A stretch of 49,361 nucleotides of DNA from Mycoemilia scoparia (taxonomy: Eukaryota > Kickxellomycota > Kickxellomycetes > Kickxellales > Kickxellaceae). Both the position numbers and the translations under genes were made by a program. Of the stretch, positions 1 through 49,361 are shown in pieces. The notes under the pieces were generated by a model. That model made no database searches. It had not been told where the DNA came from and saw only the letters and a list, made by a program, of their open reading frames with translations. How positions within the stretch are numbered: the first letter of the stretch is position 1; every line of letters begins with the position of its first letter. The stretch spans positions 1 through 49,361 of the forward strand of contig JANBPU010000118.1 of the NCBI GenBank assembly GCA_027575805.1. Direction: 5' to 3'.

Positions 1-5
1 ATAAG

Positions 6-262
6 GTATGTTTGTAGTCTGTATTTGGTATTTCCCGAAATTCTACTATATAGAGTGGGAACTAAAGGGAAGAAAAAAAAACTTTGGTATAATAACCACG
101 ATGATTAAGCATTTTATTACTCCTATGGAGGTAGCTGTATGCCAACTTTGGTATAATAACCACAGATAAAAGCAAAATTGTGTGGCCCATAATAAGCTCA
201 ATAGCAATCAATTAAAATTTATGATGAAATTAGAGTGTGTATCATTTTAGTTTTTATTTCAG
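6..262 (+). other. possible 5'UTR intron of LSM3
   Basis: A textbook donor (GTATGT at 6-11) lies at the very left edge, and a pyrimidine-rich acceptor ending in CAG lies at 261-262, 36 bases before the LSM3 start codon. An in-frame TAA at 293-295 shows that coding does not continue upstream of the ATG at 299, so any intron here would be in the untranslated leader. This is inference from splice-like signals only. The upstream exon would be almost entirely outside the window. Confidence 0.35.
80..163. repeat. pair of exact 20-bp direct repeats
   Basis: The 20-mer AACTTTGGTATAATAACCAC occurs exactly at 80-99 and again at 144-163, 64 bases apart, in the region upstream of LSM3. It could be a duplicated regulatory site or the trace of a small tandem duplication. 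The sequence between the copies shows no coding potential. Confidence 0.7.
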
Positions 263-298
263 CTATTATACATACATATGCACACTATACTCTAACAT

Positions 299-1022
299 AT
301 GGCCGAATCAATACCGCAAACAACAGTGACAACGACAACGGCAACAGGACCGCCATCAATTCCAGATGTCAGTAATAGTAGCTCGCCAAACCCAGGTGGT
401 GCAGGAACAAGCCAAGCCCAAAATACTGCTACTACTACTATCAATGATCCATTGGATTTGCTATGCTCATGCATTGATGAGCGCATTTATGTTAAACTGC
501 GTGGTGATAGAGAACTCCGAGGCCAATTGCATGCAAGTCTCAAAAAAAAAACAACCTAATTTATTATATCCAGACAGCCAGGCAAACAGTGTGAGGGGCA
601 TTTAACAGATCTAAAAAACAATGAATATGGACATTGATATAGGCATACGACCAGCACTTGAATATGGTCATAAGCGACATTGAAGAAACAATCACAATAG
701 CCGAGGTCAACGAAGATGGCACCGAAAAGATCAAGGTAATAAGCAAGGCCATATTTATAGGAGAGAGAGCTGTTAGCCAGAACGTGTTTTTTTCACTACA
801 TATTAATCATGTAAATTTTCTTTATTGTTTGTCTGTATTAGACTGTAAACCGTCAAGTCCCCATGCTATTCATTCGTGGTGATGGTGTTATATTGGTAAG
901 TTATTCGCTAATAAACCACCATTTTATTGAATGATGATCCATATGTTTATGAATGATTCAATTGTCTATTATTATTGTTGTACTTTTCTTGGTAGGTATC
1001 TCCACAGCTTAGATTAGGTTAG
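299..1022 (+). CDS. LSM3: U6 snRNA-associated Sm-like protein LSm3
   Basis: LSm3 is one subunit of the heptameric LSm rings: LSm2-8 binds the U6 snRNA 3' end in the nucleus, and LSm1-7 acts in cytoplasmic decapping. Exons are 299-532, 643-735, 842-895 and 996-1022, giving 135 residues. The spliced protein contains DPLDLL, then [20 protein letters not shown] and [15 protein letters not shown] (Sm1 motif), then [20 protein letters not shown] (Sm2 motif), all very close to animal and yeast LSm3. The first ~47 residues are a Thr/Ser/Pro/Gly-rich extension absent from the short human form. The start is the first ATG after an in-frame TAA at 293. The first intron (533-642) starts with GC rather than GT; the other two are GT-AG. 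The gene converges on RNH201 with only 70 bases between the two stop codons. Confidence 0.95.
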
Positions 1023-1092
1023 GCTAAGCTAATAGATCAAAAAGAGAAATTCACAACGTAGAGAAAAAAGGGGGGAGAGGTTGTTGGGATTA

Positions 1093-2963
1093 TTAAAATA
1101 ACTTGGATTTCGTGATTTGTCGGTTTCTGAAGAATTTTTGGTTGAATCTTTGACTGCTATTGCTTGTATTATTACCGTTAAAGGCACTATTGATTTGCTT
1201 TGGAACGTATCCTTTCAAAGTTTTGAGCCTTTCGTTTTCTTCGTCCGGCCTTCAAAACAAAAAAAAAGAATAACATTAGGAACTATCATAATCTTGCACT
1301 GCTGTAAATATACATATACTTTTGGCAAATTCTCACCAAATAACCTCAACACAGCTGTCATCAAGAATTCTTTCACATGTCGACCAACTAAAGCGAATAA
1401 TTCCTGGGTATCCAAATACTGGATCAATGTTGCTTTTTAGCCACGCTATAGTATTGGGATCTAAAAATGAAGAATAAGAGGAGGGGGGATTTAAATGGTG
1501 GGTTGGATTTGATTGCAGATACACATACACACATTGAAATACACATATATAAATAGTGGCTGCTACCTCCAGGATATCCTGATCCAAACTTTCTCGAAAT
1601 ATTATCTTGCAACCCCTTTTCCCCGAAAATCCAATTATTCAATATACAATCTCTTGGAACTTTTGCGCAAATACTGGCTGCACTGACAATAGGATATATA
1701 CTATCAGCCTTTTTTGATACAGTAATATCAATATCGGGAAATAGTTCTTGAAGTTTTCGCTGATATGTTTCGGGTGGTCCAACCGTGTCGATATAAACCT
1801 TGGAAATACGAACGCCAAGCTTTATTATTGATCTTAGTAAATTTATAGTTGTGTCATGTGCTAATGCATTCAGATTATACTTGGTTCTATATTATTACAT
1901 TTAATGGCATTATTGTAGTTTTATCAAAACAAACAAGCATGCATGTGTATATATTGTCAGCTTTAAAGCTTACAGTCTTAACATTGCATTAGAAATATCC
2001 TGTGGAGATAATGCGGTTATTCCCCATCCTATATATTCTTGGTTTTCGGGTTGATTTATAACCTCAAATAATTTGTCTCGTTTGTTTTCGTCAAGTGTCT
2101 TTGAGTCTACAAGTTTGTTTAGTAGATGCATTTTAGATCATTATCCAGTTCCAATGACCCATTTTTCATTTTTATTTTCGAATACTCACCAGCAAATCCC
2201 AGCTTTTTTAGTTCTTCATACCGACTTTCTGGACAATATGCTGCTGCATATACCATTGGCCCTAACATAGCAGAGCAAATGCATTCATTTGAATAAGAAA
2301 CGATAAATTATAGTCATATATAGTATCCCATTAAAGCTTATTTTTAGTTACCTAGAACTGGTCCACGGCCTGCTTCGTCAACTCCCAAAACACACGGTGG
2401 TCTTTCACTTTGAATAGGCTTTTCTTCGACTTGGCACGCCGCAGGAACTTTTGAATGAAAAGTAACTGATTTTACAAGTGGTTCGAGAATTGGATATCCT
2501 AGTTCATTCAAAACATCCTTAGCTATACCCATATAAAAATCAGTTTGGTTGTTAGTTGGTACAAGATAAATATACATAAAAGCACAATCAATGGTTTCTG
2601 CAAGTACCTGAATGCTGTTGGTTATCCTTCTTTTTGATATCTGTTGCTTTAGTTTTTGTTTGAACAAGAGCAACAGATTTCTTATCATTGATAATGGAAT
2701 GTTCAATTTTAGCTTTCTTGTTTATGATTGTTGCTATATCATCAATAAATGGTAGCAGATGTACCAGGTTATATTTGATATCATCAATATTAGTGGCGAT
2801 TTATTAACAATTATTTCTCTATACCTTTTTTAGTAACAGTATTAGAAATATTCACAAAGTCGTCGTCATCATCGCTGTCTATTATTTCCTGGGCATAATT
2901 GACCTTATCGTCATCCAGCTCTATGACCTCGAACTTTCTTTTTTCTGGTTCTGTCTTTGTCAT
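1093..2963 (-). CDS. RNH201: ribonuclease H2 catalytic subunit A
   Basis: This is the catalytic subunit of the nuclear RNase H2 complex, which removes ribonucleotides misincorporated in DNA and degrades RNA-DNA hybrids. Eight exons (2825-2963, 2608-2733, 2352-2522, 2190-2261, 1974-2106, 1567-1886, 1337-1460, 1093-1249; minus strand) join in frame to 413 residues. Family motifs are clear: [25 protein letters not shown], a [10 protein letters not shown] segment, [32 protein letters not shown] and [11 protein letters not shown], which supply the DE..D..D active-site acids. The first ~85 residues are a charged extension with VIELDDD and a run of aspartates, resembling SUMO-interacting motifs. The C-terminus carries QRFNQKFF, which resembles a degenerate PCNA-binding PIP box. 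Introns are 69-137 bp. An initial reading of the exon-2 and exon-3 region as one ORF is wrong: a CTAAC branch site and a TATAG acceptor separate them. Confidence 0.93.
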
Positions 2964-3332
2964 GTATATAAGGTGATGGATGGTACAAATAAATAATATG
3001 CTAAACCCAAATGTCTTTAAATGGGTCATGAAATAAATGGCTGTTTTACCCCCTTCTTGTCATGAATATGTTATGGGCAGAAAGAAAAACAATGGATCGA
3101 AAACCATAGGCCAGATTTGTTTACTTTTTGCACAAACAAAACTTCACTCATTTTTATAGCCCCAAAGATCAACTGAACCAAAAAATATCACAACAGAAAT
3201 ATATTAATATAAGATTGTATTTTATTGGAAACAAATTTCTAAAATAAGTAGACTAGAAACTTCAGAAACGGATTAACTGACTTAAAAAACAAAGTCTATT
3301 AAAACTAATTACGGTGGGTGCTCAATATTGAC
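2964..3332. other. intergenic: RNH201 promoter and dynein 3' end
   Basis: This 369-base AT-rich gap lies between the RNH201 start and the dynein stop codon, both on the minus strand. It should hold the RNH201 promoter and the dynein 3'UTR. I see no further gene here. Confidence 0.6.
3221..3226 (-). terminator. poly(A) signal of dynein heavy chain
   Basis: A canonical AATAAA on the minus strand lies about 107 bases after the dynein stop codon, a plausible position for 3'-end formation. Confidence 0.45.
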
Positions 3333-6300
3333 TTAGGCAGCAACAATGGCAATAGCACGCTGGACGCTTTCTTTGTGAGCGTCTGCATGAGTAGCCGAAA
3401 TAGGAACATTAGCAGAGAACAACAGGTTGCATCTATCAGAGTTGAGATAGACTGGAAGCTTAATGCTGACAGAAGCAGTGGAATCATCTCCAGATGAAGC
3501 TGCCTGCTTGGCATAGGTTTTCTTTTCCCAATACAAAGTCGCAACTCCAAGTTTGGTGATTCCACCTTCTTTGGGAGATTCAACTTGTCCGCTGGATGGC
3601 GCAATGAGTGCTCCCTCAAGACGCAAGTCACGAAGACCAAAAGTATTTGGAAGGTCCAGATCAGCTGGCGATTCTTTGGAGTGGCATAGTCGGAGCTTGA
3701 GCTCAAGCTCCTCAAGAGATAAATTCAATACCTTGGCAGCTTCTTGACGAGTAGCAGTGATGAATGCTTCAGGGAAAACAAGACCACCCAACCAGACACC
3801 AGATTTGAGAACATCCTTGGATGACTGGCCACTATTGACCTGTTCAATGACCCTATTGTTTTGAATCAAACGCTCGTTGAAGTCAGCAACCCACTTGGAT
3901 ATGGTAAAGTCGTGGGGTACAGTGTATGTCCCAATCCATGACTTGGGAACAAGTCCAGAATTTAAGTCAGAAAGCAGTGATCTCAAGTGATTGGTTGTCT
4001 TAATTTCGCCCTCACAGACTTTAGATACTTGAGTCAAATCATCGCGAACTGTGCTGAGAAGAGCCTTCATAATTGTGGTCTCACGTTCAAATACTCTTGA
4101 GATTGGGTCGGAAGCTTGTGCAGATGAGTCCCTAGTACCAGCGTTTTCAGCTGAGTTAAGGTCCGGCAGATCAGTGGGAAGAGCACTGAGCCAAGATTTG
4201 CACATCTTTCCTACTTGAATCATGTAAGCAGGGAGCTCAGGCTTGGCCGACAGCTTGGCATCAATAGCAGATGAACCACCTAGTGCATCTCCAGCAGCAT
4301 TGGTGTCAAGTGCAATTTCATCAACATCATCTTCAAATGCCTTGAGTTGAAGTACCTTCTTAACTAGCGCTTCGCTCTTTTGAATGAGCAGGAGGTTTTC
4401 AGCATTGGATGGAAGGCCAAGCCATGTAGGTGGTTGGCGATCAGGCAATTTATGGCACCAGGTCAGGAAGTCCTTGAATGCGGCTCCCTCGGGAATCAAC
4501 AGGCGACCATTGCTAGTCAATCTATCGGATTGTTGATCACCGCCAACATTGTCAACTAGAGCAAAGTCGATGTTGTATGCAGCTGGAGTAAAGATATGGT
4601 CAATAAATGAACCAAGGACATGACGATCAAAGTCATTGTCTATTCTACCACCATAGATGGTTTCTTTCAGCAAAGTCTTGATAGCATCCCATGGAATAGC
4701 CTCTGGGTCAAGATTGGTCTTGCCCTTGGCAGCACCATCGATCCAGCCATCAATTGTAGAAAGTGCACAGGTGAAGTCAGAGTCGTTAAATTCATAAATC
4801 TTGGTCCATCCCAAAGGTGAATAGCGAAGACGCTCAATAATAATAGAGTGCACCCATGAGAGCAAGAAGTATAGGCGTGTTCTTTCGGCTGGCTGTCCGT
4901 GGTTGGCCTTTGATGGTGGGATGGAAGACAAGGACTCAATCAAGTTTGCCTTAATACCTGGTGGTGGTTCAAACATGAGTACTCTGGAATGGCGAAGAAG
5001 GTTGATAGGAACCTTGGGGTTAATTTCCATTGTCAAAAACAGTCTGAACTGCGGATGTGGTGATAGCGTATGGAGACGCTTCTCAAGTTGGCCTAGCCAT
5101 GAAGGCGCAAGGTGGACGTTCTTTAGGAGTACCCATGTACCAGACTTGGCAGCTTGAGCAATGGCTTGATCAGCAAGTTGGTAACCCTCAACAGATCCCA
5201 TGGCAATGGAATTGAGTTTGGCCTTTTGTTCAATAGCCAAGGTATCAACACGGTATGAAGCATCATGACCTGGAACTGAGCACAAAGCAATCGGAGTGCT
5301 GGGCTTGACTTCCGTTTTAACCAAAGTAGGCAAGTTGAGCTCAGAAACCAGTGAGCAGCTCTCAAGGGTTGCAGATGTAGAAGCTGGTGTGCTGAAAACA
5401 GTAGCAACAAGTCGAGTGGTAGCATGCATAACTCTGTCAGGACGGAACAAACGAATTATTATCCATTCGCGAATAATCTGAACAACAGGGGAAAGTTTTT
5501 CGGCAATTCCAGACTCATCCAAGGACGAAATTGCTGAGGATGGAACAGCAAGCTCTGGTTCTGTCGAACGAAGGAACTTGGTCCATTGAGAAATGGTTTC
5601 TTCGCTGCGGCGAACAAGGCCTCTACACCAGTATAATTGCTGCATATGGTATTCAAGCTTAGAACGGCAATTGTCATCAACCAATTGGTCAATTTCGCTG
5701 GGCAGCTGAGATGAGATATCGGTGTGCCCAATTCTAGTAAGTCCAGAAGATGAAGAGTCGTTATTCTGTCCAGAGCCAACAGTATTAAGACCCATGTCGC
5801 TGCTCTGTAGCATAAAGTCAAGATCTGACTCAAAGCCATTGATAGTCTCGGTTGAGCCAGTAACATCATCATCGTTGTTGAGCTTGATGATTACAAGTTG
5901 CATAAGAAGGACAAGGTGGTCGTGGTGCAGTAGAGATACACCAGCACGGCGGAAGCAGAGACGGAATAGATCACGCTTGAGAATGCTTATGCGAGCCCCT
6001 GGGTCAGCTACACCTTTAAGATTTGGATTGGCCTCAACAACTTCATCAAAGATAGTCTTGAAGAAGTCAAGAGAGAACTGATAGAACTGATGAATGGAAG
6101 AAAGGTGCTCCAAAGCAAAATACACTGATGAGCATGTACGAGCAAGTGGAGTATAGGTGACTGTGACATGATCAACTTCGGCCATAATTCCGTCAGTTTC
6201 TTCAACTTTGCGAGCAATCTCTGCTGCTTCGGTCTTGAGAGTTTCAAGAGTTGCAATGACATTGTCATCATCGAGAATATTGCCCTGAGAAGCATTGAGG

Positions 6301-9300
6301 GCATGCAAGAGCTCTTTTTCGAGCGCATGCAAGCGCAGCTGGAATTCTCCTTGGAGCTTGATGAGATCGCGTCTTCTTTCTTCAACATCGGGTCTTTCGT
6401 TTTGCAAGACCTGGTTGAGACACTGTGACTGCAAGGAAGCGCGGGTAACAGTGAAGTTGACAAAGGTGACTCGTGATGAAAGGTCTGGTGGGAAGCTGAC
6501 TGACGGATCTCTGGTAGATAGGAACAGTGTGAAGGCAGGTGAGAAGTCAATGTCCTGATTACCCAGGCGGATAAGGACACGACCACCGGTCTTACACAAT
6601 TCATGGTTGAGGATGGGGTTAAGGATGGGATCAAGATGCTCAACGTCTTGGATAAGAATTGGGTTACCAAAGCGCAGGGCAGATTCGAGATGCTTGAGGA
6701 ATGCATCATCAAGGAATGAAGTAACTGTGAGCTTGCGAGATCCTCCAGACTTGGACTGCAAGTATGTCTTGAGGTACTGAGTGGCCTGTCCAGATGGGTC
6801 AATGATAAGCGGGTAGCGGTTGAACTTGTTGAGCATGACTGCGTTCTCAACAGCCAAATCGTCAGGAGGCAACCCTTGTGATTGCCATTCAAGACGTTGC
6901 TCAGCGGTGGACAAGTATTCGGCAAGGCGTAGATCCTGGTAGAATTCAATTCCAGACTTTTCAAGGTGAGTGGACCAACGGGCAAAGAGCTGCTCACGGT
7001 ACTGTTGGTCAAAGTAACCGCTGTAGGCGAGGAATGCAGCAGACAAAAGCACATCACCAGCGATAGTTCCCATTTGTCCCTTGAATGTAGCACTTCCCTT
7101 CTCCCAACGTTCCTGTTCGCTTGAAAGAGATGTGAGTAATTTGACTGATCTTTCAACCTTGGATTCAACCTTAGTCATTTCAGCCTTTAGCTGCTGAGTC
7201 TCCGAAATTAAAGCAGCATACTCATCTTTGTAGCAGGCAATGCTAGATTCGAGTTCGTCAATCATCTTTTCCATAGTAGATGCCTTGACTCTGGTCTCTT
7301 CGGCATTCTGTTCAAGCTGCTTGACTTCATTACGAAGTGGTCCAACACGCTCCAAGATTTCAGCATAGTTGACTTGAGCAAGAGCCCACTTGACCAATGG
7401 ACCACAAGCTTTGGAAGCACGATTGACAGTCTCAAAGTTGTACTCTGGTCTGCTTAGGTACTCGCGCTTGAGTTTCTCACGAAGTCCCCTTGTCATTTGT
7501 CTATCGGTGTCAAAGTTGACAATCGAGGAAATGAAGTCATCACGGCGGATGATACTCTGGAGTGCTTTCCACTCAGTCTGACGGTGACCAAGCAACACAC
7601 ATACAGACTCCATAGCCATCTTGACAGCAACAGGTGGGTTGGCCATACTACGGACTTCAGTAAGTTGTTGTTTCTTGATATTAGAAACTGAACGCTGAGC
7701 CTCCATGACGGCCGGCTCTGCATTCTCTAGATCGATCATGACAACACGGCGACGCTCTTCAATTTCCTTGTTCTTAACCTCAAGCTCGCCTTGGATCTGA
7801 ATAGAAGCAGCACGCTTTTGCTCAGCTTCTTGCTGATCCTTAACCATCTGCTGCAGCTTTTCATTGGCCTGGGCGGTCTTTGCCTCCAGCTCACTCTTCT
7901 TGGTTGCCAGACTCTCGCGGAGCTCTTTAACTTGGTTAACAGTGGCATAAAGCTTGTCGAGACCAACATTCAAGTGACGCTGCTGCTCTTCGAGTTCTTC
8001 TTGTCTTTCTCTGTACATCTTGACGTAATGCTGGATGAAGTCAAGGTAGTGGCGAGGAGTGACAAAGTTGGTTTTTCCTTGGCGTTGAGCAAGTCGGGCA
8101 TTGACTGATGCAAGGGACTTGTGAACAAACACAAATGCATTGATGATAGCATCACGGTGATCAGGCGGTAGTGCAAGGTCAGAGTAAACCACAGGAAGAG
8201 TATCTGGAGAAACGAAGTCAGACTTATCGAGATCAAGCAATGAGGTGAATTCCCGACCAACTTGGTACAAAGCCTGGTCAGACCAGTCGCCAAACCAATC
8301 AAGTACACAACGATTGAACAGGGCCGGAGATGTGGCAGCACGGGATGCAAGTCCTTCTGATGGCGGATTCATGGTAAACACAACATGGAGGTTGCGAGCA
8401 ACCTGACGAGTGAACCAGTTGTAAAGTTCCTCTTGAGAGTCCATCATCAAACCTTCGCGAGCAGCACCCTCGCGACAAGCTGTGATCAATGTGGCATATT
8501 CATCACCCTCGAATAGACCAGGAACTTCGGCATTGGCAAGAAGTGTGTTCATGCGCTCAAGGAATCCAGAGTCCAAGACATTAGATTCATCCATGACAAA
8601 GCAGATGCGCTCGCCACGGCAACCAGTCCTGCGAAGAACAGTTCTGAGATCCTCGTCAAAATCTGCGGCAGTGTATCTGTTGTGGGCCTTGATCTGGAAC
8701 ACAGTAAGACCATTCATCCAGGCAACAAAGCGAGTAAGCGTAGTCTTTCCAGATCCGCTGACACCGATTAACAAAGCATGGCCCTGGGTCTGACGGAAGA
8801 CACGGTCAATGCGCAAGACATGCTCAAGTACATCGTTGAAAAGAACAAGTGGCACGTCAAGCTCTTCTTCATAGAAGACCTTGAGACGCGCACTGACATA
8901 TTCGCGTAGTTCCTCGCGCTCGACAGACACATAGAATTTGGACAACCAGTTGGAGAACAGGATGGGACGGTTAAGTGACTCTTCGTGATTGATTGTTGGG
9001 AAGTGGAGACGAGCGACCTCATCAATCTTATCATCCGTCCACTTGCGCTCGGCATTGTTAACAAGACGATCCTGGAAGAGCCGCAAAGCCTCATGAGCCC
9101 ATACCCTGACAAGTCCCTCAACAGTGAGTACCTCAAGTGGTGATATAGCTTCATAGATACCACGCATCCAACGAGTGAGTTCACGGGGCGAGTATACATA
9201 ATGAGCCTGCTGATCGGGTGTGAATCTCTGCTGGGAGGCAAGATAAACATCAACCATGGCTGACGTGAGGGGTTCGGCAAACGCACGAAGGTTAGGCTGA

Positions 9301-12300
9301 ACCTTAAGCATGGCACGATTGAATGTACCATAGATCTGGTTAAGCGACATCTCGCCGGGATAGTCAACCATGATCAGAGGAGCATGGCGCAGGAATCTGT
9401 GGGAAAGTGGAACACGGCCAGGATCAGTTGGTGGGTTACAAGCTCCAACAAACTGGACTCTGTCGAGCTGTACCCACTGCTGGTCAGATGCTCTCCAGTA
9501 GCCACCTCTCTCGATAAGCTGGCGCATGAATGAAATGACTCTTTGGGTGCCATACTTGTCAGTAGTGGGCAAGTTGATTTCATCACAGAATATAACAAGC
9601 CATCTTCCAAGCATCATTGGGGACAATGTTACACCATTTGGCGTCTTTCGGTATTCACAATGCTGCTCAAATGTCTTGAGGATAAGCTCAGGAGTTGTGG
9701 CTGATGAGAAATTGAGGCCAATGACTTCGAGGCTGGGCAGCTTACGCAATGCAGAGAAGAGAGTCATTGTTTTACCTGAACCGGGTGGACCGCAGAGCAT
9801 AATGGGCTTGTGCTCAGATAGCCAGGAGTAGAGAACCTCTTCGTGGCGAATAGTGTCGACAGTAGGAATAACGACATCAGAATCAACAACCTTGTGGGTT
9901 TCGATCTCGATGGAAGGAACACGATCGGTCCATGGTGCCCACTCAACATTACCACTGTTGGAGATGGAAACATAATAGTCTATGATAGAAGTAGGCTGAG
10001 TTGAGGACATGCCTGGACCATTGTTGCCGCTGCTACCAAAGTGAGGTAGCTCTATGGTAGTAACACTCTTGACAAAGTCGGACATGGTCGAGCGAACGGT
10101 AAGGGGAGAGTCACCAGTGAAGCACCATATAATGCTGGAAACCAAATGGCGAGAGACATATTGTTCTGTGGCTTCAGGATTCAATGGGAAGTCGGGGTGC
10201 TCGCTGTTGTACTCGAGGATCTGGCGAACAGCTTGGTTTAGCAATGAAAATAATGTGGCCATAGCACGAACCTTTGTGAAGTCCATAATATGGTTGAGCG
10301 AGGCGGCATACTCAAGGCAGCGATCAACCAAACTGTCACGTGCAAAGTGGGGCTCAAGAATGGTGGCAATGTCGCGCTGAATGGCAAGCACAGGGTTACC
10401 ACTTTCATCCTTATCTGCCTCACCAGCTTGGCTGGTGCTCGTCTGGACAACTGGAGCGGCGATGATCTCGTCGTCAGCATCATCCAGTGGCACATTCTTG
10501 AGAGTTGTAAGGTAGTTCTGGCTCATCATAGTGAAGTCGACTACATCATCGCTGAACCATACCATACCACAACGAGACACTGTGGCCAGTGTAGCATAGC
10601 GGAGGGTTTCTACTTCAAACATGATATGAACATTTGGCGGAAGAGCAAGACGTTCGCCATTAGGCAGGGTCAAAAGACGGTTATCGTCAAGAACAGAATT
10701 GAGATTTTCTACCCACTCTGGGTCGACATCGCCGTCAAATATGATCCAGTGCCTCTTTGTGCTTTCACCGCGAATGTTATCAACAATCTTTCTCAAGAGA
10801 TGGGTGAACAAACCATCAGTCCACTCGCGAGTAGTTGGATCAAGAGTACCATAAAGGTCGTCCTTCGAGATGGCCTTGGGATCCAAAACATAGGAAACAC
10901 CTTCAATGCCATCAATCTTTTCCATAGCACTCAAGAGTGTTTGCCAGGCCATAGTTTTACCAGTTCCAGAAGGACCAACCATCATAAGACCATGGTGAAT
11001 ATTTTGGATCTGGTATAGCTGAATGACCTTTCCAAGCCATTTTTCACCTAGAATCAAGTTTCTTTGTTCGCAAACTTCCTTGATAGCTCCGCAGAGCTTT
11101 TCGAGATCAACAGGTTGGTATTCAACGCCAGGGAACACGTCCTTGAGGAGGCTATCGAGCAATGGAATATCAAATCCAACAAGTTTGGGCATCACTGTCT
11201 CACGGATACTCTGGATAAGGAGCTCTTGCTCATTAATGCCGCCTGCGCCACCTTCCTTAACATCAGCTGGTAAATCGCGTTTAAGGTTACCAGCAGAAAC
11301 AAGAACAGACTTGAGTGCACGGAGGCCAAAGTCATAGTGAGGCTGAGGAGAGAGCTGCTCAGAGCACAAATTGAACAATGGTACTACCTTGCTGGCAAGT
11401 AATTCGGCAGTTCTGAATCCTTGAGAGTAAAGCATAACTTGAGCAATGAGCTCACGATCAGGATGTGTCATAGCAATTGATCTGAACAGCTTCTTCAGGT
11501 TATCTGGAAGGTTGGAGCGACCAGCATATCCAGGATTCATAGTGATGAAGATACCAGTGTCATCGCTAAGCTTGACCTTCTTTTCAACCAATTCAATCTC
11601 AGTCGCTGGTGGCTTTCCACTGCCAGTGTGTTTGAGTGATGCTTCCAGTGATTTGCGCAAGCCAAGCTGAATGGTTTGGATTTGCTGAGATACAGCTGAC
11701 AAGATTCTCTCTTCCAAACGATTGAACTCGTCAAAACAGCCCCAGGCGCCGACCTGACACAAACCAACAAAGATACGACCCATGGCCTGGAAGTCAAAGT
11801 TTTCGTCGCAACAGAACACCAGGACAAACTTACCCAACTGAGTACCGAGTGCCTTGACGGATTCGGTGTTGTGGGATACAGTCATGTCGGACAATAACAA
11901 GCGGCGGTTGCCATCAAGAGTGAATCCAAAGTATTCCCCCATACCCAAAGGTTGGATGTTGAAGGTCCATGAGAAGTTGCTGTCAGCTTCAATATCCTTG
12001 ATTTGACCAACATATTCGCCACGACTAGGAAGCTTGCTAATATTTGAACCAGAAATCGAAATTTGGTAAACATCGCCATCAATAGCGGGCACCTTGGCTG
12101 GTGATGTGGATAACAAACCAGATGTCTTGGCAATTCGGCAGACTTTTTCAAGAATATAAGAGTCAAGGCTGGTTATCTGAATGGACTTTCCATCCTTGCT
12201 TACACTACCCTTGGCATCAACAATACCAGCCAAGAAGGGCAAGCGAACCACCTCAAGCTCATCCAAGAGCAATACTTCGATGATGGACTTTCCAAAGTTA

Positions 12301-15300
12301 GCACCCAAAAGGCTTGCTGCTACAGGTGCCAACAAGCTATGAACCTCGGGGGATATTAAGGCAGATATGTCGGAAGTTGAGGTAGCTTTGTGTCCAAGAG
12401 CATATGACAGTTCACTGATCTGCAAATCAGTTGCAGAAGGAATGTGTTGTTTGAGTGCCTTGCGTAGGATGCCTTCACTGGAGTGGCTTTGAATGGCATC
12501 TGGACGGTACATAACGCACTGTTCACGAACCTCCTTTGGTGCATTCATAAATGATGTAAGTGGAATTTCCCAAACAAAGTCTTTGTAGATAGGAGTCTGG
12601 GACTTTTCGGCAACAAAAGCAGAAGCTTCGTCAACATTCTTGAAGACTTTAGTAAGAACTTGTACCATGTTTTCTGCAGAATCATATTCATGCCAGGTTG
12701 CTTTATGCTCATCAGAACTGACAGACTCAGCAATAGGTTGACCTGCCCATTTGAGAACAAGTATATGGGCTCCATTGCATTCGAATGGCAAAATGGTACT
12801 AGAGGAGACATTGGGAGTGACACGGTACATGGGGCCAGAGCCTGCTGTTGTGTTTCCAACCAAACGGGAAGTACCATCATCACCCATTACTTTATCTCCA
12901 GTCTGGATGAGCTCGACCGTCTTCTCAGACCCATCATGCATGATGATCTTGGTTCCCTTAGCCCAGCACTTTCCTGTACCAGCCGGTCCAAATGGAGAAC
13001 CACCGAGTCTTCCATCTAGTGCCTGAGTTAGTGTTAGGTAGCACTTGTCAGTAAGTGGGGTCTGGACAAGGCGGTCAGGAACACCGAGGTATTCATACCC
13101 ATAGAAGAACGAAGCATCAGCCATACGGATGACAAGGCGCTCAGTAGGATTGTCAGTGGGAGCAGACGAGAAGTAGAAACGCATGTGGTAAAGCCACTTG
13201 AAGTCGAGGTTAGATTGAACACCAGATTCAATCAAGGAGCGCAACACATCTCTCTGGTGAACAAGCTCGGTGATAAGGTGCTCGCACTTCTTGCGTGTAA
13301 TTGGAGTAAGCTCGGTTAAAACTGAAGAAGCAAGGATGTCAAGGTCTCTCTCTACTGAGGACAAGACATTACTAACAGCAGCAGTGGAGCCAGATTCACC
13401 AACTTCTATCAAAGCAACTTCAGTGAGTCTAGTCCAGTTGGCTTGGATAGCCAAAACAACTAACTGTGATGGATACTTTTCTATCCATTCTAGGATGCTA
13501 GTGGAATCGACCTTTCCAGAGGAAATCAGTGTCTCGAGGTCTTGAACGGCACTTGCCAACAAATTAGCAAGAGTATATCTCATCTCAGTTTCAAGCATTG
13601 TCAACCACTCGTTAATCTTGGGTGCATTCTTTAGTGAAACTGGTTTAGTAAATTGTACCTTTTCACCCTCCTTCGATGCCATACCACGAATCACAGCCTC
13701 ATCATCGCTGAGGTCAATAAAGGCAATACCAGCAAACATCTTGCGCAAATGTTTTTGGATGCGTGGGACTTCCTTGGCATTGCCAATGATTTCAAGCAGA
13801 TCTTCGTCACCAACAAAGTAAAACCTGGGGAATGAAGACCGCTCACGCTCTAAATATTCACCTAGGGCCTTCTGGATCTTACTAAGCAAGTCTAGCAAGC
13901 GTTCAAGTGATCTCTGAATATTGGGCAGGTTGAGCACATCAAGAACATAGGGGGACTTGTACACACGCTTCATCACAACCAAGAACTCGGTATTAATATT
14001 CTGGAAACGCGAGGACTCGGTTGGAAGCAAGTGCTTTATATCAGCAGAGCCAGTAAATATACCTTCGAGGTAGACCCATTGGCGCTGAACATCAATCCAA
14101 ACATCAAAAAGCACGTGGACACGGTTGAGCTTGTCTTCCCAAGCCGATGCCTCCTCTTCGAATACCTTATAGTAAGGAGAAGCCTTCATGGCTGTGAGGG
14201 CGTTGAGCTGTTCTGAGCACTTGGCAAATAGATCGTCCCAACCCTTGATCAAACGGCACTTGTTTTGGTAAGGCACAAGTTCGAGAATATAATTTGTCCA
14301 TGTGTCCTTAACCTGTTTAAGGAACTCTTCGAGGCCCATTTCACCTTGGGCCATGGTAATAACGTCACGAACAGTCTTTTCATTAGCAATAAGATCAAAG
14401 TCCCAAATGTTACCAAGGGTCAACTCAGACATGGCTAAGTGGCCCTTTACGTTGAGGGCCTTGAAGAGCTGGCGCCAGTGACGGTCACGCAAAGCATCGC
14501 TCTTGAGGTCAACAATTAGAATGTTGGCCTTCAGAAGATTACGAAGCGATTTTTGCATGTACTCGAATGCAGCATACTGACGCATACGGCTAGGCAACTT
14601 CTTGCTATCCATAATGAGTTTATCAAGTTGCTGGCGAACCTTGCGTGGAACAACACTGGTCCATAAGCTCTCACTCAACACATCAACCGATGCCCATATT
14701 CCACCAAGCGAAGCCCATACGCTCTTGAGATCTCCAACCTCTTCGAGGACAGGCTGTAAACGATCATCCTTGGACATTTCAAGATCAAGAGCCTCCTTTG
14801 CACGGCTGATCTGCTCATACTCCTTGATGAGTCTATTGAGCTTCCCTTCATAAACACTGAGCGTATTGGCAGCAACATCAGGCCGAATGCTACCCTGAAC
14901 TGGCTTGTTCTTCTCCCACTCAGCAACTAGGGTCTTGATGCGCTCATCGATAGCCTTATCTTCAGCAACAATCTTTAGCTGCAGCCCAGCGAGCTGCTCT
15001 TGAATAACATTATTCTTGCGATTCAAAATCTCATTGAAGGCACTCCATTCGCCCTCCATCTGATCGGCATGGATCCAGTCAGTGGGAAATTGGTAACGCT
15101 GGCGTTCGAGTACACGCTGACCTCCACGAAAATCTTCCTCAACAGCCTTCTTCCAGATTGGGTGTTTGCGCTTCAGCTCCTGAACAAAAGTGATGAAGAC
15201 AACTGCATCCGAAGTAGCAGCAGTTTCGACAGAGTGCTGCTCCAATTCACGACGGGCTGCAGAGATCTCCTCATAGCGCAAGTGAATAGCATCACTGAGC

Positions 15301-18300
15301 TTATTTCCAAAGCGGTTAAGGATATCACGTTGCCAAGCATCATACTTGGCATTGACCTTGGACTGCACCTGTTCGTAGTCAATAATGCAATGGGCACCAA
15401 TGTGCTTCTCGACTTCAGAGTTGTCAAATGTAGAACGAGACTGCTTAATTTGAAGAAGCATCTCTTGCCAGCGTCTCAAGTCGTCACCAAGGAAGTGCAA
15501 AACCTGATCAACATCAAGATCCCAGAGAGCCTGATACTGCATCCACACTTTGACATAATCAGCTGCCTGCTCGATGCGCTTCTCAATGACAGTATAAGCC
15601 TTGGATAGTGTATCATCATTTATTATCGAATAAATGTTCTTGTAAGTCCTTGGACGAGTGGCTGGTTGCTGGCCATAAGACTTGACAACATCAAATCGTG
15701 CCAAGTATTCGGCTTCGTCATCAGCAGAATCATCATTATCAGCGGTCAATTCATAACGGCTGGCTTGGGGACGGCGTTGGCAACAAACAACGGACATCCA
15801 AGCATGCAGTTGGTTATACCAAGAGGCACGAGCATGCTCGATAGGTGGGTCAAGGTACATTTGTTGGTTACGAATACACAATTGGTGCACAAGTGCCTGA
15901 AACTGGGGCTTGACGACTTCTTGGCTCTCGTCCTTGCCATTCGATTTGTGTGTTGACTGAAGTTGCTTCTTGTTACGACGCTTAGTAGGTGTCTCATCAA
16001 CTCCAAACCCATGCTGGATGTTACGAGAAAGGCGGGTATCAGCATTACCAGGACCAACATCGCCATTATCACCGCTATCTCTCTCATTGGCTTCCTGTGA
16101 AAATTCAGTGATCCACATAGTAATGGCATCCTTTAGTCTTGCCATCAATACCTTTTCGATACGAGAGTCAAGATCTTGGACCCAGCGTTCAAGGTTGGTA
16201 TAGTTTTCCAAGTTCAGCTTGTCAACCAGGGTCTGGATCTGTTCCAGAATTGTCTCAATATCTTTGGCAGCGTAAGGACAGCGGCCAAGCTCGACAACTG
16301 CAGCAGTGATCTTGTTGTTAATTTCAATGATGCTGGTTGTCTTGTCCTGCAATAAGGCAATAGTTGATGAAAACTCGTTGACAAAGTTGATATGGTAGCT
16401 TTCGCTGGATTCGATACCACCAATGGTTTGCTGTAGACCAGCAGTGCTTCCAGAAATTCCATAATCAAATGCATTGACAAAATGGTCCCACTTTAGATGG
16501 AATCCTTTTTGAATGAGCGTTTGTGCATCTTTTAGGCAGCCTGCAACAAGAGTTGCGATGGATGGATTTTCGGCAATCTGGTACAAAACATTGCGGTATG
16601 TTCTGACAGTCTCAATGAGACTGACTGCAAAGGGATAGATCCTCTTACCATCACGAGCAACATTGACCAATGTATGAGGAACCTGAAATCCTAACCACAA
16701 AAGCTGACGCACTTCCTTGAACAAGGTAATGAGCTGAGCATCAAAGTTGACATTAAGCTGGAATGGCTGGTCAGAAGCGCGGTGACGAGTAATAAGGAAC
16801 ACTCTGCCACTGACTGACAAATCTCGGCGGCTGATTTCAGTATACCAGGCATCATACAGCAAACGGCTGTCCAACTTGCGACGGAAACTAGTCGAATCAG
16901 AGTGAAGACGCTGTCCTTCAGCATACATTTCCCAGCCTTTACCCAAGACATCCTCAATTCTTTGCATATACAAATCGAGCTGACGTTCAATCTGGCGGGT
17001 CCAAATGATTCCACCAGAAACTGGAGGAACATCACGCAGCTGGGACATCACATAGGCTTCAGACTGGCGGTAATGCATCTTGAACTTATCATGAAGCTTG
17101 CGAATATCCTCCTTGACCGAGTCAATGAGCTGATTTTGGTATTCCTTGATAGCACCTCTGATCTTGGGACGAATGAACAGAGCATTGAATTTAGAGAACA
17201 CTCTAAACATTTCGGATGCATTTTTGGCCATTGCCAAATGGTCACGCAACTGAGAGATAATCTGGTTCTCAACCCTCGAGACACGCTCGTTGTACACGGT
17301 CTCGGCATGCTCCCAGGCTTCTGTACCATCAGGAGTTATATCCAATACATCAACTCCCTTGACAGAATCGTATGCCAAATGGATTTCTTCAACAGCATCT
17401 ACAGTATCACGAATGCCGACTTCCTTCTCATTAGTATCATCAACTTCGCGGATATGACTACCACTGGTAAAGCCCAAATTTCCAGATGACGAAGACATGA
17501 CTCTAGTAATAGTTTGCTGTAACTGTTCATGCTGGCTACGGAACTGGCTAACAAAGTACAGACGTTCCTGTAAAGGTGCATGATAAAAGTGAACCTTGAT
17601 AGGAATAAACTTTTCCATACGCTTTCTGGTCACTTCACGAGCAACATTGGTAAAGTCCTTGACATGATCATCCCATGCCTGGAACATCTCTGCACAATCC
17701 GATGTCAGACGTTCAAAGCTATCATAAGGCATATACATGAGGCGACGTTGACCAAGGATACGAGAAACCTGGTCCTGGAGGTCACGAGAAATAGCCTCAA
17801 CAAGTGGCAATACACGACGAACAGGATAAGGGCTGATCTTGAGTTTCTTGTTCAAGTGTCCAAATATTAGATCCAAAGCTTCTTTGATCTTTCCGATGTC
17901 GGTTGCTGAAAGCAACTCGTTAAGTGGGAAATCCTTCATCAAGATGTTATATTTGGTAACACGCTCAGTGGATTCCTTGAGACCAGTATCGGTACGGAAC
18001 GATACAGTAGCATGGAAACGCTTAGCAGCCTTGAGAATATCCATAGTAAGGACAACTTCGTCGCCAGCCAGCTGATCTTCAATGTGGTTAAGGGCACGTT
18101 CCATACTCTGCCAGAAATTGATTTCCTGGGATGCGGTTCCCGATGCAGGGTCACGATCAAGCTTTGTGACCTTTTGGATTTCCTTGATCCATCCATTAAC
18201 ATCAGACTGCAGGTGGTTAAGGAATGTCGAATCGCTCAACTGGCTAGCTGGGATAGCATCAACGGTAATACGAACTCCATTTCTTCGACACTCATTAACA

Positions 18301-19297
18301 GCATTGACAACAACGGGGTGGATGTTAAGATGAATATCGGGAATGTCCATATTTTGCTGTAAGTGCAAAAGCGACAATTCCAGCTCAGCAATCTTCTTTT
18401 TTGCCAATGGAACTCCAGATTGAGCATCCTTGTCGTCACGTCTACCACCACTCAAATCTCCAGATCCAGTACCTCCAGATGATTCTGCGGCAGCGGCAGC
18501 GGCGGCGGCAGAGTCCGACTTTTCTTTTGCATTAATGAATGCGTTGAAGTAAGGCGAAACAGCATAGTGGATGTAAGCATGCAATGTCTCATAGGGATTA
18601 TTGCTAGCCAAAGCAACAGCGGCCTCGACAGAAGATCCAGAGGCCTTTCCTTCAGCATCCTTCTCAGCGGCGGTAGTGCTGCTTCTTCCTGTACCCATTG
18701 CAGCGGGGCCGGGCAAATTGGTGATCTGGATCTGCGATGAAAGAGGAAGACTGGGATCCAATGTACCAGCTCTCTTGATCAAAGCAATGGAACCGACATG
18801 AGTAGGACTCCATACCAATTCAAACGAAAGCGAATAGGTGACAGTCGAGAACGAAAATGCCATGGCCTCCTCTTCTTCGCCATCTTCGCCTATAAATTAC
18901 AATCACATAAACCAGCATATGTTAGGGATACAAGTTTAGAGTGTTTTTGAACCAATTCTGCTATGCCGCTAGCATGTATCCATAATAAGTGCATATACAT
19001 ACCCTTTTCGGGCGTCTCGTTTTCCTTATTAACATAAAGAACAGGAACTTGGGGATCGTTAGCGAATTGCTTGCACTTGCTACTAGCTTCAGGGAATGCG
19101 AACAAGGCCGTGATAGCATCTTCTTCATCCTCTCTACCCAGAAGAATAGGAATGAGGTTCAAGATGTACTGTTTGACCAGATTGGCATCACAAATTACTG
19201 GAGCAGTGGCGGACTCTTCCATCATTAGTCCTGGCCCACCGGCAGTAATTGTTTGGTCGTTCGATATCATACTCGCTGAGCCAGATTCTATTACCAT
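3333..19297 (-). CDS. DYN1: cytoplasmic dynein heavy chain, intein-containing precursor
   Basis: This is the motor subunit of cytoplasmic dynein, which carries nuclei, endosomes and spindle components toward microtubule minus ends. Exon 1 (19003-19297, 98 codons plus one base) joins exon 2 (3333-18889) to give a 5283-residue precursor, 4916 after removal of the intein. Seen in order: the N-terminal tail, the linker, then six AAA modules. Walker A loops are GPAGTGK/T in AAA1 (residues 2066-2072 plus 2440, split by the intein), GPSGTGKT in AAA2 (~2737), GPPGSGKT in AAA3 (~3132) and GVSGSGKT in AAA4 (~3474). These are followed by the coiled-coil stalk with the microtubule-binding tip, AAA5-6 and a conserved C-terminus. 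The start is chosen because exon 1 reads into a typical dynein N-terminus and joins at EK/GEDGEE. The tail has a charged low-complexity insert around residues 1030-1085. Exon 2 is a single 15.6-kb open exon, unlike the intron-rich neighbours. The intein is annotated separately. Confidence 0.97.
11868..12968 (-). mobile_element. intein in the AAA1 P-loop of dynein heavy chain, decayed LAGLIDADG endonuclease
   Basis: This in-frame insert of 1101 bases (367 residues, precursor 2073-2439) interrupts the AAA1 Walker A loop: the N-extein ends ...GPAGTGK and the C-extein begins TESVKALG. Block A starts CWAKGTKIIMHDGSEKTVEL with Cys1 as nucleophile. Block B contains ECNGAHILVL with His68. Blocks F and G read GEYFGFTLDGNRRLLLSD and TVSHN, giving the penultimate His and terminal Asn367, and Thr is the +1 residue. 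Between them (~165-320) lies a DOD-type homing endonuclease domain. Motif 2 reads LAGIVDAKG (246-254), where the catalytic Asp is Lys253. Motif 1 reads LSYALGHKA (187-195), where the acid position is His193. The insert has no stop codon and lacks GT-AG ends, so it is not an intron. Splicing should restore GPAGTGKT. The splicing activity is inferred from motifs, not demonstrated. Confidence 0.96.
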
Positions 19298-20654
19298 ACT
19301 ATACTAGTACCAGTATTCTAATACCGACTCAACAACGTCGACAATGATATCAAAAACAAGTTCTTGGGTTTTGTGGACTTTTAAGGGTTTTAAGTGAAAA
19401 CGGTGAAATACGTAAATGTAGGGAGTGTTTTAATATTAGTCGGAGCACGCTTTTGCTTTGAACTACTATAGATTTAGATAGTTTGTAGGCTATGCGAGCA
19501 GTATAAATGATATTTATATTATTAAAAGTGATGTAACTAGAAATAAGAAATACTTGGTGTTGAAAACAGGTCATGAATTTGTTCACCGATTGCTTTCAAG
19601 TTTGTTATTGTGTGGAGGCTCCAACTTAGCTACATGAGAATATTAAGTGCTTGTTGGTGCTGTTGTCTTCATAAAACCAAAAAACGCTGTGAGAAGACAT
19701 AGATTTAATTGTGGCCAATTAAAATAAGCTCCTACTCTCTTAACTCGGCTTAAAAACTGCAAAACTGAAGCCCATACCCTGATTGCAATGTTTTGTTGTT
19801 GTTTTTAACTAGCTTGACAACATTTAATAGGCTTCAGTCACTAATGGGCATGATTGCTCTGCTCTTTATGAACCGAACTGACTTTAAATACCATAGCTGA
19901 GTATCGAAGCTATTATTGACAAAGACTGATTGGTTGGCTGATTCTAACAAAACAAAAGCATTATGGATCTGATCAAGCCAATTTTCTCATAAAGAATGGA
20001 ATAAGTCATTTATTTAACCAGCTTAGTACCACCAGAAATATTTAGCATGTAAATAGACATCCTATAAGCCTGACAGGTGAAGCATTTTTTAGAGCTAAAC
20101 AAACACAACCTCAATGAGGCAAAAAACAAGAGTGATGTTGAAAAAAATGATAGATGAGATAAGTGGAGGAGAATGAACTGTGTCTCTTTTGGCAAAAAAG
20201 AACCAGCTGTCCACTCATACAATAATAATAATTCGAGACTGGTAATACTTTATCCATTAGGGGCAATGATTGCCTAGCCGTGTTCTGTTTTAGAAAAAAA
20301 ATTCATTAATTTCCCTGAAGAGCTTTTTGTAAGTAACCAAGTTCTACATCCAATGATCTGGTTTTTTATAAGAATATCGGTTAGCAAAGAGTCGGATTAT
20401 TCAGGCTTATAGATGTTTCTATACTTCCTTTTGTATTCTTTAGATAAACTACACTATTGTAGCTGGTGTTTTTAGTGTATATATATAAACACATGAAAAT
20501 TTAAAGCCATAAATATTCTTTAATACATCATTTATATTGAACTGCTAACTATATAGAAACAAAAAAAATCATGAAAACATAAAGAACCAAAACAAACAAA
20601 AAATATGGGGATAAAATATCAACATCCAAAATGTCAAGGCACTCAACCCATCGT
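19298..20654. other. intergenic: dynein promoter side and 3' flank of the 665-aa gene
   Basis: This is 1357 bases of AT-rich DNA with short chance ORFs only. No tRNA-like B-box, conserved protein fragment or clear repeat is visible. It lies upstream of dynein and downstream of the hypothetical gene, so it probably contains the dynein promoter. Confidence 0.5.
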
Positions 20655-23102
20655 TCAGTAGATACCAAAAGTCCTCAAGGCATCCTTAGCACTAATCTTT
20701 TTCCCGATGAAATCCTCAAGCATATCAAGCATGATATTAGTTCTGCTGGCTTCATCAGACAAATCTGTTAGATTCACCAAGTTAGGAAGGATATCCATAC
20801 AAAGCGGGCCATTTTTTGAAAATTCTTCACCAAGAGCATATAAAAGGTAAGTTTGTGCAAGACTGTAACCAGTGATTATTTGCATTGCTTTTTGGTAGAT
20901 TTCGTTTGTGTCATCTTTGAAAAGGTCATTGATATATCTGATTTTAGATTGAAAATGAAGATCGCGAAACTCTGGGATAAGCTCATTTAATCTCTCACTA
21001 ACAGAGTAGTCAGCGCACAATTCTGGGTCATGCAATTCCAAGCCAATGATAGAAAGCTGAGTTCGGATAATCAAATTTGATATACAATGACTCTGATGCT
21101 CTTTAATAAGGGTGTTGGCAAGTTTTTCAGGCATGGATTTCCCAGTTTCTGGATTTTTGAATCCCATCAAAATATCTTTTTTCATCATTATAGCTTCAAA
21201 CATATGTTTTGGGACAACATCAAGATCAGAAATTGTACTTGGTTCTGCTGGTAAACCATACTTGGAATTGGAAAGGACAGTTGCAAAAGCAAGTCCAAGT
21301 GTGCCAGCAAGGTTAACAGCATCTTGGTATCCAATGTAGATGTGAGGCGTTTCTTTTGTTGATACAAAGTTCGATCTAACTCTTACAATGGGATGACAAC
21401 GTACAGTTTTTCCTTGTGGGCTTACAACCATTTCTCTTGCTGTCCAGACTGTATCAAAAAAGACGCAATGTTCTTGAGTTTGAGGATTCAAGAGATCTAA
21501 TATGATTTCTCCTTTCACTTCATCAGTGCCCTTGACCTTCAATAAAACCCGTGCATAACCATTGTTGAACAAAGGCATGCCAATGTTGTTCTCTTCAGTC
21601 ATTTCATCCATAACAACCTCATAGTTGGTTTCTATGAATATCATGTTGCATATCCTGACAATCTGCCCAGCCGTTATATACTCAGATGAAGCAATGTCCA
21701 TCTCTTCATCTTTTTCATAGAGCTTCATCAAGATTTCACCAACAACGAATGGCTGGTAATGTGCTTTATTTGAAGTGCACTTGGCCTATTTATGTAATAT
21801 ATACAAATATATTGAATAATGTGTTTAATACTAGGGAGTCAATTTGTTTCTCAAACAAAATTACAATCCTGGCATATGTATGGATTACTTACCTTTTTCT
21901 GCTCATTGAGAAACTCTTTGAATCTATGATAAAAGGTTGACAGACCCTCATTGAATTGGTTCAACAGCTAAGCCAAGGAAACATCATCAAATATTGGTTA
22001 TAGCTTTACTTGCATTTATATTTTTGACTATATCATTTAATGATTTTTAGTTTTCTTACTCTTGTAATATCACTATGCTCCTTGTAAAGCTCTCGATGTG
22101 ATGTTGTATACTGGATGTCTTTATTACTATAACAAGCAAACTAATATTATTTATAATTAGAAAATGACATTTTGAAGTTAGTTGGTGCACAAACAAACAT
22201 TAGCCATTTACAGTGAATAATGCTATATATAACAGCACATGTGTGTGGTGGCTGCTTACCTTTATTGCTGTGCTTCGAGAAAAGGCCATATCATATAAGG
22301 TGTCAATGCAATAATGAATATACTTTTCCATAGCCATTTTTATTTTATCCGATGAAGAAATGCTAGGGTCATTCTGAATTTGCGAAAGGATTTGATTGAC
22401 ATGAAATGTTGGATTATTCAGGTATGCCTTCAGCATGCTTTTATACAACTTTGATTCTGAATCACTTTCTAAGAAGTGACTGTGGACTTCTGAATAATGT
22501 TCATCTTGGCTTGCAAAATAAGCTGTAACTCCACCACTCCTTTTGTATTTTCTCAAGAGATGGTTGAATATAGCAACGAGCTCCTTATCATCGCCCAAAT
22601 CTTCGTGTTCATTAGCTATAAGAAACCCACAAATGTCTGGTTGTTTTTTAAAAACATCCTATATCCAAAGTAACAAAAAAGTGTTATTTGATATCAACAT
22701 ATTGGTATATTTTTTTTGCTATCTTTTAATATACAGCATGCGCAATTGTACGCTTACCTGTAAATCATCTCTAAGAGTTTTGGCCACTTGTGACTTATTT
22801 TCATCAGTACTCAAAGATTCGTATATATTGATATACTTCAAAAGGTAAATAATATGATATTCTCTCATGATACTGGGTCTGAAAAAGTTAACCATACTTC
22901 GTTCATCGATTGGAGTTTCTTCAGCCTCTGCATGCAAAGACAAGCAAATAGAGCAAACTTTTTGAGCATAGTTTGATATCGATTCACCATTCAAGCGATT
23001 CAATGCCAAAGCATTGGGAACTTCGCTCCAGTCAAGTTGGCCAGAAGGGTTGGGATCAGGGTCATGATGGAGACTCTTGGTGTCTTTTTTTGGTTCTTCC
23101 AT
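20655..23102 (-). CDS. conserved-looking hypothetical protein, 665 aa
   Basis: I do not recognise this protein. Five exons (22758-23102, 22260-22658, 22060-22140, 21893-21967, 20655-21752; minus strand) are all in phase 0 and give 665 residues. Every donor is GTAAGC, GTAAGT or GTAAGA and every acceptor ends in AG. The composition is that of a soluble, mostly helical, intracellular protein: no signal peptide, no membrane segment, no long coiled coil, no Cys/His metal cluster. The N-terminus is hydrophilic with MEEPKKDTKSLHHDPDPNP. A Tyr/Leu-rich helix (MREYHIIYLLKYINIYESL) lies near residues 75-95. The last exon encodes a compact C-terminal domain starting PFVVGEILMKLYE and ending DALRTFGIY. 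The acceptor of exon 3 (after ATTAG) was chosen over a nearer-looking TATAG because the latter opens with a stop codon. Coding status is well supported by the consistent phases; function is unknown. Confidence 0.75.
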
Positions 23103-23510
23103 CCTCTTGCCGTATTTTTCTTTCTTGTGATGTCAGTTAGTTGGGTGAGCTCAAAAGTATGTAAAAGTGGGAAAGTTAAGGAATACAATCTATGCCCCAC
23201 GACTCAGTGTTTATATAGGTTTATGGAAGAGTGGGGGGGGGGAGAGGGTAGTGAATGAAGAAGTGTTCAACAAAATTCAGTTTTCAAATTTAGCCTGGTT
23301 TATGTGAATATCATTACCAAAATTTATTTTTGTTTAAAATTGTACAAAAGTTTGGAATCCTATTATGATCCAATCGTAGATATATTAACTAGAATTTTTT
23401 GTTTCAAAATAAGGGATGTGATATGGTGGATTATTTTGCATGGAAAAAAGAGCTAGAACTATGAAAAAAATTATACAAAAATAGTAAATTTTTGTTTTTA
23501 AATATTTCAA

Positions 23511-23594
23511 TTTACCAAAAATATTTTTCTACCAGGTATTTGAATAAGATAAGTGGATAATTTAAAACTAGTAATAAAATTTGTTTTTGGTAAA
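23511..23594. repeat. 11-bp inverted repeat pair
   Basis: TTTACCAAAAA at 23511-23521 is matched by its exact reverse complement TTTTTGGTAAA at 23584-23594, with 62 bases between. It sits in the AT-rich spacer downstream of the OPT gene. It may be a fortuitous AT-rich match or the worn ends of a small element. Confidence 0.5.
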
Positions 23595-23676
23595 TATGGC
23601 TCCAAATCCAAAAATGTAAAGGTATTGTGAAAATTCAAAAATATGTTAAAAAAGCATAACAAATAATTTGAAAAAA

Positions 23677-23699
23677 AATACCAAGTTTTACTTGGTATT
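23677..23699. repeat. perfect 9-bp stem-loop
   Basis: AATACCAAG (23677-23685), a TTTTA loop, then CTTGGTATT (23691-23699) form a perfect hairpin. It lies ~250 bases beyond the OPT stop codon, past the likely poly(A) site, so it is unlikely to be that gene's 3' end signal. Confidence 0.5.
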
Positions 23700-23787
23700 A
23701 GACACATTGCATACATGGCCAGGGTTCATAAGGCTTCAGACTAAAATAGCCGATCCCAAGAGTTTCATAACAAATGCTCTTTAATTG

Positions 23788-23810
23788 GGTCAAAATCTGG
23801 GAACCCATTT
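23788..23810 (+). repeat. dispersed 23-bp repeat, copy 1
   Basis: This 23-base segment (GGTCAAAATCTGG then GAACCCATTT) matches 31371-31393 at 20 of 23 positions without gaps. The two copies flank the OPT/kinase pair. They may be remnants of a dispersed repeat or transposon edge. Confidence 0.4.
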
Positions 23811-23864
23811 ATGTTTATCATACATTTGATCCAAAATAAAATTTTGCCATTTATAAAACTCTGG

Positions 23865-23870
23865 TTTATT
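23865..23870 (-). terminator. poly(A) signal of OPT gene
   Basis: A minus-strand AATAAA lies about 78 bases after the OPT stop codon. Confidence 0.4.
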
Positions 23871-23947
23871 TTAACATATTTTTCTAAATAATAATGTGTA
23901 ACAATTGTAAAAGTTATTAGTTAAACTAGATATACCACACAATCAAT

Positions 23948-26704
23948 CTAATGATTCTTTTGATAATCGTTGAATGAGATCGCGCCACTTGGACAATGAT
24001 TTTCAGTGCCCCACCACTTGGCTTTATGTCCGGAAAGAGCAAAGAATATAACAATTCCAGCAATAGCCAAGCCCGAATCCAAAGCTGCTGCCAATGGGAA
24101 ATTGTTATTAATCCACCATCTATAGTAATACCTACGAATAAAGAATCCAAATACAAATGTAGCCAGGAACCACATTGGATAAACCACCGACGGAGCATTG
24201 GGCACATAGTTCGTAACCGAAAGTATCAAGGGGACATGCACATATCTCCATAAGGAATTTGGATACCTCTTTGATAAAAACCAGAATGGCAGTGGAAACA
24301 GAATGCCAATCAGGAAGAACCATAGAAGTGGGGCATATGGGGATCCTTGGCCAAACTGTTTAGCTGGACCTATTAGACCCCAAATTAGGGTTGCTGAATA
24401 GGCACCATTCATTGTACGACAAGTCCAGGGATATGCATCTGGGGTACAAATATCTTTAACCGAATTCATTAGGTATTCAGCGACTAGTAGTTGGGTAATA
24501 CATGCAAGTATTGTGCCATAGATCTGGCAGATAAACATTTGGCGAGGTGGAACTTTCATGTAATGACCGAGCTTTAGGTCTTGGACTAGCAAGAGACTTT
24601 GGCTGAGGACCATTTTGCCATAAGCTTTGAATGCCAAGTTTGCGATGGGTTGACCAGGAATCATGTACCCCGCTACCATCTCGGTGAGGACTCCGAGGCC
24701 CGGTTGTTGATTTGATACGGCTTGGATTATACCAATGGGGATTATAAATAACAGACCGAGAGCTGCTGCTAAGAGAAGGGCATACCAGGACATGATTCCA
24801 CCAAGATCACAGGTAATTGCAGCAGCGGCTACCATTATGACAAGGAGGATAACGTACCACCAGTTGGGAACTTTTGGGTATTTTTGCATGAGTTGGCAAT
24901 GAATATCCAACTCGTCAAATTTACTACAGTCATCATCATCATCGTTACTGCTTCTATTGGAATTAGTGTTGCGATCGGGGGTGTAGCTTTCTCCTGTTAA
25001 TCTATAAAAGAACTGTTTAAACATCCCCTTTGGGAAAGTCTTGGCTAATCCATCCCCAATAAGTTCGCCATTATACAAAAATACATGAACGATCATACAG
25101 CTAAGGATAGCAAATGCACTAGCATAGGTCACTCCAAATTGGAAAGTGAATCTCATGGGACCATAGTCGGCATACTTTTGTTCGTCCAATCTACCGTTAG
25201 TCATGACAGCTTCTGGTTTATAAGGATTTCCATTGACCGTGTAAACATTTGCTGAGTATATTGGATAATTTTGAGTATCCCAGACGTTTAGGTAATACCC
25301 GATAGGAGTTATTATCCACATGATGATGGCGAATCCAGCAAATACATTACAGGCGACCCAGAATGGGGTTGCCAGAGGGTTGCCGACATAGAGGTTTGAT
25401 AGGGAAGACCAGTCTAAGGAGAATGACAAAATTCCGAGGCCATTTGATCCATCACCAATTTGGTTGGCAAATATATTGTTGGGAGCGATTATACAAAGGA
25501 GAGGGAACATTGATAGAGTGGTGAATGCCCAGCCAGGAACGAAATACCAAACAAAGCTGAAAACCATAGCGATCCAAAAGAATTTAACTCGACTTGACAC
25601 CGCAGATAACCGAGGCGGTGGTGATGAGGAAGAGCTGCTCATTTGGGCTTCAACAACCTTTTTCGACTCATGCATAGTTTTAAACATCGCCACGTTAGTA
25701 AGTGTTGATGGCCAGACCATGGCTGGCGATTCAACCAGGATTCTACGAGCCAAGCCGGCCAAGGCATATCCCAAGCATTGCGAAGTAATCAAAATAAGTA
25801 GCCCGATACCAAAGCCAACAGTTTCACCAAACTTAAGTCTCTGTATCACGATGATATCCATCGAATATGCAGTACCAGCTCCAGCATTAGCCACAATGGT
25901 AATCAGGACATGCTCCTTGATATTGAAACCATCGCCAGAATTAAACGACCATACCCAGCGACCACCAAACCAACGAAACTTTCGCTTGGGCAAGATTTGG
26001 GCCATCAGTATGCCAGCAGGGTAGGCAACAAGCTGGACTAGCCAGATTGCTACAACGACCGGGTTTTCTCGGAACCAATAGAATTGGTTGACGAAGGATA
26101 AGAGGATTGTGAAGATTGTGCTGAGGAAAATGACACGGAATGTTAGAGTGGGCAGGGTTGGATCGTCAGTCGTTGGGATGAGAGTGTTTAGAATGTTGTT
26201 TTGACTGTTGGTGTTGGAAAGTGGTGCGGTGATTTCGTCGGGGGTTGTTGTGGTTGAGGTGTATAATCCCCCTATTCCTGCCGAAGCCGTGGCGACACCA
26301 CTATGATACTCTTCATCTATGGCATCCTTTCTAGCTGTAGGGGATCGCTCTACTAGGGCAGATTGTTGTCTTTGGGTTACACCAGCAATACTGTCTTTAT
26401 GATCGCTTTGATCTTTGGCTGCTGATTGGCTTATATTGTGCACTACTCCTGGCTTGAGGGGGTCCAAGCATTGTGAAATGGTTTGGTAACTGCTATTTAC
26501 ATGGTATTTGGCATGATCCCGACTAAGAGATTCTTGGCTACCCCTTTGTTTTAGCAAAAAGGTTTCTTGGTCTTCTACAGACGTCTCTTGCTGGCGAGGT
26601 GAAGAGTCGTTATTGTTGTTGTCTTTCTTCAAGAGCAGCGAGTTTAACGAGGACGAAGATGCCCTGTTGGGCGAACCCTCATCTAGGCCTCCCTTTTGTG
26701 TCAT
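23948..26704 (-). CDS. OPT-family oligopeptide transporter
   Basis: This is a proton-coupled importer of small peptides, and in some members glutathione or metal chelates, in the plasma membrane or an internal membrane. The 918-residue protein is a single exon. The first ~185 residues are hydrophilic, Ser/Gln/Asp-rich and cytosolic. About 14-16 hydrophobic segments follow. Family hallmarks include FNIKEHVLITIVANAGAGTA, the loop KVPPRQMFICQIYGT, WGLIGPAKQFGQGSPYAPLL, a short PLPFWFLSKRYP loop, NNNFPLAAALDSGLAIAGI and the terminal KWWGTENHCP. A charged, partly acidic loop (SNRSSNDDDDDCSKFDEL) lies before the middle membrane segments. The length is typical for fungal OPTs. Exact substrate cannot be told from sequence; an OPT2-like rather than OPT1-like assignment is not resolved. 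The gene is divergent from the FunK1 kinase across 1.4 kb. Confidence 0.93.
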   Translation of the reverse strand: MTQKGGLDEGSPNRASSSSLNSLLLKKDNNNNDSSPRQQETSVEDQETFLLKQRGSQESLSRDHAKYHVNSSYQTISQCLDPLKPGVVHNISQSAAKDQSDHKDSIAGVTQRQQSALVERSPTARKDAIDEEYHSGVATASAGIGGLYTSTTTTPDEITAPLSNTNSQNNILNTLIPTTDDPTLPTLTFRVIFLSTIFTILLSFVNQFYWFRENPVVVAIWLVQLVAYPAGILMAQILPKRKFRWFGGRWVWSFNSGDGFNIKEHVLITIVANAGAGTAYSMDIIVIQRLKFGETVGFGIGLLILITSQCLGYALAGLARRILVESPAMVWPSTLTNVAMFKTMHESKKVVEAQMSSSSSSPPPRLSAVSSRVKFFWIAMVFSFVWYFVPGWAFTTLSMFPLLCIIAPNNIFANQIGDGSNGLGILSFSLDWSSLSNLYVGNPLATPFWVACNVFAGFAIIMWIITPIGYYLNVWDTQNYPIYSANVYTVNGNPYKPEAVMTNGRLDEQKYADYGPMRFTFQFGVTYASAFAILSCMIVHVFLYNGELIGDGLAKTFPKGMFKQFFYRLTGESYTPDRNTNSNRSSNDDDDDCSKFDELDIHCQLMQKYPKVPNWWYVILLVIMVAAAAITCDLGGIMSWYALLLAAALGLLFIIPIGIIQAVSNQQPGLGVLTEMVAGYMIPGQPIANLAFKAYGKMVLSQSLLLVQDLKLGHYMKVPPRQMFICQIYGTILACITQLLVAEYLMNSVKDICTPDAYPWTCRTMNGAYSATLIWGLIGPAKQFGQGSPYAPLLWFFLIGILFPLPFWFLSKRYPNSLWRYVHVPLILSVTNYVPNAPSVVYPMWFLATFVFGFFIRRYYYRWWINNNFPLAAALDSGLAIAGIVIFFALSGHKAKWWGTENHCPSGAISFNDYQKNH

Positions 26705-28130
26705 GTCTGTATATTCTTATTATCTTGCTATTATTGTTGTTGAAGAGACCGTTGTGATTAATTAGCAGTGATATGCGCTAATCGAATATAAATAAACTAC
26801 ACACGCAACTCAAACACATGCACCCAATAGTTGAAAAAGGATAAGCTATATTATGTATGTATTTGTGTGATCAATAGCTGTGTAGTCCAAAAAATAAAGG
26901 AAGCGATGGAGAACAGAAAAGTATAAGGGTGCTAGAGCAATGAGGTTGCTTTATTAATACTAAAGCGATGATCCACTCGATAATCAGTTGTGGTGCTACT
27001 GCCTGTACATCTGTCCAGGGCTAATATGCGATCAAAAAGGTCATGAGGGGGAGGAGGTTCTGTTGCTGCTATAGTCGCTTGATGGTATCAGGTGTAGTAC
27101 TGCAGCTACGACGACCATACCCTTTATCATGCAAAGTGTGTGTTGATGTGGGTCTTGGGAAAAAAGATCGAATCGATCAGACTTCCAACCTATCAGAGGC
27201 CCTGTCGAATCCTTCAAGATGGCTGGGCTAGCAATGACCAACAGGTAACCCATCCGTCCCACCATATAATGTTTAATTCCCGCTCTCCTTTACTAAATCG
27301 CTGATCGGACCTGAGCCCTTTGTAGTTATTTGGAGCTACCCCTGGACCGGCCACCCTAGAAAAAAGAAAGGGGCAGTTCCTATCTATTCCGAGATATAAC
27401 AACAACGATTATTACATCAGGGTTTTTAAAAGTTTGTACCTCCTATATGCATTAGAAAGTGTGTTACGCAAGTTTAGTTGAAACACAAATGGCGATTCAT
27501 AATACAGATGGCCTGTGTTTATAATAATATTGGATTTATTGAAAAAGATCAAGACCAGCAAGAAAGCGTCAGCCACATGATATCTGGCCCATTGGAATTT
27601 GTCTTAAAGGCATTTAGACTCCGCCTAGGCATAGACAACTTATTACATCTATGGGACAGCCAGAACAAAAAAGCTTAACGGAAGTTTGAATAAAAAGATG
27701 ATGTACCTATGTTTATGCCAGCGCCTAATGTGTAGTTATTTTTGAAGGGCGAATTTTTACTAGTAGGCCAGTTTTGCTATGCATATTGGTCAGTCAATAA
27801 TATCATTGATAAACACATCGGCATACATGGTACATGGATGCCAGAGTTTCCTCTAAAAGAATAGATACCAAAATTATCCTTAAAGCACTGGCGATATTAA
27901 TATATGGGGCCACGGTGAAAAATATATAGTTTATGAATGAACACTCTGTAAATGCTAGGTTAGAGCACTAATATATTCCCAAAAAATAAACAATATTAGC
28001 CAATCGTATGGCTACTTATTTATGATTATATGAACCAGAAACACTGAAAAAAGTCTATATATGCTGGTCGATCATAATATCATATTTCCCAAACTCCTTT
28101 CTTCGTTTTTATGACTTATAAATTTTCCTT
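26705..28130. other. divergent intergenic region between OPT and kinase genes
   Basis: This is 1426 bases between two divergent genes, presumably holding both promoters. Short ORFs here lack splice continuity or recognisable similarity. The segment ~27000-27400 is less AT-rich than its surroundings, but I find no gene in it. Confidence 0.45.
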
Positions 28131-30783
28131 ATGTATGAAGCACAAGATAAAGTAAAAGGTATGTTTCAAATATCATGTATATATCTTTGACCTGTCAGCA
28201 ATTTATTTACATGTTGGCTTTACTTATATTTAGAAACCCCAAATGAGGAGCTTCGTAAAGAAATTTTCAAGACAGCCATTGCTTCGAACTCTAGTGCACT
28301 GGATAATGTATTAAATATTATCTTTGAAAAATTCGGTTACTGCGATGAAATCTATGAGGAGTTCAAACTGATAGAAGAACCTAGCTCCGGTTTGAAGGCG
28401 TTGTGGTTATTATTGAAAGATGGAGAAGGAAAATTCAAAATGAGCCTGCAGAAACGTATTTTAGATATACTACAAAAGCCAAAAAACCCTAATATGAATC
28501 AGTCTATAGTAAGTCATAAGTAATAACAAGAATATATAGATTACCTTTTTATAATATCACTTTATTGAAAATATTTACTTTTAATAGCAAAACGATATCA
28601 TAATTCCAAGAACATCACCTTGTTACTATGTCTATTATAAAAACATTCTAACTTCTTTATTTATATAGGTTGAGCCTGCAACACCCAAACCCAAGAGAAA
28701 TATCACCCCAATTATATCATGTAGGCATACATATAGTCAATTCACAGCAAATAGCTAGAAATTTGCCTAATACCCAATAACATTTTATATGATCCTTTTA
28801 GGTGATACACCATTCAAGATCAAGGACAAGCCACCGAGGAATGTGACTACTGGGATGCATGAAAAGCTTGGTGAGGAGGTTTTGAAAAATACATCCTCTA
28901 TGGACCCCTATACCCTCTTTCAGTCCACAAAGCTGCTTCCTTTTTATGAAGAAAATGAAAGGAAAATAAGCCTGGTAAGACAGGCTGCTAAAAAGCTAAT
29001 TATAAAAAATTTAGCAGATGATCTAGCAGCAGCAAATGGCCCCCCAGGTATACACATAAAGCCCAAGACCAAACTTGAGAGAAGGATGGCAAGCATTGTT
29101 GGCCATATTGCAGAATCAATAAGAAAGAATGGAGGAAAAAAGCTCAAGGTCACCAATGACTTTGCAATTGGTGGCCATAAAGGTTACATTGGACCAGATT
29201 ATAAGATTGATGCTGGCCTAAAGAAAAAAGGCAGTGATCTCAATGTGCAGACTGTCCTTGCACATATTGAGATTAAGACTGAGCCTTTGCAACCAACCAA
29301 AAAAAACTTTGGGCAGCATTTTAAATATATACTTTGGGTATTTCAGCACCAAGTATGCACATACTTCTTTGGTGGTATTTTGAGATCAGAAAAGCTATAT
29401 GTGACATACTATGATAGAAGTCAGATGAGAGTAGCCATAGGCGGGACATTACTTCCAACAAGTGACAAAGATATTGAAGATATGAAATGGTCGATCGATT
29501 ATATGATATGTTTAATGTGCCTTAGTGAAACAGATCTTGGGCTGATTATTCCAGGTACAGATACTGACTCAAGAATGCTTTATATACACAAGGAGATGTC
29601 AAAGGCAAGACCTGACAATCTTGTCCCAATTACTGCCAATGGGCCCAATATAGTTGATAAACTCAAATATAGAGCCATGGTGGTAGATGAGATTGTTCAG
29701 TATCCTGAACATACATTTGGTCGAGCTGCATGGATCTACAAGGTGAAGCCTTTGCACCAAAGTTCAAAAAAGCACAAGCCAAATAGCTACTATCTAAAAA
29801 TTGTGACAAACAGAAATGATCGTTTATTAGAGGCAGGTATGATTAAGGATCTGGGTCGAGTCGATGTATCCAATATACCAAAAATACTTGGCTCATATAT
29901 TTATCCTACCCAAAGCACATTTAGGCATGAGCTTTTGGTAATCAGTGATTGCGGGAAGCCCATTGATGAATATCTGGCAGAAAACATCACAAATAAAGAC
30001 CTTGAATCTATCTTGCAAAATATTATAAAGCAGGTCATAACAACAATATTTGAGCCATATACCTGTGGTTATCTGCATCGAGATATATCATCAGGTAATA
30101 TTGTTGTGGATGATAGTGGAAAAGCTACGCTAATAGACTGGGGATGTGCCAGACAATACAATACAATAGAGCCAATTGAATCTCCAGATTACTTAACAGG
30201 CACTGGGATATTTTTGAGTATCCGAATGCTAAAAAGATATAAAAATCGGACATTTACTGATGATGTCGAGTCTGCCTTCTATGTTGCCTGTCGCTCACTA
30301 TCAAGGGCATATCTCCAAACATTTGTATGTACCAACAAAGCAACAGCAGAAAGGGGTGACATATTTATTGAAGATGTCACAAAAAAGGTATCATTCCTGG
30401 GTGATTTTGACATTCTTTCGGACCTTCTCTTTTCTAATAAGCTATACCCCGTACCTGGCATTAATGTTTTGATGGCACTCTACAAGGTCTTGTTTCCACC
30501 CGGAATGCCCAAGATGTTGGCCGAAGCAGAGGAACATGATTTACGGACTGATAATCTTAATTCATTTCTTGGTGGGTTTGTCGATTACTTTGGTATAGAC
30601 AGGGAGCTAATTGAGAAAGTTGAGGCAGCATTTAATAAAAGCCTAGAATATGACAAGGCAAACAACGAATTCACAAAGGATGAAATGTATGCTCTGGGCT
30701 TAGAGCTAGCATCACTCCGAGTTGACAAAGATTTGACCAGCTATGACAGCATCGATGATATTCATGGTTCACCATTTGACTAA
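28131..30783 (+). CDS. FunK1-type protein kinase with N-terminal PD-(D/E)XK nuclease-like region
   Basis: Exons 28131-28158, 28234-28508, 28669-28720 and 28802-30783 join to 778 residues. The C-terminal half is a divergent kinase of the fungal FunK1 group: β3 Lys in YYLKIV (~K451), catalytic loop HRDISSGN (H544-R545-D546...N551), and LIDWGCA (D564) in place of the usual DFG. Upstream of it, IGPDYKIDAG (P250-D251) and AHIEIKTE (E275, K277) form a PD...ExK signature like restriction-endonuclease-fold nucleases, a region that precedes the kinase in FunK1 and Crinkler-type proteins. The N-terminal ~230 residues are helical and charged. All three introns fall in the first 355 coding bases. The substrate is unknown; FunK1 kinases are greatly expanded in some fungi and are not assigned to a pathway. 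The nuclease-like reading is inference from spaced residues only. The short first exon is the least certain part. Confidence 0.85.
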
Positions 30784-31370
30784 GTCAGTATTGAACCTTA
30801 CCAGATCACCACATACAAAGCTGGTCTTTGTTGGCGCTTTTAATTTCTATCATTTCATTATTAGCACTATTGTTTTAGTTTGGCTGATTTTATAAAAACA
30901 TGTATTTTACAGCTACTGCAAACCCACATATATGAGTAGATGCAAGACAGATCAAATAATGTAACAAAATATTTTTGCGATGTGGCTACATGTTTTCCCT
31001 GGCTGATGCTAAAGGACAGCTGTCTGCTCACTCTTTGTCGAGAGGCCCTGTAGATCATCATATTCTATGGCCTAGCTATTTGTTCGCATTTATTGCATGC
31101 GAGATAAGAGCTGTGCCAGCATAATAATATTATTATACCAGCTAATATGGCATGTTCTCCACCAAAAGGAAACGAATTGGTGCACTCATACATTACCAAT
31201 AAATCAGCCCATAACCCATACACTTAGGTTGGAGCCTGACAGATTATTGGCTATTATCCAGGGTATCATTCTAGTATACCCTCGAAGGAGATTCTGGCAG
31301 ATGATCAAAGTTCACAAGACTTTGGGCAAAGTTGGTCCCTAAGGGTTGCATATGGAATGGTTCATGATCA

Positions 31371-31393
31371 GGTCAAAACCTGAGGACCCATTT
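31371..31393 (+). repeat. dispersed 23-bp repeat, copy 2
   Basis: This segment matches 23788-23810 at 20 of 23 positions in the same orientation. Both copies sit in 3' intergenic DNA. Confidence 0.4.
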
Positions 31394-31509
31394 CTGCCTG
31401 ATAACTAGTGAAATATTTTGAAACAAGCAAAATTGATTTGTATAGACTTTTTGGTCACAGTAACAAGCGATTAACACAAATAAGATAAAAACACAATTAA
31501 AACAGACAA

Positions 31510-31515
31510 TTTATT
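31510..31515 (-). terminator. poly(A) signal of chitin synthase
   Basis: A minus-strand AATAAA lies about 129 bases after the chitin synthase stop codon. Confidence 0.4.
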
Positions 31516-31643
31516 TTAAAACATTTATAACACGATTAATAATAATATCAGGAAAAAAACTATACTATTTCTTGCAATTTCAGCTTTTTTTTGTTAGAGT
31601 AACTAACTAAACTATAACAATTAGGAAGCCAGGGAGAAGAGAA

Positions 31644-34600
31644 TTAAATTGAACGAACAGCTTCAGCAATAGTTTCGTTCATCATTTTTCTGCGCCTCTT
31701 GACTTCGTCTTGTTCCATTCCAAACTTGACCATGACTTGTTCACGCACTTGTTTCTTGGTAATAGTCATAAGGTCTGCAGTCTTGACTAGCTCATAAATG
31801 TAGTCACGGACTTGTTTTTCTGTTGCACCTGAGGGCCATCCACCAGTGTTAGTATTAGGTCCCGTGGGAATGGAATTCACAGAGTTATCTGCACTTGAGA
31901 GTGATACCAAACTTTGGTTGAACAGCATGGACTGGGTTGTGGTGACTGCTGTTGGATCTGGAAGTGGGATTTGATTCAATGGTGTGTAAGGCGACAATGA
32001 CGAAGTAGTTAGTGGACTAATATTGTTAGACATGGTGGTGCTAGCACCAGCGCTGAATGGTGGAGATATCAAACTCATACGCTGATTATGTAAGGCTGCT
32101 GCTGCTGCTGTTCCAGGGCTTGATGTCGCCCCTGCTGCCAATACCTTATCATTGCCACCACCGGTAGTAGCTGCAACACTAGACACGTCATATGGAGCAG
32201 AACTGTTTCTTTGTCCATATAGCATAACATTTGTGGCACCCATGTTGTAAGGATATGGCGGATTATCCATGTAAATCGACGTTGTGGTGTTTTCAAAGAA
32301 CTGGCTCATACTACGAGGATAGTTGCCAATTGCAGAACCTGGTCGGGCAGCAGCCAAAGCACCTGCCGCTGAGTGCCCACCAACACTGAACTGGGAAACA
32401 GAGTCGGTATCACGGAAGGACCGACTACTATCCAAATGCTCTCCCATCAACTCCTGGGCTTCAAATTCTGACCACCTGCGAACTGGAATTATTGAAGATA
32501 CATCAAAGTCGCCGTCGTCGTCATCCTCAACCATATATACATGCTTACGACCTGATTCCCCGATAATAACGCGAGTCTTACCCCATGAGAAATCATCGAA
32601 ATGCCAGAAGGAGTATACTGGGATTACAAATGAAAACAGCGGGATGCCGATCAAGTAGATGATCATCCAAATAATGTGTTGCCATTGGGCTCTGATCAAA
32701 AACACCAAGGCCTGGAGGCCATAGATTGCAGCCAAGAGGTAGAGTGAGACGTAGGGAAGGTTGGAATCCGACATGACCAGGGTATATATTAGGTATGCCA
32801 AGTAAGCGACAGTAGCTGGCATAACCATGGTGGAGATAAGGTCGATGAACACAATAAATCTCATTGAGAAGCAACAGAATCCACACAGTTTTGGCAAGAA
32901 TACCAGCTCAAACAGATTGTGGACAGTCGAGTTGATCCATCTACGACGCTGGGACAGCAAAATCCTCCAAGATTCTGGGGCATTGGTACGGCATTGTGCA
33001 GAAGATATAAACTTGTTCTTGAAGAATGGGAAGTGCTTCAACATCAATGTGGTTAGGTAACGGTCTTCGCCCAAGTGCAAGAGGTTCTTGGTGTGCAAAG
33101 TATCGGCTCTGTTGATGGAGTAATCTTCGATTATCTGCTTGGAGATTAGGAGAGGCTTGCCTTCATCAGTCTTTAGTCTGTACAAACTAAAGCAGCCAGG
33201 CAAACAAGTGACCGAACCAAACAGCGATTCAAATGCCTTTGCCATATAGTGAGAGATATAGTATTCATAGACCTGCATCATTGTTACCCACGATTTCTTT
33301 GCGTTGGATAGCTGGGTCTCGCCACAAATTCCCATGGTCTTGACATCATGAGCCATGGCGCTAACCAGACGAATGAGCGAGTCGGGGAACACATAAGTAT
33401 CGGCATCAATCATCAACACAAACTCGTAGAGATGGGGGTCGACTCCGATTACGTTCTTGATCTGATGGTACATTTCAAGCTCAAGCGGGGTCATGGGCAA
33501 ATCGAAATGAACTTTGTTGAAGAACCGCATCAGCAGGATTTGGGAGTCACGCTTGCCACGGTTACCTGGACGATCACGTTCATCTGGGGTACCGCACTTG
33601 ACCACAACAATATATGGAACAACATGGCCATTATGCTCGGTCAACCCGGAATACACTTTACCCATATTATGTTGCTTACGACCATCTCCCAAAGACACAA
33701 ACGAGAGTGCTTCGGGTTCTTGTTCAGAATCAACGCCCAACAAATCCAACACAATCCTTGGAGTTGGCAATTCATTTCCCGATCCCATGATCATACCATC
33801 ACAAATAATAAAAATCAGCTTGCGCTTATCATCATACTTGAGACTGGTCAGGGACTCGATGGTCTTCTTTAGTGATTCTTCGCCTTCGGTATAGCAAGGA
33901 ACATTGAGAATGACAAAGTTTTCACAGTCCTCGGGTTCTCTTCTGGTTCCAAGCTGGAGGGACGCCAAGAACTTGATGAGGATAAGCGACACAATGATAA
34001 TCGAAAACGCCAACAACAAATAGTTTGCAACATAGCAGCGAGTCGATTTGCGGTTATCGACTATTCCCGAATAAAAGGCAGCCCTGAAACAAGTCTTGTG
34101 GTTGTCCATCATCTTTGGATGCTTTTTGGCCATAATGTTCCATTCACGAGTAATATCCTGGCCGGCTTTGGTTTTAATTAGTTGGATAACGTCACGGTCA
34201 AAGAATTGCATGCCATCCACGTTTGTGGTGTTGTTTTGGTCATCAGGAGTCACAACGTAGGGTACACCACCATCGCCACCGGAATTGATATAAGGAGTCA
34301 AGTCATAGACTTGGTCATCGACAATGAATTGATACCGAATTCCTTTCCCATTAGTATCGCCTCTTCCTGCCTTTGCCACATCCACTGGAGTATACCCAAT
34401 ATGGCCGTTTGAATACCCTGTCCTCAAAATCCTCATCAACCGGTTCTGGTAGTAATTGTATGCCGGTCCATCGGGATGACGCCAGTAACGGTGGTCATGG
34501 TAGTAGGCAGCCGAATAGAGGCTAGGTTTAGGCTGGAGTGCAAATGTAGGATTGATATCAAGCCCCGGGCAAACAAAGGATAGCTGAAGCGGGAAAAGCT

Positions 34601-37600
34601 CAGAAAGGTCGTTACCCAAATAATAACGATCAGGATCAGAAATGTACTTGTAATCTGGTGACAGAACGTGATTGAATCCCTCAATATTAAACACCTCGCC
34701 TCGGATTGCAATGTAGGCATCTTTCGGGTCATTGTGATCGCTGAGTTCGGCCAAGGAGTAGACATTCTGATGAGGACAAATGATGGAACCAAAGATAGCA
34801 ATCCAGAAGATAATGAAGATACAGGACCAAAAGATTATCAGACAGAGGGCTAGTTTTTCACGCCAGGCAATCGCTTCATCTTTGCGTTTGCGGTTACCCC
34901 ATTTTTGGATAAGGCTTGTTGGGACCAGGAATGTCATAGCCATGACTACTTTTAGCCAGATTCTACGAGTCTTTGACAATTTATCTGATCCATTCTTTTC
35001 ATCGTCTTCAGTGTTATCTTCTGTTGCTGCTACCATATCTTGGATAAACTCCTTGCTTCCACTACCATCAAGTGTGTTACTATTGTAGTTGGTGGTAGTA
35101 TCAGTAGTGCCTCTGGTTACTCGAGATGCATTTTGTGCATATCCAATTTTAGATTTTTCCAAAATTCCACTGCCACCACCACCACCAAGAGCAGCAGCAG
35201 TTGTAGTTGAAGGATAATTTAAAAGTGATTGAGCCCGACTACCACCTCTGCTTATCAGTCCTGAAGAATTTCCAAACAGTCCACCGAATTCATCATGATT
35301 CTCACCACCAACCATAGACAAATTATCTTGGTAATAATCGTCGTCTGAGTAATAGGAACGTGTATCTTCCAGTCTTCCCTGACCATTTGCAATAGCACGC
35401 ATCTTTGCTTCTCTGGGATTAGGAAGGGAACCATCCAAATAGGTTTCGGAAATAGTTCCAAGTCCTGCTGCTGCTGCTGCTGCTGCACTGTTCCGACCAA
35501 ATGGCTGAGCATCTTGGATTAGATTGGCATTAGAACCTTGAAGCACACTATTTCCACCATCATAATAATAACTATTAGTATTACTTCCATACCCAGCACC
35601 GCCAACATTTTCCAAAGCAAGACTGCTGCTCAAAAAGCTAGTGTTACGGGATTCAAGTTCTTTTTCATTTCCACTGCCAACAACAACAGCGCCACCATGA
35701 GAAGTAGCAGAAGAGATAGCGGCATTTGGTGGTAGTGGTTGTAGTAATCCTGTTGTAGCAGTGGATTTTGTGACAGCGATTTTTGCACGTTCTTCAGCAC
35801 GAATTATATCATCAATTTCTCTCCAAACCGAATAACTCAAAAACACCTTTTCAACCCCAACGGCAAACTGGGAAACCAAATAACCACGTTTGATGGCAAG
35901 TTCTTTACATTTCTGGCTATACCCACTACCATCACCACTACCGCTATCGTTATCTCCATTTGATAATGATTTGGACAAGTCAACGCTAATTCCATGGCGG
36001 TTAAATACCATGGCATATCTTTTACAGAAATCTCTGTGAGTCATTGATGCTGAATATTCACATATTCTTTTGCGATATACTATTTCGTCCAATTTGAATT
36101 TGCGTGCTTGTTGTTCCAATAGGTGGGATATTTCATCAACCTTTTCTGATGACCAGTTGGAGTTGGTGGTGGAGGTGGTGATGTTGGGCTTTAGACATAG
36201 TACAAACCAATTTAGTGAATTATCAATAGATTCTAGGAGATCGTTCATTGAGCCATATAGTTGGGTAACCACGCAAGATACTTTCTTTGTATAGGATGAT
36301 GATGATGATTCCTTGGTTACAACTTTACGGTACATTGATGGTTTGCGTTTAGGTACTGATAATGTTTGAGCATTAGTCAATATTTTATTGGTAGGCTTTT
36401 TGTTATGGATGGTACCAACACCACCATTGTTTACATCCCGCTCTTCGTCACTGCTGCTATTCTTGCCACTTCCTTGGTCGGCAAGTAGGAGTTGGCTATT
36501 AACACTAAATAGACCAGACACGAATCTGTTTCTACATCCTTGACTACTCTTCTGATACTTGGCTGATGCTGATGAAGAAGAGAAGGAGGAGGAGGAATTA
36601 TTTTGGAACAACGTGATAAAATCTGTACTTAGTGGATCGATATTCTTTGCAAAGAAATCGTCAACAGAATATTCAACTTGACCCCAATAATGATTAATGG
36701 AGAAATCTCCTCCTCCTCCTCCACCGCCATAACTGTTGCTGTTATTGAGAGGTTTGAATACCATGGTGGTTGAGTTTTCCGTATATCTGTCCTGGTATTT
36801 AGTAAATGCAGACAACAATTCTCGAGATGCCTCGGTCGGTGGAAGTGAAGTATTAAACTCTTTCTGTGAGCCCTTCTTGGTGTCTTTTCTTCCTTTAATG
36901 GTGGCGGTAGCAGTGCGAGGACGTCCAGATGTAGTAGGACGTTTGGGACCTTTACCGTTAAACTCATTTGCTTGTCTATCCATGGTAGGGAACAAACCAT
37001 ACTTTTGACCAACAAATACATCAAGCCTACTAGTATCTTCTCTATACTCGGTTGTCAAGCCTAAAACAGAGGCCAAACCCTCCTGTTGATATTCTTGGAT
37101 CCCATCGTCAAGAGTCTTGCGCAAAAAGAATTGGTATAAGCATTCGTTGGCATAATTGACACACAGAGACTCGAAATTCTGAGCGGCTTGTGGGCCTGGG
37201 GAGAGCTGGAATCCGGGCAAGTCAAGGAGGCCAATGCAGTTAACAAACTTGGAATCGGGACTGGATAATTTGGTGTTGATGAATTCGGTGATCCAGTTGA
37301 ACAGGAGCGAGTATAGAACTCTGGCAAGCTCGTCCCTGCGGTCACTGGCTCTATTGGAGTCAAGGTAAGCAGTGTATAGTTCGCGGTCGAGACGTTGGGT
37401 TTTTCTAGTCAATGTGTCTTCGAGCGATAGGGCGTTGACACCAAGCTGTTCGGCGATGTGGGCTAGGAGCTGGGTATTGCGAACTGTAGTTGTGTTGGTA
37501 GTGCCCTGGGTGTCATCGTCAACGAATTGCAGGTTACTGAGGTTTAGAATGACGCTGAGCAGTTGGAAGATGTGGGTTTGGACTTTGCTGGTTAGGCCGA

Positions 37601-38522
37601 CAACTGACATGGCGCCAACCAGGTTCTGGAACTGCTTTGAAGCATCATTATCAGCATCAGCAGCAGCGCCACCAGTGTTGGTGGCAGTGGAGCCTGATGA
37701 CAAATATGCAAACCCATTGTTGATATTACTATCAGGAAGGAGACCAAACCGACGACGATCATCAGGATTGGTGACTCCATTAGCCAAATAATAAAGCACA
37801 TGGAAATTCTGCTGACCATCCCGACCTGCTGTTGTTGTTGTGTTTGTTAGCCTTGACTTTTCAAGTAAATAAACAAGCGTGTTCATACCAGTGGCGCGAC
37901 CCTGATCATCGTACTGCAGCTCATAATAGGTGCCGACTCGCGACGCGTTTCCATTTTGGACACTATGATTATTGTTGGCAGTGGCGGATCCGGCTATTTT
38001 TGCGTGACTAAAAGCCTCCACCACAGTATCCACGCTTTGTATTTTCTGAAACAGCTTGGTGTCTCTTTTCGAGTGGCCCCGGATTAGTGAAAAATATTTG
38101 ACGGCTAGTTTGCGTTGCAAGGTTTTGCCACTGCCAGATTGGCCCAGGAACACGATGGTTTGGTTGATGCGAGTTTGGCGCATGTGGAGGTAGGCTTGCT
38201 GAGAAAGCTCGAAGATATGGGGAGGCAATTCTTGGCGCTGAGTTGAAGAAGAAGAAGAGGTGTCACGATAGTCATCGATGTAGCTTTGAGCAGCAGCAGC
38301 ATCAAAAGATTGGATGGTATGAGGGTTGGTTAGGGAGATTAGAACTCGAGATCCTACTGATGTGTATGGCTTGGCTTGCAAGTATCGTTGGCTTAAAGTT
38401 GTTGCTATCTCTCCTAACGATGATGGTGTATCTGAACCGGACGGGCTGTCTGCGTTGGGCTGAAGGCTGGAAACGCCAGTAGCAGCGAGATCATCGCGAC
38501 CACCAATGTTAGTCACCGCCAT
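31644..38522 (-). CDS. chitin synthase with N-terminal myosin-like motor (class V/VII type)
   Basis: This processive plasma-membrane enzyme polymerises UDP-GlcNAc into chitin; in the class, the myosin-like domain helps target or tether it at growth tips. It is 2292 residues in a single exon. In order: a myosin-like domain with P-loop GQSGSGKT (127-134), switch-I-like NGNASR (190-195) and switch-II-like DLPGFQ; long Ser/Gly/Asn-rich low-complexity stretches including a poly-Ala run; a membrane segment; a cytochrome-b5-like fold (IAIRGEVFNIEGF, ~1269 onward); further membrane segments; the GT2 chitin synthase core from ~1540 (NVPCYTEGEESLKKT, MIDADTYVFPDSL, GEDRYLTTLML ~1817, QRRRWINSTVHN ~1855); more membrane helices; and a C-terminal DEK_C-like domain (~2235-2292). 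The P-loop has Gln where most myosins have Glu. It is divergent from MCD4 across 3.85 kb. Confidence 0.95.
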   Translation of the reverse strand: MAVTNIGGRDDLAATGVSSLQPNADSPSGSDTPSSLGEIATTLSQRYLQAKPYTSVGSRVLISLTNPHTIQSFDAAAAQSYIDDYRDTSSSSSTQRQELPPHIFELSQQAYLHMRQTRINQTIVFLGQSGSGKTLQRKLAVKYFSLIRGHSKRDTKLFQKIQSVDTVVEAFSHAKIAGSATANNNHSVQNGNASRVGTYYELQYDDQGRATGMNTLVYLLEKSRLTNTTTTAGRDGQQNFHVLYYLANGVTNPDDRRRFGLLPDSNINNGFAYLSSGSTATNTGGAAADADNDASKQFQNLVGAMSVVGLTSKVQTHIFQLLSVILNLSNLQFVDDDTQGTTNTTTVRNTQLLAHIAEQLGVNALSLEDTLTRKTQRLDRELYTAYLDSNRASDRRDELARVLYSLLFNWITEFINTKLSSPDSKFVNCIGLLDLPGFQLSPGPQAAQNFESLCVNYANECLYQFFLRKTLDDGIQEYQQEGLASVLGLTTEYREDTSRLDVFVGQKYGLFPTMDRQANEFNGKGPKRPTTSGRPRTATATIKGRKDTKKGSQKEFNTSLPPTEASRELLSAFTKYQDRYTENSTTMVFKPLNNSNSYGGGGGGGDFSINHYWGQVEYSVDDFFAKNIDPLSTDFITLFQNNSSSSFSSSSASAKYQKSSQGCRNRFVSGLFSVNSQLLLADQGSGKNSSSDEERDVNNGGVGTIHNKKPTNKILTNAQTLSVPKRKPSMYRKVVTKESSSSSYTKKVSCVVTQLYGSMNDLLESIDNSLNWFVLCLKPNITTSTTNSNWSSEKVDEISHLLEQQARKFKLDEIVYRKRICEYSASMTHRDFCKRYAMVFNRHGISVDLSKSLSNGDNDSGSGDGSGYSQKCKELAIKRGYLVSQFAVGVEKVFLSYSVWREIDDIIRAEERAKIAVTKSTATTGLLQPLPPNAAISSATSHGGAVVVGSGNEKELESRNTSFLSSSLALENVGGAGYGSNTNSYYYDGGNSVLQGSNANLIQDAQPFGRNSAAAAAAAGLGTISETYLDGSLPNPREAKMRAIANGQGRLEDTRSYYSDDDYYQDNLSMVGGENHDEFGGLFGNSSGLISRGGSRAQSLLNYPSTTTAAALGGGGGSGILEKSKIGYAQNASRVTRGTTDTTTNYNSNTLDGSGSKEFIQDMVAATEDNTEDDEKNGSDKLSKTRRIWLKVVMAMTFLVPTSLIQKWGNRKRKDEAIAWREKLALCLIIFWSCIFIIFWIAIFGSIICPHQNVYSLAELSDHNDPKDAYIAIRGEVFNIEGFNHVLSPDYKYISDPDRYYLGNDLSELFPLQLSFVCPGLDINPTFALQPKPSLYSAAYYHDHRYWRHPDGPAYNYYQNRLMRILRTGYSNGHIGYTPVDVAKAGRGDTNGKGIRYQFIVDDQVYDLTPYINSGGDGGVPYVVTPDDQNNTTNVDGMQFFDRDVIQLIKTKAGQDITREWNIMAKKHPKMMDNHKTCFRAAFYSGIVDNRKSTRCYVANYLLLAFSIIIVSLILIKFLASLQLGTRREPEDCENFVILNVPCYTEGEESLKKTIESLTSLKYDDKRKLIFIICDGMIMGSGNELPTPRIVLDLLGVDSEQEPEALSFVSLGDGRKQHNMGKVYSGLTEHNGHVVPYIVVVKCGTPDERDRPGNRGKRDSQILLMRFFNKVHFDLPMTPLELEMYHQIKNVIGVDPHLYEFVLMIDADTYVFPDSLIRLVSAMAHDVKTMGICGETQLSNAKKSWVTMMQVYEYYISHYMAKAFESLFGSVTCLPGCFSLYRLKTDEGKPLLISKQIIEDYSINRADTLHTKNLLHLGEDRYLTTLMLKHFPFFKNKFISSAQCRTNAPESWRILLSQRRRWINSTVHNLFELVFLPKLCGFCCFSMRFIVFIDLISTMVMPATVAYLAYLIYTLVMSDSNLPYVSLYLLAAIYGLQALVFLIRAQWQHIIWMIIYLIGIPLFSFVIPVYSFWHFDDFSWGKTRVIIGESGRKHVYMVEDDDDGDFDVSSIIPVRRWSEFEAQELMGEHLDSSRSFRDTDSVSQFSVGGHSAAGALAAARPGSAIGNYPRSMSQFFENTTTSIYMDNPPYPYNMGATNVMLYGQRNSSAPYDVSSVAATTGGGNDKVLAAGATSSPGTAAAAALHNQRMSLISPPFSAGASTTMSNNISPLTTSSLSPYTPLNQIPLPDPTAVTTTQSMLFNQSLVSLSSADNSVNSIPTGPNTNTGGWPSGATEKQVRDYIYELVKTADLMTITKKQVREQVMVKFGMEQDEVKRRRKMMNETIAEAVRSI

Positions 38523-39906
38523 TTGTTCTTTATCGCTTTCTAGTAGCGGCTATGTTTCTTTGTCCAAAGATGCAAAGAGAGGTTGCTCGAAAAGTAGCAA
38601 CAGTAGTAGTAGAAATAGTAGAATTACACCTAGCAGCTATTTCATACACTCAATCACACAAACAAGTGGTAACCAGTGAGTGTATGTCTGTATGTATTTA
38701 TGGATAGAATATAAACCTCTAAAAATAATGTCAAGACCAGTAGAAGAAAATTGTAAAAATTGCTTTCGAGAATGGGGTTGTGGGGAAGAGATGGCTATTT
38801 TAAGCGAAGAGCAGACTAAGCAGAGCAGACTGGCTGTCAGGCGTTGAAAAGCACGGCATATAGTTGCTCTGCACAGGCAGCTGCGTCTATCATGGCCATA
38901 TCGCGAAGGGTTGACTTTTGACGCAGGATACAGCACGGCACAAACAGGCCAATACTTGACTAAGACCACTGACTTACACTGACCGATTCTCTCACGTCCA
39001 AAGAAGAGCCTGAAATAAATAAAACACGGGTCAGGCCACACAGATTCAAGCAACGAGTGTATTCTGGGCCTAATTGTCTGTGGGTGGCAGAGAGATATGC
39101 AGCAGAATGATGATGGCTAATAATAAGTTGGGGTGGCGGACCAAAAGGATCGACTTTCAGGTTTTTTTGCCTGCTGGTCAACAGCTCTCCTTCTAGTATG
39201 TATGTTAAATATAGATTCCAAAAAGCCAAGTGCTGCTACTACTACTACTATACTTGAAGGCCAGCGAGTGAGCCGAAGTGGCGACTCCACAGGTTATTAT
39301 TGGACATATGAGGCCATGGATTCTTGTATCTTTATCCAAAACTGGATACTACAACAAAAACCTGCGGGAAGTCGTATATTTTGTCGATTATCATATGGGC
39401 CAAAAATAGATCCTGCAAGTATAACATTGCGCACCCACCATAGCCACGGCCACCTGAACATCTTGCAGCGGCCACATACTATTTGCTCTGAGAGGTGTTT
39501 CAAAACACACAACATTTGCAGCTTGCAAATTAAAGACCACAGCCATGCTGTTATATACACCATAGAACATTATTGTCTCGTGTTGATTGTTGGTTCTGTT
39601 GTTGACTATTCAGCGACCCCTTTAGTTTGTTTATCTTTGTTTGCATCTCTGAGTATGACAGCACCACAATGTCTTTTATATCCTCTTCACCACAAAGCCT
39701 GCAAGCAACGCTTCTGCTTGCGCAGGAGAGTGTCGTCAGCCATTATGACCTCCAAATACATGTATGGAAACGGCATCCGCGCCTCCTTCTTTGTTGATTG
39801 GCTCGAACTAAAGAAAATGGCAAGGTACAAATGAGTTGCATGAAATAAGCCTTCTTTGTCGCACTCAATGCCACACCACCACCAATCTCAAAACTGTATC
39901 TGCAGT

Positions 39907-39956
39907 TACAACAACAACAACAACTATTGCTACTACTACTACTACTACTACTACTA
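39907..39956. repeat. ACA/ACT triplet microsatellite
   Basis: Tandem ACA units pass into tandem ACT units (about eight), in non-coding DNA upstream of the chitin synthase. It is a simple replication-slippage repeat. Confidence 0.9.
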
Positions 39957-40028
39957 TTTTCCCCACACTTTTTGAGTTGGAGATTTTCTTTACTCATAAA
40001 ACAATAAAGTCTCTTTCTCACTTGCTCG

Positions 40029-40044
40029 CTCTCTCTCTCTCTCT
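40029..40044. repeat. CT dinucleotide microsatellite
   Basis: An uninterrupted CT run of about eight units. A second, longer one lies at 41113-41133. Pyrimidine-rich tracts in fungal upstream regions can act as promoter elements, but that is not shown here. Confidence 0.85.
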
Positions 40045-40140
40045 TTTCTTGAACACAAATCGTAAAAAAGTGTATTTGTGTCTGTCATACAGCATAACAT
40101 GGATATTTGGTCTTGGCTGCATCTGTAAACCCATGATGGC

Positions 40141-40178
40141 GATGATGATGATGATTATTATTATTATTATTATTATGA
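40141..40178. repeat. GAT/ATT triplet microsatellite
   Basis: Tandem GAT units grade into tandem ATT units, in non-coding DNA. Confidence 0.9.
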
Positions 40179-41112
40179 TACAAATCTTGATAGCCATAAA
40201 GTCCTGGCGTTATTGATGTTTATTTATAATTGCTTCCACAGTGGTGGGAACTAAATATGGCACAGAAATAGAAATGATATATTATGATGTTTGTGCTATT
40301 TATTTTTAAATGTGCTAATAGGTAATAGTTACCTTGTCAAGGCCTCATTCGCACACAAAGATGTGTATATATAGATATATATATATTTATGAATGGGCTA
40401 TTGATAAGTCGGTATGATGAAACCAAAATAAATTTGCATATAAATAGTTTTTAATTCTAAATTGACTTTTGAGCTTCAATGCTACTTTATTTATCCATTT
40501 GCTTGTTTTGGCTTTCGAGTATTTTGCCAATTGGTTTGGGTATGTGGCCGTTGGTGGTATATGAAAGCGCCACTACTTATTGTATGCCGGATCCATGCTT
40601 CTTGTATTTGTATATTTCATATCTCATATCTCATAAAGGCCATCTGTAGTTCCTGAATCAAGTAGCGTTTGAAGCCAAACAAATATAAGCGCACCTATCG
40701 CTCTGGCTCTTTACCTTGTTCGTGTATGTAAAAGTGTTCATGATAGCCACATTCTAAGCCATACACGTACGCCTTATGATGTAGCAAGTTTTTGTGAGCC
40801 GTGTTGATTAAAGTTTGGTGCTTTAGTTTTCTCTGAGTAAAAGCAATCCTGTTGTTCTTTGCGTGTAGCCCGTGATGACATTTTGCATTTCCCAGCCACA
40901 GACAGACAGACAGACATATTCTCCAATTTTTGGGGGAAATTAACTTGTACATGAGGTGAAGATCTTTTTATACAAAGAATCCAACATTCATTCGGAAAGT
41001 AAAAAGGATCTAACTACCTAGCATCACAGTGAATACGCATGTTAGATAAATGATAGAGCTGACATTGGTTAGAAAAGATATGTAAATCATTTATCCAAAC
41101 TTTTCGTGTAGA

Positions 41113-41133
41113 TCTCTCTCTCTCTCTCTCTCT
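41113..41133. repeat. CT dinucleotide microsatellite
   Basis: A CT run of about ten units in the MCD4 upstream region. Confidence 0.9.
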
Positions 41134-42151
41134 TGTCCTTTTCTACATGGGTCTCTCCCCCAGAATTTGTCATCCTCCACTGTGTATAAGCTATATTTTG
41201 CATGAACGGCTCTCCTTGTCTGTTTGACCCCTATTTTCTTTTTAAACCTTTTTGATTTATTTTCTTATGTGGCTCTAAGAGGCAATGCCGGTTTGATTGT
41301 GATGGCTCAACTTTACTAGCTTAATAGTGTATATATATGCTTCTTTATTTATGTATGGAGATGCGTTGTCAAGTTGATGCTTTAGTAGCTGATGAGGGAA
41401 ATATTGGAGTATCGTTGGCTGCATAGTTGGATCTGGAATTATGATGATGATAAGCATTTAAGATTTCCCTTATTTTTTAGGTTTGGTAGCTGTTGTTGAT
41501 CTGTGTGTAGTGGTGGTGGTAGTAGTAGTAGTAATGATCATGATTAAGTCTGTGTTTATATTTAATTAACTGTTGTAAATAGAGATTTAGCTATTCATTG
41601 ATAAGGTTCAGGTAAACAGGTTTTCAGTGTTATTTCTTCTCCAAAGAGAGTAGATGCCAACAGAATGTTCAATTCCTGTGGCTTTTTGATGGGAGAACTT
41701 ACCAACTCTGTGTAGACCTTACAGATTAATCAGTTGAGTAAAACATTGTCAATTGAGCTTTTATAGTGGGTAATTCTGCGATTATCAGCCGAATAAATCA
41801 ATCGATCAATCAATCTTTAGTATTGACACTAAAGTTATAATTGATGGTTAGTGGCCAGACAGGTACACACTACTGACTGTTGTGTTGTTGACATTAATCA
41901 AAGCCAATCACAGCATCAAATAACACTGCTATGGTCAAGCCAGGTAGTCTTTGAGAGAACAACACAGTCTTGGCATTCTTTGCTACCAGAATATTCTTCT
42001 GCTTGTATATATTAATATTGATTTATAATTATTATTATTTTCTCTCTGACCAATATATCCATTTCAGAGTCAAGGTAAATATCAGCAACAATAGCTCTCT
42101 TTCATTTGAGGTGTGTGTGTAGGGTGGAAATTAAGAATTGAAGCTGTAAAT

Positions 42152-42188
42152 CTACTATTACTACTACTACTGCTGCTGCTGCTGCTGC
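42152..42188. repeat. CTA/CTG triplet microsatellite
   Basis: CTA units followed by tandem CTG units, about 190 bases upstream of the MCD4 start codon and possibly within its leader. The same CTG unit recurs inside the MCD4 coding region as a poly-Ala run (44691-44714). Confidence 0.9.
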
Positions 42189-42375
42189 CACCACCTATCC
42201 TTGTCAATCTATAAAAACTAACAACGCAATTGTCTAACACTACTGTAATTATAATAAGAGGGAACAAAAGGTCAAAGTGCCAGAAATAAAGAAGGAGGAG
42301 GAGATAAAAGGGCAGAAGTAGCCAAAAAAAACAACAACAACAACAAAAGCAACAATACCAAACACATCAGTCATT

Positions 42376-45300
42376 ATGATTCCGGTGACAAGAAATGGCC
42401 TTCTGGTCATTGGTATCGTATTCCATGTTGTATACTTATGCAGTATATTCGATATATATTTTCGATCCCCACTAGTCCATGGAATGACCCCAATTACTAT
42501 TGACGAACCAGCTCCAGCCCAACGCCTGGTTCTATTTGTTGCTGACGGGCTTCGAGCCGATCGTATATTTGAACCTCGCGATCCAACAATGTTCAGCAAT
42601 GCTAGTAGCAGCAGAAGTGGTAATAATAGCATTTATAAAGATGACGAAAAAACCTGGGCTCCATATTTGATGAACATTATCCAAAATCATAATGCATCGT
42701 CCTGGGGTGTTTCGCATACCCGAGTGCCAACCGAAAGCAGGCCCGGCCATGTTGCCGTTATAGCTGGATTTTATGAGGACGTCAGTGCTGTAACTAAAGG
42801 TTGGAAAATGAATCCTGTTGAATTTGATTCCTTATTCAATGAAACTCGACATACCTGGTCGTTTGGATCTCCTGATATCTTGGAAATGTTCAAGGAGGGT
42901 GCATCGGATAGATCGAGAGTAGATATTGAGATGTATTCGGAGGAAAGTGAAGATTTTCAAGGAAATGCGGCCCATTTGGATGAGTGGGTATTTGATCATG
43001 TTCATAGTATGTTCGATACGGCCGAAAAAGAAAATCCCGATCATAAACAACGCCATGATGAGGTGGTGAGGTTGGAAAAGATGTTGCGTCAGGATAAGAT
43101 TGTATTGTTTTTGCATTTGTTGGGACTCGATACTAATGGCCATGCTCATCTCCCTAATTCGAAGGAGTATTATGAGAATATTCGGTTTGTTGATCAAGGT
43201 GTTAAGAAAATGGTCGAGAGAATCGAAAAGTTTTACGGGCATGATGGGAAGACTTCGTATATATTTACGGCTGACCATGGTATGGGTGATTTGGGGGCAC
43301 ATGGTGATGGGCATCCTGATAATACCAGAACGCCACTTATTGCCTGGGGCGCTGGTATCGCCGCATCTAACAAAAATAAACAAATAGTGATGCCTGGTCA
43401 TGATGACTTTTCAAAGAATTGGGATCTTACTAATGTTGAACGAAAAGATGTTCGGCAGGCCGATATTGCTCCCCTGATGGCGTCGCTTATTGGTGTACCC
43501 CTCCCCATGAATTCCGTTGGCACGCTGCCACTAAATTATCTTGATGTGTCTCCTAAGTTCAGAGCCAAAGCTGCCTTTGCTAATGCTAAACAAATTTTGG
43601 CTCAATATCAGATCAAACATGACCAGAAAAAGAGCACAGAATTCCATTTTGTTCCATACGGCCCTCTGCATCGCCCAGAAAAACCTATACAAAAGTGGAT
43701 CCAAGAAATCGAAGACGCAATTGATGGTGGAAAGTATGAGGTTGCCGAGCTAAGGTGTGCAGAATTTATCGAGCTTTGTCTGGAGGGATTAAGATACTTC
43801 CAGAGATATGATTGGTTGTTGTTGAGATCTATCGTGTCGGCTGGGTATATTGGATGGATCATGTATTCTTTGGCATTTATTTTAAAGACCTATGTTGTTC
43901 CTAGTACTCTGACTGCAAAGTTGGTTGGAATACATATATTTGATTCTGAATCCAAGAATAAGAATAAGACTATTACGGATGGGTCCGGAAAGAGAGTAAC
44001 TGGAGGTGGTATAGGAGGAGACGTTGGTTCGAAGGCTGCTACTTTGTTGAATGGCATGGGTCTTTTAGTATTGACGATCTTTTATTGGCTATTTTATATG
44101 CAAAAGGCTCCACTTCTTTACTACGCTTACTTGGCCTTCCCTGTTTATTTCTGGGTCGAAGTTGCTAAACAGATTAATTGGTTCCGTGTTGCACTATCAT
44201 CGTATTTTAGTTCGGGTCAACCCAAATGGAAACTGCCTAGCCTAGTTTTGCTATATATTGCAATGCTTGAGGCTATGGTATATGGCTACTTTGATCGTAG
44301 TTTATATTCGGTTGGTTTGGTTGTAATGGGTGTTGGGTGGGCCGTGTCTTTGCCCAAGGGATTCACCAAGAGCCATACTGGTTTGGTTGCTTCTTGGCTG
44401 TTTAGTTGCTTCAGTACTGCTATATTCACAATCTTGCCAGTCGAAAGCAATATGATGCCAAACCTGGCCTTTTTAGGTGGTGCTGCTATAACGCTGAGTG
44501 GAATCTTGGTATTCTATAATCGGCGCAACTTTATTTACCCTACCAGTTATCAGAACCCCAAACTGGTTACACCGATGCTTCAGAACCGCGTTATAAAGTT
44601 GGACACTGCCATCCTTGCAGTTCAAGTGGTTTTGGTTGGAATTACTAGTGTGCTTGTATATATTACTCACCAGTATCGCTCATCTCATTCTGCTGCTGCT
44701 GCTGCTGCTGCTGCCAACAAGAACGGTGATAATGGTCAGGATTCATCATCTAGTCCACCACAACCTTCTGTTCCTGTTATTTACAGGGCCCTGTTGTGGT
44801 GCCTGTTGTTTATATCATCTTCGGTACCATTTATTCAACTTGTTCGTCATAAAAGAGTGGGTGTAAATCCCCACTTTTTCCACAGATTGGTGACGATTTA
44901 TTTGGCATTCGCTGTTCCTTTCCAGATCTTGACTCATTCTCACGAATCCTGGTTCTATCTTTGTTTCTCGAGCGTTTTGTTTACCTGGTTGATATTGGAA
45001 CGCGATTCTTATAGATTTGAAAAAGAGACGATTCCATTAAACAACCTCAATACAACAAAAGCTTCTTCAACAGCCGAATCCAAGACAAATACTAATCCAT
45101 ATCGTGAATTGTGTCTACGAGATGCCCGCACTGCACTATTCTTTTTGCTCTTCATTTCGGTTGCCTTCTTTGGCACTGGCAACGTGGCATCCATGGCATC
45201 ATTCAAACTGCAATCGGTATTTAATTTGATGACAGTGTTCCGACCATTCTTGATGGCCATTATATTGGTGTTCAAGATTTTGATCCCATTCTTTTTGTTG

Positions 45301-45579
45301 TCATCAGTATTTGGTGTACTTAACCAGAGTCTGGATTTGCCACCATTTTCGTTGTTCCTTATCGTACTTTCGACCACTGATATCATGACGCTGAACTTTT
45401 TCTTTTTGGTCAGAGATGAAGGCAGTTGGTTGGATATTGGAATGAGCATCAGTCATTTCTGCATATCTAGCTTGTTTGTTCTGCTGTCTATTGTTTTGTT
45501 TATTCTTTCGCATGTTTTGGTAGGGAAAGTATTGGTACCTACAGGCGCTTCGAAAGGGTTAAAGAAAAAACATGCCTAG
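42376..45579 (+). CDS. MCD4: GPI ethanolamine phosphate transferase 1 (Mcd4/PIG-N)
   Basis: This enzyme adds ethanolamine phosphate to the first mannose of the GPI anchor precursor in the ER lumen and is essential in yeast. It is 1067 residues, a single exon. An N-terminal signal-anchor helix (~8-28) leads into the conserved [13 protein letters not shown]. A luminal alkaline-phosphatase-superfamily domain (~45-430) follows, with [50 protein letters not shown] and [19 protein letters not shown] supplying the metal-binding Asp/His residues. From ~460 there are about 14 membrane segments, the PIG-N C-terminal domain. A Lys-rich tail (GLKKKHA) ends the protein and resembles a dilysine ER-retrieval signal (KKHA is not canonical). 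A poly-Ala run lies in a loop at 44691-44714, and a Thr/Ser/Asn-rich loop at ~45040-45100. Length is slightly above the yeast enzyme. The gene converges on SLY1. Confidence 0.96.
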   Translation: [1067 protein letters not shown]

Positions 45580-45727
45580 ATCAGCACATTTCTTAAACAT
45601 TTTCATTTTATATACAAAATTTTTGACTCAAATATTGGAACATAATACAAATATTTTTTGTAAAAACTAAACCGCCGTTTTAGAGACGTGTTTTTTATAA
45701 ATGAAGGAATGAGTATATTTCAACTAA

Positions 45728-45733
45728 AATAAA
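45728..45733 (+). terminator. poly(A) signal of MCD4
   Basis: AATAAA lies about 150 bases after the MCD4 stop codon, in the 245-base gap between the convergent MCD4 and SLY1 genes. Confidence 0.4.
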
Positions 45734-45824
45734 ATGCTACTATTGTTGCTTATTAAAATTAACCTACTATATAAACTGGATACACGCATAGAGGGACGCA
45801 GACAGTAACTATTAGTGAATCCTC

Positions 45825-48543
45825 TTAGCCCTGCTGCTGTTGCAATTGTTCGAGTTGCTGCATAAACTTCTCCGAATTAATAATATTTGTGCTTCCATAG
45901 GTGATAGACGACTTGACCCCAGTATTAGCAGTGATCCTCTGACTCAATGCCATCAAGTTTTGGTACTCAAGGTAATTACCGCCACCGACCACAAATACTA
46001 TTGATTCCTGATAACTCGTTTGGCGCTGATGACGTGATATCCACGAATTGGAATTAGCAGACATATTTGGGTTGCTAAGGTTTGATCTTCTGGTATCCTT
46101 TGGATCATAAAATACCAAATCATCGATTCCAAGGTCCGATAGAGCAGACGATCCGATTCCACCATCAGACAGTGATGAAGAAATACCTCCACCAAGTCTA
46201 TTTTGGCTACTACCACTACCACCAGCTGATGCCGAACCTTCCATAATAAGTCTTGTTATTGTAGTAATAGGCAAATCCTTGCGATTAGGCAACAAATTTC
46301 TAACTCCCGATACCAAACTACTCAAGCTAGAATTCTCACTAAGTTTGCTAAGTTGATTTCCGAAAAATGAGAATTTACCCAGAATGTCTCCACCAGTAGA
46401 ACCACCGCTTGGGTTTGGTGAAGTTTTAGTAGCACCACCAGCACCAGTGCCACTGCCCCCTGCTGACATTCTAGACAAATGTTGAATCTTTTTGATATAA
46501 GCCAGAGAATCCATATTGATCTGGCTATTTGTTAGAGCATCTTCAAGTTCTTTTATATCGGACTTTTGGTCAGGGTATGCTAATTCGTAGAGAGCTACCA
46601 ATCGAACTTTATCTTTATCACTAGTGGATTTTGTGGTATCGGCTATGATCTCAAGAATCTTTGTCTTTGTTTGACGGGGAGACATATTTTCTTCTAGTTG
46701 GAATAGAACATCTAGTTGCCGTTCCTTGATTTGTTCTAGAAGAACAGTTGCTATGTTCATATGCATATCAATGGTCTTTTTCTTGGCAGTTAGAATTGGA
46801 AGTGATGTGATGGCCTTTTGCAATTGTTGTGTGTTAGCTCCCAAGTCCCTATAAGATTGGATGGTGGTAAAGGGGAGGAGGAAGAGAGAGTTGTTTATAG
46901 AAAAATTAGATATTGTCTACTTGGTTAGCTTTGGCAATTCATCATTTTATAGAGATATAGTATTATGTCCTTACAATGCCTGCATTTCATCCAGAGAAGT
47001 TACACCACCCAAGCGAGTTAATTCATCAGCTTGCTTTTTGAAATCGTTTGATGCATCATCGATATTAATGGCAACCTCGGGGAATGGTAGAGATGCATTC
47101 TTGGCCCAAAACTCTTCCTTTGTGTCTATATCCATAGTTTTTCTGACTGTTCTGTCTCTTTCCTTTTGCTATTGTTATATAAAGCAAGCGTATTAGTCGA
47201 CATTTGCTATCAATAAGCGTTTGAAATGAGCATTTGTAAAAATAGATAGATATTTATGAAGAACTTACAGAGAAATTGACCTGGTTTAGGTTTATGTCAA
47301 AGATGTCATGGATAAGAGCCTGATAAGTCCATGAATGCAATAGCATTGTTCCAAGGTCAAAGTCACGATCAAGAAGTATCATTACTATATAATAAAATAT
47401 TATATTACGTGGTTAGCAATCTTATAGACATTGCCAAGTTTCATGTATATATATATATATTAGCCAAATAGACTGATAAATACCTGGTCGCTGCTGGTCA
47501 TTGAGTGAACTATCAGCATCGCTGCTTGTGAACAGGTTGTTTCTGCTATTGGCCAAATGTTCTCTTAGCCGGGCATCCAAGGCCTTGGCTATCATCTCAG
47601 CAGCTCGTCCACGTGGAGCACGGATATACGGTACCTTTTCTATAATATATTCCCTGCGTATATTAGTATACCAATTCCCCAAAGAAGATGTGTGTATATA
47701 TAATCGCAAAAAATATATGATATGTCTTATCAACTTACTCATTGTTACCAAGACTGAAAACAAGGAAGATACGATACTATCTACCAATTGTTTAATCTGC
47801 TCGCCAGTAGTTGTTGATCCATGAATGTCACTGAATGCCCGATCAATATTCAAAGAAAACATATTCTCATCAGGACACAGGAAATTGAGATACTGGTCAT
47901 AAACTTGAGCAACCTGGTGTGATGTATTTGTCCCAACTGTCCCTGTCGATAGTTCTTCAATAAGTACTCGAGGAATACTTGACGAGAAATTTAGATAATA
48001 CAAATCGTAAATATCTCTAGTAACATCCTATAAAAACATATCACAAAAATACAGCCTAGTAAGCAGCATGCACAAACACGACTTTTGTTCAATAATTCAT
48101 GGTAAGCACATTATATACATATACATACTTTTAAAAAGTAATCGATGTTGGCTTTGGTTGGATCAATAAAATATATGGCTGGTACATCAAGTATAGGCGA
48201 CCTTTCCGATTCAAGAAGCATATGAACTGTGATGCCATTTTCTCGAAGATCATTGACTTTTAATACCGTTGATATGATGTCACGACAAGAACGGTCAAAT
48301 ACTAGAACTTTCCAAATTGGCTCCTTTTCTTGATTTGCCCCACCATCCTCGAAACCTCCTCCATTGACTTGTGCTGCCATGGGCATTTTGTTCAAATGAA
48401 ACATTTGAACCAGCGTATCTACACACATTCATTATTGTTTCAAATCGTTTTTATTGGGATTATTCTGGGTGGCTCATTCAAGTAAAAGTGTAGAAACAGT
48501 TTGTAATGTACCCACCTATCTGTTTGTCACGAATTCCCACCAT
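45825..48543 (-). CDS. SLY1: Sec1/Munc18-family protein Sly1 (SCFD1)
   Basis: Sly1 binds the syntaxins Sed5/Ufe1 and promotes SNARE assembly in ER-Golgi transport. Seven exons (48516-48543, 48129-48418, 47739-48027, 47484-47639, 47269-47384, 46975-47168, 45825-46848; minus strand) join in frame to 698 residues. Family matches along the length: [90 protein letters not shown], and the C-terminal [17 protein letters not shown] Gly/Ser/Thr-rich linker ([12 protein letters not shown] and following) expands the region between domains 3a and 3b. The exon-4 acceptor is ambiguous between 47639 and 47654, a 15-base choice with the same phase; the shorter version aligns better with other Sly1 proteins. 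The first exon encodes only MVGIRDKQI plus one base. Six introns crowd into the first ~1070 coding bases. Confidence 0.94.
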
Positions 48544-49361
48544 CTCTACTATTATTTATTTATCTAGATTTGTACAGGGTTCTTGAAATGCCAAAGACCA
48601 AGTGTTGGCAAAAAAAGTATATAAAGTTGCAGGTGTGTTGTATAAAAAGAGCTGCTTTAGATACCAAAGCGGTGTTTATAGTAGGTTTGTATCTCAAAAG
48701 CTCTAATAATAATACGATGATTATGAGTTTATAGGTTCTTGTTTATAAGGGCATCACAGAATAGTCCCTGTAATACCACCCTAATTTGTGTGGGTTATGG
48801 GATAATTTTGCATGGAATGTGTATGATGATACCAATTGGTTATTTATGATACAGGTTCATACATTTGTAATAACAGGCATAATCACATACTGAAAATTTA
48901 ATAGAATATTGTTATTTGTTTAAAGTTATTGATTGAGCACTATAACATTTGTAAGCATGAAGAAGCAGATACTGATGTGTGCTAAAAAGCGTTCCTCCAT
49001 GTTTTTTTTTACAAATGTATAAATAAGTTTGAATGATCCATCTACTTTTGGACTTTGCAATAATCTCATTCTCCAAATATCATTATTCAGCCCTACTACC
49101 CCTGCTCCAAGCACTATATTAGCTAACACTCTATTGCATAATGTTCGCTGCATCTAGTTTCCTATCATCATCCCTCTGTAAAACATCAACCATGCCATTA
49201 GGAACTTGACGCTCTAATTGCTTCAATCGTACACATGAAATTACCTTATCAAGCAACCACCAACATTGCCAATCCCTCCTGGCCGGATATTCACTACTAC
49301 TATTGTTCATTGCTATGTATCTGGGTCAACCATTCGACTACCCTGCCCTGACCACAAAACC
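48544..49361. other. upstream region of SLY1 to right edge
   Basis: This is AT-rich DNA upstream of SLY1, presumably its promoter. From about 48980 onward the minus strand looks mildly coding (see the small ORF entry). No complete gene is identifiable before the window ends. Confidence 0.4.
49131..49310 (-). CDS. small coding-like ORF, 59 aa, unrecognised
   Basis: An ATG-to-TAG frame on the minus strand encodes 59 residues with coding-like composition (YPARRDWQCWWLLDK, then LKQLERQVPNG and QRDDDRKLDAANIM). A 69-base stretch inside it (GTAATT...TTTTACAG, with a CTAAT-like branch site) could be an in-phase intron, so the true product could be shorter or be one exon of a larger gene. Another minus-strand frame continues past it from ~49153 to 48926 with different content (GAGVVGLNNDIWRMRLLQ), suggesting either a missed splice or a decayed gene. 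I do not recognise either piece. Low confidence. Confidence 0.25.
   Translation of the reverse strand: MNNSSSEYPARRDWQCWWLLDKVISCVRLKQLERQVPNGMVDVLQRDDDRKLDAANIMQ

Follow-up and report, generated by a model that had tools for sequence, protein, structure and literature searches.

A predicted intein between the Walker A lysine and threonine of AAA1 in the cytoplasmic dynein heavy chain of Mycoemilia scoparia

The dynein gene and its insert

The window, i.e. the whole 49,361-nucleotide stretch of M. scoparia contig JANBPU010000118.1 that was analysed, carries a long open frame on its reverse strand. Judging by reading frame and domain matches, the encoded protein is cytoplasmic dynein 1 heavy chain, interrupted within AAA1. 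The features referred to in the following are:

3333..18863, minus strand: main open frame of the cytoplasmic dynein 1 heavy chain gene, coding for 5176 aa including the predicted intein (reading frame, domain matches)
12969..18863, minus strand: N-extein, ending ...GPAGTGK (Lys codon 12969-12971), with DHC_N1, DHC_N2 and the start of AAA_6
11868..12968, minus strand: predicted intein of 367 aa, VMA1/Prp8-type Hint with a degenerate LAGLIDADG region (profile, structure and junction evidence)
12966..12968, minus strand: Cys1 codon, putative first splicing nucleophile (translated frame)
12765..12776, minus strand: block B, N65-G66-A67-H68 (N65 and H68 invariant across five aligned sequences)
12372..12398, minus strand: remnant of LAGLIDADG motif 1 (LGHKATSTS, residues 191-199; aligned catalytic position Ser197, 12378-12380)
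12207-12236, minus strand: LAGLIDADG motif 2 (FLAGIVDAKG; aligned catalytic position Lys253, 12210-12212)
12045..12260, minus strand: homing-endonuclease domain match (Pfam/profile and alignment)
11868..11972, minus strand: C-terminal Hint part, blocks F and G (...YFGFTLDGNRRLLLSDMTVSHN) (sequence, predicted model)
11865..11867, minus strand: Thr+1 codon, putative second splicing nucleophile and Walker A Thr of the mature dynein (junction reading)
3333..11867, minus strand: C-extein, from the remainder of AAA1 to the C-terminal domain (reading frame, Pfam matches)

The insert comprises 1101 bases, i.e. 367 codons, in frame and with no stop codon. Its junctions read ...FGPAGTGK|CWAKGTK...TVSHN|TESVKALG, and its C-terminal end is thus His366-Asn367 followed by Thr+1. 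The first-pass annotation had described a 367-residue in-frame insert between the Walker A Lys and Thr, and its coordinates, frame and length were exact; the intein termini that it had read, namely Cys1, an Asn-Gly-Ala-His block B, a His-Asn end and Thr+1, are each present in the translated frame. The insert is also found at the residues it had numbered 2073-2439, but these correspond to 1966-2332 in the single open frame. This shift of 107 is consistent with a short exon near 18890-19303 (minus strand), and an additional exon of this kind upstream of the main frame is probable.

Regarding the host, alignment of the N-extein with the Protein Data Bank chains named ‘Cytoplasmic dynein 1 heavy chain 1’ (4646 aa), which we take to be human, extends to their residue 1912. 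Related dyneins were searched for with residues 2060-2450, a query set by the first-pass numbering and therefore limited to the last 273 intein residues and 118 of the C-extein. Among the 120 related dyneins listed of 1348 matches, the K-T junction was uninterrupted in 117 and interrupted in 3.

One could read the insert as a spliceosomal intron that is open by chance, given that an intron is probable close to the 5' end of the gene and that in-frame introns occur in fungi. However, 1101 stop-free bases have a chance of about 2e-9 at the local base composition, and the in-frame codon usage of the insert (0.101) is near that of the host; its position just under the range of 0.103-0.187 in 89 extein windows is, in turn, a point against the intein reading. 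Its homology to inteins is strong, and the gene models of Entrophospora likewise translate a related insert. Overall, we consider an intron extremely improbable. As to possible splice sites, exact removal is compatible only with TG...AC ends, with no sliding, and these are not GT-AG, GC-AG or AT-AC; the candidate was rejected on its ends, its openness and its homology together.

Profile and structural evidence for an intein

A Hint profile search, which the first-pass annotation had proposed, was positive for the VMA1/Prp8-type model but not for general intein models, which detected other inteins of the M. scoparia genome and missed the one in dynein. PF14890, TIGR01445 and TIGR01443 gave no match to the dynein intein in the genome searches, PF14890 was not among the Pfam scan matches for the dynein protein at E <= 1, and the NCBIfam search of the intein returned one match only (0.038). 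The intein assignment rests on the VMA1/Prp8-type model and on structures. The LAGLIDADG_3 profile that had also been suggested matched at the dynein intein when the whole genome was searched, and only there, though other inteins hold recognisable remnants.

The predicted structure showed a Hint fold, with moderate confidence overall (mean pLDDT 66.8, pTM 0.50; residues 306-331 below 50). The Hint fold of the Prp8 inteins of Cryptococcus, fungal nuclear inteins like the present one, matched the prediction at 1.5-1.7 Å over 137-140 residues; these inteins are short (chains of 176-214 aa), interrupt Prp8 and show weaker sequence similarity (9.3e-7). In the case of the Saccharomyces VMA1 intein PI-SceI, which occupies another host protein at another site, whole-chain matches gave an rmsd of 9-14 Å. 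Inspection of block F by eye showed an Arg in the dynein intein (NRRLLL) where the VMA1 intein has His (DHQFLL); this Arg is also seen in the M. scoparia intein PRP8-8 and in those Entrophospora inteins that retain that part.

Taken together, profile, solved-structure, fold and relative evidence supports the intein reading proposed at first pass, along with its argument on P-loops as insertion sites. We assign a probability of about 0.9 to the insert being a class 1 (Cys1) intein of VMA1/Prp8 Hint type, one that splices. Its insertion point is the ‘classic’ Lys|Thr P-loop intein site, here in AAA1. Comparable P-loop inteins, TerL1-a among them, are known from phages, bacteria and archaea; their hosts are phage terminase or prokaryotic proteins, in contrast to the eukaryotic motor described here.

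The endonuclease region

The catalytic Asp is replaced in both LAGLIDADG motifs of the dynein intein, whereas the reference protein P0123 has Asp in both. In the alignment with PI-SceI, which is an active endonuclease, the motif 2 Lys of the dynein intein stands opposite an Asp. Because these catalytic positions are changed, the endonuclease is probably dead; DNA cleavage would then be lost and the intein would no longer home.

This state could be compared with the rest of the M. scoparia genome, a small one, in which 9 genes together carry 20 inteins or more. This is a lower bound, as PRP8-3, PRP8-9 and RPB2-2 were missed by the family searches and seen only by reading frames; no others emerged when the eIF5B, IleRS, RPB2-2 and m-AAA inteins were used as protein queries. 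None of the inteins (10 aligned, 9 by eye, 1 without the region) was seen to retain both catalytic Asp. Among the nine RPB2-type inteins, whose endonuclease motifs were read by eye, RPB2-1 retains Asp in motif 2 (FGGDG) and IleRS may retain it in motif 1 (MHTDK). In the ten VMA-type inteins, the motif Gly is kept in 10/10 and 9/10 and the catalytic Asp in 0/10 and 0/10 for the two motifs, so that catalysis seems to have been lost with the LAGLIDADG helices largely kept. Motif 1 of the dynein intein is more eroded than in the VMA-type set generally.

Related inteins in Entrophospora dyneins

Judging from sequence, intein insertion in dynein is not confined to M. scoparia, a related and unlabelled intein being present in Entrophospora dyneins of public databases. 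Searching with the intein region of the Entrophospora protein P0003 retrieved, from 2011 candidates, three Entrophospora dyneins and the 5782-aa P0123, at a guess a phage protein; this search could miss dynein inteins outside the protein length limits or with few shared words. A protein search with the intein only gave 0 of 3824 candidates at E <= 0.001, the candidates being limited to 0.55-1.75 times 367 aa, which excludes full-length hosts.

The inteins of P0003, P0004 and P0005 also lie in dynein AAA1, with the N-terminal boundary after TGK in all three, and are 30-34% identical to that of M. scoparia, with the catalytic Asp positions likewise changed. Both ends are visible in P0003 only, where the end HN|TESVK is identical to the M. 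scoparia junction and the intein is longer (439 aa versus 367 aa); in P0004 and P0005 the C-terminal end is cut off by the gene models. Thus, M. scoparia and Entrophospora share the dynein insertion site and carry homologous inteins there. Two copies in Entrophospora SA101 both carry the intein, with exteins that are 83% identical. The Hint parts are more conserved (89% and 72%) than the middle (60%).

This conservation might suggest that splicing is conditional (on redox, metal or temperature) and that the intein is kept as a gate on dynein activation. A probably immobile element at one site in two fungal lineages, including both SA101 copies, is in line with such gating, and a precedent exists in the P-loop intein of mycobacterial DnaB, described as sensitive to reactive oxygen (PMC6805012). 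However, the need of the host protein for splicing explains the Hint conservation equally well, and we regard gating as unlikely.

The eIF5B intein and a possible jump between genes

Within the M. scoparia genome, the closest paralogue is an intein in eIF5B, at the equivalent P-loop position of a translation factor GTPase. Like the dynein intein, it is inserted at TGK|T, ends in His-Asn-Thr and has changed catalytic Asp positions; it is longer (412 aa) and shows 38% identity to the dynein intein over 1-196. Common ancestry of the two is supported but not proven. In the tree, the grouping of dynein inteins with eIF5B had values of 93/89 (not starred), and the best tree weakly united the four dynein inteins (68/25). 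At the DNA level, the insertion site in dynein resembles that in eIF5B, in part because both are P-loops; the m-AAA/i-AAA pair of target sites is more alike than the dynein/eIF5B pair over 30 and 40 bp.

An intein ancestor with a working endonuclease could have moved between the look-alike Walker A coding sequences of dynein and eIF5B. For a jump between these genes we see a roughly even chance, and its direction and mechanism can be suggested only along these lines. Compatible with this explanation, the dynein inteins of M. scoparia and Entrophospora may be separate jumps from an eIF5B-type P-loop intein and not one old allele. The similarity of the site DNA points this way, as does a tree that does not separate dynein plus eIF5B from dynein plus Entrophospora (AU p = 0.42), and IF2/eIF5B inteins are listed from Chytridiomycota and Glomeromycota in Table 1 of a 2018 survey (PMC5784728). 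Against it, the best tree joins the four dynein inteins, if weakly, and separate jumps seem to us a serious option, somewhat short of even odds.

Proposed splicing and persistence

According to the proposed mechanism, the dynein precursor would be translated with the insert, and the Hint domain would then fold. Cys1 would perform the N-terminal acyl shift, followed by attack of Thr+1, and cyclisation of Asn367, aided by His366, would free the 367-residue intein and join GPAGTGK to TESVK. Only after splicing would AAA1 bind and hydrolyse ATP properly, and the motor would presumably be inactive before.

Inefficient splicing at present, in a gene that is non-functional or only partly functional, was also considered. 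The case for splicing is indirect, and fungal dynein is not always essential. Nevertheless, every terminal splicing residue is intact, the remainder of the gene is an open full-length dynein with all motor domains, and a search for a second dynein AAA1 found none, which makes this reading very unlikely. Returning to an intein that splices, its persistence, though probably immobile, could be understood because only exact deletion would restore the invariant P-loop.

Implications

The commonest hosts of nuclear inteins in the 2018 survey were Prp8, VMA1, RNA polymerases, ThrRS, GLT, CHS and IF2/eIF5B (Table 1, PMC5784728). Nuclear inteins are scarce, and a cytoskeletal motor split inside its main ATPase loop would be a new host class. 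As a related intein occupies the same dynein site in another fungal phylum, it would therefore represent an evolving lineage and not an oddity. It is conceivable, though rather doubtful, that the at least 20 disarmed inteins are kept and used by the host. Their splicing would then gate the activation of core machinery, dynein included, after translation, the sites concerned being P-loops, an active-site motif of a tRNA synthetase, the activation loop of a kinase, and Prp8. Should the motor depend on prior splicing for its activity, dynein function could be used as an in vivo assay of protein splicing. The dynein/eIF5B pair offers a concrete test of intein jumps between genes via look-alike P-loop DNA, and the M. 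scoparia genome is a natural setting in which to ask whether inteins outlast the loss of mobility.

Dynein gene and insertion site

The dynein gene of the window consists of the following parts:

3333-18863, minus strand: cytoplasmic dynein 1 heavy chain, single very long open frame, 5176 aa
near 18890-19303: probable short upstream exon, on our reading

In the frame, a domain scan identified DHC_N1, DHC_N2, AAA modules, the MT stalk and the C-terminal domain. The best solved-structure matches of the N-extein, the dynein part before the insert, were cytoplasmic dynein 1 heavy chain 1, with an alignment that stops at residue 1912 of the 4646-aa structure chains. The first-pass annotation had placed an in-frame insert of 367 residues at 11868..12968 and had it part the Walker A motif exactly between Lys and Thr. 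Both points were borne out: 367 stop-free codons foreign to dynein lie at 11868-12968 without breaking the frame, and GPAGTGKT is divided between K and T. An AAA1 search of the 21.16-Mb assembly (perhaps incomplete) returned only both halves of the interrupted gene and no second dynein AAA1, and so gave no hint of an uninterrupted dynein copy. The neighbours at 23948-46844 are ordinary fungal genes, namely an OPT transporter, a fungal kinase, a chitin synthase with myosin head, PIG-N and a Sec1-family protein.

A usual intron was considered for the insert and rejected. The exact segment starts with TG, ends with AC and does not allow even a one-base slide, which puts it outside all common intron classes. 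The in-frame mean log RSCU of the insert was 0.101, just under the 0.103-0.187 of 89 extein windows and well above its other two frames (-0.158 and -0.108). This codon usage fits a translated sequence that would be a little less adapted than dynein.

Relatives in Entrophospora dyneins

Part of the dynein precursor was searched against 5.8 billion proteins. Among the 120 of 1348 matches listed, PF05203 occurred in three dyneins (P0003, P0004 and P0005), all from Entrophospora, arbuscular mycorrhizal fungi of the Glomeromycota; in the other 117, K/T is uninterrupted (a slash marks the junction). The P0003 intein reads TGK/CWGK...VTHN/TESVK, a junction identical to that of the window's intein, and those of P0004 and P0005 start at the same site. 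All three public gene models lack P-loop residues, and those of P0004 and P0005 have also lost the C-terminal end of the intein. The models thus seem to mis-handle the intein, the missing residues having perhaps been removed as false introns. With the P0003 intein alone as query, the only matches were these three proteins and P0123, an unnamed intein-bearing protein of 5782 aa.

The first-pass annotation knew of no dynein allele. None was found either in the open-access literature on inteins in connection with dynein, Coemansia, Entrophospora or Kickxellomycotina, PMC8778642 included. The unlabelled Entrophospora database dyneins do carry one. The word ‘dynein’ is absent from the main text of a 2018 survey of eukaryotic inteins. 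Because the literature within this scope showed no dynein intein, we take the window's intein to be a new allele whose host protein is also new, the element itself being of a known kind.

State of the endonuclease

The P0123 intein, which retains Asp at both catalytic positions, served as motif reference. Aligned to it, motif 1 of the dynein intein is badly eroded, with Ser at the catalytic position, and motif 2 (FLAGIVDAKG) has Lys. A separate alignment agrees, PI-SceI having Asp in motif 2 where the dynein intein has Lys. Judged from these alignments, the endonuclease looks dead.

The three Entrophospora inteins are without Asp at both aligned catalytic positions. Entrophospora sp. SA101 is the source of both P0003 and P0004, whose exteins are 83% and inteins 63% identical (N-terminal Hint 89%, middle 60%, C-terminal 72%). 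Each has Gly at the catalytic position of motif 1, and at motif 2 they differ; the loss in motif 1 therefore probably precedes their split, and we infer that the intein has since been retained without homing.

The intein set of the host fungus

In a FastTree analysis of 36 dynein exteins, the fungus grouped, at a local support of 100, with the Kickxellomycotina genera Coemansia, Martensiomyces and Smittium. Spiromyces aspiralis is a member of Kickxellomycotina. An RPB2 intein is reported from it in PMC1635734. At least 20 inteins, spread over 9 genes, are present in the host genome (G000). Prp8 has ten of them and an RNA polymerase second-largest subunit three; dynein and the six other single-intein genes below have one each.

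G000:C212:17045-18280, minus strand: eIF5B P-loop intein (GHVDTGK/T), closest to dynein's found in the host genome (L029)
G000:C412:175235-192808, minus strand: Prp8 gene, ten inteins in a single open frame, Prp8 domains confirmed (L026, L027)
G000:C212:88674-90245, plus strand: 524-aa intein in the protein kinase C activation loop (TNTF/C...HN/CGTPEF; L025)
G000:C23:12165-13382, plus strand: class I tRNA synthetase (IleRS on our reading), one intein at FGWD/C...HN/CHGLP (L038)
G000:C90:134108-135169, plus strand: FtsH-type protease, Ser1 intein (GVGA/S...HN/SR; L022)
G000:C378:9936-11033, minus strand: FtsH-type protease, Ser1 intein (GVGA/S...HN/SR; L023)
G000:C1:572794-578247, minus strand: RNA polymerase second-largest subunit, three inteins (L024)
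G000:C90:24799-26028, minus strand: VMA1 intein (L030)

Domain scans support all these host genes; where a more exact name is given (m-AAA, i-AAA, IleRS, or RPB2 and not another polymerase), it is our reading. The first residue of the 20 inteins is Cys in 18 and Ser in 2; all end in Asn, preceded by His in 16 and followed by Cys, Ser or Thr. Ten inteins in one Prp8 gene are remarkable, because only 7 Prp8 insertion sites were known across all eukaryotes as of 2019, according to PMC6805012. No report of an intein in protein kinase C was found in the open-access literature searched. The tRNA synthetase site, FGWD/CHGLP, is presumably the HIGH-type active-site motif of IleRS. The two FtsH-type protease inteins share their insertion site and 48% identity, reflecting either transfer between paralogues or inheritance from before the duplication.

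Of the VMA-type inteins, ten have an endonuclease region, and all ten lack the catalytic Asp in each motif (one as a gap in motif 1). The motif Gly is still there in 10/10 and 9/10 of them, and 7/10 keep the first Asp of motif 2. PRP8-8, an eleventh VMA-type intein, is without the region. Among nine RPB2-type inteins, compared by eye only, Asp appeared in motif 2 of one and perhaps in motif 1 of another.

Probable kinship with the eIF5B intein

The eIF5B intein sits at the Walker A position equivalent to dynein's and is 38% identical to the dynein intein across residues 1-196. A tree of 15 VMA-type inteins grouped these two with the three from Entrophospora (support 93/89, not starred) and did not separate the closest pair inside the group (68/25; AU p = 0.42). 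Common to these five, as read from the alignment, is a one-residue insertion directly before VRLP.

The junction DNA is GATACTGGAAAG/ACCAAA in eIF5B and GGTACAGGAAAG/ACCGAA in dynein. Over 20 bp, the two sites are the most alike of 190 pairs (14/20; mean 5.9, SD 2.3). They are level with the m-AAA/i-AAA pair over 24 bp (16) and second to it over 30 bp (18 vs 19) and 40 bp (21 vs 28). Part of this similarity is expected anyway, because both sites are P-loops. Plausibly, an endonuclease recognising the eIF5B P-loop could have cut the dynein gene.

Proposed working and persistence

Most likely, the intein excises itself from the dynein precursor in class 1 style. The precursor would be synthesised with the intein inside, which would then cut itself out and have Lys and Thr ligated, completing Walker A. 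Thr+1 would serve twice, as splicing nucleophile and later as nucleotide-site residue; such roles are well established for class 1 inteins and for P-loops. It is possible that conditional splicing regulates dynein, and the one observation pointing to this is the intein's persistence. The intein would have been kept despite a probable loss of mobility, because any inexact deletion would ruin the invariant loop.
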